A DNA stretch of 64,000 nt from positions 992,001 through 1,056,000 of the forward strand of contig JAXBDG010000010.1 of NCBI GenBank assembly GCA_036320915.1, read 5' to 3'. Positions within the stretch are counted from its first letter, which is position 1. Every line of letters starts with the position of its first letter. Below, in pieces: positions 1 through 64,000 of the stretch. Under the pieces are notes generated by a model. It saw nothing but the letters and a program-made list of their open reading frames with translations, was not told the DNA's origin and searched no databases. The DNA is from Linnemannia elongata (lineage: Eukaryota; Mortierellomycota; Mortierellomycetes; Mortierellales; Mortierellaceae). A program made the translations under genes and the position numbers.

Positions 1-585
1 CTGTGGGTCTCGTTTCTTTTTTCATTGTCTTTTCTGTTCATGACGTTTGAAAAAGGGTGTAAGTGTAAAGGCTTCGCTCATGTGCCACCGTGACCCTGCT
101 CGCCTTGAAAGAAAAAGTGCATCTTGGGCCTTGCACATGAAAGCATGAAAACATGAACGATGAAAGGGCGGTCAGAGTACGATTCAGGACCACGTTTGCC
201 GTTGTCTCTAGATAGACATCTATCGTGGCTGTTTATGTGACATCTATCGTGGCTGTTTATGTTGCTACCTGTCATTGTTGCGACTATCGTTGTTCTGTTT
301 TTTTCGCTGCGTTTTGCTGCCCTGATGTCTGTCGCAAAAAAAAAAAAAAGATTGTTCCTGAGGAGTTAGACCCCGATGGCAAAAAAAAATTACCGACGCC
401 ACCAAGTTGACAAAAACACCTCAGTCCAAATCCGACCCCTCCTGACTCTCCCCTCTTATTCGCTTTCTTTACCGTTCTCCTATGCGACAAACCCGCAATA
501 AATCCGCATCCTGCCATTAATTAAACCCCATGTTTATTTCGACGGTACTCTTGTGAGGAAAAAAAGGGGGGCGAACGATCAGGGT
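1..585. other. intergenic, no gene recognised
   Basis: I see no supported gene. The stretch holds short A-runs near 337-350 and 380-390 and one 24-bp tandem duplication (separate entry). Small open frames on both strands have no recognisable protein and no splice partners. It is 3' of the F-box gene, whose stop codon lies at its right edge. Confidence 0.6.
217..264. repeat. two-copy 24-bp tandem duplication
   Basis: A 24-bp unit beginning CATCTATCGTGGCTG is present at 217-240 and again at 241-264. Only the last bases differ (GTGA versus GTTG). Seen directly in the sequence; no function is implied. Confidence 0.8.
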
Positions 586-2400
586 TCAGCTCCAATGGCA
601 TTGAGAGAGCGAAAAGATCGCCAGGTCCTGTTCGTGTCGACAATCCTGGCCATTAACCCATCGAACCAGCCTCGTAACCCATGACTGCTTCATGATATCT
701 CCAGGACCCTCCAAACTCATATTCACATCCTCCAAACGCGGCTTATAACGTTCAAGAATCTGGGTCGAGATCATCTTGGGTGTCAAAGGTCCAGTACTGG
801 CAGCAACTGCAATGCGGAGGTATCGCAGAGGTGGCTGGTTTCTCTCCAGACCGTCAAAGACAGATAGATCGGGCAACAGATTTCGTTTGAGCGAAAGGTG
901 TTCGAGACGAGGCATCTTCTTGAGGAGGTCACTCAAGATGGATGAGTGGGTCGGCGTGAGGGCTGTAGACCGTCTCGAGATGTAGGTCCTTAATCGCAGT
1001 ACTCGAATAGTGTTCAGAAAGACCGGAAGTACTGATGTCTGTGGTGCTGGTGGTGCAACCGTCGCTGTTGTTGCTGTTGTTGTTGTTGTTGTTTCAGCTG
1101 TTGCTGTTGGTATTTCCAGTGATGTTGTAGGATGCTCCGATCCCACTTGGCTCTCAAAAGGCTCGTTCGCACCAATCGCCTCCAGAAACGCCTGGCCCGA
1201 ATTCCATAGCTCCAGTGACTCCAACGATCGAAGACACTCCAGTTGCATAAAGTCTCTGAGGTTTGCCACAGTCCACCAGAAAGGGAGCGACAACAACTTG
1301 AACTGGTTGCGCCCACCGATAGCCTTGAAAGCCTGCACTATCGAACGCAAATTGAGCTCCCCAGTGTGTTGTACCACCGACAGGCTTGTCATCCGAGGTA
1401 GTATAGGCAGGAGAGCGACAATGCTGTTCGATTCGACACAGGTGAGTGTCACTGTTTTGAAGGACAAGGCGACTGTGGGGTCAATGGGTGGCAATGGGCG
1501 GCCGTTGCTCTTGATTCTAATGTTTAGACATTCTACGCTGGGAAAGACCCTGTTGAGATCAATGAGCTCCTGAGTGGTCAGTGAGGTTGTGTCGAGGAAG
1601 AGAGTGGTGATTGCTGGAAAAACGTCTCGATGCAGGAGATCCTGTGGTGGTGTTGGTGTGGCAGTGAACGGGAGAGTGGAGATAGCTGACGCAGCAGCAA
1701 TGGGCTCGACCTCCAAAGGGATTTGGTGGACGTTCAGCTTGGTCAACTTCGGGCATACGTTTCGGAGGATATCGACCATGGTGGACCATCGCATGGGACG
1801 GGGACTCGGTTCGTACACGTTGAAGATCTCCAAACTCGACAATCGCGAGAGGATCAACCCTAAAGGCCTGTCCAGACCGCTCTCGGGGTCAAGGAGGCAT
1901 CTCGGACTGACAAGGGTGTTCCATTCGCCCAATGTGCCATTGAAGCAGTCGCCTAAAACACTGATATTCAGCTCTTTCAGGTTAGTCCCCAATGTAGCCT
2001 CTTCCTTGAACAGTGGTCCAAAAACGCGGTTGATGGGCAAAGCAGTCGGAGAAGGATTTTCAAAGGCGAGCCGGAGGCGTTGCAGACAAAGCGAAGTTGC
2101 AAAGGCATCGAAGTAGGCAGAGTCGTCGTTGGTGAGACTGAGAGACCTCAACAGCCGTCCTGCGATCTGGATGATCTTAAGATGATCTGAGGAGAGAGGG
2201 TGCTTGGTCCCGAAGTAATGTTCAGGGATGCGTATGAAAAAGTAGGGTGCGCATGCTTGAAGGAAGGAACGTGACACCAGACGGAACTTTGAGAGGTATC
2301 GTTTACCGGCAGCGATAAGAATGTATGAGAGTACCTCTGGGACGGCGAGTGCTTTTGTGGTGGCTGACATGTCCATGGGGATGGCGGTGGTGTCAGCCAT
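586..2400 (-). CDS. F-box/LRR-like protein (604 aa)
   Basis: Likely substrate receptor of an SCF ubiquitin ligase. A single uninterrupted frame encodes 604 aa. An F-box-like segment lies near residues 17-60 (LAVPEVLSYIL, then KFRLVSRSFLQACAPYFFIRI). It is followed by leucine-rich segments of LRR type (for example LKELNISVLG, LSSLEIFNVY, LEHLSLKRNLL). A Thr/Ala low-complexity insert encoded by a trinucleotide-like repeat sits near 1050-1100. I chose the ATG at 2398-2400 (MADTTAIP); the frame is open 45 codons further upstream but that part reads as poly-Phe/Ser/Pro from a pyrimidine-rich 5' leader. It is divergent from ATG15. Two more F-box genes of the same general kind occur at 39.8-44.1 kb, consistent with the F-box expansions of this lineage. 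The substrate cannot be deduced. Confidence 0.75.
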   Translation of the reverse strand: MADTTAIPMDMSATTKALAVPEVLSYILIAAGKRYLSKFRLVSRSFLQACAPYFFIRIPEHYFGTKHPLSSDHLKIIQIAGRLLRSLSLTNDDSAYFDAFATSLCLQRLRLAFENPSPTALPINRVFGPLFKEEATLGTNLKELNISVLGDCFNGTLGEWNTLVSPRCLLDPESGLDRPLGLILSRLSSLEIFNVYEPSPRPMRWSTMVDILRNVCPKLTKLNVHQIPLEVEPIAAASAISTLPFTATPTPPQDLLHRDVFPAITTLFLDTTSLTTQELIDLNRVFPSVECLNIRIKSNGRPLPPIDPTVALSFKTVTLTCVESNSIVALLPILPRMTSLSVVQHTGELNLRSIVQAFKAIGGRNQFKLLSLPFWWTVANLRDFMQLECLRSLESLELWNSGQAFLEAIGANEPFESQVGSEHPTTSLEIPTATAETTTTTTATTATVAPPAPQTSVLPVFLNTIRVLRLRTYISRRSTALTPTHSSILSDLLKKMPRLEHLSLKRNLLPDLSVFDGLERNQPPLRYLRIAVAASTGPLTPKMISTQILERYKPRLEDVNMSLEGPGDIMKQSWVTRLVRWVNGQDCRHEQDLAIFSLSQCHWS

Positions 2401-3005
2401 GGGCAGAAATGGGTGGTGGTGGTTGAGGAGTGGGGGCGAAGGGAATAGCAAGAGAGAAAGAAAGAAAGAAAGAAAGAGAGAAGGGACAGAAGGGTAAAAA
2501 AAAAAGGAAAAACAGCCTAAAATGAGGGGTTGCATTGTGGATATTGTTTCTCAGAGAGTACACAACCAAGCCGCAAAAGGGAATAAGATCAACTCGAAGC
2601 GACATAATAAGCATTGGGAGAGCAAACAGACAATGAATGCCTTTGTTCTGACTGCGACAATTGACGTTGGGTGTAGCTGCAACCCAAGGCGACTGAACAC
2701 TCGCGTACACGTTACGTCGAGGTTGTTGTTATTTAGAAGGGAGCAGTCAATGGATAAAATGACGCGCCCCATTTCGACTTTGCCCACAAAGCCGTCGTTG
2801 TCCGCCCTTGTGACCGTTTTGCCACTTTTTGAGTATGTAATGCCTTTGTCCTCCACCCTTTTTGTGGCCTTCCACCCTTCTCTCTTTCTCTTCTCTTCCA
2901 CTACTTTCAATTGAACCCAACAATCCACACACTCCTACTCTCCCTCCTCTATTCAACAGCGCAGCACAGCAAACCCTCGTCCAACAACACACTCTCATTC
3001 AACTC
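2401..3005. promoter_or_regulatory. divergent intergenic region, F-box gene / ATG15
   Basis: This 605-bp region must hold the promoters and 5' leaders of both the minus-strand F-box gene and plus-strand ATG15. It has a GAAA-rich tract next to the F-box start (2455-2480) and pyrimidine-rich DNA just before the ATG15 start (2875-3000). No specific factor site was identified. Confidence 0.5.
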
Positions 3006-4730
3006 ATGCGTTCACTCCATTACCTCTTGGCATGCTCTGCCATCCTGGTCTCTTGCTCCGAAGCATGGCAATGGCCAGACCCTGCAGCTGCTGTTCCAAG
3101 AATGCCCCAGACACCCTTTTCTTGGCCTCACCACCGCCCTTCTCATCCTCAACAACCTGATTCGACCACATTTATCCCCCAAAAACAAACTTTCAAACTG
3201 CAACATATCCTCGCCCACGGAGCACCAGGCGCCAAGAGCGCCAAGGTTTTCCGTAGCCTGGCAGTTGATCAAGAGATCCGACTCCAGATGGTCCAGGTCA
3301 ACAGCCTCCTTGCTGCCGGAAGCCCCAGTCCTGGAACGACTTTTGAGCACTCTGTCGCCGATACTTTCTTCCCTATGGACGGAGGCGAAGACGATGACGA
3401 TAATGATGACGACGCCCATTCACAGGGAACAAACAACAACAACGTTTTCCCTCTTCCCTGGAAACGAGTCCCTAATGCCGAAGATCATTCAACGGTGGTA
3501 TCGATGGTTCGGATGGCACTCGATTGTTATGTCGATCCCAAGAGACAGGGGTGGGTCGACATTGGAGACAACTGGGATGTATCGACCGAGATTGGATGGC
3601 TCGAGGCTGGTCTGAGAGGATATATTTTTGCATCGGAGGATCAGAAGACGATCGTCATCGGTATCAAGGGTACCTCCCTCAAGCTCTTTGGCACTGGCGG
3701 TGGTCCCACCGGCAACAACGACAAGTTGAACGTGCGTCTCTGTGTTTGTTTTGTCACCCCCATCACAAAATTTCTGTTCGCATGAATTAGTGGTGAATAA
3801 GAGAGCTAAGCAACCTTGTTTTAAACAATAGGACAACAAAATGTTTTCGTGCTGCTGTGGCAAGGTCGATCGGACCTGGTGGGGAGTTTGCGGATGCTAC
3901 ATGGGTGGAAACAGCTGCAACCAGCAGTGTCTTGTCGACGATGCGAGGAAAGACCTTGACGAATCCGAGAGCTACTACGCTGTGGGCCTTGTAAGCCAGG
4001 ATCCCTCTTTTTCCTTTTTGAATCTTTCTCTCCTTGTTTGTTTGCTTGATTACCTGCCTCCCTCCTGATACCATGATCCTCTCGTTTTGAATGTCTTTTG
4101 ATCGTCTATAGAAAGTTGTTTCGGCTGCAAAGGTGTTGTACCCACATGCTAGCATTTGGCTGACAGGCCATTCTTTGGGTGGCAGCGTTGCTTCTTTGTT
4201 GGGAATCAGAAAGGGCTATCCTGTCTTTACTTACTCATCCCCTGGAGATGTTCGTTATGGCCAAAAGGTCGGCCTCATCAAACCCCATCTGAAGGAGTCT
4301 GATCTCAAAAAGATGCCCGTCTGGCAGTTTGGACACACCGGTATGATTGCTACTCTTTTTCTTTCTCTCCATGCTACATGTTCTAATTCTATGCTGGCCG
4401 CATTTTAATTTTGGCCCATTCAATCCCTCGCATTCATACATATTTCTATGATAAATAGGCGACCCAATTTACATGGGAACGTGTAATGGAGCGACATCGA
4501 CCTGCTACTCTGCAGGCTACGCGATGGAGACCAAATGCCACCTGGGCAGGGCTTGTATCTATGACACCATGACTGAGCTCGGCTGGGGACAAGACATCAG
4601 GGGTCACACCATCTTCAAATTCATCAACGTGGTCGAGAACTGGTACAATATGACCAAAGGACGCGAAGAGGTCCCCAAATGTCTCCCCCAGACCGATTGT
4701 CAGGACTGTGTTCAGTGGCAATACGTTTGA
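3006..4730 (+). CDS. ATG15: autophagy-related lipase Atg15 (461 aa)
   Basis: Vacuolar phospholipase that breaks down autophagic bodies and multivesicular-body vesicles. Exons are 3006-3731, 3832-3990, 4112-4340 and 4459-4730, with intron phases 0, 0 and 1. The N-terminus is a short hydrophobic segment (MRSLHYLLACSAILVS), fitting the single membrane anchor by which the family reaches the vacuole through the MVB route. The class-3 lipase nucleophile motif GHSLGG spans a splice-proximal part of exon 3, with the serine near residue 316. The family-diagnostic C-terminal stretch GDPIYMGTCNG, followed by CYSAGYAMETKCH, is in exon 4. A low-complexity Asp/Asn insert lies near residues 125-145. It is slightly shorter than the yeast protein (about 520 aa). 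The ATG at 3006 directly precedes the hydrophobic segment; the frame is open upstream but that part is leader-like. Confidence 0.92.
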
Positions 4731-4820
4731 GTGCCAGCTGGCACGCATTGAGTGCTAAGCACAACATGCAGTGGGGATGATATATTAGATAGCTGTTTGA
4801 TATATCATCTAGGAATATTC

Positions 4821-5230
4821 TACTTGGCAGCCCGGGTTGCTCGAATTATTCGACAACCCCCGTACTAAGTCCATGCAACCCCACTTTTTTGTTTTTTTTA
4901 CACAGCACCTTGTTGCAATATCACAAGCTCGTTACTAATGTGTTCAATTCGTTGCCCTGCTTCCTGTGGTTTAATTCATGGAGTTCGTGTCCCATATCGT
5001 CATCACCACGGCTTTTTAGTAGCTAAAAAGTGATAATTTCAGCCAAAACGCTTCAATGATCTACTCTGAGGGTGCGCAAAAGATGCTCCGAGGGAGCGCG
5101 AAGGGAAGCAAGCTGTCTCCATGAGTTTGGCCTCTCCTGTCCACGTTTTCGTTTTGAAAACAAAAAAAGTGGGTTACACGGACTTAGTAGGAGGTTGTCG
5201 AATAATTCTAGCAACCTGGGTTGTCAAATA
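4821..5230. mobile_element. MITE-like element with ~70-bp TIRs and TA flanks
   Basis: Positions 4821-4891 are closely matched by the reverse complement of 5160-5230. Both begin TA(C/T)TTG(G/A)CA(G/A)CCC and share GAATTATTCGACAACC and TACTAAGTCC. I count roughly ten differences and a couple of one-base gaps over about 70 bp. A TA dinucleotide lies at each outer edge, as expected for a Tc1/mariner-type target duplication. The interior (about 270 bp) has no coding capacity. It ends about 75 bp from the 3' end of the tRNA-Trp gene. The TIRs are seen directly; the superfamily is inferred from TA and size only. Confidence 0.75.
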
Positions 5231-5303
5231 GGTTAACCCTATCTTCCAAACAGCGTCGAGGCCGAGGACAAAAAGGTGGTAAAGCAAGTTGCAAAAGAAA
5301 TGT

Positions 5304-5375
5304 GGAGAATGAGAGACTTGAACTCCCGACCTTCCGCTTTGGAGACGGACGCGCTGCCAATTGCGCCAATCCTCC
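5304..5375 (-). tRNA. tRNA-Trp (anticodon CCA)
   Basis: The minus strand folds as a 72-nt cloverleaf. The acceptor stem GGAGGAT pairs with ATTCTCC (one G-U). The D-arm is GCGC..GCGC with an AATTGGCA loop. The anticodon stem TCCGT pairs with GCGGA around loop CTCCAAA, giving anticodon CCA (Trp). The T-arm is GGGAG-TTCAAGT-CTCTC. The A-box (TGGCGCAATTGG) is intact and no intron is present. T-rich DNA follows on the transcribed strand. It lies between a MITE and a LINE remnant. Confidence 0.93.
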
Positions 5376-5511
5376 TAATTTCGATATTTATGAGCGCCGA
5401 GTTTACATTCATATATCCTTTTATTATTAGAAACGCCTTGTCGTTAAGGGCTACCTTAAAATTTGGCGATTGAAAAATATGAGCCCAATTGACACTTGAA
5501 AATAAGGTATT

Positions 5512-6211
5512 TTGGGCAATTCTTTTCTGAATGTCACTTTCCAGAGAAGAGGAGCGATCGTGAAGACCAAGTGGAACGTATCGGACCTACTCCGCGGCAT
5601 CACCCCCAAGAGCATGATGACTGAATGGTCCGCGGTCTTCCGAACCCCACAGTCCATCGCCAAGACGGTCCTCCACAAATTTGTTGGCTACCTGGAGATG
5701 CAGGCCTCAGAGCGGATCTGGAAACCCCGATGCTCCGCGACTATCGCGTGGGAGCAAACACAGGGCATCTCTGCAAAGGACAAGACATCCAAATACACAG
5801 GTCCTCGTGGTGACTGGAGTCAAGGATATGGTTATTACGCGTGAAGGTTTCTGCCCGTGTGGCGCTTCGCTAGCCACACATGAGGATCGGACATGCCCTG
5901 GAGCGACCAAGAATCCACGCGCAGCTGATGAACGGCTGTTGGAGAGCTTGTTGGGAAGGAGAAAGTTATCATTAATGGAGAGGATGGGAAAAATCCCCTT
6001 CATTCGTATCTAGTTTTATTTTCTTCCGTTATTGCTGTGAAAAGCAGCGATAATTGTTGCGCAGAGCCAGGTCCCGGACCGGACTGTGACTGACGGATGG
6101 TTCACTGAAGAGTTTGGTCTGTAGTCCCCTTTACTTCCAAATGCCTCCTTTGTTCTCTTTGTCAGAGAAATACAATTGTGTACGAAAAAAAAAAAAAAAA
6201 AAAAAAAAAAA
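5512..6211 (+). pseudogene. 5'-truncated, frameshifted LINE-like remnant with poly-A tail
   Basis: Frame 1 (5512-5844) reads through AKTVLHKFVGYLEM and RIWKPRCSATIAWEQ, a Trp-Lys-x-Arg-Cys type motif resembling the C-terminus of non-LTR retrotransposon polyproteins. Around 5800-5830 the sense switches by one base. The next frame continues to 6013 with CPCGASLATHEDRTC, close to the C-terminal CCHC knuckle of LINE reverse transcriptases. A 27-nt A-run at 6185-6211 follows about 170 bp after the stop, as expected for a LINE tail. No reverse-transcriptase domain is left, so this would be a dead 3' fragment. The family call is inferred from motif resemblance; A-runs alone are common here. Confidence 0.45.
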
Positions 6212-9200
6212 TTCTCCTCGCCCTCGACAATGGCTAATGAGGTGAACTGCTGTGTTGTCATTTACTATGGAAATGGTACAAGGGCGCTCTTGCTTGGAGT
6301 GAATGAGTGGATATCAGAAAAGCGGGTAGGTAACATTTTGGTTCAGACAAAAACCACATTGAAAGCTAGAAAAGGATAAGTATCTTTTAGAGTATCACTA
6401 CTCCAGTACCTCATCTCGGTTCAGTTTTTTCTGTTGACATTTTCGCGCTACAAAGGCATTGGTATTTGGTATGTACCTACCCTATTTCTTTGAAAGGTTA
6501 AGCCTATTATCATTATCGGCTACTAAATAAGAAAAAGGCTACAGAGAAGTCTGTTGCGTTTCACGACTCGGACCAGCTGGTCCATGCATGTTCATTTTTT
6601 CCTTTTTTTTTTTTTTTTTTTTTTTTTTAACTGACCACATTAGTGTGTATCTGTGAACATATGTCCATGGTAACATTCTTGTTTGCGAGTGCTCAATTTT
6701 CTCGCCGTTTTGCTTCCAGCAGGGATGGATGGATCAGGCAGTTGCCCATTCACACGCGGGGCCATGATGGTATGGTATGGTAGTTTGGTGTGATTTGGCA
6801 ATTAACATCACCCACGACATCCGAGGAGGAGCGCATACCAAAAACAACTGTCCACAAACCGGTGACAGCAGGGCTGTATTCCAACACATGTCATTGTTGT
6901 GGGAAGGTGGAAGGAAGGTGCTGTGAGCCGAGCGGGAATAAAAATAATTTGGGTATGGTAGTGTGGTTGCTGTTGGACAAACAAATAAATACCACCATTG
7001 GGGGTAGGATACACAAATGCACGGATGAAATGATGGTGATGCTGAGTTGCTGCTGGCTTGATAAAGGCAATTATGATCGTGCAGAAAGGGCGGGATGGAG
7101 GGAGAGGGCGATAAAAAAGAGGGCGATGGGAATGCACCGTAGGGAGGTGGTACAGACATGTGTCAATGCTTTTCGGCCCTCCAGCCTGGCTGTGATGGTC
7201 TACTCCGAAGCGGGAAACGTAATTGTGCCTCTTGCATTGGTGCGGGTTATTTTGGTGTGTTTGCTTTGTGGTGTGTATGTGTGTGATCAGTCAACTCGGG
7301 GCATTGGACCGTGTCCTTTTGTCTGTCCCTGTATATCCTTGTTGTGTTGTTCATTTTAACTTGTGACAGAGGAGTAGTTGCGCGTGCTGCTTCTCAACAT
7401 CACGAAATCGCGTACATTAAAAGGAAAAATGAGGAGGCGAAAGAGTGTGTCAACAATGGTTCAAGAAAGTAAAAAGAAAGTGAGAGAAAGGCTACCCTTC
7501 TGACATTTCTTGATGAAGAAATATGAGAGCTGTACCATGTCGCAAATATCTTAGATGCCCGCTTGTCTCAAAGAGCTGGAGCATGGGCATGGCAATGGCA
7601 GGATGTGATAGGATAGAGAAATAGGGGAAGGGACCAACCAAGGACCAAGCCAAGGGAAGAGATGATAATGCCATCTCTAATTGTGGAGGAGGGAAGAAAA
7701 GAATACCAGGAAAGTGTGTCACCAGGTCTAGCCTCCTGAAATGTTCACTTAAAGTAGAACCCAAAGGAGAAAAAAAAAGTTGGCCAAAGCTTTTTCTAGG
7801 ATTTTTTTCTCCCTTGTGAACTTTGCGCCCAACTCTCTCATCGCAATCACCCCACATCCCAGTTAGTTTGACAACCTAAAAAAACATATCTCGCTTTTTT
7901 TCATCCTTGTTTGTTGATCCTTGTGTGTGTTTGGCATGATCAATCGAAGAACAGAATAAAAAGATGGGAAGTTCAGGCTCAGGGAACTTGCTTCTTGGCA
8001 GAGGCGGTGTTTGTGTGTTTGCATTGTTGATGTTTTTGTTGTCGGTATGTGTGTCTTCGATGTGCTGCTGATGTTGTTTTATGACAGACGATTTCGCTTT
8101 CTGACTAAGGAGCAATTGCGTCCATGGGTTCATAACTCAACAAAACATAAAATAACAAGGCACCACTGTGTTTGTTTGGGTGGGGTGCAGAGACACATGT
8201 CTGCCGTTGGGGGCAGGAGGATATGTTGCACAACGGAGAAAAAAACGCACGTAGTAAAAATATTCTATCCTCTGCTGTTGTACCTTTTCTTTTCCTTGCA
8301 ACATCAAGGTAGGCCCTTGGTGCTACTTGCATAAAAATAGGTCCAGGTGCGAACCTAAGGTCCAGTTAGTTGTTTGAGTGTACGGTTTATCTGTCAGTCA
8401 TCAAGCCGGGATACTGAGAGTCAGTATAACGTTTGTCGTTCACCCCCTATTACCATCAGGACCAGAGCTGATTGAGGTGACAGAGAAAACGGCGTTCGTC
8501 TTGATTAAACAAATAAACAAACGTCAATGTTGAGCTGCTTACTGCGAGGCAGTTGGGCTGCATGCAAATGCACGAATGACCATTTCTTTAAAGAGGAGAC
8601 AGGAGCAAGTGTAAGAAAATAGAAAAATAAGGAGGGAACTGTGGGAGGATTGTCCTGGAGAGTATCGCTAATGTCCGAGGCGTAGGGGCCAACAAAAGTA
8701 AGTCGAAAAAAAATTGACGAGAAGACCATACTGTGCCTTTTGGACGTAGAAGATGAGAATCCACTTTAGGGTGACCAATCTGGCCAAAATGAGAGTGAAG
8801 TAGAGGAAGAGAAGGAGTGGTAGAGGAGAGCGTGAAGGGCAGACGAATAAAAAAGTCTACCTTTGTTTACGAGCAAAAGTTTGTCAACTTGCACAAACAA
8901 AGAGAGCCCTTTTTCTTAGCAAGTGGCAGAAGGGAAGAAGAGAAGAATGAGAGATATTTTGGTTGTTTCCTGTTTGTTGCAGCCGGACGATCGCACGAGA
9001 ATGAAAGGGAGAGAAGTGAAATGACATATGGGTTTGACCGAGCGGCGGTGGGTTTGTTTTGATGGGTGGGTGGGTGGGTGTGAGAATGCAAGAGAGATGT
9101 TAGATGTGGGAGGAGAAGGGGCGACACTTTACTCCACACCTCTTTGGCACAAGGGACACAGAATATTTTATTCCTTTGAAGGAAGAGAAAGAGTTGGCCC

Positions 9201-11015
9201 ACAGACCCTTCATGAACAGCTTCCACTTCAACTCCCTTCCCTTGTACTCAGTGTTTGTATCTGTTTCGAAGTGTTATTCCCTTTTTGCCTTTGTCGATTG
9301 TCCAATTGAGGACTAACCTGAAGTAAACTAAGTCCATTTGACCGTTCTTTTTTATTTTCTTTTCCGTCGACCCCTTGCCTCCTCTTTTTATTCCCCTTCT
9401 TTCCTCGTTCTTTTCTTGCTTTCTCTTCTCCTTCCTTCCCCATTCTCTTTTTCCTGCTACCTCTCCTCTCCCTCAGTCGAATCAGATTCCTCCTCCTTCG
9501 CTTCATTCCTTTTTCTTTTTTTACCGATTTCACGACCACACGACTTCCTTCCTTTCATCTCATTCACTCCACTTCCATACCCCCCTTACTTTTCACACCC
9601 TCCTTCAACCCCGGCACCTTCAACAACTCGACTCAACCCAAGAAATAAATACCCTCTGCCTCAACACGTCTTCCCCTCCACACAACAAAGCTTCAACCCT
9701 TGTATGCCACCTCAGTGAACCTCATATTCCTCACCGCAACACCCTTTTTTTTTATTACACGCCGTCCATCCAACCGCAAGCTGGACCGGTTCAACACTCG
9801 GGAATCAGGCATTCATTCTTTCGTATCACCATCCCATTGTTCCCCGACAACCACTCGCCATAGCCTCGCCCTCCTCCTTGCGCTTTCATACTCTTTTGTA
9901 AATAGGTAACGTATTCAACAACAAGAGGAAGACTAAAAACAACAACCACCACTTTGCGATACATGACTTATCATCAACAGCACTCCTCTTCCTCTTTATC
10001 ACACGTTTTATCATTCCCTCAATGATGCCTCACTCATGGCTTTCTCTCCCACGCCGTCCCTCTTCATATGCTCGGCTGTTCTCGCGCCCCATAAAAAGAG
10101 CGACCGTTATTCTACCCATATCACGTTGTCAGCACATTCGCAGACAGACATACCCTCATCTTCACTTGCATAATTTCAGGTACCTGGCGAGGTATATATG
10201 GGCGCTCCTCCATCAACCCACTCAACCCACATCCCTGTATCTCTATTCGCATTACACTCCTCTCCCGACCATTTTAATTGCGCGACGGGGATTGCCCTTT
10301 TGTCAATTGGCTTGAGAAGATAGCCCGATTATGTTACATTCCTGTAGCTACCAATTGACGGTGCATACATTGGTACATGGCTTGGGATAGTGGGTAATGA
10401 TGGAAAGAAAAAGAGTGGGGTTGATCAATAGAGGGGACAGTCAGGTCTGGACTGTCTTGTCTTTGTCTCGTTGTTCACTACTTCTCTTCGGTTCTCGGGT
10501 CTTAGTCGACCCAATCGACAATCGTTGCTTGATATGGTTTGGACATTTTTTTTTTTTTGACTTTGGCGTTAATTTTGAACTTGGTATGTCTTCGGGCGGT
10601 CACCCAATGTTTTGTTCACATAAACAAGAAAAATCAAAAAAGGAAGGGAGCAGCGTGAGTTGCAGTAGTAACAAGAAGGCTAGAAGAGAAAGTGAAAGGA
10701 GAACAGCGGGATTGCTGATGAGAGAGAGGAAAAAAAGAACCGCAGTAATGATGGAAGAGGGGATCAATGGATGAGACTAAGAGAGTATGTGATTGATCAC
10801 CCAAGGAACCGGGTCTCAGATTTCAGGCACGGCACATTTCTTATTTTGTACTCAGTCGATCCAGGCACAACTCATCTCCACAAGATCGCAAGCACATATA
10901 GAAAAAAAGCCCGATCGATTGATTTGAGGCAGGTGGAGTTGAAACGAAAAAGGAAGAGGGAGTGGTTCAGACCTGCAATAGAACAAAGGAGAGCAGCGAA
11001 AGAAGGATGCTTACG
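6212..11015. other. long intergenic region, no gene recognised
   Basis: About 4.8 kb in which I find no supported gene on either strand. Open frames here lack recognisable domains, good splice partners or sensible composition. It contains T-runs (for example 6602-6628 and 10551-10558), a GGGT microsatellite near 9061-9080, and a strongly pyrimidine-rich block at 9340-9910 that creates spurious Ser/Pro/Phe frames. The last part may include upstream leader and promoter of the receptor-like gene at 11608. Confidence 0.5.
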
Positions 11016-11570
11016 GTAAGCGTAGAAAATGAGAATCGAAAAGAGAACTAGTGAACAAAGAGCATACAAAGGACTCGTTTTGGGAGGCGGGACGTACTCC
11101 AGTCCACCATGTGGAAGGTGGGAGAGCTGCTTCGATCATAATTCTCAGACACTATTACATGCATACATTTTTCTGAGGTGTGCCACTTTCTCCACAAAGT
11201 GAACCTGGTTGACTCCTGTTCTTAATGTGTTTGTTGTTCACTGGCATCAGCCAACAGGGATACCTAATCATTCACCACTCCTCCCTTCTGTCACACTGTT
11301 GTTTGCTTCTCACGTATCCCAAATTTCTTTGACCAGTGGGAATAAACTACTTCTCGGCTGATTCCTCAGTCATCCATTACCACCACACCTCTTATCTCCT
11401 TCTCTCTCTCTCTCTTCCCTTCCTCTCATTCATCACCCTTCCTCGTCCTCATCCGCCTTGTTTCGCCAACCTCATTTACTGCAACTGTTCTACTCTTGCG
11501 TCTGTGTGAGATCGTGCCGTTGGTTACACCGAGAAGCTAACCTTGTCTTTCTTTCCTTATTTTTGAGCAG
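11016..11570 (+). other. candidate 5'-UTR intron of the receptor-like gene
   Basis: A strong donor (ACG|GTAAGCG at 11016) and a strong acceptor preceded by a pyrimidine tract (CTTATTTTTGAGCAG ending 11570) bracket 555 nt. The acceptor is 38 bp before the start codon at 11608. This would be a leader intron. Inferred from splice signals only; other donors are possible. Confidence 0.35.
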
Positions 11571-11607
11571 GTTACTCCCAAGCTTCTAGAAAAGCCACAT
11601 ATATACC

Positions 11608-14600
11608 ATGAGCGAATCAACTTCCACCGCCTCTTTCACTTCCTCAACCACCACCTCCTCCACTGCTACAGAAACCATCACCTCCAGCATCATCTCCTCT
11701 CTCTCATCAAGTTTCACAGCAACAGCGACCTCCTCGTACGTCCTCCCAACACAAACATCAACACCAACATCATACCCAGACGCTTCCGTGGACGGAAACT
11801 ATCCAGGCTATCCAGACCCATACAGGGACCCAAGCCTGCTCTGTGACTGGACACGGACAGCAACTGACTGCAGGGATGCGGAATTCACAAAGTATATGCT
11901 GATTGCCTCCTCAGTGGCCCATCTCCTTGTGGCCCTGTATGGACTCTGGTTGCTCGCCTACCGGAACCGAGGATTCAACAAAAAGATTGTAACTGAGCTG
12001 TTTACCTATGTCGGCACTGGTCTCCGGCCCAAGCCTGTAAGTTGTTTTTTGTTCTGTTTGCGGAATGTTCCTGTGCATGAACAAGTAAGATAAGTAAAAG
12101 GGACTAACGCATCGTTTCACAAATAATCACGAATAGATGGACTGCATCATCTTTTTCACGTCGATTGCCTGCGCAGTCAAGGTGGCAGCAAATCTCCCTC
12201 TTGTTTTTGGTGTGTTGGTTGACCATATGTGGATCCGTATCGCCATCGAGCAACTCTACTGGTAAGAATGCACGTCTGAGCTTGGACTCGTTGCCATATG
12301 CGTTTATTTATTGCACACCCCTCTAACCATGGCAATTTCATTGTTGACTATAGGATTTTTGTCGCGTTCGCGTTCTCGGCATACTTTGTTGGTTTGCTGT
12401 ATGCCATGCCTGTCACAACTCGCGAGGGCATCTTTGCAGTGTACCAGCCCGAGGTTGTCTACGGCGCCACTCCCCTGCCTCCTATCCATGTCTTGACACC
12501 CACCACGGTTCAAAAGAACTTTATCCTGGCCATGGGTCTCATCTACCCAACGGTGTTTGGCGCTGGTCTCGGAATTGCCTCAGGAGCACTACACGACAAG
12601 GGCTACGAAGACGCCTCCAAGGTCTTGCTCTACTTGCAGTACTCCAACTGGGTCTTGATCCTCTGGGCAATGGCGGTGATGTTTTTTTACTATGGACTCA
12701 AGTATACTTTTATTCTCCGGGCTAACATTATTATTGCCGAGGCTGCTCTCAAGGCCCCCCGTGCAGCTTTCGGAATCGGTAACCTCAAGTCGCGTTCGCC
12801 TGCCCGGTTTTTGTTTATTCAACTCCAGATTACTGGATTCGGCGGCTGTGCGGTCACTGTCCTGGCTGGGTCGCTCTGCATGATCTGGGTCATTTGTCGG
12901 GATAGGATTCTGGAAATGCAGGAGGACCGGTGGCCCCATATCATGGCTGTCCTCTGGACGTGCGCCATTGCCCTGGCCTTCTTTGTTTGCATGACCTTGA
13001 TTGCTGCCCAGTCGATCCGAAGCCGCAGACGTAATCTGAACGAGCCCTCGACGACGACTCTCTCTCATTCTGGACCTTCGAACGGACAAAAGAGCTCGAG
13101 CAACAAGACCTCTAAGCAAGGAGCACAACAAGGTGGGGTTCATGGGTCAGATCCCGAGGCAAGATTGACGCAGCAGTACAGCTACGACGACCAAAGCTCC
13201 ATCGACTCTGAGAAGCACTCCATGGAGCGCATGGACAGGTACATTGGCAACCAGGATGACCTGGAGAGAGCAGCCGCCGCCGCTTCCGTTGCTGCTATGG
13301 CCCGTCTCTCCGAGAGCATGGAGCGTGAAGGGAACGTAACAGCGCCTCGCAACGGATCTCCCGGTTCGACCGGTCGACCCTTGACTATTCAAATCAACAG
13401 CGGCAACGCTTCGACCAATGTCAATGGCCATAGCAACATTCGTGAGTCTGTGTTTGGGGGACGAACAGCTAGGGAAGAGACCACTGGACCAACCTCACCC
13501 TCGCACGGTTTCTCGCTGCCTTCGTTCCCCCTGGTAGCCATGCGTTCGGGGTCTCGCAACAGCGTCCAGCCAAGGACCTCGACCAGTTCTACCAACCATA
13601 CTTCCTCCGGTAACCACACGGCCTCGACCACATCCTCTCGTTTCTCGCTGGGCTCCAACAAGCGCGCTTCTCTCATTAGTGCTAACGGTCAACAGCAGCA
13701 GCAACAGCAGCAACAACCTACGCCACTCTCTCCTACCAGCCCCACCTATCTCGTGAGTCCTACCTACAGCCCAAATCTGCACCTTACTCTTCAGCAGCAA
13801 ACTCAACAGCAACTGCAGCAGTTGCAGATGCAGCAGGATCAGGGTGGTCAGGGGCGTGCCACAATGCAGCGGATACAGGTCAAGGCGGGCGGCGCTTTCC
13901 AGCCGATCCCTGAACAGTACAGTCCAGCAGAAGGCAGTTACAGTGGCGATCTCTTGTATGCCGATGCCTTGCGACTTCAGCAGCAGCAATCACCGCCACA
14001 GTCGACCACCTCGCCTAGGATCTCGGCCCAGCGCGGCAAGTCTTCTTCCTCGTCGGCCAAAACCCAGCCTTCCCCCAGCTTGGGTCCTTCGCCCAACAGC
14101 AGCAACAGCACCACGCGTTACGAGTATCCAGGATCAAATCGACCCATCAGCCCTCCCCCAAGAGTGTCGACCTCTTCCGCCAGGAGTTACAGCAACAACA
14201 ACAACCAGTTCCAGGATCCTGACATGCAGCTTCAGCAGCAGCATCCCTTCCACCAGGTCGCCTACACCGGTCTCTCGCCCCCACCTCGGTCGACACCCCT
14301 GACTCTGCCTTTGGGACCATCCAGCCCATCTGGCCCTACACCTACCAGCCCTATCCGTCGCAGCGGTCCCGGTTTGCCTGCAGTTGGCCCCTCACCAGTG
14401 TTCGCCAACTCTCAGTCCACTTCTCCACCCCTGGCGCCTGCCTCGCCTCCATTCGCTGCAAGCAGGCCCCATGAGCGCCATTCGCCCTCCCTCCGCGGCC
14501 GCGTCCAGGAGTCCACAGTGGCACCCGTCGCACCCGCTTCGCCCTCAGCCTTCCCATTGGGTTACAACACCGACGACCAGCAGGCTCCTAAAGTTGGTGG

Positions 14601-15027
14601 CGCCGTGAGACGGTCAACCCATAGCACCAAATCTACCAAGGATTCCGGAGTTCCTGCTTTGGCCGCCGCCCCACCCATGTCCCCTACCATGCTGGCCTCT
14701 CGTGGTCCTGGTGGCGGATACCAGAGTCAGCGCCCAGCCGAGCCTTCTTCTACCAGCAACTCCGGCCCCATTCCTCCTCCTACCCCTGTCCCTGCACCAG
14801 TCGTCCAGCAGCCTGCAAAGTCGTTGAGACAACAGAGCTCTAAGTTCCAAAATGCTCCCGCACCAATGCCATTACCTTCCTCGGGTGGCGGCGGAGCGTA
14901 CCAACACCATGGCCAAGGACACTATAATCACGGTGATGGATATGACGAGGACGATCGGGATGTGGACGGTATGAGCGTCGATTCTGCTGGCGACGATTCC
15001 TGGCCCATGCCTCCTTCCTTCAAGTAG
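11608..15027 (+). CDS. seven-helix receptor-like membrane protein with long Ser/Pro/Gln tail (1075 aa)
   Basis: Not assignable to a named family. Exons are 11608-12036, 12137-12261 and 12354-15027, with phases 0 and 2. The first ~75 residues are Ser/Thr-rich and look extracellular. Seven hydrophobic segments follow: YMLIASSVAHLLVALYGL; IIFFTSIACAVKVAANL; WIFVAFAFSAYFVGLLYA; FILAMGLIYPTVFGAGL; WVLILWAMAVMFFYYGL; CAVTVLAGSLCMIWVI; and VLWTCAIALAFFVCMTL. About 640 residues of cytosolic tail come next, rich in Ser, Pro and polyglutamine, with phosphorylation-prone stretches and an acidic end. The topology (N-out, seven helices, long C-tail) is that of a G-protein-coupled receptor-like protein; ligand and coupling are unknown. 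A role in sensing is inference only. Confidence 0.75.
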
Positions 15028-15436
15028 ATTATCATTCACAAGATACCACGCTTTCGCATAATAAATCAAAAAACAGCAAGCTTAATTCTTAATCATAAAC
15101 ACGTCCGCATGTCAGTTACTTAGTCTTTTTTTTTTTTTTTTTTTTTTCTTTCTTGCTTTTTGAATCTTCTGGAGCCTCCTCAGTTTGTCACTTTGAGATG
15201 TAAACAAGTCTGCGTTCTTTGATCGAAACCTTCGGGTGCTTGAAACAGTAATTTTCCATGCGCCATATAATATTAATTTCGATGCTCCAAATCCAAAATG
15301 AAAATGTTTGTGAAAATGCGTTTTTGTTTAATATGCTGAAATGATTCTCCTGTATGTCTTCTCCAAAAATCCTGTGATGTTGCATGCTGCATTCTGCACT
15401 TCTCTTTTTTCCATATGTTGTTGTTTAGTAGATCCC
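15028..15436. other. convergent 3' intergenic region
   Basis: This 409-bp spacer between the stop of the receptor-like gene (+) and the stop of RPA12 (-) contains a 24-nt-scale T-run near 15126-15147 and AT-rich DNA. An AATAA-type sequence follows the first stop closely. No gene is seen. Confidence 0.6.
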
Positions 15437-16468
15437 TTAACTGTTGAGCTTTGTCTTGTAACTAATATCGATTGCAAAAGAGAGAGTGGTCAAGTTAACA
15501 GCAATTCCTTCCCATTTCACAACATAATCAGAGTCCAACAACATCAAAAAACAATAACAATGGATGCAGCAAAGCGAGAAAAGAAATAATACGTACGCGC
15601 ACTTGGGACATGTGTAAAAGACTGTTTGACCTTCATCAGCCGAACGAAGCTGCATTGTGTGGTACTCCATCTCGGGGTTACCACACTTTGGACAAGGCTC
15701 CTTGACCTATATTCATGCAAGATCAAGCGTCGGGCTCGTCAGTAAAAGAGGTCGCATTGAAGGAAACCAGTGACAAAAGTTGGATCGAAAGTTCCCCGAT
15801 AAAGAGCGTTCATTTCAATCCATGCTTTTCGTTCCTTCATTCCCACTCCTTCCTTTCTCGCTCCATTCTTCTTGTGCTCGATTGTCTCTTACCAAGGCAG
15901 CGGCGGCATCCTTGATATCGCTCTGGACGTCATCACGCTTATTCCTGAGTGCTGAGGGGAATGCTCCTGGTTTACTGGATGTCACGACCTCGAACGCCTC
16001 AAAGTCTAACATGATAGTAGGTCGAAGAGTAAGGCCAAGGAAAAGGAATGTTAGCATCTCAGCGCATTCTCTAAAGCCTGTCAAGGGTCAACGATCTGCC
16101 AATTGATCAACCTCGGAGCACCGAACAGATCGAAGAAGTAAAGGCAGAAAGCTGATATGTAGTGCGAAAGTTGCAGATCAGACTGGGACTGGCATTGTTC
16201 CATACCAATGCTCTGGTGGGTGTAGCTGCAGAGGTTGCAGACAATCAGATCATCCTCGCCGGGGATATCGAGCAGGTTTCCGCACTCGGGGCAGAAAATA
16301 AGCGAGCCAACCTATTATTGCAAAGAGAGATCACACCGGAGTCTTAGTGAAGTAATGGTTTTCCATGACATTCCTTGAAGTCGGTCGGCGTATATTTTTC
16401 CATGAGTGCGCCTCCGTTGCAGACGTCCTTACGGTGTCGGGCTTGAGTGATGGCATTGACTTGGACAT
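15437..16468 (-). CDS. RPA12: DNA-directed RNA polymerase I subunit RPA12 (129 aa)
   Basis: Small Pol I subunit (A12.2) required for RNA cleavage and termination on rDNA. I assembled five tiny exons on the minus strand: 16433-16468, 16206-16311, 15893-16005, 15597-15706 and 15437-15461, in phases 0, 1, 0 and 2. The N-terminal zinc ribbon has VGSLIFCPECGNLLD and CNLCSY. The C-terminal ribbon has CPKCGNPEMEYHTMQLRSAD, then EGQTVFYTCPKCAYKTKLNS. The RSADEG hairpin holds the acidic cleavage residues shared with TFIIS. The length matches the family (about 125 aa). The last exon is only 25 nt and supplies YKTKLNS-stop after the conserved CPKCA. It shares a 256-bp divergent promoter with clpP. Confidence 0.9.
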
Positions 16469-16724
16469 TATATTGGGTGTGTTGTAAGTAAAGGTTGTTG
16501 ATGCTAAAAGAAAAAAAAAAAAAGTGATGCTCCCTTTTAAAGCTCACAACAATACAACACAAACCTCTATTTTACGAGTCACAAAAAAACGTGACTCTTG
16601 ATCCCATTTGCCCGCGGGTCCCTCGACGCGTGTCTTTCTTAAGTGCTCATCACACCTTCCCGTCTCTTTCCCTTCTCTTTGTTCATTCCTCACCTCATCT
16701 CCAAGCACTAATAAAAACGACCAA
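16469..16724. promoter_or_regulatory. bidirectional promoter, RPA12 / clpP
   Basis: Only 256 bp separate the start codons of minus-strand RPA12 and plus-strand clpP, so the two must share promoter DNA. An A-run lies at 16509-16523 and CT-rich DNA precedes the clpP start. No factor site is assigned. Confidence 0.6.
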
Positions 16725-18240
16725 ATGTCACGCGCCGCACAACTCAGTACATTCATAAAGTCGGCCACCTCAGCGCTGTCCCCAAGAGTTCGTCACCTCT
16801 CCCTCTCAGCACTCCAGAGTTCCGCCTACCACCAAGGGGCAGGTGGCTTCCGCGCTCAGTATGGAGGAGCTACTACGACTTCAACTGCGGCCAACATCTT
16901 TTCTGACTGGTCCCAGGAACCCTCTGCCCAGACCCTCGTCCCTTTTGTCGTCGAGCAGTCTGTAAGTGTGTCTCTGTATGTCGCTACCATCAGGTTAACG
17001 TTCGCAGAAAAGAGATACAGGTCCAATTACTCACTCTGCGCACTTTGCTCCTACATCACAAACTTACTAGGCTCGCGGTGAAAGGTCCTATGATATCTAT
17101 TCACGTCTTCTCAAGGAGCGCATCATCTGTCTAAACGGCGCCGTATGTCTCAGTCTCAGCAGTCTTTCCACCTTTTGACATACATCGATCCTCCTCCTTG
17201 AGATGTGATCAACGGAACAATTCCCCAGCCGCATAACTGATACTTCTCTTATACTTCTTGTCCATAGGTGCATGATCATTCAGCAGCATTAGTAGTCGCA
17301 CAACTGTTATTTTTGGAATCAGAGAACCCGGAGAAGCCCATCAGTTTGTACATCAACAGCCCTGGAGGAAGTGTTACTGCAGGAATGGCCATCTACGACA
17401 CAGTACGTTTTTGTACTATTTTTCGTCCCTCGCTCTTTATTCTCCAGAGTCATTGATATATCAATTGATGAAACAGAAAGGACGGTGACTAATCTTTGTG
17501 CACTTTTGTTTCTTGCTTTGAATCGTTAATAGATGCAGGTAAAGAAGAGACTATGACAGGCTTGACAGGATGGACTGAGCACGATCATGACGGTTGCGTT
17601 GGGGTATTTGAGAAGGGAAAAGGCGGAGCTTCTAAACCAATCAAGTCTCTAATAATTTCACCTTTCATTTTGTCGTTTTTGTAATGCTCATCCGAACCAT
17701 ATCTCCTAACTGAACCTTTTTGGACAACCTCCACCAACAAACCAACAAACGTCAAACAACAGTACATCCAATCGCCCGTGTCGACACTGTGCAACGGACA
17801 AGCCTGCTCCATGGGATCATTGCTCTTGGCAGCAGGAGAACCAGGAAAACGATATGCCCTCCCCAACGCCAGCATCATGATGCACCAGCCCAGCGGAGGG
17901 GCCAGCGGACAGGCCAGTGATATCGCCATCCATGCCCGCGAAATCTTGCGTGTCCGTGAGCGACTCAACCGTATCTACCAGAAGCACTGCAACGTCAAGG
18001 ACCTTGAAGCCATTGGTATTACTATACTAGAAATGTTGAAACTTGTGTTGTGACTCTGGATTATGATGTCTTGATAAGCACTATCCTAACCACTCATCTT
18101 TTGATCTCTATTTAATTTTTTTAGAGAGGGCAGTGGAGAGAGACCACTTTATGGATGCAGAAGAGGCACTCAAATTTGGATTGATCGACAAGATCCTCGA
18201 AAAGCGACCCTCCTCTGTAGGTGTGAGCGGTAGCAATTAG
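16725..18240 (+). CDS. clpP: mitochondrial ATP-dependent Clp protease proteolytic subunit
   Basis: Serine peptidase that forms the double-heptamer ClpP barrel of the mitochondrial matrix. Exons are 16725-16961, 17071-17142, 17268-17402, a 6-nt microexon at 17533-17538, 17763-18015 and 18125-18240. The first ~60 residues are Ser/Arg/Ala-rich, fitting a mitochondrial presequence. Conserved blocks follow in order: [38 protein letters not shown] (from the microexon), [35 protein letters not shown] and [19 protein letters not shown]. The catalytic triad is intact: Ser in QACSMG, His in MMHQP, Asp in ERDHF. The spliced product is 272 aa. A Clp ATPase partner is not in this window. Confidence 0.95.
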
Positions 18241-18734
18241 GTTTTGACCGATAGAAAAATAACGTCATCGACCTGCAAATGTGTATAATAATGAAACAGC
18301 AAAAGTGAAAACAACATGACGATTCGTTTACTGAGAAGGAGAAAAGAGTTTTAGTGTTTTTTTAGTGTTGTTGTTCAGTGTAGCTCACAGCCTGCCGTGA
18401 AAATGAAAAGTTCCAAAGACGCCATGAAAGAAATGAAAGAAAAGAAAGTTGTACAAGTGTAAGGGTGAAAAGAGAAAGATATCAACTGGGGTTTTTCTTA
18501 AAGCGTGTGTGTGTGGTGTAAAGGTACATGCCGAGTAAAGAAAACCATTCTAACAAGCGGCCTTGTAAAAGATGTATGAGTGGAGAAGGAAAAAAAAAGT
18601 GAAGATCATCATCAAAGGAAAGGGAAAGGGAAAAATGTACAAAAGAAATCAGAACTTCTAGAGGAACATCCGGGAGTATTGGCGCTGGCTTTCGTCTTTT
18701 CTGGAGGAGGGGTTTCTTTTTTTCGTGGGTGATT
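18241..18734. other. convergent 3' intergenic region clpP / PSP1-like
   Basis: This 494-bp spacer between two convergent stop codons probably holds both 3' UTRs. It is A/G-rich on the plus strand (18560-18660). No gene is seen. Confidence 0.6.
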
Positions 18735-21700
18735 TTACATGAGTTGGTGAGGCGGCTGGAGCGGATGATGGCGGTCATAGAACGAGCCCTGCGAGGGTTC
18801 ATTGTCCAGGGGTCCTCGGTCCTGCTGGAAGCTGCTGTTGTTGTAGAATGGCTGGGGCTGACCAGAAAAGTATTGAGTCTGCATCTGCGTCATCAGTTCC
18901 TCCAGCTGAGCCGGATGAGGGTGGTAGCCGATAGGAAAGTGCATCGTGTGTGGCTGCGGCTGCTGCTGCTGTGAGTGATGTCCCTGATGGCGCTGCTGGA
19001 AGGGTTGCTGCTGAATTGTGGGCGATGAGAGGTAGTTGTACGCAGAGTGGTAGGCCGAAGACGAATTCTGAGGAGGCAGTGGGGAAGCAGGCGATGCCGA
19101 CGGCGGAGTGAGATCGCGAGGTGGGCTCGACTGTCCAGGAGCCTGCAAGGGGCTCATGGACGCGGTAGACGACGACATAGTGGGGTTCACAGCGTACATC
19201 CAGATGCGTGTCTTATAGATTTTGAACAAGTCGCGGACCAGCTCTCGGAAATCGATGCGATGATCTGCGTGAAAATAGAACGTCAACTTGCGTCGATCCC
19301 TAATCAGAGACATGGTCACAAAAAAACAACACATGCGCACAAATCGTGTCAGTCTTTAAATAGATCGACTCATAACAATCACATCCAAGCAATCAAATCC
19401 ACGTCCACATAAGAAAACGTACCATTGGAACTCAGCATCAACAACCTCCATAGGGAGTTTCTTCTGTCGAACCTTGGTCTGGCAGACCAGCATGGCCTTG
19501 ACCTCGTCCTGGTTCTTGGTCACGAGCTGAGTGATCTCGGAGGTATGCGCCAACCGGAATATACGCTTGGGGTGAATCTCCTTAGGTGCACGCACACCGT
19601 CGTGCTGAGATGCAATCACAGCTGCCTCGGCGTGTTGTCTCTGAAGATCCTGAATGTTCTGAGGGGTAATCGAGTCGTTGGTAATTTTGCCCAAGTCCTT
19701 TCCACGATCCGCCTCTACCATCACCAAATCGCCTCGCTTCAGCGACAGGCCACTATTGTCTGCCACATAGAAGAGATCATTACGCCCTGCCTTGAATTCG
19801 ACAACATAAAGTGACCCATGATGTGAAAGCTGGCTCAAGGTCAGGCCCTTGCCGAGGTGATGCGAGCTGTTGGAAAGAACGGCTTGGGAGCCGTCATGCT
19901 CATATTCCTCCTTCAAATCCCAGCTGTTGCTGTCATCGTTCCCATCAGACGTCAATGAATCGAGTGACGAGGCAAGGTTGAAAGGCGCTGCACTTGGTCG
20001 AACATATGGTCCAGAGTGTCCTGCATCCGAATGCCGACGCTGCTGAGGACTGTAATCAGCATCGGGGTAACGACTAGACAAGAAAAGGCGAAGTTCCAAA
20101 GCGATAAAAGTGTCAGTTGTTTTCAGTCTTTAAAACAACTGACATCCAACAAAATATGTCGGGACTCAAAATCTAGGACGGAGTTTCTGTTTTGCATTTT
20201 GACCAAAATCACCATGATAATACGCGCTTTTGTGAATACAATCAGTCGTCAATACATACCTTCCGTTGTAACCACTGAGGACTGAGGACCCACCAAAGTT
20301 TTCATTCTCCAAGAAACGGTCATAGTTTTGGAATCCTGAGGAAGGGGCCAAGGAGAATCGACGCAAAGGCCGTTGACGCTCGGCTCGATCTCTTTCCTCT
20401 GTGGGCAGAGAGGGGGAAGCATAAGCATCGGGTGACTCCCAGATAGGCGAGACATAGCTATTAGACGTGACTGATCGACGGTGGACTGGAGGTGCAATTG
20501 AGGGTCGTCCTTGGTCCATGCCATGATGAACGACGCTGGGCCAAGTCAAGCCAGCCGTATACTTGCGTGTACGGAAAGAAGGTTGGTCTTGAGGCTGAGA
20601 AAATCCCCTAGACGACGATCCCGAGTACGATGACGACATGAAGGGATCCGAGGGCTCCGAGGGCGAGAAGAATGTGTTCGACATACCTCCATAGTTCTTG
20701 CCAGAAAGACCAAAAGTGGCAGAAGTCGAGTAACTTCTGGTTCGGCTCGCACGGGGTTCAAAACTTTCTTCGAATTCTTCTTCCATGGTCGGGAGGGGTG
20801 CTCTGAAGGGGTTGTTGGATTCTTGATCCTCCTGGGCGGTGAAATCACTGTTGCTATTGCTGCGTTGATGCTGGTGTTGTTGTTGTAAATTGTTGTGATT
20901 GTTGCTGAATCCTCCAACTGGGAATCCGAGGGGTTCTGACAATGAAAAGCTTCTCGATGGGCGATAGTTGTTGGGGACAAACGGGTCTGCTTTAAGGGCC
21001 GAGGACATAGGGAAGAACGTGCCTCCCTTTCCAGAGCTATCGTCATTGCGACTGTGAATCGTCATTCCTCCAAAACCTGCAGCAAGGGGGGCAGCTGGGT
21101 CACTCGACTCCTGGGTTTCCATGCGGCCATTCCAGATAAACGACGACATGCTCAGGGGGGACTCTAGTCCTCCGACTCTACCACTGTTTCGGCCTTGAAG
21201 GGTATTGTTGTCGTTTGGTCCAAAGGAGAGGCCCTGAACAGGTTGAGATCCCCGAGACAGTCCAGTACTGGGTGTTGTCTTGATATGGATAGGAGAGACA
21301 GGTTCACCCAAGAGCCCATCCAGGCCAGACGACGACACTGTGACGAAAGTACCGCTGGACAAGGCTTGACTGGTGGGATAGGGCGTGTTTGGTGTTTGGG
21401 CCAAGGCAGTTGTGGGAGGCAAGAGCGGAGTCGAAGTTGGTTCAGAGGGCGAGAGAGGGTCGTGTGGGGAGGAAGAGGAGTGGTTGTGAGCACCGGGAAG
21501 AGCTGCAAGGGGGTGATGCTGGTGAGTATATACTTGAGCGTGAGAGTATGCACCAGCAGACGACGACGGGGACGACAATGGCACTGAGGAGGACTGAGAG
21601 TTCTCACGCGGAGCAACCACCTTTACAGCATCGGGAGAAGCTTGAGCTTGAGCGGTATTAGCTGATTCATGTCTGTCAGTTGGTTTCAAGGAGTTGTCCG

Positions 21701-22031
21701 AAGCTGATGTTTTTTTGTGGTCGTGAGTGGTTTTGCTGTTTTTGTTGGATGCATGTGCCAGTGTTGCAGTGTTGTTGATATCGCTCAACGCAAGGTTGCT
21801 ATTGTTATTGCTGTCTGTTGCTGTTCCTTGCCGTTGGTGTTGCTGGTCAGCTGGAGGCGAGAGAAGTGGGCGACGAGGGGGACTGCCAACAACCTTCCAG
21901 GTCGAGTCTGCTGTGGTGGGGGATGTAGGCGAGACTTGCGCGTGAGAGTGGCGAGTCTGGTGGTGGATGGGGTAGGGCAGGGCAGTGGGAAGGGTGACCA
22001 TGCCGGACGACGAGGAGTGCTTGCCGTCCAT
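18735..22031 (-). CDS. PSP1 C-terminal-domain protein (995 aa)
   Basis: Exons on the minus strand are 20260-22031, 19423-20073 and 18735-19299, both introns phase 2. The first ~650 residues are low-complexity (Ser, Pro, Thr, Asn, His, with poly-Asn/Gln). The conserved PSP1 domain spans the exon 2/3 junction. It runs from LYVVEFKAGRNDLFYVAD, through LSLKRGDLVMVEADRGKDLG, to FQWDRRKLTFYFHADHRIDF and RELVRDLFKIYKTRIWM. The splice restores Trp-Asp-Arg-Arg at the junction. Named after yeast Psp1, a suppressor of DNA polymerase alpha mutations; the domain is also found in bacterial competence/sporulation proteins and kinetoplastid RNA-binding complexes. Biochemical role is unknown. The start ATG (22029-22031, MDGKHSSSS) is the only one upstream of the long frame. 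Confidence 0.85.
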
Positions 22032-22525
22032 TGTGATTTAAGTTGCTTGTGTTGAGGGTAAACGTGAGTGTTTAGCAATGCTGATGGATAAAAGATAGAG
22101 GACTGAGAACGAAAACAGAAGAGATGTCCGAGTCAGTCAGTCCTAGTTTTAGTGTGAGTAGGTGCGAGTTGAAAGTGAAAAAGTGATTGCGATGGGGGCA
22201 AAGAGGATGGAGTGGAGAAAGAGAAGGAGCAAAAGGGGAGGTGGAGAGTAGAGAGAGAGGAAGAGATATAAAAAGAAAGAGAGGCAGACTGGTGGCGGAA
22301 ACAAAGAAGGCAAAAGAGGTGGAAAAGGTAAAGGAAAAAAGAGAAGGCAAAGACAAAAGAGGAAACCAAAGGGGAGGAGCGAGAGTGGACGTGGGTCTGC
22401 AAAGTGAACGTACGAGGAGAAAGAGACAAATGGTTTGAGAGCAGTCACCCCCTCCTCTCCTCCCCTCCCCAGTGGTCTGTGTGTGCCGTGCTCGCGGTAA
22501 TTTTGCATGACCAAATTACAATCTT

Positions 22526-22526
<1 letters not shown>

Positions 22527-22580
<54 letters not shown>
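22527..22580. repeat. 54-nt poly-T tract
   Basis: An uninterrupted run of 54 T. It lies upstream of the PSP1-domain gene. Runs this long tend to be unstable and hard to sequence, so the exact length is uncertain. Confidence 0.8.
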
Positions 22581-22583
<3 letters not shown>

Positions 22584-22928
22584 CCACAACAGTTGTGCCC
22601 AAATCGGCCCTTATTCACTTTCTCACTCTATCTCCTGCCTACTTCCCTGCTAACCTCTTTTTATTCGTCGTTTGTTTGAATCACTCACCTCCCCAACTCT
22701 ACTTTCCCTTTGCTATCTAGACCTTCTTCTCTCTGCTCTGTTCGTCCTTACGCCGTTACTTTTTTTTCTTTCGCGTAAACAAATCCCATCCAATCTCGAA
22801 GCTAAACTGCTCTCATGCCATCTTCAAGTTGCAGGAATAACACAAAACAAAGAGAAAGAGTATGAATGCACCGACCCAACACTCTCAATTGACACAAAGG
22901 GGACACCCCCACACCAGAAGTACAACAT

Positions 22929-22968
<40 letters not shown>

Positions 22969-23028
22969 GCGCTTCTTTCTCTATGCCAGGGGTTGAGCAC
23001 AGGAAAAAAAAATGCCCTCTCGCCCTTC

Positions 23029-23031
<3 letters not shown>

Positions 23032-23068
<37 letters not shown>
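23032..23068. repeat. (TC)n microsatellite
   Basis: About 18 perfect TC dinucleotide units within a pyrimidine-rich region, followed closely by a 37-nt T-run at 23146-23182. Confidence 0.85.
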
Positions 23069-23070
<2 letters not shown>

Positions 23071-23143
23071 ACCTTGGCTCTTCTCCTTTTGAAGTCTTTC
23101 TCTTTTTCCCCTTGCTCGTCTTCTTTTCGTGTCTCTCTTTTTT

Positions 23144-23182
<39 letters not shown>

Positions 23183-24377
23183 CTCTCTTTTTCTCCGCAG
23201 TTCCCTTCCTCTTGGCCTGGATCCTTTTTCATCCATTCTTTGATGGTGATACTGGTTGTCGCCTATCTATTGCTGAGACAATCAAAGCTCTACCCTTGTA
23301 AAAGCAACTTTATTCTCGGCGTCCAGACTCTTTGCGTTACTTCAACGCGAATAACAACCAGGGGATACATTAGTACTGTAGCAAACAAAAAAAAAAAAAG
23401 AACTCCGAAAAGGGCTTGACCTCAGGAATGAAGACTGGTGGGTCTGGTCTGAGCAATCGGTCTCCCCAGTACGCCTCCATTCCCTTATCCAGTCACTTTT
23501 CCTGCCCCACTTTGCATGGACGATGTGGTTTTTGTTTCGAGTTGGGACGTAGTCATCTGTGCCTTTGTAAAAAAAAAAAAAAAAAAAAAGAGATCCTGGA
23601 TAAATGATTGGTCAATGCCTTCCCACTCACACCCATGGGTTTATCACTCCTCCCTCGCATGAATTTTCTGCGCTTTGCCCTCTTCTTTCCTCTCATTCTA
23701 CTCTTTTCTGTCTTATTATCTTTTGAGAGCTTGCATGCACCCTGTCCTTCCCTGCAGCCCATGATCAAGGACAGAAAAAAAAGTTTCAAGGGAACAGCAG
23801 ACGACAAGTACAAAATGTGGAGAAGACTCAGATCACACTGACAGACAAATAGGTATGCCAAGGCAAAGCAAACCAAAAAAAATAAAAAAAATAATGATCA
23901 GGCAGATCGAACAACAACAGGGCATGTCGACAGACAGGCAGCGATGCGAATCCTTACTGTAAATCACATCAATTCCGTGCTGCAAAAGAAAAACAAACCA
24001 TTTTTTTTTTTTTTTTGCTGTGTGTGTGTAGCGTGTAACAGCAGTGATGGTCGATGAGAATCAAGAATGAATAACAACGGCACGAAAAGAAAAACGACAA
24101 TCCAAGAAACATACGCCCAACCGTTATTTTTTTTTTTTTTTTTTTTTTGCATACTTTTTACCCGCACGTGTACATCATCACATCGACCAACCTTCCACCC
24201 TCATACCCCTGAACCACATCATCAAAATCACATAAAAAAGGAAACAAAAAAAAAAAACAAGGAGCAGATAGACCGACTTACTAATGACCCTAACCCTTAG
24301 CCTGCCCCTTCAGCTTCAAATCGAATTCGAATCCTCGCTTGACCACCTCCGTTCATCGCAACTTGGACGACTACACC

Positions 24378-24385
24378 GGGTGTCC
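24378..24385. repeat. 8-bp target-site duplication, left copy
   Basis: GGGTGTCC abuts the outer base of the left TIR. An identical octamer follows the right TIR at 30485-30492. Confidence 0.85.
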
Positions 24386-24836
24386 TAGTCTCGCTTCCAT
24401 CCCCTCCCCTCGTGGGTTAGAATCCAATTCCTTCGCGCAGCGAAGACCTCACGCAGTGAGGGTCTGGGTCAAAATTTTGAGTTATTGGCGGAGCGGGTCG
24501 TAAAACCAAAAAGGAAGGTTGTTAAGGGTTTCTCCCCCAATAGCAAGGCAGTTAAGGGTCTTTTACTCCCCAAAAGCAAGGCTGCTCGTTCTCACACTCG
24601 CACTGTTCATCTCTCTTCATCATCTGATTGCCCTCATCAACGCTTGTCATCTCTGTAGTTCATCCCCCTTTCTCTCTGCTTCCCTCAGCCTAAGTAAATA
24701 AAACTCGCTTCTCTCTCCTTTCATATCCCCACTAGCCATATTTACAGCTCTCTCTATCCCTACCAAACACCGCTTCAAAGCCAGCGCCTTCCGACTGTTC
24801 TCTCTCTCTGCCGTCGCCTTTTGCTATTGTCACTGC
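24386..24836 (+). repeat. left terminal inverted repeat (451 bp)
   Basis: It matches the reverse complement of 30033-30484 almost perfectly. Substructure includes two adjacent hairpins with 6-bp stems and the same GCA loop: CTTCGC-GCA-GCGAAG at 24431-24445 and CCTCAC-GCA-GTGAGG at 24447-24461. A 12-bp palindrome TCAAAATTTTGA is at 24469-24480. Two imperfect ~30-bp direct repeats start GTTAAGGGT at 24521 and 24551. A TAAATAAAA sequence near 24695 and CT-rich DNA toward the inner edge look promoter-like. The DUF6589 start codon is 46 bp inside the inner edge. Confidence 0.9.
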
Positions 24837-24881
24837 TCCTTCAATTGCTTGCCTTACACCGTACTCCAACCTCCTTATATC

Positions 24882-27762
24882 ATGCAATTTACTGTACTAA
24901 GCGGCGGTGTGAATGACAGCGGCGAAGCATTTATGACAACCAATGCCGCCTCCCCTCCCAAGCGCAAGAGACGAACGAAGGTGGAGATTGTCAACGGTGA
25001 GGCAGCGAAACTTATGGCCGTTTTCAATGTGTTGTCGAAGGAGAAGCTATCCATATCCGATTTTTTGTGCGCTACTTTCACCTCCCCACAGGAGCTCATC
25101 AAGACCAAGGTCGGGCAGTTTTATGCAACAAATGGACCAGCCAGAATCCTTCGGATTTGGGGAGGAGATCTGGAAAGCACTGATAACGACAAGAGTTTGG
25201 CGGAGGCGGCAATTGAACTAGTCGGCGAACGTGTTCAAGCTGATTTGAGAAACACCGCCAACGACAAGAAACTGCGACATCCAGCAAACAACATCAGTTA
25301 CAAGACCATCAAGACATTCTCGCTGGATCGCCTCCGACATTCTCTCAAACAATCAGCACCCAATATCATACTATTGCTGGAAACAATGATACCTAGAGAA
25401 AAACCAGCGCCAGGTTCCGTGGCAGGATGGAAGCCAAAAGATATGCAGAGGAAGGCCTCTGTACAAAGAGATCGATCGTCTTCTAAAAGGGCGAAGACGG
25501 CCTTGATAGCAGACGATCAGTTGCCTTCTACCGGAGCGGGGATGACATTGATAGAAGAGGATCAATTGCCTTCTACAAGAGCGAGGACACCGCCGGACAT
25601 GGAGATGGAATCGCTGTCACTGCCCTATCCTAAGTTCGGCAAAACGGTCTTTACACACGATTTACCAACAACTCTGCCGCGTGGTCCGGATTCCGGCTCG
25701 GAAACAGATTCTGACTTGGAGCCTGCTATGGAGATGTTACATCTTCGGTCTGACCTGGCGTTAAGCTTGGATCAAATGATGGCACATGATTTTGAATGGG
25801 AGGACGAGCTGGATCCACATCCCGAGGCGGACCCGCGCTGCTTTATTGTAGTTGTGGCTAGTATCTTGGCTTTTATGAAGAGTCAACAAACCAACTACTT
25901 ACAGATGATGATTGGTAAGATGAAAGGCTTTGAGACCTCGAAACCATGTAATCGAATTTGCAAGACAATACTGACTTATGTTCATTTACCTGCTAGGGGC
26001 CCATCTACGAGGTCAAGCATGTCCAAAACGCTTGATAAAGCTCCTATCCATGATTGGACTGAGTATGTCATACTCTACCACAACCTCCTGTTTAAAATCA
26101 CTGGCAAGGGACAACCTCTTGAGGATGCACAGGGCAGGAGGGAAGCATACAATGTATTTCTTATACGACAATATCAACCGCCGCAGACAGCAACATCATC
26201 AAAGGAGCAACAAGAGAAACAGGATGGAAAGCGAAACCTCTGGCACCTTAGTCATTGGAGAAGGTCTCGGCGAGGAACTATCGCTTGAAACCCCTCGTGA
26301 TCCCCCTTGCCTAGGCGACATCATGCTCAAAAAGAATGATACAAGTTATTTCCGCCACATCTATCGGTCGCATGTTCTTAACGCCATCCGTGCATATCGA
26401 ACGCTGAACGACAACGACTTGAAGATGTTTGACATTCCTCCATTGAATCTATTGCCGATCAAGCGCACCAAAGCTTACGAGTTGGCGATTATGGACATCG
26501 ATCAGGCGACGATAGAGGGGAACAAGCAAGTTATAGAACAGATGCGCACCGTTCTCGGCAAGTCCAAGGGATCGTTCAAGCACCTTAAGATGATCCTAGC
26601 CGGAGACCAACTGACGATATCCAGGATTCTATCCCTACAACATCGCAGCATCGGCGAGCTGACATACTTTGACCAGATGCAGTGGGCGATACCTGTTCTT
26701 CAGCTCTTTCATATGCAGATGATCCTTTCAGCAGCAATTCTCAACACTCACTATGGACATGTCTCGGCTCCAGGATCGTTGGCCTTCTACATCAGCACAC
26801 TGGGGCGCAAGAAACTGAACCGGGATAAGCCATGCTACCGTACGAATGACGAGTTTTTGAGGATCGTATTCCGAGCGATGGTTGGGCAGCTGTGGCAACA
26901 CATGGAAGTACCCATCAGTGGAGCCGATCTAGCATCAGATGATATGGTTGTTAATGAACTCAACCATGTTGTCGACTCGTCCCTGAATAACTCCACAGCC
27001 CTTTCCAGGACCAACTCCATCACCAACACCAACGCCCTGCTGTTCATCAAGGACATGGCAGTATATATTGAATTCTGCACAGCAATCAAGCTCGGAGACA
27101 TCGGACGAGTCGAACTAATCCTCAAGCGACTCACAATAATGTTTCAGTCTGGCAAAAACAAGAATTATGGGCATGAGTTATTGCGCCTCAACTTCAACAT
27201 GCAGCATAAATGGTCCGAGGCCAGAAAGTTGGCCATCTTTTCGTCCATGCTGATGAACACTACAGGTCTCCCAAACCGATGGATCCCCAGCGACCTGTAT
27301 CAAGAACATAATAACCTTCTCATCAAGCAGACCCATGCAACGGTTGGCAACAACAAATCAGCGGCAACATATATCACCCCTTTGATCCGCATGTTTCGGG
27401 TGATCGACAACATCCTTGGCAGGGAATTCCGACTGCCCGCAAACTCCAAATATCACAGAATCACCAAAATGGACGAGGACATTCAAATCGTGATGAGGTC
27501 GCTAAAGGAATCCAACATTCTCACCACTACACGCCACCCCAGCCAGCATGATGCCCATCCATTCGCGCAGATACCCGTAGTCGACATGATGACAACAGGT
27601 TGCAACAAGTTGACTAATGGAGGTTACAAAAGGTTTCGTAGTCGCTTGGAGGATGAGGGGAGAGGAGAATTTGCGGAGGACGATCTTCTGGAGGATCTTC
27701 TGGACGGGCTCGAGGATGAAACGAACGAGGCAGAAGAGTATATCAATGCTGTCTTTGGATAA
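24882..27762 (+). CDS. DUF6589 protein, candidate transposase (932 aa)
   Basis: Exons are 24882-25914 and 25997-27762 (phase 1; intron 82 nt, GTAAGA...CTAG). The N-terminal part (residues ~20-110) has KRKRRTK, then a helical region with SDFLCATF and GPARILRIW typical of these fungal proteins. A low-complexity linker (residues ~190-300) has a repeated DDQLPST/EDQLPST motif. The DUF6589 core follows: YDNIN (Asp402), AGDQLT (Asp548), LFHMQM (His583), KDMAVYIEFCTAIKLGD (Asp697, Glu703, Asp712), NYGHELLRL and LYQEHNN. The tail is acidic. Spaced invariant acidic residues would suit a DDE/RNase-H-type nuclease, but no fold has been shown from this sequence. The frame is open 11 codons upstream without an ATG. 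It is the only gene in the element that could supply strand transfer. Confidence 0.85.
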
Positions 27763-27995
27763 ATAAATATTGTTGATTTACTGATTTTTGTAAAGAATTT
27801 TGATTGCGATTAGCAGCCATCGAAACTTGGCCAACGTATGCTGAACCAATTGTGACGAACGCTAGGAGGACTGAATACCGTTTGTGTTGGGGATGCTTCC
27901 GTAAGCTGAAGTAGGGTTGTATGGATCACTTTACTCATAAAACGAACGCTTGGTGCATTTGACTGATTGCCAGTGTTGGAATGATCCAGGCCTTG

Positions 27996-30002
27996 TCAAT
28001 CTTCCATCGTATTTTCAAAGTACATAAGCGGCGGATAATCGATATCGCCATCGTCATCCAGGAGTGGCAAAGAGTCTGGGTCGTCGCTGAAATCGTCCTC
28101 CAGTGTCTCATCAACATCATCATCAATGTCCGTGAATGAGGAATAGTCGAGATACTGGAAATCGTCGTCAGATGATGAGTAATTGAATCCATCGCCCAGA
28201 TCCTCAGGCAATGGATCGTTAAGAAAGTTGGACTGAGGATTGTCGATATCCTTGAACGGAGGATTGTCGATATCCTTGGGCGGAGGACTGTCAATGTCCT
28301 TGGGTGGGGGATTGTTGAATTTGTCGTTTAAGGCAATGAGCATGTCAACCAGTCGCTTCTTGGAGCCAACAATCCACTCCGACCAGTCTATCATGTTGTC
28401 GATACTGTCGCAGGTGGAGATGCGACCAATCTTGGCGGAAAGTTTGTTGACATTACTATCATCCATAATTGTCTCAAGAACATAGCTCTCTGACTCTCCT
28501 GCAACTCCTCTCAACTCCTTGCGCCTCCAGCCTTCAATCAATTTTTTTGCCTCTAACTTTTGTGCCTGAGAACGGGAACGTGAGCGCTTCGGGGCTGAGT
28601 TTGACGGAAGCTTTTGGAGAGCTGTTGTTCCGGCATTATTGGAATCGGCAGAGCCTGCATGAGTTTTGTTGAGCCTGGAATCACAAACATCACAGCAGTT
28701 GTCGACCTCTTTATGTTTGTTGTCAAAGACTCGGTTGAATATCTTTCTGCGACAGTCGTCGGTGTTGATGTAATCCCTGAGGTTGTGATCAATGCTGGCT
28801 TGTTTAGCGGTACCACGCAACACGCATAAAATACCAACGCCTCGAAGTGCTGAAGATCGAGCTGCACGTCCAAGACGTTGAGCGAGCGTGGTAATATTAG
28901 TCGGGCACTTGACTTGAACCACTCGAATGATGTCGTCAATGTCACATCCCATGCCTGCGGCCTCCGTAGACAACAGTACCCGGATCTGGCCCTTCCTGAA
29001 TCTCGACATGTAGAGTTCCTTGGTTTCGAATGTGAGCCCTGCATAATAATAGCCGATCCAACGCGGGTTTTTATTGCTGGTCCTGGCTTTTTCAATAAGT
29101 CGCTTGTAAACTCTGACCAGAGTTGCGGTGGAGTCGAAGTAGACGACTGACTTTTTGAAATCCAGAAGAAAGTCTAAGCTCTCCATGCAAGTGTTGTTGT
29201 CCTTGAATTGTCTGACCTCATATCTGATATTTGGGCGATCGGTATTCCCTCTAACGACTGGGACATCCTTGCTGAAATGAAGACTCGTAATAACATCATC
29301 CAGAATCTGACCATGTAGCGTTGCCGAGACTGCGATAAATGCCACACCGGGCGGGACTCTACAACGCAGCTCTCCTATCAAAGCATAGTCCGTCCTGAAG
29401 TCCGAGCCCCAGGTACTTATGCAGTGCGCCTCGTCAATAACTACTGCCTGTACTCGCGTTCGCCATCTTGGATTCTCCCAAAGGGACACAAAACGGTCGT
29501 TCCCAAAGATGGTCTCCGGGGACATAAATACAGCTTGATACTCTCCGGCCGACAGCGCGCTCTCCAAGGTACTCGGCAGGTCCACACGACTATGAATGCA
29601 GATACTCTTGATGTCTGCTGAGTGAAGTTTTCGGTGTTGTTCCTCCATAAGTGCAATCAAGGGCGAGATCACGACAATGACACGGCTTTTCCATAACACC
29701 AAAGGAAGGAAATAAGCCAACGTCTTCCCCCAGCCGCAGCCTGCAATAAGAATGCAATCCTCTCCCCGACCTATATGCTTGACGACGGCCTCTTGTTGCT
29801 TCTTGGGCTCAAATCCAAAGTATTCTTGACACAACTCTGAGGCGTTCGCTGGATACACACACACTTGTTTGAACGGGTTCGACTCGATGCTCTGGTGCGA
29901 CTGGATTGTTGCAAAGCCTAATCGAGCTGTCATTCCTTTTTTCTTGCGTCTACGCACTGCTTGAGTGGCCTTCCTCACGATAGCCTTTCTCCCGATAGCC
30001 AT
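27996..30002 (-). CDS. RecQ-like DNA helicase of the element (668 aa)
   Basis: An intronless superfamily-2 helicase. Motifs run in order: motif 0 FGFEPKKQQEAV (~63-74), Walker A AGCGWGKT (87-94), Ia ISPLIALMEEQ, II DEAHCISTWGSDFR (190-203; the aromatic-loop region of RecQ), III AVSATLH (~224-230), IV VVYFDSTATLV, V VLLSTEAAGMGCDI, and VI AQRLGRAARS (~374-383). A Cys cluster follows (CRR...CCDVCD, ~418-442), suggesting a reduced RecQ zinc module. I see no HRDC domain. The C-terminal ~100 residues are acidic and include tandem PPPKDIDS/N-type octapeptides. The basic N-terminus (RKAIVRKATQAVRRRKKK) may be a nuclear signal. The start codon is 31 bp from the right TIR. Confidence 0.9.
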   Translation of the reverse strand: MAIGRKAIVRKATQAVRRRKKKGMTARLGFATIQSHQSIESNPFKQVCVYPANASELCQEYFGFEPKKQQEAVVKHIGRGEDCILIAGCGWGKTLAYFLPLVLWKSRVIVVISPLIALMEEQHRKLHSADIKSICIHSRVDLPSTLESALSAGEYQAVFMSPETIFGNDRFVSLWENPRWRTRVQAVVIDEAHCISTWGSDFRTDYALIGELRCRVPPGVAFIAVSATLHGQILDDVITSLHFSKDVPVVRGNTDRPNIRYEVRQFKDNNTCMESLDFLLDFKKSVVYFDSTATLVRVYKRLIEKARTSNKNPRWIGYYYAGLTFETKELYMSRFRKGQIRVLLSTEAAGMGCDIDDIIRVVQVKCPTNITTLAQRLGRAARSSALRGVGILCVLRGTAKQASIDHNLRDYINTDDCRRKIFNRVFDNKHKEVDNCCDVCDSRLNKTHAGSADSNNAGTTALQKLPSNSAPKRSRSRSQAQKLEAKKLIEGWRRKELRGVAGESESYVLETIMDDSNVNKLSAKIGRISTCDSIDNMIDWSEWIVGSKKRLVDMLIALNDKFNNPPPKDIDSPPPKDIDNPPFKDIDNPQSNFLNDPLPEDLGDGFNYSSSDDDFQYLDYSSFTDIDDDVDETLEDDFSDDPDSLPLLDDDGDIDYPPLMYFENTMED

Positions 30003-30032
30003 ACTGACAATGGGGCGAGAGAACTGAAAGGG

Positions 30033-30484
30033 GCAGTGACAATAGCAAAAGGCGACGGCAGAGAGAGAGAACAGTCGGAAGGCGCTGGCTTTGAAGCGGT
30101 GTTTGGTAGGGATAGAGAGAGCTGTAAATATGGCTAGTGGGGATATGAAAGGAGAGAGAAGCGAGTTTTATTTACTTAGGCTGAGGGAAGCAGAGAGAAA
30201 GGGGGATGAACTACAGAGATGACAAGCGTTGATGAGGGCAATCAGATGATGAAGAGAGATGAACAGTGCGAGTGTGAGAACGAGCAGCCTTGCTTTTGGG
30301 GAGTAAAAGACCCTTAACTGCCTTGCTATTGGGGGGAGAAACCCTTAACAACCTTCCTTTTTGGTTTTACGACCCGCTCCGCCAATAACTCAAAATTTTG
30401 ACCCAGACCCTCACTGCGTGAGGTCTTCGCTGCGCGAAGGAATTGGATTCTAACCCACGAGGGGAGGGGATGGAAGCGAGACTA
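30033..30484 (-). repeat. right terminal inverted repeat (452 bp)
   Basis: Inverted copy of the left TIR with one extra base in a C-run. The mirrored GCA-loop hairpins are at 30425-30439 and 30409-30423. The helicase start codon lies 31 bp inside its inner edge, so this copy most likely drives the helicase gene. Confidence 0.9.
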
Positions 30485-30492
30485 GGGTGTCC
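30485..30492. repeat. 8-bp target-site duplication, right copy
   Basis: GGGTGTCC, identical to 24378-24385, directly after the terminal CTA of the right TIR. Confidence 0.85.
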
Positions 30493-30845
30493 TTCCTACA
30501 CCGGATCTCACCTTTAACCCCGTTGAACGCTCTCCTCTTTTTTTTTTTTTTTCTCTTTTTCTTCTTAATTTTGTATGCGCTGTGTGTATGCAAAAGGGTG
30601 TGCCGTGCAGACTGCATGAAAATATTATTTGCCACCAAATCTCAATTCGCTCTTATCCACTGAACGTCGTTTAGGGGGGTGACATGCATGCATGCTGGCC
30701 ATTTATACCCTGTCAAAAATCAACAGAACAAGCCCACCCAACATTCATCATTATCTCCATTCAGTTCACCTAAAAGGTTTCTTTGATAAAGATATTTATT
30801 TACTTTTGAGATTATATACAAGAAAAAAAAAAACGAGCTAGATGC
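30493..30845. other. spacer between the element and the first aminopeptidase
   Basis: 353 bp with a T-run at 30538-30553 and AT-rich DNA. It should contain the 3' UTR of the minus-strand aminopeptidase. No gene is seen. Confidence 0.6.
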
Positions 30846-33800
30846 TTAGTACTTGTTAGCGGTCAACCAGGCACCGAGGCTCTCCTGCTCCCTCTCGACC
30901 CAGGCAGAGTTGACGTTCAAACCCTCAATGGCCTGATCAAGAGCACGCTGGAAATCCTTGGTGTCCTTCTCGGCAAAGAACTCGGTCACATCCTGGACGA
31001 GAGCCTTGTCCGCCAACCAGACCAGGGGGTACTTGACACAGAGACCCAACAGACCCATCGACGACTTGTATCTGTCTGAGATCAAGGTCCAGTTCTTCTT
31101 GATAAACTCCCAGGTCGACAAACGGGCCTTGGCATTTGCAGACAATCCGGCAAGGACGTAGGTGATATCCTGGGGACGGACGTCCTTCGAAATAGCCAAC
31201 TCTTGGACCTCGGCAATCAACTCAGGCTGCTGGACAGCTCCAAGGGCCAACAAAGCAACAACTTGCTGATCTTGCTTGGGGGCATTGTGGAAGTACTTCA
31301 ACACCTGACGGAACTCTTCCTCGCCGCCGTTGGTCAAGACCATTTCAAAGGCAGTCTGTCGGATCGAAGGGTGCAAAATCGACTCCTGGGAGGCATCCGA
31401 GGCAAAGATCTTGAAGCGACGCTTGGCCTCGGCAACAGTAGCAACATGTCCGGCACGGCCAGCGGTGCGCAAAATGACGTTGCGGAGACGGCTAGTCAAG
31501 TAGTCTTCCCCCTCGGGGAATTCCCATCCAAGCTTCTCCACCATCTGGTCAACCAAGTTGCGCTGGAAGTGAAGAACCTGCTGGTGAACAGTCTCGTTGG
31601 CGCCAAAAATGGCGCCAATCTCGGCAACACGCTGGGAAAGCAGGTTCCAGACGACGTAGCTGTCCTCGTTCTTGTAGTACTGGACAAGTTCCAAAAAGTT
31701 CTTGGTCTCGGTGTGACCAGACTTGGCCAACGAAGAGATATCGGCAACCAGACCAGCACGGTCGCTCAACCCAACAAGATCTGATCCAGAGAGGATAGCC
31801 TCTCCAATGCGGGCAATGGCGCTGGGAGGGTAGTTGGTCCTGAAAACTCCGCTGTAGTTCTTGTTCAACAAATAAGCGCCCTCGGGAACCTCAAACTTGA
31901 GCGAACGAGACTTCAAAGTCTGGTTGGGGTCAGCAATCGAGGCAGGCTTGGGGTGAACACCCATGGGAACCCACCAGATGGTCTCGTCCTCTTCGGGCTT
32001 TACATCGTTAGTCGACAAGTAGCGGTGCTGTTCAACAGAGACGACACCATCGGCCTCAGTGACGTCGATGATGGGGATACCAATGACACGGGTCCAGGTG
32101 TTCATGAACTCACGGACATCAATCTTGGACTCTTCCGAGAGAGCATTCCAGAGATCGTCGGTGGTGGCGTTGCTGTACTCGTGCTTCTTGAGGTAACGAC
32201 GGATTCCAGCCAAGAAGACATCGACAGTCAACCAGTTGCTCAACATACGGATGACCGAGGCACCCTTGGAGTAGGAAATGGCGTCGAAGATTTGGTGAAT
32301 CTCGTGAGGGTCGGAGACGGGGACCTCAATGGGGTGAGAGCTGCGAAGCGAATCCAAAGCAATACCGCTCTGAACGTCCGTAACGATAAAAGTGGGCCAA
32401 GTATCCCATTCGGGGAAGATGTGATCGACAGCCAAGGTTCCGACCCAGGTGGCGAATCCTTCGTTCAACCAGAGGTGGTCCCACCACTCCATAGTGACCA
32501 AGTTTCCGAACCATTGATGGGCGAGCTCGTGGGCGACAGTCGAGGCGACCTGTTCCTTGAAACGGAGATCAGAAGTCTTCTCGTCAAAGAGCAATGCGAC
32601 GGTACGGTAAGTGACAAGACCCCAGTTCTCCATGGCGCCCATGTCGAAATCGGGAACGGCGATCTGATCCAGCTTGGGGAGAGGGTATGCGGTTCCAAAG
32701 ATCTCGGAGAAGTACTCGAGGATCTTGGGGGTGATGTCGACTGCGAATTGTCCCTGCTCCTTCAATCCTGGAAGAGTGTAGACACGGCAGGTAACGGGGT
32801 TCTCGAGCTTGGTTGTGGTTGATTCGACATATTCAAACTCACCGACAGCCCATGCAACCAACTACAGCGAGAGAGATGTATGAATTAAAAATAACGGGGT
32901 GTGAATACCAACCAGCTAATAAAGTAATCTCGCCACAATATTCCCGTCCAGGTTTCCCAGTAAACCAAACAAAAAGAGACAGACATACATAGGTCGACAT
33001 GATGGGGGTCTTCTCGAAGTGGTAGGTCATCTCCTCGGGCTCGACAGCGGTGATCTGCTCGACGGGCATATTGGAGAGAGCAACAAGCTCAGATGGGACG
33101 CACAACTTGATCGAAAAGGTAGCCTTGACAGCGGGTTCGTCCCAGCAGGGGAATGCGCGACGGGCTTCGGTAGCTTCGAACTGGGTGACACCCATGACCT
33201 TGGCATTGCCCTCGGCATCCTTGTAGGAGGAGCGGTAGAAACCGGACATCTTGTCGTTCAAGATTCCCTGGAAGAGGATGTTGAAGACTGCGGGTCCCTT
33301 GGGCAGCTCCTGGTCGAATGTGAAGGTGGTGGTCTCGCGGTGTTCATCAAACGAGGTCGACGAAGCCTCATGGCTACAGTTGCAGTGAATAGATATAAAT
33401 AATAGCGGGGGTTATTCCTCGGATCGAATCATGGACTTGATAACTGAACAACAAAATGAATCCTGAGTTGCATTCCGCTGTGGTCCTTACGTGGTCTCGC
33501 CAATCTCAACTCTGCCATAGGTGATAGTCAGCTCCTTGGTGTTGATCAAGATGGTCTTGGTGGGCTCGTGGATGTCAATGCTATAGGAAGCGGAAGAACG
33601 TAACAACAATCACAGTATTAGCACTAGTATTTCTCGGCGGTTTATGTTAAAAAAAGGGGGGTGCAAGTATAAACCCCTTCCCATGTGAGGTTCACCACCC
33701 TTTCCTTCTCGTTTTCTCTCTTTCTTCGATAAAAAAAAAAACACAGCTCCAAGCCTTTCCTTCATCCCCTCTCCCCTTGAAAGCAGAAAACGTCATATCT

Positions 33801-34321
33801 CTTTCTTCAAAGTCATCCTAGTTGGTCAGGGTAACCAGTAACTTCTTCTTCTCACTACATTTCTCCCATTGTTCATAGTCTTTTTCTGAGTAGATCTATT
33901 CCCACGCACCCAAACTTTTTTTAAACAAAAGTAACCCGATTCTCGATGGAAATACATACGTAACAGACTTTCATCAAAATGCTCTCCAGTTGCATGGTCA
34001 TGCTAATAATCCACAACTAAAGTGTGCAGCCTTTTCACCCACATCCATATAACACAGTCGCGCACTCTTTTTTTTGGCGCGCCGCGCGTCATGCTCCCGC
34101 GCCATTTTCTTGGTTGTTCGTTGTTCTCGATATGAACAATATGAAGTATATCAGGTGGTGTTTGGCAAACAGACAGATAGGCAAGAAACTTACTTGATCT
34201 CGACATATCCGCTAAAGGTGTATTCCTTGAGGTCGGGGGTGATGGTAAGGGTGTAGTGGGAGGGGGTGACGTTGGTAGGGAGGACCACACGGTTAGGGTT
34301 AGTGGGGTTGTTCTTGCACAT
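30846..34321 (-). CDS. M1-family aminopeptidase, copy 1 (872 aa)
   Basis: Zinc aminopeptidase of the puromycin-sensitive / yeast Ape2-Aap1 type, removing N-terminal residues from peptides, probably cytosolic. Exons on the minus strand are 34194-34321, 33491-33580, 32989-33373 and 30846-32861 (phases 2, 2, 0). The first intron is unusually long (613 nt). The N-terminal beta domain starts at RVVLPTNVTPSHYTLTI. The exopeptidase motif GAMEN is at ~276-280. The zinc site HELAH is at ~312-316, with the third ligand Glu335 in NEGF after the standard 18-residue gap. An ERAP1-type helical C-domain follows. It is tandem with copy 2, whose first three introns sit at the same positions and phases. The region of GAMEN to ~residue 470 is almost identical in DNA between the copies. 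Confidence 0.93.
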
Positions 34322-35855
34322 GGTTGAAGATGGACGCGAATGAATGAAATAAGAAGAGGGGAGGAGAGGAGAGGAATGAATGAACAAGAAACACAAGAAC
34401 AAATAAAAGAACAAGGAAAGGGAAGAAGTGGGGAGGAGGAACGAAGGTTGGAGAGAAGGAGAAAAGAAGGAAAGAAGGAAGAAGAAAGTAACAGTGAAAG
34501 GGCTCGCGACACGTATTAAATACCCCAGGCAAGGCAGCCTGTCCAATGGCATGGGAAATCCCTCTCTTGACTGCTCCCTGTCTGTTCCTCTGTTCTTCTG
34601 TTCCCAGCAAAAATAATAATAAAAAAAAGGACGACTCGGTGGAACCAAAAGAGGCATCGATCCACTCTCACACAACCAAAAACGCCATCTTCTACTCCAA
34701 TGGACCACTTGTTCTTTTTTCGCCATCGTATAACTATACTTTTCTTTTCACAGCCACCATCGACTCCTCTCAGTCAATCACCATCGCCATTCCCACCAAC
34801 ACTCCTTCTTACAGGGAGGCTTATGCCAAGGGAACATCCTACCCTATTGACTTCAATGCAACAGATACAAGCATGGAAGAAACATGTCCTCACCGTCCAT
34901 ATCAAAAGGATATCAACCCTTGACCGTGGCTGTGATAATAATATGCAAGCTGCTCACAAGGAGCGCCCTGAGAAAAAATGAGTTCCCCGGTTGCCTCATT
35001 TCTTCCATTTCCCTCGAATCCTCGAAAGAGAGAGTGGGGTTTCAAATATTCAGGAACGACTAACATAAGCGTCAGCAACTGTCTTTCAACTGCAATTACT
35101 CGCATCGATCCACAATCATCTATGTTGATCGCTACCTTCTGCATTGCTTCCTTCTAACATCGTAGTTAACGTTTCTTATACCTCCTTGACTTTCTTTCCT
35201 TTCCCAACCACTCACTTTTCCCAGGAGGATGATGCGCATCATCGATGGAGAGCATCGCTCTCAACAATCTTCTTTCTCTGCCCTGCTGACCGACTGCACA
35301 GTAACTTCTACCGTATTCTTTCCCCACGATTTTCCCACCACCACGTTCTTCAGCCAGCCGGTCAAGTTCAATTGAATTATCCAACCATTGTTCGCCGTCA
35401 GGCCTTGGCGTTCGTGTGAACCTTATGAAAACCAAAAAAGGGAACCATAAAAAAATCGAGATGGGCAGGCGGTGATTGTTTTCTTCTTTCATATTGTAGT
35501 TGTCAACAGTTGTCTTGGCCACCAGGTTTGAGCTCTCTCGCCTCCCCCCCCCTTGCATTCCTATGGGCCGCAGGAACAATAGCAACAACAATAAAAAAAA
35601 AACGGGTGAAAAAGAGCTTCATCTCATCTAGTAGTTCTGTCCTTCTTGTGCCGCCACCTGAGTTGGCCTTTTTCCCGCCCTCGAGTCGAGAAGTGTTTGA
35701 AACGGTGAACGTTATTTGTGAGTTGATTTTCATTCAATTTCACCTTCGGCTTTCAAAGCCTCTCGCGAATTCACTGATAACATACATTCTGTACGTAACT
35801 ATACTATTACTATCCCTATTTCGCTAAACTAGCACAACCACCTCCAGGAGGACTT
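34322..35855. other. spacer between the tandem aminopeptidase genes
   Basis: 1.5 kb containing the promoter of copy 1 (GA-rich 34330-34500 on the plus strand) and the 3' flank of copy 2. I see no gene. A short C-run is at 35545-35553. Several small frames have no recognisable content. Confidence 0.6.
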
Positions 35856-38800
35856 TTAATAGCCCTGCTCGATCAGCCATGACTCAAGAGCAGCGCCATC
35901 TCTAGCAACCCACTTGCTACGGATCCTCAACCCCTCCTTGGCCTGCTCCAAATCACGCTCAAAGTCCTTGGTATCCTTATCAGCAAAGAACTCCTCCAAA
36001 TCCTTCAACACCGCAGGGTCGGCCATCTTGTTAATAGGAATCTTGATACAGTAACCCAACATGCCCATGTTGCCTGTGTATCTATCAACAACCGTCTGCC
36101 AGTTGGCCTTGATCCAGCGCCAGGCCGCATGGCGAGCTCCAATGTTGGTCGACAGCCCCGAAAGGATGTAAGGGAAATCCTGGGGACGGACATCGTCCGA
36201 GAGAGCAAACTCAAAGACACGCTGGATCAACTCCTCTCCGTGAACAGCACTTCCGATCGCGACCAGGGCCATGACTTGCTGGTCCTGTTTGGGCGTTGTC
36301 TTGTAGTAATGCATCACCTGCTCAAACTCTTTGACGCCTCCGTGCGACATGGCAACCTCAAACGCCGTCCTGCGGATCGTGGGATGCAAAGCCTTGGTCT
36401 GGTCGGCGCCCTCCTGCATGAACAACGCAAACCGTCGCTGGGCCTCCTTGACAGTCTCCTCGTGACGCGATCGGCCGGCGCAGGAAACAATTACTCCACG
36501 GAGAAGGCTGGTCAAGTGGTCCTCGCCCTCGGGGAACTCCCAGCCGAGCTCCTGGACCAGGTTGTGGACGAGTTTGCGCTGGAAGTGCTGGATCGCACGG
36601 TGGGCACGGTCATTGACACTGAACAATTGGGTAATGTTGTCCAACTTGGCAAGCAAAAGGTCCCACACGCTAAAATGAGTTGTATTAATAAGAGTCATAA
36701 ATATCGAGTTAGAAACATTTGTTCGTCTTGCTCCAAACCTCAATTACATATGCGGCATGAATACAAACGAGCAGCTTACACGTAGGCCTTCTCGTTCTTG
36801 TAGTATTGGATCAAGTCCAAGAGACGGTCAACACCGTTGTGACCCGAAGTGGCCAAGCTGGACTGGTCAGCCAAAAGACCAGCACGGTCGGCAACACCAA
36901 TGTCGGCATGGCCTGCAAGGATGGCCTGTCCGATCTGGCGGATGGCGCTCGAGGGGTAGTTGGTACGGAAGACACCGGTGAAACCCTTGTTGACCAGGTA
37001 GAAGGCCTCGCCGTCCTTCTGAGCAGCGGGCTTCTCGAAAGTCAACTCGCGTGTCTTCAAAGTCTGGTTGGCATCGAGAATCGAGGTAGGCTTGGGAGAG
37101 ACTCCGAGAGGAACCCACCAGATGGTCTGGTCCTCCTCTTCGGTAGTGTCATTGGTTGACAGGAAGCGGTGTTGCTCAACCTTAACATGGGTCTCGGTCT
37201 CGGTGACGTTGAGGATGGGGATACCAATGACACGGGTCCAGGTGTTCATGAACTCACGGACATCAATCTTGGACTCTTCCGAAAGAGCGTTCCAGAGGTC
37301 ATCGGTGGTAGCGTTCTTGTACTCGTGCTTCTTAAGGTAACGACGGATTCCAGCCAAAAAGACATCGACAGTCAACCAGTTGCTCAACATACGGATGACC
37401 GAGGCACCCTTGGAGTAGGAAATGGCATCGAAGATTTGGTGAATCTCGTGAGGGTCGGAGACGGGGACCTCAATGGGGTGAGAGCTGCGGAGAGAATCCA
37501 AGCTGAGACCCTGCTGGTACTCGCTGACGACAAAGTTGGACCAAGTCTGCCACTCGGGGAAAAGATGGTCGACAGCCAAGGTTCCGACCCAGGTGGCGAA
37601 TCCTTCGTTCAACCAGAGGTGGTCCCACCATTCCATGGTAACCAAGTTCCCGAACCACTGGTGGGCAATCTCGTGAGCAACAGTCGAAGCAACTTGCTCC
37701 TTGGATGCAGCCGACGAGGTCTTCTCGTCAAAGAGCAAAGCGACGGTACGGTAGGTGATGAGACCCCAATTCTCCATGGCTCCTGCGTCAAAGTCAGGGA
37801 CGGCGATGTGGTCCAACTTGGGAAGAGGGTAGGCGATACCAAAGATCTCGGCGAAGTACTCCAAGATCTTAGGGGTAATCTCGAGGGCAAAGCGGCCCTG
37901 CTCGACAAGACCGGGCAGGGTGTAGACGCGGCAGACGACGGGTTTCTCGAGCTTGGTGGTTGTGGTCTCGATGTACTCAAAGTCACCAACAGCGAAGGCA
38001 ACCAACTATTGCATACAGAAGAATGTACCAGACGATGAAACCAATAAAAAGTAAGTTTGAGATCGATCACAAGGCTAGGGAGAATGTGCCATTGAACCTG
38101 AGCGTGGGAGGAAAGGGCATCATGCAGGTCTTGGCAATCGTGTCGATTTGGGACTGATGGTGCACATCCTTCTGTTTTGCTCACAACCTTTTTGGCGAGC
38201 GTGTGTATTGTTTTCTCCCAAAAAGGTCAAAAAAAACACGCTTTCATTGTAGTTCTTCCAAGATTTTGTCTGGACCGCACTTTTCTGAAGGATGATTGTT
38301 CCAGGAGTCAAGAACAACGACTTAGTTGCTGTATTCATCCGCAGTTCAGAAACGTTGTCGGAATGGTCACATCCATTTTTTAGTTGACTTCCTAGAATGG
38401 AGGGATTCCACGTATAGCTCACGCATGCTGTTACTCCTGATTGACGCCGTTGTATTGTTTTTGTACTGCTTGTTTGTTTGTGTTGGTGTGTTTGTGTTTT
38501 TGTTCCTGAAGGGAAAATGTTGTCTTTCTCCTCTCCCCTTTCCCCCTTTCATTCCCACATTTGGTCCTGTCCTACACCTCCAAAGAAAAGAAAAAGGGAA
38601 AAAGTACGCCAAGAGGTCGATGCATGATTTTTTCGCCCGAACGACACACACACACACACACAGTCGCTCACCAGTGACTCGTGGGAAAGGGCCGTTCTCG
38701 ATCGTTTCTGTCGTTACTTTTTCCTCCCTTCGTCCTCCCAAAAACAAGAGCAAAACATCAAAACGACAGGGTACACTTACATAGGTAGACATGATGGGAG

Positions 38801-39631
38801 TGGTCTCAAAGTAGACAGTCTTGACATCAGGCTCAACAGCAGTCATCTCCTTGATGGGCATGTTGGACAGAGCCTCAAGCTCAAAGGGCACAACCATCGA
38901 GATGGCAAACGTCGCCTTGACAGAGGGTTCGTCCCAGCAAGGGAACGCCTGGCGAGCATCGCAGGCTTCGAATTGAGTCACGGCCATGTGCTTTGTCTCG
39001 CCTTCCTTGTTCTTGTACTGCGAGCGATAGAATCCGTTCATCCGGTCGTTGATCTCGCCATCGAATTCAATTTCGAGAACTGCGGGTCCCTTGGGCAAGG
39101 TGTGGGGGAACTTGAATGTGGCAACCTGGTTCTCGGCAGCATCGATAGACGTCGCCTTGTGACTAATATTCGTTGAAAGAGAGTGATACTAGCTTCGTTT
39201 AGTTGAAAGTTCTGAGAGTAATGTCGTTTGGCGAGAAAAAGAGTCATCAATTGTGAGGAACCGACCCCCCCCCACACACACACATATTTGACACCAGCAC
39301 ACTCACGTTGTCTCGCCGACGATGACGGATGCCTTGCTGATGTTGAGTTTCTTGGAGTTCAGCTGAATCTCGGCAGTTGGCTCGTTAACATTGATGCTGC
39401 AGAGTGAGAGAAGAAGTAGAGCAAAAGGGAACACATAAAGTAGAGTATGAGTTTCTGTTACATTCCATATTTCATCCATCCACCGTGACGCTTGCGTGTT
39501 TTGTAAAGAGGAATTTCGTACTTGATAGCGACTTCTCCCGTGAATACAAAGGTCTCCAGGTTGGGGACCAGTTTGAGGTTGTAGTGCACGGGAGTAACAT
39601 TAGTAGGGAGGACTACGCGCTCGGGAGCCAT
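35856..39631 (-). CDS. M1-family aminopeptidase, copy 2 (873 aa)
   Basis: Paralogue of the downstream gene. Exons on the minus strand are 39522-39631, 39307-39396, 38781-39162, 36780-38005 and 35856-36669 (phases 2, 2, 0, 2). The start MAPERVVLPTNVTPVHYNLK aligns with copy 1. GAMEN is at ~269-273, HEIAH at ~305-309 and Glu328 in NEGF; the zinc and catalytic residues are intact. Exon 2 is 90 nt in both copies. Copy 2 has one additional intron (36670-36779) inside the C-terminal helical domain that copy 1 lacks, and a 775-nt third intron (38006-38780). The C-terminal domain is much more diverged from copy 1 than the catalytic part. Both look functional; a different substrate preference is inference. 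Confidence 0.93.
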
Positions 39632-39821
39632 GATGGGTATGTGATGTTAAGAGGAAGGGTGTGTGTTGGGAGGGTGGGGAAAAAAAAGAAGGAAAAAGGT
39701 GACCTTTTTATGTCACTTGTGTGACTGTCATCTTAATATCACAAAGGGATCTACGCTATGGAAGTAGTAGGAGTACTCACGCCACACAGCACATGGGTGC
39801 AATAGATCAAGGGAGGGTCAC

Positions 39822-41940
39822 TCATCTCCAGGAGGCGTAAAACACGATGTCGGGTCTCATCTGGCACATCAGGACTTGTGCTCGTTCTGCGGCGCCAACA
39901 AAGGCATTGGGCAACTTATCCTTTCTGACAATCTCCAGGTACTCCATACGGGTCCACCAGGTCGTGTTGCCATTTAGGATCCGATGCTTGCACACCTCCA
40001 CAACACCTTGCAGTTGACCGAGATATCGCATGTCGATCCCGTCAATCACATAGTTTGGGACAGTGCTCGATCCTACCGACACGCTCACATCCGTTCCTTG
40101 TCCCCAGCCATCTTTGCCATGGTCGTCGGCGTTGGCGTCTAGTCCACGAACAAACGCGATATTCGTGTCTCAGGGAAGGAGTACCCGGAACCGCGGGTAC
40201 TTGATAATCGAGGGGATAGTGCCTATAGACCGGGTTGAAGACCTCCTCAGCAATGCTCTGATCGATAAATTTCGTCAACTCTTTAGTTTGACGCGACGAT
40301 AGCTCGTGCGCTATCCAATCCAATCCCGGTGTTGACTCCCATACACCATCTCTCGCCGCCAAAGCCAAGCTCCTCAACCGATCCAGTCTCGCGAGCAAGC
40401 ACAATCCTCCCTCCATCGAAAGATCCAAATGTTCCTTCAGAAGTCGAAGCTCTTGCAAAGCAGGACACACCTTGCTGATGTACCCGAACACCAGCCTCGA
40501 ACTCGCAGCTGACCTAAAATCACCCTTTGGGCATTGAACTTGTATATGAAGCGTCCGCAGGTTTCGACACCCCCAAGTCATGGTCCTTGAATTGCCCAAG
40601 ACGTCCTTCGGCATCAAAGACCAAGACGTAGGATCAGGCTTGCGATATGTTCCATTGCTGTCCAAGACTCCCTCCATGTCCAAGCAGTCCAGAGGGATCA
40701 TCACATCGGGGGCCTTGAGTTGAACGAGATGTCGAGACAGTAGCGGTGAGCACAGGTAGTTGTGAAGGTTGAATCCAATGTTCATTGTTGCCACACTAGA
40801 GTGTCGCACCAGAATTTCCAAGTTAGTCAGCATAGTCACCCTAGACAGATCTATGAGGCCATTCGACCAACCACAGATCTCAGCAATGTCCAAGATCGAG
40901 GTAGCTGGGAAGACCCACTCGGTCGCCTCCGAGAACAAGAGCACGATCGTCGCTTGCACTAGCTCAGTCGTGGCACTGAGGACACAGGGAAGAAAACCAA
41001 ACCGTCTCAGACCAGGTCGAATGCGTGCGATGGATCGAAAGACAGGCGCAAGTCGAACCCTACCGCCTTGTATCTCGATCTCATTGTCAACTGCTCCAAG
41101 GACCTGATCCAAAACGAGCTCTTCCAGTCCAGGACACATATCAACCAAGCTCAACAACGACCCCTCATCCACTGCGATGCGTCTGAGTGTTAACGACTGG
41201 AGCGATGGGTGTGCCAGGATTACTTGAGAAACGGATGGGCTCCATGGTTTGCTGTCCTGCTCTTGGATGAACGCTTCCTCGGAGCATGAAAACTCCACTG
41301 CGAGTTGGTCCAACTTGGGACACAGGCTCAAGAGGGTGTCTAGCAACGTACCATCGCGTCGTGGCACCTCCAACCTTAGTTTCGTTAATAGACTCCCGAT
41401 ATGTCTCAGCAACTCTAAGGCTTCTAAGGTCAAGTGGATTGGACATAGAACTTGAAGGTCCAACAGGTTGAGGAGATTGGGTGCGTTCGCGATAGCCCCC
41501 AGCAAAGCCTGCCAACTGGCAGGTGAAAAGCTGCTCCTCCACTCGAACGGTGTTCCTGAGATGGGTTCGCGACGATCTGCTCTGATGACCAAGCGCTGTG
41601 CAACACCGAGATACTTTAGAGGATCGACGACGGGAGTTGCTCCATATCCAGATCCAGTAGCACCAAAGATGTGTTCATAAAAGGGGTTGATATGGTCGCC
41701 AGAGGCACTTTCGTCCAGACACCATGCGATGGATCGGAAGGCGTGTGGTTGTGCGATGATGTGCCATTGATGGCAAACGGACAAGACCGACTGTCGGATT
41801 TGGTGACTGGTGAGGTTGGAGAATATGATCCCGAGGATCTGAGGGACCTCCAGGGGGGTGTCCTTGGTGAGAGGAGTCTTCTCTGATGACCGGCTGCTGC
41901 TGCTCCGTGTTAGGAGCGGCGGTGGTATTGTTTCTGACAT
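39822..41940 (-). CDS. F-box/LRR-like protein with a C-terminal reading-frame break
   Basis: The main frame starts at 41940 (MSETIPPPLLTRSSSS). It has an F-box at ~28-75 (LEVPQILGIIFSNL, then VLSVCHQWHIIAQ) and leucine-rich repeats (LLDLQVLCPIHL, LQSLTLRRIAV, LEELVLDQVLG). That frame ends at 40042 in non-homologous sequence. The real C-terminus, NYVIDGIDMRYLGQLQGVVE to 39822, is in another frame and matches the neighbouring F-box gene (EYMIDGVDMRYVGQLRDIVE). Either a one-base frameshift lies near 40165-40180, or a 46-nt intron (40139-40184, GTACTC...ACTAG) joins the frames, giving 690 aa. Such an intron would be shorter than any other in the window. The skipped DNA also reads DTNIAFVRG in the downstream frame, resembling EETVAWVPF of the neighbour, which favours a frameshift. 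Confidence 0.65.
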
Positions 41941-42089
41941 TACGTTGTTGTTGTTGTTGTTGTCGTTGTTGCTGTTGCGATGAGGAATAAGTTTGTGAAA
42001 GAATGGAAGTCAGAAAAAGAGGGTGGAGAAGGGCGAAATTTATTTGTATCCCTATCAGTGATTTAATGAAAAGGCAACAAAATTGATCA

Positions 42090-44080
42090 TCATCGCCGAT
42101 TGATCACATTAAACTCGATCTCTGGTCGCAGCTCGCGAACTCTGCTTTGCACTCGTGCAAGGCTGCCATTCCACTGAGACTCTCCCTTGCCGGACTCCAG
42201 CCGTAGGTACTCCATACGAGGCCAGCACGTCTCTCCTTCGGCCAGGCGCTCCTTTACGACCTCAACAATGTCCCGCAACTGGCCCACATATCTCATATCA
42301 ACACCATCAATCATATACTCCCGTGTAGACTCTCCTGGCTTGGGATCCTGTACCGATTGGAAGGGAACCCACGCAACAGTCTCCTCCTTCCGCCCCGACC
42401 TCGCCAACCTCCACTCGTTCTGGATCTGTTTCTTCGTCCGCGATGTCCGAGCCCAGTCTTTGGCCAGCCAGTCCACCCAAGCCTCGTCGATATTCCTATA
42501 TACCAAACCTACGACCGAGAGCCGCTTCAGGCGACCAAGCCTCGTCAACAAAACGAATCCCGCATCCTCTTCAAGGTCAATAAACCCCTTCTCCAACACA
42601 AGTTCCTCCAGCTCTGGTAACACCTTGCTGACATATCCACACATGATCCTCATACTCGTCGTCCCCAAGTTCAGCTCGTCCTTGTCTCGTAATCGAACAT
42701 GGAGTGTCTTCAACGACCGACACCGCCAAATACCCGCACAGAAAAACTCGTTTTGGATCGCCTCCTGTTTGGCTAGAGCCCGGGTGTGACCCTGCCTGAG
42801 CTCAAGATCCCACCACCAGATCGAAAAGGCCAGCCCTGTCACTCGTAGATGGAGCAGATTATGCGCCGACGAGTGCGAGGAGATCAGGAAGGTGTTGAGC
42901 CATTCCTCAAGAAACATCGTGTTTGAAAGCGGATTCTCTATCACCAGGGTCGTCATGTTGTTGAACTCGGCTCCCAGAAACTTCTTGCTGTGGTACGGCT
43001 GCATCTTGGAGAGATCGTTCACCTCAAACGTCCATTCTTTGCCATTGGAAATAAGGCCGCGATGTGGTTATGGTATTCGAGACCATACCTCCGATTCCTT
43101 GGCTCCATCTCGAACGCCTTGGAAAACTGCAGGCTTTTTAGACGAGGGCACGACTCGGAAATGGTCTTGAAGAATTTGAAGGAGTCATTGAGAAGAGCCG
43201 CCCTCTTCTCTGACAGGACTGGGATGGTCTCGAAGCAGGAGAGGCGTAGCTCTTGCAGGTCTGGACAAGAGCAAATAGCACGGAGTATCGCCGCCTTGAG
43301 CACAATTACGCCTCTCAGGAACAAGGAGCGGAGAATTCGAGTGCTCCCTTGCGGAGATGACAATGACAAAGACGATGGCGGTGGCTCCTCGCTGTCAAGA
43401 GGAGCCGAGTCTATATCCGTGACCATACAGGGCCATGGGTAGGTAAGCGACAAGTGTAGCAGACGTGGGCAGAGTTCAAGGACACTCTCCAGAGCTATGG
43501 GTCGGTGAAGCATCTGGTCGACGACAAGTCGTTCCAAACTCGACCCAACAATCGACAGCAATGGCAGCAGGTCCTTTTGCAGGTTGAGTAAACAGGCTAA
43601 GTGTAGACCGAGTCGTTTGTGCTGTGAATTGGGGTTCCCCATGATTTCCTTCAGCGTTCCTGTCAGGGCTTCCCAGCTGTTGGGTCGAAAGTCGTAATAG
43701 GGGTCTTCGGTCGGGGGTATGACTTTATCGTCGTGGGTGTGCACCCTCCATGTCTTGCCTCGAGTCAATTGCCTCCAACGTTCTGGTGTGTCCGGCTGGT
43801 GTGTCCAATCCCCGTCGTCCTCCTTGCAGACAACTGCCCGTGCCAGCGTCCAGTCAACCTCCCTGTCGAGAAGTCCTGTTGCAATAGCCCTCCATTGGCG
43901 ACAAACCCTGCCCGCAGCGAAACGAAGGTGATAGTCGCTAAGGAAGGATAGGATCGGCTCGACGAGCTCTGGAAGGTGAAGCGGAAAAGGTTTAATGGGT
44001 CCTTCGGCTGAGGCGAGGGTGGAAGGGGTAGCGGGAGTTGTATTCCCGAGCTTGAGAAGGGTATTCTTGATAGGAAACAT
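42090..44080 (-). CDS. F-box/LRR-like protein, second of tandem pair, with mid-gene frame change
   Basis: I start at the ATG at 44080 (MFPIKNTLLKLG); the open frame upstream lacks an ATG. The F-box is clear at ~20-65 (LHLPELVEPILSFLSD, then AAGRVCRQWRAIA). Leucine-rich repeats follow. Frame one ends at 43019 and the protein continues in another frame to 42090. Two explanations fit. A 101-nt intron (42988-43088, GTATGG...CCACAG) keeps the frame and gives 629 aa. Alternatively one base is missing in the T-run near 43052: the neighbour gene has LLFSEATEWVF where this one would read ALF plus SNGKEWTF across the two frames. It lies 149 bp upstream of the related gene at 41940. Tandem duplication of the pair is likely but old. 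Confidence 0.65.
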
Positions 44081-44262
44081 AGGTGTTGTGTTTACCGGGT
44101 GTTCGAGCTTGAATAAAGAAACGAAAAAGGTGTCAAAGTCAAATATTTCGACCTTTAGAGTCAAATTTCAAGCCAAGCTGGTCACATGCTCCAAGGTGAA
44201 GAGGTGGAGTGGTTGACATGATTTGGATGGCTTTATTTTTGAGGGTGGACGACAAAAGCGTT

Positions 44263-45637
44263 TCAATCCAGCCGTCTTCGGCTTCGTCTGTCTGGGCTGT
44301 CACTTCTGCTCCTGCTGCGACGGCTGCCCCTACGACGGTCTGGCGATCGGCTCCGGCTCCGGCTCCTGCTCTTGCTCCTGCTCCTGCTCCTGCTCCTGCT
44401 CCGACTGCTACTTCTGCTACGGCTTCGACTCTTTGACAGCGATCTCGAACGTCTGCGATCCTGTTGTCTGGGCTGTCCTGGCGAACGACTACGAGATCTT
44501 GATCGTGATCTTGACCGCGAGCTTGAAGCTGACTTGGATCTCGATCGTAATCTTGACCGAGAGCGAGAACGCGATCGAGAACGAGAACGTGAAAGGGAGC
44601 GGGACCGTGATCGTGATCGTGAGCGCGAACTTGATCGACCTCGCTCACCACGAGCCGCAGCCTCTTCTGCCTCCCTTTCTTGTTCCAGTTCCATCTCCGC
44701 CTCCTCCAGTGCGCTGATCCTTGGGTTTAATTCTCCAGTATCCTCGAGGACGTATCTCTTTGTTAGGCGAGGCAAGACCACATCGCACACACGTTCCTCC
44801 CGCAGCAATTCATCGATGAACTCGTCCATATGGATAATCGAGTAGCCATCTACTTGCGAAATTCATGCGAAAATGAATTTGATTAGCATTGCAGTTTCAC
44901 AGGTTGACAAGTGGTTTGATTAGACAACGCAGAAGTGCACGGTGTTGATCGTGAAATACGTACTGTTGCCTCGTTTTCTCAACTTTCGACCGTCGACCAG
45001 CAAAGGCTCGAGATTCTTGTAAATGTCGATAGGTTTCCCGACAAGTCGCAAGTAAAAGGCTCCCAATGCTCGCAAGTACCTAGTCATCACAAAGACAATT
45101 ACGGTTAACAAAAGTTGGGTCAGGACAAAGGAAATCAAAGACAGACAAAACGCAGGTTCTTAGTCCATGAATCCATGCCGATCTGGTGCAAACTTGTTGC
45201 TCGTGTGATTACTTGTTGCTATCGTTCTCTGTCAAGCCTGTAATGTACTTGATCACAATCTCCTCTCGGGGTTGGAGCTGAAGCAACTTGAGGACCAGGC
45301 AGATAAACTCTGTTGGCTTTTGAACTCCATACTGACCACCGATCGAAGTCAACTCGTACGCCTTTTCGATGATCGACGACTCTAATAGAGGATCAAACAA
45401 AAGGTGGTTAGATTTTGGGCATTTTTTGAAGAAGTAGAACTACTTGTGTGAATGAGGTTGCCTTTGCAACTTAATCATCGCCTGTCGCAAACAAAGCATA
45501 CCAGTTAAGCCAAAGCAGGATTCCTTCCAGTAGGTCGATTCGTAGATGCGAGTCCTGAGAATCTTTTCAATCAGGAACTGAGGGTTGGTTCCGTGGACCT
45601 GAATCGCATCCCGCACGGTCTTGTTGTCCATAGCCAT
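44263..45637 (-). CDS. PRP38: pre-mRNA-splicing factor 38 (336 aa)
   Basis: Component of the U4/U6.U5 tri-snRNP and precatalytic spliceosome, needed for spliceosome activation. Exons on the minus strand are 45502-45637, 45213-45381, 44964-45079 and 44263-44852 (phases 1, 2, 1). Family blocks appear in order: VRDAIQVHGTNPQFLIEKIL, RTRIYESTYWKESCFGLT, SIGGQYGVQKPTEFICLVLK, YLRALGAFYLRLVGKPIDIY, HMDEFIDELLREERVCDVVL and PRLTKRYVLEDTGELNPRIS. The C-terminal ~110 residues are an RS domain of Arg-Ser dipeptides, as in animal and plant PRPF38A but not in budding yeast Prp38. The RS tail makes long mirror frames on the other strand that are not genes. It shares a 248-bp divergent promoter with NUC1. 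Confidence 0.94.
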
Positions 45638-45885
45638 GGCGGAAGTCTTGTTTTGAAGTTGTGTGAGGAGGTCGAGGCGGAGGTGATGGAAGTAGATAAC
45701 AGGAGGAACGCGCTGCCTTTAACTTTTCTTTCGCTGGGCGTCTTGCAGTCTCCAAAGGACTGTTGTTTTGCTCAGCCACTGCACACTCCGAGGTGAGACA
45801 GAATTATCATTATGGGCATGTGGGTGCGACGTTTTTGTTCCTGAATCCTCTTACCCTCTCCACTCTTGCAACAACCCACGAAGCA
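45638..45885. promoter_or_regulatory. bidirectional promoter, PRP38 / NUC1
   Basis: 248 bp between two divergent start codons. It must contain both promoters and leaders. No specific element is assigned. Confidence 0.6.
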
Positions 45886-46779
45886 ATGGTCGTCAGGAAC
45901 ATCGCAATCTTCACAGGAGGAGCCGTCATGGGCGCCGTCGCCATGACTACCTACTTCAAGTCAAAGGAGGCCCCCAAGCCCGTCGCTGTGACTGCCCAGA
46001 GCCAGCTCCCCACTGTTCCTACTACCCCTGTCCCCACACCAACTCCAACCCCTACCTTGCCCCAGGTCCCTTCCAAACCCACTACCCCTCCCCCCGTCGT
46101 TGCCCGTCCTCCCCCTACCTCTGTCGGCAACCCCCGCAAGATCATGCCCCATGGATTCCCAGGTACAATGCAGCAAGGAGGCGTCTTGCAGAAATTTTGA
46201 CCCGTACTTTTTGGGCTTGCAATTGCTTTCTAGCCCTTTCCAGCAGCTTTGTCTAACGACTTTTACTTTTAATCGACTGTGATAGGTCCTCTTAACGATG
46301 TCTTCATGAGGGAAGGATATGTTGCCTCCTACAACGTATGTTAAAAGCATCACTTCTCTCTCAATTGTACCACATTTCACTAAGGCTTCAAAGAAAACTC
46401 AGGCAGGAGGAATGATAGTCTTACCACAAAACCTTGCAAACCCCATGACTGACCATCCACCACCCACCTGCTCTATGAACTCACTAGCGTCAATTCCGTC
46501 ACCCCAACTGGGTCGCAGAGCACATCACAGCTGAATCCCTGAAACCTGGCGAGGGTGTCGGCCGTGGCAACTCGACCTTCAAGGAAGACACTACTGTCCC
46601 CGATCTTTACAAGGCAAAACTCTCGGACTACCTCCGTTCGGGATATGACCGTGGACATATGGTCCCTGCTGCCGACTGCAAGAACTCCCAGACGGCCATG
46701 GATGAGACTTTTTACTTGTCAAATATTGCACCCCAGGTCGGCGAGGGCTTTAACCGTGATTGTAAGTCTTTTGTGATTC

Positions 46780-46815
<36 letters not shown>

Positions 46816-47397
46816 AAAGGAGACGAAAGAGAGCCCTTTTTTTTTTTGTTGATCGCTACAGCTATCTTTTTACAACTTTTTTTCCCCCCTTGTTATTGCT
46901 CTGTATCGTAATGGCTAACAATCTATCATACTTTCCCTCATCTCCCTATCCATCGTTTAGACTGGGCACATTTCGAAAACTTCTGCAGAGTCTTAACAAA
47001 ACGCTACCCAGATGTCTACGTCATCACCGGCCCCCTCTACCTCCCCTACCAAGACCCAACCGACAACAAATACTACATCAAACACGAAGTCATTGGAAAC
47101 CCTCCCAACATTGGCGTCCCCACACATTTCTACAAAGTCATTCTGACCGACCGCGGAAACGGTGATATGTCTGTGGGTGCCTTTGTGTTGCCTAACAATG
47201 TTATTCATAACGAGGTGCCATTGACGGCTTTCCAGGTTCCTGTGGAGGCGGTTGAGAAGGCTTCGGGATTGAAGTTCTTTGAGACTTTGGAGCGTCGGGC
47301 GCTGAAGAATTTGTGTAAGGATACTGATTGTAAGATCATGCCTCATCCTAAGAGCTTGAAGGGCAACCAGAACCAGAAGGCTCTTCCTGCCCACTAA
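45886..47397 (+). CDS. NUC1: mitochondrial DNA/RNA non-specific endonuclease (EndoG/Nuc1, 345 aa)
   Basis: Mitochondrial beta-beta-alpha-metal nuclease acting on DNA and RNA, linked to mitochondrial DNA turnover and cell death in the family. Exons are 45886-46162, 46286-46335, 46488-46761 and 46961-47397 (phases 1, 0, 1). The N-terminus has a hydrophobic stretch (IAIFTGGAVMGAVAMTTYF) and then a Pro/Thr-rich linker of ~45 residues. Catalytic motif DRGHMVPAADC is present with His near residue 166 (DRGH 163-166) and the metal-binding Asn near 188 (YLSNIAPQ). Further family blocks include WVAEHIT, YWAHFE and YVITGPLY. Exon 2 is only 50 nt. It converges with the kinase gene (228 bp between stops). 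Confidence 0.93.
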
Positions 47398-47625
47398 GAA
47401 GGATGGAGAAATATCACCATAGTTCATCGTTAGAACACTTTATCTATTAATATATTGAGGGGAAGATACCCGTACATACACAAAGAAGAACGAAATCGAC
47501 ATTTATTTACAGATGAGAAGTAACATGGAAGACGATGGATTGAAAGCGGAACAGAAAAAGCACACAATGTTGTTACAGAGAGATATTAGGGAGGAAAAAA
47601 AGAGGAGAGAAGTTGCGTCTTTCTA

Positions 47626-49936
47626 CTAGTCTTCAGACTGCTCGAGCTGGTCTTCAAGTCGCCTCAATTGAATCGTGGCTTCAGTTCCGCTTCCTGCAAT
47701 CGAGTTCAGTGTCAAGTCTCCACCAAAAAGTCTTGCGTACTATGCAAGAGCGATATAGTCCAGAAAGTATGCAAATGTGAGTGTCAACGCCAAACATATC
47801 TAGTTGCATTCGTTTGACATCGTCAATTGCAAAAGATAAAAAGATTGCTTACGAGTTTGGAGGTGGCCAGGCCGAATCCGAACCCGCAGAGGGGAAGGTT
47901 CTCTCCCATGGCGGACGTTTGTGGCTTCTTCTCGACTGCAGTCATAATGGATGGAAAGTCGATACATACAGTGCTGGATGCCGTTGTGAACAAGTAGTCG
48001 AAAGGCTTCACAATGTGTCCAGGAGGCATACCTATATGAAACACATGTTAAACAAGAGTTAGTGGCTAGCATCTAACAGAAAAGTTCTGCACCGCGACAT
48101 ACACCTTCATCGAGACTCACCTCCACCGTGGTCCTTGATCCGGATATCAAGATCTCCCGCAGGGTTGGATGACAGGAGGATTTCAATATCTAATACAGCC
48201 ATATCAAAGCAATGTCAATTACACTCTCCCTGCTTGCTCATCCATTCATTTCCACCTGTTCCTAGAAAATGACCACTCACCTGGATAGGAAGACTTATCG
48301 AGACCATGGAACTCTGCGGTGGCACGCATCGAGTTTTTGAGCAACTCAAATAAGATATGGTGCAGCAATGCTGGTACAACCGGGAACCTGACTTTCTTTC
48401 CACCCAGCTCCTTTGCATGCACAATATGAACGTTAGGCGGGAAGACGGTACTGTAATGTTGGAAAAAGACAAACTGAGCCGAATGCGTCGCGTTCTGGAT
48501 CAGCGCCTCGATATCGCACTGAGGCTCAATAATGCCGACTCTCTTGGACTGTGCACTGGTCGGAGTCGAGAGATACGAGGATGACGAGAGTTCCCCTGAT
48601 GGATAGAAAAGTTGATTCTGAAGAGCCAAGTGGTGGCCGACCATGATGCGGATCCCGAGTCTGCCCCGATTGAAAGAGTTGAGAAAGTGTTGGATCTCGT
48701 CCGATGGCTGACTGCGGGTGTTCTGATATCGTTTGAACAGACTGATGCCATGGGCCATGTAGATCACATCTATTCGGAAGTCAGACGTATGGCGACAATA
48801 TGCACCGAATAAAGTTAGGTGGGTCCAACCAACGTAAGGATAAAAAAAAGTTGCCCGCCCCACATGAATGTGAATAATGGCCACGCTCTTATCATTTTTT
48901 CGTTCCGACGAAGGCAAAGATGAAGCTGTTACCTTGTTTGTGGCGATTGGTGACTTTCTGCAAGAGATCCGCGTATTCCTTTTGAGCAGCTGTGTGGAAG
49001 GCCTCGTTGTTGTCGTCCAGTTCCAGGTCCTCGCGAATCTGTGTGTTGGGTGAGAGAAACCTAATGGCATATTCATGTGAGAGAGGGAGTAACCTTGGTC
49101 AGCAACAAACATGCAAGAAAAATAGGGAGTGTGGGAGGAAATGTGGGGTGAATGAACAAAATCGTGAAATTAAAAAAATAGGGAGAAGTGTCTTGTGTGT
49201 GGCCCATCTGTGGCGAATAAGCATGGTCATCATCCTGTTCCGTTGCTTGCATGAAAATATAACACGCCAACGGACTCAACGACCAACGACCAAAAAATAT
49301 AACACAAGGACATGCTATGACATACCATAAGCGACTGTTGTCAGAATATGCCTGCAATTCGTTGAATGAGGTCGTATAGTTCTTGATCAGGTTTATAATC
49401 GGCTCCGTCCTGCGCAACTCACTCGGCAGGTTGCTCAATTCAACAATTCGTTTCGAGAACCGGACGGGGAGCTCTCTGTTAAGGAAGGTCAGGTTCTTGA
49501 GCAACGACTTGGTATTCAGGGTTTGGCCTAGCATGAGACATTGGGCGATAGAGAGCGGTGTCTGGGCTCGACTGGCCGTGAGTTTGATACGTTGGAAGTC
49601 CACATCATCCTCCATGCTTAAGGTCTCGTCCTGCTGCTGGTGGTGGTCTGCTTCGTCGGAGTTGAGTTGTTGCAGGGTCGAGGCGGAATTGACATTCGAC
49701 AGACTGGTGCTGATGGGTGCCACGCGGAAAGCAGACCTCGAAGAGTAAGTAATTGACCTGGAGAGAGAGGGGGTTCTTGAGGAAAGTCTTGAAGCTGATA
49801 CTGTCCGCGTGAGGGTTAATGTTGTTGTTGTTGTTGCATGAGAAGAGGGACGGACGAGGGCTAATCCTTGTTGCCAAGGAGCGGCCTGGCGTGCAACCTT
49901 GAATGAGCGGAGTAGCGAAAGTGGAGTTGAAACCAT
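47626..49936 (-). CDS. mitochondrial 2-oxo-acid dehydrogenase kinase (PDK/BCKDK family, 529 aa)
   Basis: GHKL-fold kinase that phosphorylates and switches off pyruvate or branched-chain 2-oxoacid dehydrogenase E1 in mitochondria. Exons on the minus strand are 49326-49936, 48933-49060, 48281-48769, 48121-48189, 47853-48031 and 47626-47739 (phases 2, 1, 1, 1, 0). The Arg/Ser/Thr-rich first ~80 residues look like a presequence. The helical domain has SIAQCLMLGQ and LNRELPVRFSKRIVELSNLP. ATP-site boxes are HHILFELLKNSMRATAE (N-box), IKDHGGGMP (G1), GFGFGLATSKLYARLFGGDL (G2) and GSGTEATIQL. I started at the first ATG (49936, MVSTPLSLLRSF). Sequence alone does not tell PDK from BCKDK; the split resembles yeast Pkp1/Pkp2. 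Confidence 0.88.
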
Positions 49937-50485
49937 GTGCGCATTCAGTAGCGAGGAGAATAAGAAACGCAAAAAGAGGGTGATGAAGGGAGGCGAAGAG
50001 AGACAAAGGGAGACGGAAAGGTAAGAGAGGAACTAAGAGTAAAGAAAGCAAAGAGAATGAAGAGGGAAAGGAGACGAGGTGAAGAAGGGAGGCAGAATTA
50101 AAGGGTTGTTTTGTGGTGTTTGTTACCCTATGGTCGCCGCTCCTCTCCCTTACTTCTCTATATCCTTCCTTCCGGTGTCTCTGCCTGTATTCACCACTCC
50201 CTCATTCATTCATTCATTTTCTTTTCCACCTTCGCTTCCTCCCTACTGGGACTTGGACACAAAGATCCAACGTGCGAACTTTTTTTTTCTTCTTTTTCAA
50301 ATGGTATGGCTCACATCGTTCCGTTTTCATCCACATCTCTCCCGTGTCTGCCTGTGTCTGTTGGCCGGTGCACAAGCCTTGAGTAAACCCCTTCTTGTTT
50401 GTTTGAAGCTCACAACCCATGCAACTCCAACCCTAATGCGCATCCCACAGGCTCAAAGACTCAATTGACTCTAACCTTGGATCCT

Positions 50486-52150
50486 TTATTTGTCACGAAC
50501 GCTGACCTCGCCTGCCAACTCATCGTCATCTGCCGTCATCCTAGCCGTAACACCATTCTCCCTCAGGGCAACCACCTGGGCATCCCACGTCTTGATCACA
50601 AACTCAACTACCTCCAACTCGAATGGCGAACCTCCCTGGTCTTGATCCAGAGTAAAATCTGTCTCTCCCCTTTCGCTCATATCCTGGATAAACTTTCTTG
50701 CAGGAGCTACCACCTTCAACTCATACTCCTCCAATCGTCTCTGCTCCTGCCGCTGCTCATCCTGCGATGCTGTTGTTTCAACGGCCGTAGTTGTTGTATT
50801 TGTGGTTGTTGTTTTTGTTGCATCCAGATCAAGACCACATATCCGCTCAAGTGCTACACGTTGTTCATCCAAGATACTCATCTCATTATCGTAGCGTGCT
50901 TGTGCATAGGGCACTTGAGCCCATGTCGATATCCTCATCAAGTAACGCGCTCGAAGAATACACATCAAAGCCAGGATATGTACAACGGTCGGCTTTGCTG
51001 TTGCTGATGATGGTAATGTCGTGAGGGTATCCATCGACGAAGTCAACGATTCTGTCCCTGCCGCTGCTGTTGTTGAAGTGGATGTTGACGCTGCTGGGCT
51101 GACGAATGATCCCAATGGTCCTGAAGGAGATGCTGTAGTTGACTGGCGAAGACACTCGCCCAACGTCCTCCAGATCGAGTAGTTGCCTGTCCTTGACCTT
51201 TGATACCGCACAAGTCCCAAAGCGGCGTCTATTGGTAAGAATAGAATTCATCGTTAGTTGATGATAAAGTGACAGTCGTGCTCAGACATGTCAGTTGAAA
51301 ACAACAGTTCCGTACCATTGAAACGACCTACTGCCACATAGGCCTTGGCTTTCAAGAAGACAATTCCTGTATCGTGCATTACCTACAAGAACAGGTTACC
51401 CATAACGTGCACAAAAAGTCAGTATCAATTATACACCGTGCTTTGTTCTTACCCCAACAAACTACTCCGGAATTGATCGGACCCATGTTCCCAAAAAAAA
51501 AAAAAAAAATAGTTACCAGCTCATCGGCAAGACTGGCAGCCACATCAAACAGGCTCAACTTGAGTGCGCAACGTAAAGACATCTCCTGCATCTCCTTGGG
51601 ATCAGACACCTTGAGGACACCGGCGTCTGTTGTTGCTCCTGCTGCTGCATCTGTTCGCCGAAAGCCTCCATCATTCTGACCTTGTGAGACGCTGAGGTTG
51701 CCGCTCGTCCGTACAAGTTCACAAAACTCTTGTGCAATGTCAAATGCTTCCTGGTATCGGTGCAGCATGTAGTAGTGATCGGCTCGCATTTTGACTTTGG
51801 TGGCTCCTGTTTTGCTCTGAGTCATCAGTTCGTATGTCGTCTTTCCTGCGTTATGGAACCACTATGATCAAAGAAGCAAGGGTGCGAATGACCAATTGTT
51901 AGGTAAACCTATTGATGCGCTTCACTTGCTGCTGTGTATCGCAACCCTTGAGAAATAGCGGAAAAAAGATCAATTGACTCACGCCATCCTCGTCGATCTG
52001 AGCATGATAGGGTTCTTGGTTGAGGAGAGCCTTTGCCTTTGTAGCGGCCTTCTTCTTGTCCTTGGGCGCACAAAAGAGTCCGTCGTCCCCGCTATTGTTC
52101 CCTTCCTGATCTGATCCGCCTCCGAAGCTGAATGGGAAGTCGTCCTCCAT
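50486..52150 (-). CDS. C8orf76-like helical-repeat protein of unknown function (440 aa)
   Basis: Exons on the minus strand are 51983-52150, 51517-51861, 51316-51382 and 50486-51228 (phases 0, 0, 1). The start MEDDFPFSFGG is acidic. A TPR-like part follows: WFHNAGKTTYELM, MRADHYYMLHRYQEAFDIAQ, LRCALKLSLFDVAASLADEL, FLKAKAYVAVGRFNDAALGL and YSIWRTLGECL. The order and spacing (Trp start, repeat pairs, then W-x-x-LGE) recall animal C8orf76, but this is recognition from memory and tentative. The rest is Ser/Thr-rich with acidic stretches. A poly-T tract within the second intron (51493-51509) lies close to the donor of exon 2. Shares a 459-bp divergent promoter with ERG24. Confidence 0.7.
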
Positions 52151-52609
52151 GTCGTCCTTGCGATGTTAGTGTGGGGTAAAGTGTCGGAGAGGGATGTTGG
52201 AGATGAGAGAAGGAGAAAAGATAAGACAACTTTACTTGACTGGTTTGCAACTGATTCGATCGGTATTTGGCCCTTAAATAGCCATGAAAATTGGTGGCGG
52301 ATCTGAGAGACCTGTTTGGCATTCGATGAATTGAAAAAATCAGGCCACCCCTCCCAAGGAGAGCGAGTTGGACGAGTCAACAGCTGATGATTCCTCCGAC
52401 GCCAGATCTCCTCCTCGTCATCCTGTTGGCATCCCTTTTCTCCTTTTTTTCTTTCTCTTTCTCTTTTTCTTTTCTTTGTTTCTCATTCTCTCTCTCTAAC
52501 GCTCTCTCTTTGTTGCTCTCTTTCATTGTTCCTCTCTCATCTCCATTCTCTGACTTCCTTTGAACCTCAAACCCCCCAATTCATACGACCAACAAACGAG
52601 CACAAAAAA
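52151..52609. promoter_or_regulatory. divergent promoter region, C8orf76-like / ERG24
   Basis: 459 bp between divergent start codons. The ERG24-proximal half is strongly pyrimidine-rich (52430-52550, CTCT and TTTCT repeats), like many fungal core promoters. No sterol-response element is assigned. Confidence 0.55.
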
Positions 52610-54398
52610 ATGTCAAAGAGGCCAACACCAGTGGTGGCACGGAAACGTACACCTCCCAACCCAAACCCAGAATACGAGTTCCTTGGACCACCAGGCGCCG
52701 TGGCGATGCTCATTGTTCTCCCCCTGATCACCTACGGACTTTACTACAACTGCCGAGCCGGATTCGGTTGTATCCCTGCTTACTGGGACTCCAAGGACGG
52801 CTTCTGGCCCTCGATCGGTTCTGACCCCACCAGCTACCACAAGGATCTCTGGGACTTCTTCGTCTCGACCTGGGATGTCGATGCCTTCAAGGTCTACTCG
52901 GCTTTCATGGTCTTTTTGTTTGCCACCTACTTTGTCATCCCCGGAAAGGTGGTCGAGGGTGCTGTTGTTGGAGGAGTCGGAGGAACCCCCTTGACTAAGG
53001 ATCGATCCAATTACAAGCTCAAATACAAGGTCAATGCCCTCCGGACTTTGATGCTCATGGCTCTCATGACTGCCGCTACCCTCTATACCCAGGGTGTCAA
53101 GCCTTTTCTGTTCCTTTATGAGCACTTTATCGGTCTGATCACTGCCTCCCTCGTCTGGACCTTTGGCGTGTCGATTTTTGTCTACATCTGGTCCTTCCTT
53201 CCCGATGGTGATGGTCAAGAGAAGATCCTTGCTTGCGGAGGAAATACCGGCACCAAGATCTACGACGTAAGTTGCTGTTCTTTGTATTATACTTTACTCT
53301 AAGAGTCGTGCAATGGACACATTTAATTCACAATCAATATTCACTCATTCAATTAACCCAATGCCGTTCTTGAAAAACGCTTAGTTCGTTCTCGGCCGTG
53401 AACTCAACCCTCGCTTCAGCTCATCGCCCGATTCGACATTTGACATCAAGTACTTTATCGAACTCCGTCCTGGTCTCATCGGCTGGATCTTTTTGAACTT
53501 TGGTATGGCCTGCCAACAGTACCACACCCTCGGACGCATCACCAACTCAATGGTTGCCGTTCTCTTCTTTGAGACCTTCTACGTTGTTGACTCTCTCTGG
53601 AACGAATCGGCCGTCTTGACAACTATGGATATCACCACCGATGGATTCGGCTTCATGCTCGCCAATGGATTGTTGACCTGGTTGCCCATGAACTACTCGC
53701 TCCAGGCTCGCTTCTTGGCTGATTTCCCTGTTGATATGAGCTTGACCCATGCTCTTATTGTTATTGCGACTCAGTGCGTTGGATACTACATTTTCAGGAG
53801 CGCCAATGGACAGAAGGATAACTTTAGACGCTACGGTGCCGATCATCCTATGAACAAGGGTATGTCTCTCTTTTTTGTCTATCGAGATTTCGGAAATGCT
53901 ATCTCTCACAATCCGCTGTCAACTCACACCCATCGATCACTTATAACATCGTTGTCTAGGCCTGAAGTACATGGAGACAAAGACGGGATCCAAGTTGTTG
54001 ATCAGCGGATGGTGGGGAACTGCTCGCCATATCAACTACTTTGGCGATTGGCTCATGGCCCTTGCCTGGTCCTTGCCCTGTGGTAAGTGCTACTCTCCGA
54101 ACTTCAAGGACGAACCCACGCCTCTGCGGAGATATTTGGGCGTATCTTCACTCATTGGTTCTCTAACGCGTATTTGTTCTCATACGACTATTTTTTCTCA
54201 TACGATCATTTTCGATTATTTATCGTACGACATTTAGGTCTGTCGAGCCCCCTTCCATACTTTTACCCAATCTACTTTGCCGTGCTCCTGATCCATCGCG
54301 AGTTGAGAGACGAGGAAAAGTGCCACAAGAAGTATGGCAAGGACTGGGACAAGTACTGCGAAACCGTTCGCTGGCGTATCATCCCATACGTTTACTAA
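52610..54398 (+). CDS. ERG24: delta(14)-sterol reductase (471 aa)
   Basis: NADPH-dependent reduction of the C14-C15 double bond in ergosterol synthesis, in the ER membrane. Exons are 52610-53266, 53385-53859, 53960-54082 and 54238-54398 (phases 0, 1, 1). Many hydrophobic helices are present. Family signatures are EFLGPPGA near the N-terminus, the NADPH/sterol region [19 protein letters not shown], and the C-terminal [17 protein letters not shown], followed by [14 protein letters not shown] and [14 protein letters not shown]. The latter features mark the ERG4/ERG24 family, and overall it reads as ERG24 rather than ERG4. I took the ATG at 52610 because the upstream part of the frame (from 52526) is leader-like pyrimidine DNA. 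Confidence 0.92.
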
Positions 54399-56728
54399 GC
54401 GTGTAATAGCAGGACGCGTGTTATTTCTTATTTTCTCTCTTCTATCATTTTCGTTCATTGATCATTGTTCTAAAAATAAATGTCATACGATAGAGACACA
54501 TCGCTATCTTGTTATCTTTCTACGACAAGACTGCTTGAAAGGACGTTTTGTGTGGACGGCTGCATGAGAAGATAATTTTTCTATGGATAGGAGAGAGGGG
54601 AAAGGAAGGGGGGGGGGAAGTGGCATGATGTCTACCGGGATGCGCCACATTCCTTTTCTTCTTTGACCACAACAGATCTTTGAGCAGCTTTAGGGGCATG
54701 TAAACTAGGGAAGCGAGAAAAGTCTGTCCTTGTGTGTATCTACGACAACCGACGACGCGCGCTGCATAGACGTATACGCGCCGATACTCCTAGTTCATCA
54801 CCGCCTCATGGTCTAGACCCCATATTCATCTTCACGTTCCCTGTTTTCATCTGTGACACTGTACGACTCTTGGGTCGACTCCATGCAGCTTGCTGTGCAA
54901 GGTACAAAGGTACACTATCCTCAGATGTTATTCCTTGATTTCGGTAGAAGCCATAGTTTTTCGAGGTACACGTTCGCAATTGTCTAGAACTAAGAAGAGA
55001 AATGAAGAGGTTATGATGCGGATCAAACGGCTACTGCATTTTGTTGATTACCTGGTAAGATCCCTTTCATGGAGATGTACGGCAACACTCCTTTTTTTCA
55101 TTTCAATGCATACAGCGTACATGATCTTTTTTTTTATCTTATTTTTGGATAGGTCTGTAGTTGTCGCATTGCATGGAGGAAAGGGAAAGCGCACTAGTTG
55201 ACGCTCATATAATTTTTTTTTTTTATGAAGTGGATTAGACCGGGAGTGTGTTACATAAGGGCGAGAGAAAAGGGCAGTAAAGGAGCAAAACGAGAAGCGA
55301 GAGAAAAGGAGAAAAAGAAAACGAGATGGTGGAGTAGTAAGCTACAACAGATGTGAGCAGAGTGTGAAAGGAGGACGGGGAAGTGGAAGGGAAATCCATG
55401 GCGAATGTGAGAGCAGCAGTGAATGATATGCCAGATGCTGCAAAGAGACTGCAAAGGGACATCTTCCTGATTAGCCCCTATGTTCGTGCTCCCTACACCT
55501 GTGTAAAAAAAAAAACGAGAGCGAAAGAAAATAGAAACGAGTATTGTTGCAACAACCTTCTATTTCACATAACTCCCTACTTTACCCCCTTGCAACATTG
55601 TTTGAAGTGTATGTGGGGGTGTTAAAAAAAAAAAAAAAAAAAAAGAGGAGAGAAAAGATCAGTTTTCTAGAAACCCAGGAAAGAAGGAAGGAGTTAAGAA
55701 TGGAAGGAAGGTAGTCGTGTCTCGTAAGATGGCTGACTGACACGCGTTTCGAAAGATGCCCCACCTACACTTTCGCACTACGCTATTGTTTTTGTTTTTT
55801 CTGTTTCGCCAATTGCCCAATTGCTCATGGATTGATAAACCCAAAAGAACAAAAACAGACTAATGATTCCATGTGAGAGAGAAGTTGAGGATGGAGGGTA
55901 GGAGATGAGTTGGTTCGGTCGGTAATGCCTAAGCTTGACGCTAATAAATACTTCTATCGTGAACATTTGGTCCCGTGGTCTACGGCGACAAGAAGGCAAT
56001 AACGCTATAGACCCAAAAACAAGATTGAACGAGAGAAGGGTAACCACTAGCATCGTTTTTTTTTCTTTTATTGTTGACGATATTTATTTTGCACCTTTCA
56101 ATGACCTCAGGGACAATCAGCAAACGACGACAAGGTTAGAGTTGGTGCCTTCTTTCAAATCGAGGCGGGTTGGTCTAGTAGTGCGAAAAGTGTACAAAGA
56201 ATGTCCTTCCCTCCTTCAAAGAAGGTACCTGTAAACAGCGATTGATGATAGACAAGTGTTGCCTGCTCACCCAATCTTGCTTTATGGTTGCTCTTCCTGT
56301 TGTCGGGCTGTCAATTGTCGCATGCGTTTGTGCAACCTTCGTACGAGTGTGTGCCTCGATTGACCTCTTTTAGCAATGCTGTGTGGGGTCCAGCGTGACC
56401 CTTTTTGTCAAAAAAAAAACAGAAGGGGACTCAAGGGGGACCGACCAAGTAAAGCGTGTTACGAGCAAAAGAGTATGCAACAACCCCCTTGTCCGCGTGC
56501 TACCCTTCAACCAACATCTCTGTACCTTTTTCTCTCAACTCAACTTTTTTTCTTGCCCGACGTCATAGACCTCCAAGGCTCCACGTTTCTCCGTCAACAC
56601 TTGCATTGCGTGCCTGCCCTTACGTTTTGTCCTCGACCCCTATTTTTTTTTTTTCCAACTCCAAAAGCAAAAATGGCAAAGGGTGCGAGCGAGAGAGAAA
56701 GAAAGCAGTAATGTTGTCCGAATGGAAA

Positions 56729-56732
<4 letters not shown>

Positions 56733-56761
<29 letters not shown>
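56733..56761. repeat. 29-nt poly-C tract
   Basis: A run of 29 C on the plus strand. A tract of this length can form G-quadruplex or i-motif DNA; no function is implied. Confidence 0.8.
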
Positions 56762-56763
<2 letters not shown>

Positions 56764-56956
56764 GCTACTTCACTTGGCTTTCTTCTCGACTTTTTTGTTC
56801 TTTCACTTCATCTCTCTGGCGCAATATTTTTTACCCCTGCTCGTGGGCCATTATGTTGGAAGCGCAGTAAAAGAATTCGATCTAGAAAAAGAAAGGAGGA
56901 CAAGGATGCAAACGAGAGCAGACCACACCGATCATTTCATTTCGCGTTTTTTTTTC

Positions 56957-56958
<2 letters not shown>

Positions 56959-57020
<62 letters not shown>
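56959..57020. repeat. 62-nt poly-T tract
   Basis: An uninterrupted run of 62 T, the longest homopolymer in the window, about 200 bp right of the C29 run. Confidence 0.8.
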
Positions 57021-58460
57021 CCTGCTGCAGAATGTCACGACATCCTCCTCTTTTGGATCCTTGTTTACCAGTTTACCCATGGTCTTTTTTTTTGTCTTGC
57101 TTTAATCCTCCCTTTTTTGTTGTTGTGCGACGGACCTCCTTGTTGCTGGGCGCATGTGTATGGGTGTGTTTATGCGTTGTGCAATTGAATGCAGCCTTAG
57201 ATATGCAAGCAAAGCAATCAACAAGGAAAGTAAAAAAAGAAGGATCCATTGAGCCTTGAATGGCTTGGTTCTCAATATGAACAAAAATGACAACGAAGAG
57301 TTGGAGAGAGCAACGAGATTCTATCGCGCTGAATGAATGGTTGATCCTGTAGCTGTTCGTTTATTTTTCTCGTCGATTTCATAAGATTACAAACCGCCAA
57401 AGGGCATCACTGATGATGCATGTCATGCTTGACTGCCGAGGACTGAGCGAGCAAGATGAATGGTTTTCTTGTTCAAAAAAAAAACCACCTTCGAATAGTC
57501 CTACGCTTGCTGTCGTTGGTAGTGTTGTTCCTCGGTAGAAGTGAGAGTGAGAAAGTGGCCGTAGCAATAATGAAGAAGAGGGGTGAAGGGAATGACGTCC
57601 CCTGGATTGTTGTCGTATGTTGTTGTACTCTGTAGGACAGGATACAGGCCAGGTTAGTTGTTGTGTTGGAATTGGCAAGGAGAAACGAAGAGACGAACGT
57701 AGCTGCACAGAGGCAGGCTGACAACCCCCCTACTTCACTCTCTGACAGCCCCCCTGTCTTGCTTTCTTTTTTTTTTTTTTTTTTTTTATGTTTTGTTATT
57801 AGCCCTTTTTGCTTGACTGTTTTCCTCTGGGGCGCGAAAAAAAAAGTATCTATGTAGCATGGTCTATGTATTGTGTGTGTGTGTGAGAGAGAGAGAGTCC
57901 AGATCGAGGGTCCTTTTTTGTATTGTTCTGTTTTTCGAAGGAAGATGAGCAGCCAATCCAATGCTGTAGAGGGATCCTCGTGGATAGGTTGGTACTAATG
58001 TACAAAAGGACAGTGTTCGCCACATTTGCTAACCATCATCCATGCAATGACGCTAAGAACATAAGGGGGAGCATAGCGAGTAGCGCCAAAAGGTTAATCT
58101 GTCCAGTTCCATCCACATGTGTGTCCACCACTAGCTGCAGCCTGGTTGCTGCTCTTTCTTTTTGTTCTTTATCTCTCCATTGGATTGAATCGACAAGGTT
58201 TTGAATCCCTGCCTTTTGGGTCCGGACATTTATTTTTTTTTCTTTTTTTGATAAATACCCCGTGGTACTCTCCCTCCGCCCCTCTTCTTTATAAACCCGC
58301 AACCTGGCTCCCTCCCCTATCTCTCTCTTTTTTTTTTTTTTTTCTTTCTTCCCTCTCGTCCTCATATCCCTCCTTCGCGCTCGAGTTTTATACCCCACAC
58401 TTTTTTCTTCCTCCTCACTCAACTGAACTTCTTTTGTTCCCTCATCACTACTTTCCTTTT

Positions 58461-58492
<32 letters not shown>

Positions 58493-59817
58493 GTTCCTTC
58501 ATTACCCAAAACTACAAAAAGTAATCAGCTCATACTCCCACTTTACTCAGTTCGTCCTTTGTACCACAGTCCTCTGTTTGTAAGTGAAACCGACAACCAA
58601 AGGACAACGACTTAATACTCGGAGACTTTATTTTACGACGACCACCAAATAATCATTTGTCCTGCAGACCATGTCCAGACAGACAAATGATTCGATCGTG
58701 GGCACAACATGCTATTGTTCCAATAACAAAGAACGAGAGAGCGATGGCAATGTGGACACAAAAGGGACACTTTGCTGTTTGTTTATTTGTTTTGTCTGTT
58801 TTTCTTGCAACCATTGCTTCGATACATGAGAGGAATTAGACTTTCTCTCCACTCTCTTCCCCTATTATCCCCTCTCATTCTTTCGTCTCATTTCCCTCCT
58901 TTATATCTATCTTCACCCCCCGGAACAAGCCTCTTTTTCTATCTTTTTCCTCTTGCCTCATGGTGCATTGAACATGACTTACATTTAGTCCAGGGGCATC
59001 AAAAGAGAGGAACAAGGGGTGGTGGTATCGTGGATTGCGAATGGTGTGCTCATCATCAAACCATACATCCAGGGTAAAACATGCAGACATGACAGACAAG
59101 GCAGACAGGGCGCAGCGAAGCAGTGAGAAGCAGGCACCAAAACACATGCATGCTACTACCACACACAACCAACAGATAAACAAGGGCAGACACAGGATGC
59201 ATTTGGCGCAGTTATCTCTCTTGCAGCACTACTACACCCTTTCGTTTACCTTTTGTTGTCCTTCTCCCTTGTCTTCCTTTCATTTATACCCCCCTGCATT
59301 GTGCGCACAAAGAAGAGGAAGCATAAAAAGAAGAACTAATAAGAATAGGGTGCAGCAACCAATCACTCAGCAGGGTGACCTCCCTATCTGTTCACCCGCC
59401 CCATGTACGGCACAATAATAAGCCAAACAGCCTGGGCTTTGAACAGATAAGAGATGATGTTTGAGGTCGTTTTAATTTATTTTTTTTTCTCTCTCTTCTT
59501 TCGACTTCTTCCTTCACCATTTCCTCCTTTACTTCTCTTTACTCCTCTCCTTCGTTTTACAATCCTCAAACGAACTTGCAAACAAACAAACAAACATACA
59601 CATCTCCCTTGGTAGTTCTCCTGCTAACCTTTTTTATTCACTCTTTCCTTCTCCTTTTCTTCTCTTCATCCGTCCCTGCATTGTATCCTTCAGACCTCCA
59701 TCCTCGTTTGCCTCGAGCCTTTTAACCACCACTCTTCAAGAACAAATAAGGTTGGACCATAACCACAACAACCTTCTAACCTTCGACCTCCTCACCACCT
59801 CCATCCTGTAAACCATC

Positions 59818-62800
59818 ATGGGCGGTTCAGCAGGCAAGTCTCCTTATTTGCATGCACATGTCTGTCAACATGGCGAAACAGACACAACAAAAACTAACCC
59901 TTATGCTACTCTGTTTTCATTGAAACACATTGTTGTTCCCGATGATAGGAAGCGTAATCACCGGTCTCAACCCGACTCATGTCAACCCTTCAGACCCCTT
60001 TCCACTATTTGTCATCCAGGTAAGGCAACAGCAAAGGGCCTGTGCTCAAAATTTTATGTCTTTGGAGGCTGGCAAAATGTCCACAGGGACAAAGAAGGGG
60101 AGCCGTGCCATGCATGATGTAAACAACAAACCATGTGGCAAAAACAAACAACCAAGAGGTCCTTGCCACCATCTGCGCTTTCAGGCAATAGGACTAACAA
60201 TCAATTATCATTGCAAATAACTATAGGCGGTGATCATTATTGGTCTATGCTACTTCCTTCATCTCGGATTGAGGCGCCTGAAGCAGCCTCGCGTCATCTC
60301 GGAAGTCATTGCTGGTATCATTCTCGGGCCCTCCGTCATGGGCCGCATTCCCGGATTCGCCTCCACCATCTTCCCCCCCGACGGATTGCCTTACCTCAAC
60401 CTAGTCTCCAATATTGGTCTTGTCATGTTCCTTTTCTTGGTTGGTCTGGAGCTTGATCCTGCTCTGGTCTTGAAACGCGCACGGTTCGCCCTCGGCATCT
60501 CGTTCGCGGGAATGGCCCTTCCCCTTGGAGTCGGAGCAGCAGTCAGTTACGTCTTGTACGAAGAATTGGGACCCGACACAACCGTCGGCTTTGGACAGTT
60601 CCTGCTCTTCTGCGGAGTTGCCATGTCTATCACTGCCTTCCCTGTCCTCGCCCGTATCCTCGCCGAACAAAAGCTTCTCCAGACTAAGGTCGGATTCCTC
60701 ACCATCTGCGCCGGAGCTGTTGGAGACATTGTCGCCTGGATCCTCTTGGCCCTCGTCGTGTCCATTATCAACAGTGCCAGCAAGATCACCCCTCTCTATG
60801 TCGTACTTCTCTCGATCGCCTGGATCCTCATCCTCTGCTTTATTGTTCGCCCCGCCTTCAACTTTATGATCCGCGTCACCAAGTCTCAGGACGAGCCCAG
60901 TCAGACCATGATGGCGTTCACTCTAGTAGTCGTTCTCATCAGTGCCTTTGTCACCGACATTATTGGTGTCCACGCCATCTTTGGATCATTCCTCGTCGGT
61001 CTCATCATCCCCAACGAGACTGGATTCGCTGACGGAGTCACCAAGAGGATCGAGGATCTTGTCAGTGTCATCTTCTTGCCCATCTACTTTGCCCTCTCCG
61101 GACTCAAGACCCAGGTCGGATTGCTGGACAATGGCAGGATCTGGGGATTGGTCATCTTGACCACGTTTGTCGCTTGCTTTGGAAAGATTACTGGATGCAC
61201 CATCGCTGCCAAGGTCCAGGGTATGGAGTGGCGAGAGTCGTTCGCCATTGGTATCCTCATGAACTGCAAGGGTCTCATCGAGCTGATCGTCCTCAACATC
61301 GGTTACGACGCCGGTGTCATCAACGACAAGGTCTTTGTTATCATGGTCGCCATGTGTCTCATCACCACCTGCATGACCACACCCGGTGTCTCCTGGGTCT
61401 ACCCTTCTCATTACCAGCGTGCCGCTGCAATGCGTGCCCTAGCCAAAGAGAGGAAAATGGCTGGAATCGTTGTGCGTGAGGATGCATCGGACGTCATCGA
61501 CAACAAGGGATTCATGCTCTGCCTCGATAAGATCCACAACCTGCCTGCCATGATGACCTTCCTCGAGATGTTGAACCATTCCACCCCCGCCGCAGGTGAC
61601 AATACCCCAGCAGGATCCCACTCGTCTCTCAGTGTACCCGGATCTAACCCCCCCTTGTTCCAGTCAGCCACTGAAGAGAACGACCCCAGCCCCAAGATCA
61701 TGGCTCTGCGACTCTTGCACCTGACCGAGCGTAGTTCGTCTGTGCTGATGGCTGCTACTGAGCGTGCCGAGGTCCTCCGTCGAGATGCATTGATGACTGT
61801 CTTCCAGGCCTTTGCCAAGCTGAACAACATCCTCGTCCGCCCACGGATGACTCTTTCGACCGACCCCGACGACTTTGCCAACAGCATATGCGACGAGGCT
61901 GCCGAGAGCGGATCTGGAGTCATCATTGTCCCCTGGAACTCGACCTCGCTTCCGGATCCACCCATGAACAACACTGAAGGAAGCGAGAGCCCTGTCTTGT
62001 CGCGCCCCCTTGTGACCTCGAACACACAGCTGGTCAGCCGTCTTCTCAACACTACTGCCAATTCGGGTCTTGTCACTGCCGTCTTCGTCGACAGAGAGTA
62101 CGGTGGAGCTGGACACTTTTCCAACATCGTGGTGCAGATCTATGGATCACTGGACGACGAAGAGGTTTTGAAGATGGCCTCTGCACTGAGCCACAACCAT
62201 ATCTGCAACATTGTGATCATCCGTGTCGACGCTAATAAGGAGCTACTTGACGAGAAGGAGATTCGAGTGGACATTCATGACAATGACTCCATTATGTCTT
62301 CGGCGGAGGAGCATATCCATCTGCCCCAAGATAACCAAATCCTTGTCCATACCTACTTTGCTCACCGCGCTTTCGCTCTTAACGACAAGCGAGCCAATAC
62401 CAAGCGTACTTCTGACTCGGGAGCTGTCGAGGCTGGTTTGGGCATCTATGTCCACGTTGTCCCCACCCTGCAGGATTCAATCGGACTCGCCAAGACCATT
62501 CTTGGATCCCGCGACCTGTTGATTCTCGGCCGTGGATTGACCACCAAGCAAGGCCATGCAGCCTCGACCTTCTCGCCCGACACCCATCAACAGGCACCCG
62601 TGGGCGTCTATGGAACCTCGACAAGCGCACAATACAACGTCTCCAACTCTCGCTTGCCAGGACTTCAGCTTCACAACCTCCCTACTGGAATGAGCGCATC
62701 GGCCGTAGGAACACCTCTGCACCCCATCGACAACCCATTGGACACCCACGAGATTGCCCACACTGGCACCAGCGCCAGCGGTGTCCGCCCTCGCTCACTC

Positions 62801-63151
62801 CGTGCCCAGCCATCGTCCCGCGATATGCACAACTCCTTTATAACGGTGACATCGGTCCTTGGTGTTGTTGCCCAAAAGTACCTGAGCTCTGGTGTCGCCT
62901 GCTGTTTATTGGTGGTCCAGTCTGGTACACGGCCAGCCAGTGCCACTGCTGGGCATGGAAACGAGATGTCCCGAGTCGGCTCTGTTGTGATTCCCGAGTC
63001 CATTAGGAGTGCCCAAGCTAGTCCTGTCATTGCTCATCAGAGCAACCGGCCTTTGGGGTTCGAGTCAGAGCACGCCTCGACATACCTTAGCCCGGACCAT
63101 CAGCAGCAGCAACACATCCGCATTGTCACCGAGAGCGACAAACGTGCATAG
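59818..63151 (+). CDS. KHA1: K+/H+ antiporter, CPA2 family (Kha1-like, 1003 aa)
   Basis: Monovalent cation/proton antiporter; yeast Kha1 acts in Golgi/endosomal pH and K+ homeostasis. Exons are 59818-59833 (16 nt), 59949-60019 and 60227-63151 (phases 1, 0). The first intron starts AG|GCAAGT, a GC-AG intron. Splicing gives MGGSAGSVITGLNPTHVNPS, then PFPLFVIQ and AVIIIGLCYFLHLGL. Exchanger-domain blocks follow: QPRVISEVIAGIILGPSVMG, NIGLVMFLFLVGLELD, FCGVAMSITAFPVLARIL, CAGAVGDIVAWILLAL, VHAIFGSFLVGLIIPNE, FLPIYFALSGLKT and NCKGLIELIVLNIGYDAGVI. About 12 membrane helices occupy residues ~25-425. A ~570-residue cytosolic C-terminus with universal-stress-like segments (SGVIIVPWNST, HICNIVIIRVD) follows, as in plant CHX and fungal Kha1 proteins. 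Confidence 0.92.
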
Positions 63152-63415
63152 TTGCTTGTACATAGTTATTTTTATTTTTTTAGCAGATCTATTTGTATTC
63201 CACATCACTATTATCTTTTGCAACATTCAATACAGACACGCGCATGGCGCACAACAACAACACTATTTTTTTGAACTTGCGTTGTCGTGAAGTGTTACAT
63301 CCTGTGCTAAATTGCAATGCGTACGATGGCCACAACAGGCAAGCTTTAGATTTATTTTCACCCTTATTTTTCTCTGCCATACGCTCATCGCGTTCTATCA
63401 TTCCGCAAGCCAGTG
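63152..63415. other. spacer between KHA1 and the edge F-box remnant
   Basis: 264 bp of AT-rich DNA, likely the 3' UTR of the antiporter gene and upstream sequence of the next locus. Nothing else is seen. Confidence 0.5.
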
Positions 63416-64000
63416 ATGGAGACCAACACCACCACAACAGAGGTCATCAGCACCCAAGCAGTGTCAAGAATGCTCGCCATTCCTGAACTTTTGACCCTCA
63501 TCGCCTCCCTATCCAGCGAACGCCCCAGTCTACAAACTCCGTCAAGCCCACGATCCCTCAGGTCTGCCTGCACGCGTCACTTTCACATTTCCGTACCTAT
63601 CGCATTCTCCTCTGAACAGTCTTTCCTGACACTGTCTCAAATAGAACACGTCTGCCAGATAGCTTCGTCAATTGACTCGCTTAGCGATTCCAGATTTTGA
63701 ATTCTATTGAGAATACGGTGGCACCTCGCCCGGAGGCGAAGGATGCCGACGCTGGAGTATTTGTATCAGGACCATACGATGAACACCCGGTATTGTTGTG
63801 GAGAAGGACGAAGTGGACACATGAGGAGAAGAGGCACGTCTAGAGCTACGAGAGCTACGGATTCTGCTTGACTGCGATCCCCAAATCAGGCCGGAGTCAA
63901 TCCAGCCATTCGTCGTGGACCAGTTTGCGCCAAATCTAGAGTTGCTCACACCGGCGATCTTGGAAGAGGATACGAAGGCGGAAGAGACGATGCGAAAGTG
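63416..64000 (+). pseudogene. decaying or incomplete F-box gene at window edge
   Basis: From the ATG at 63416 the frame reads METNTTTTEVI and an F-box start, RMLAIPELLTLIASL, like the first gene's LAVPEVLSYIL. The middle of the F-box looks shifted: the adjacent frame reads VYKLRQAHD at 63526-63552, after which the first frame resumes with SLRSACTRHFHISV. The frame stops at 63698-63700. Further right another frame reads coding-like sequence (ELRILLDCDPQIRPES, then FAPNLELLTPAILEED) up to the edge. Several indels, or unrecognised introns, are needed to join the parts. It continues past the window. The F-box identity is from resemblance to its siblings here. Confidence 0.4.

Follow-up and report, generated by a model that had tools for sequence, protein, structure and literature searches.

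Proteins of the Pfam family DUF6589 are still listed as being of unknown function, and the gene for one of them lies in convergent orientation with that for a RecQ-like helicase between long terminal inverted repeats (TIRs) in the fungus Linnemannia elongata. We asked what kind of unit this locus is and what the DUF6589 protein does in it. The window (the whole stretch analysed, 64,000 nucleotides of contig JAXBDG010000010.1) carries at 24378-30492 two convergent intact genes between long TIRs, with a target-site duplication (TSD) outside them (Table 1). We conclude, with a probability of roughly 0.88, that the locus is a young copy of a cut-and-paste-type DNA transposon with two genes, in which DUF6589 is a DDE transposase and the helicase is an accessory protein.

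Structure of the element

A preliminary description of this DNA had reported inverted repeats of 451 and 452 bp differing in the length of a C-run, an identical 8-bp flanking duplication, and two intact convergent genes. All of this held on inspection: the repeats, whose end points we counted by hand, agree with the description to the base and differ by one C within the run; the same octamer stands on both sides; and the genes for the DUF6589 protein and the RecQ-like helicase are intact. An automated test at this copy returned the 8-bp TSD together with the TIR start TAGTCTCG; when position pairs were drawn at random from the window and seven end offsets were permitted, an 8-bp TSD arose at a frequency of 0.0003. 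Between the left TIR and the annotated DUF6589 ATG there are 96 bp, and between the helicase ATG and the right TIR there are 30 bp. To the left of the element, the nearest frames of at least 150 aa are two low-complexity ones, the next ending at 22037; to the right lies a 671-aa minus-strand frame (30846-32861) that is aminopeptidase-like by eye.

Table 1. Features of the element in window coordinates, with five short copies located elsewhere in the genome
Feature	Position	Strand	Remarks
Left TSD copy, 8 bp	24378..24385	no strand	GGGTGTCC; sequence and automated TSD test
Left TIR, 451 bp	24386..24836	+	starts TAGTCTCG; carries most of the DUF6589 gene 5' region
DUF6589 (putative transposase) gene, exon 1	24933..25914	+	annotated start MTTNAASPP; further in-frame ATG at 24882
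DUF6589 gene intron, GT-AG, 82 bp	25915..25996	+	splicing checked against annotated protein
DUF6589 gene, exon 2	25997..27762	+	bears catalytic candidates D385, D531, E721
PF20231 (DUF6589) match inside exon 2	26299..27456	+	residues 109-494 of frame 25975-27762
Catalytic candidate codons	D385 26167-26169; D531 26605-26607; E721 27175-27177	+	hand-derived from spliced frame
RecQ-like SF2 helicase gene, 668 aa	27996..30002	-	convergent with putative transposase gene; ATG 30002
Right TIR, 452 bp	30033..30484	-	carries most of the helicase gene 5' region
Right TSD copy, 8 bp	30485..30492	no strand	GGGTGTCC; sequence and automated TSD test
Short copies with 9-bp TSD	C12:1245540-1246085; C12:1334064-1334633; C7:475376-475945; C10:1273446-1274015; C4:371213-371797		

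The two proteins

Spliced as in Table 1, the DUF6589 gene encodes, letter for letter, an annotated 915-aa L. elongata protein (P0001). In a Pfam search its frame matched PF20231 (E 5.8e-84); no other model reached E <= 1 in the exon-2 frame, and the exon-1 frame matched none. Predicted structural models and VIA matches point to an RNase H fold, with Hermes (hAT), the P element, Transib and RAG1 as the nearest structures, and with a predicted RNase H-like core split, as in those proteins, by an all-helical insertion. The columns holding D385, D531 and E721 are invariant in a 7-row alignment of DUF6589 proteins; in alignments of 48 and 43 rows the second aspartate is again invariant, while the first aspartate and the glutamate are present in at least 90% of rows. 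A conserved QxxH, placed by eye, stands where some superfamilies have C/DxxH. On these predictions the DUF6589 protein would be a DDE transposase, with D385, D531 and E721 as its likely metal-binding triad.

The likeness to hAT, the P element and Transib/RAG1 is not matched in sequence, however: a search of the DUF6589 sequence against solved structures returned no transposase, its sole match being mL103 at E 0.14, which we took as chance, and no Pfam transposase model was matched. The element also differs from these systems in its extra helicase gene, its long TIRs and its mostly 9-bp TSDs. A viral structure library gave nothing at E <= 0.001, and no DUF6589 relatives were confirmed in viral and prokaryote contigs.

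The helicase matched the Pfam models DEAD (E 5.8e-22) and Helicase_C (E 2e-14) and has the motifs GCGWGKT, DEAH and QRLGRAAR in place. Against solved structures, RecQ and human WRN were its best matches, followed by BLM.

Related elements in the same genome

Used as a query, the window TIR gave 14 matches in the genome. Another full element lies at C28:4122-10225; it shares 99.6% identity with the window copy, and its DUF6589 gene has a 2-bp deletion. Pfam detected DUF6589 12 times, at 10 loci, and a convergent homologue of the window helicase adjoins nine of them, the exception being a fragment on C6. The nine paired loci include families whose TIRs are of other length (about 370 bp on C29, 999 bp on C1 and C14, 384 bp at C28:2229149) and of largely other sequence. 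The window, C29 and C28:2229149 families have the end motif TAG[G/T]CTCG in common, and in the C1/C14 family the ends read GACGCTGT. More copies, most of them short, were recovered by querying with TIRs from three families; five, from two families, measure 0.55-0.6 kb, have the same ends and are each flanked by a perfect 9-bp TSD (5/5), and we regard them as MITE-like derivatives.

TSDs were scored at 18 two-ended copies, short ones included, in sets of seven (five perfect), nine (nine perfect) and two read by eye (one perfect, one with a mismatch). Perfect duplications thus flank 15 of the 18 copies; 13 are 9 bp long, two are 8 bp and none is 10 bp. Both 8-bp duplications, at the window copy and at C28:2229149, belong to elements with ends TAGTCTCG. 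The copies at C28:4122 (L009) and on C5 (L024) have no TSD, and the one at C11:1092.6 kb has, as read by eye, a 9-bp duplication with one mismatch, scored as not perfect. The count covers neither the one-ended or decayed copies (C31, the second C29 copy, window-family remnants on C10 and C11, and C6) nor further short TIR matches; a 5.96-kb copy on C12 is known from its ends alone. The elements on C1 and C14 are identical over 8,049 bp (8.05 kb), their fetched flanks do not match each other, and their 9-bp TSDs differ (CCGTGACTG and GAAGCTGTG). Two-gene units of this kind move, leaving 8-9-bp duplications, and relatives of the window element have inserted repeatedly.

Two further loci have an altered structure. 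At C10:842120-860516 (L017-L018), a decayed relative of the window family has inverted ends 18.4 kb apart, and the interior holds other open frames, one of them reverse-transcriptase-like by eye; these are probably nested insertions. The C5 copy, at C5:381677-388468, belongs to the C29 family and has enlarged TIRs with self-complementary stretches of about 335 bp.

Empty sites in a dispersed repeat

The two-gene sibling element at C28:2229149-2235920 sits within a dispersed repeat. A search with its joined flanks found uninterrupted copies of this repeat at C9 and C28:2282677 (99%) and on C4 (95%), and a partial match spanning the site on C5 (97%). In alignment, CCACAGGC is single in all four of these copies and double around the element; the uninterrupted copies are related empty sites of the sibling element. 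A fifth, more decayed copy of the repeat (C4:293163) also has CCACAGGC once. Searches of this genome for paralogous empty sites of the window, C29 and C14 copies found none.

The dispersed repeat (L027, L050, L051, L058-L067; on C28, C7, C10, C9, C4, C5, C11 and C12) has been a recurrent target, with the two-gene element and 0.3-kb copies at the same CCACAGGC(A) site. The 0.3-kb short copies lie at this very site in the repeat copies on C7 and C11, and three other repeat copies (C4:1196150, C12 and C10) have short scars there. We considered these scars (L064, L065, L067/L051) as excision footprints and set the idea aside, as they would fit equally well with a nested short copy that had lost its interior. 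Other short copies have inserted elsewhere in the same repeat.

Pairing of the two genes in other species

DUF6589 relatives were found in Mortierellaceae, Ceratobasidium, Rhizoctonia, Sparassis, Panus and Infundibulicybe. Pairing across species was assessed by eye, with 65 DUF6589 matches set against the best 120 of 5,662 helicase matches. In each of four DUF6589/helicase pairs, both members came from one source and from contigs of one length (10,854, 9,730, 5,680 and 5,118 bases), and because source and length agree, we infer that the members of each pair lie on one contig; the first pair is from Podila humilis, where its locus tags, BG004_000310 and 000311, follow one another. When these four pairs were combined with five from the present genome, the protein distances of DUF6589 and helicase correlated over the nine linked pairs (r 0.92, Mantel p 0.0005), with two close pairs driving much of the correlation. 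A tree built from 27 chosen rows groups the Mortierellaceae helicases with those of Agaricomycetes and separates them from bacterial RecQ. The association of the two genes is long-standing. A Mytilus helicase, considered as an animal member, grouped in this tree with bacterial RecQ; because its branch is long and was flagged as unsafe, we claim nothing for it.

A proposed mechanism

Taken together, the pairing at nine of ten loci, the TSDs, the identical 8.05-kb element at two sites, the empty sites and the predicted DDE fold lead us to read DUF6589 as the transposase of a two-gene transposon. The preliminary description had made the same claim, which gains support from copies with different TSDs, sibling empty sites, the predicted fold and the conserved acidic residues. 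Its suggestion that many fungal DUF6589 genes would be transposon genes is supported in this genome, where nearly all of them are, 9/10 loci being paired with the helicase.

We propose that DUF6589 would attach to the long TIRs, cleave at the TAG..CTA ends and link these to target DNA cut with a stagger, which would produce the 8- or 9-bp duplications; both cutting and joining would be catalysed by this protein. An insertion like those of hAT, P and RAG would suggest a cut-and-paste route. The RecQ-like helicase would be an accessory, most likely one that unwinds or processes the ends or aids repair after strand transfer; such assistance in transposition is plausible. Both genes are probably driven from promoters in the TIRs. 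Because the TIRs carry most of both 5' regions, these are nearly alike in sequence, and transposase and helicase are for this reason probably expressed together.

DUF6589 would thereby acquire a function, that of a DDE transposase, by predicted fold, residues and genetics. Unless the contrary is shown, DUF6589 annotations in fungi, and the RecQ-like helicases that pair with them, ought to be regarded as transposon genes; this bears on gene counts and on work on how helicase genes have expanded in fungi. Intact, recently moved copies, such as the 8.05-kb element, offer material for studying what helicases do in DNA transposons.

Relation to known transposons

The preliminary description had also called the element undescribed and possibly a new superfamily. 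That is not established: AcademH and KolobokH are described fungal DNA transposons that encode helicases, and AcademH fits in accessory gene and hosts and, for most copies, in TSD length. AcademH belongs to the Academ superfamily (Kojima 2020, as cited in PMC10045372 and PMC10799480). According to the available text of PMC10045372, it encodes a helicase and has TSDs of 9 or 10 bp; that of PMC10799480 reports it from Basidiomycota, Ascomycota and Mucoromycota and names DEAD/Helicase_C domains for AcademH, KolobokH or Helitron. On balance we lean towards placing the element in the AcademH lineage or a close sister of it; in the former case DUF6589 would be Pfam's label for the Academ transposase. 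Such a placement competes with novelty only and leaves the proposed mechanism as it is. Like AcademH, the element is a fungal DNA transposon with a helicase, and most TSDs of its relatives are 9 bp. The 9-bp length of 13/15 perfect TSDs, the DEAD/Helicase_C matches of the helicase and the presence of DUF6589 relatives in Mortierellaceae and Agaricomycetes all agree with it, but two of the 15 TSDs, the window copy's included, are 8 bp and none is 10 bp. A cysteine zinc finger is a described feature of Academ transposases, whereas cysteine is absent among the conserved DUF6589 columns listed.

We are doubtful of the alternative that DUF6589-helicase elements are a separate, undescribed DDE superfamily of the hAT/P/RAG-like structural class, and put it forward only tentatively. 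Our literature search, which was incomplete for the field and thin on subscription and Repbase sources, found no dedicated paper on DUF6589, PF20231 or IPR046496, text matches to PF20231 being unrelated by title. The lack of any Pfam model other than DUF6589 in the exon-2 frame and the 8-bp TSDs at the window copy and C28:2229149 would suit such a superfamily, but the features of AcademH fit closely. If it did exist, the Mortierellaceae and Agaricomycete DUF6589 proteins would be its transposases, the TIRs paired promoters, and the helicase a co-evolved partner left near contig ends as stand-alone genes.

The element was also compared with other systems. hAT elements make 8-bp TSDs, as do the window copy and C28:2229149, but 13/15 here are 9 bp, and neither exon frame matched a Pfam hAT model at E <= 1. 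Helitrons have an HUH/Y1 replication initiator and no TIR or TSD; we rejected this identity, as TIRs and TSDs are present and the Pfam search showed no HUH/Y1 domain. KolobokH makes a TTAA-specific 4-bp TSD, whereas the TSDs here are 8-9 bp and none is TTAA; the genes here are, moreover, convergent. KolobokH nonetheless resembles the present element in being a DNA transposon of fungi that carries a RecQ helicase, and the available text of PMC10989895 describes it in Cladobotryum as adjoining telomeres, with an uncharacterized gene besides two genes for RecQ-like helicases. The 8-bp TSD reported for Zisupton in the text available from PMC12730594 is shared by the window copy; most TSDs here are 9 bp, and the exon-2 frame matches DUF6589 alone in Pfam.

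Helicase-only copies

The helicase half, together with one TIR, occurs without the rest of the element at six places (L010-L015; two on C18 and one each on C20, C17, C1 and C13), always with the breakpoint at element position 3861. Beyond it all six have the same sequence, and they lie inside larger duplicated blocks. The helicase frame is open in five of the six and has stops in the C13 copy. They look like one capture multiplied by duplication: transposon helicase genes that, detached from the transposase, multiplied in duplicated blocks near contig ends. These copies could be taken to mean that the helicase drives movement, in a Helitron-like manner or by helicase-led replication, with DUF6589 as the accessory. 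We consider this very unlikely: given the shared breakpoint and duplicated flanks, the helicase-only copies need not have moved by themselves; Pfam gives the helicase frame only helicase-type domains; and TIRs with TSDs, together with the predicted DDE-like fold, favour DUF6589 as the transposase. Least credible of all is an inverted segmental duplication around two host genes with no transposon, which would accord with the duplicated blocks around the six helicase-only stretches and with the flank common to L022 and L023 but is rejected as a whole explanation for the family, given 15 perfect TSDs, an element found in identical form at two unrelated sites, and related empty sites.

The copies on C1, C17, C18 and C20 lie 12.1 kb from contig ends. 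They resemble the subtelomeric RecQ-like helicases (TLH) of fungi, as presented in the available text of PMC4522978 and PMC12857005, in being RecQ-like helicase genes present near contig ends in several copies; unlike TLH, the helicase gene here also occurs inside a transposon, and the helicase-bearing ends of the four contigs all break off at one base and lack a telomere repeat array. For this last reason we do not claim a subtelomeric location.

The helicase C-terminus is encoded in part by a short tandem repeat with PPPKDID-like units (window 28220-28330), whose end is the shared breakpoint of the helicase-only copies. At the opposite end of C18 (L035, C18:319000-319843) there are TTTTTTAGGG repeats, possibly the telomere repeat of this fungus.
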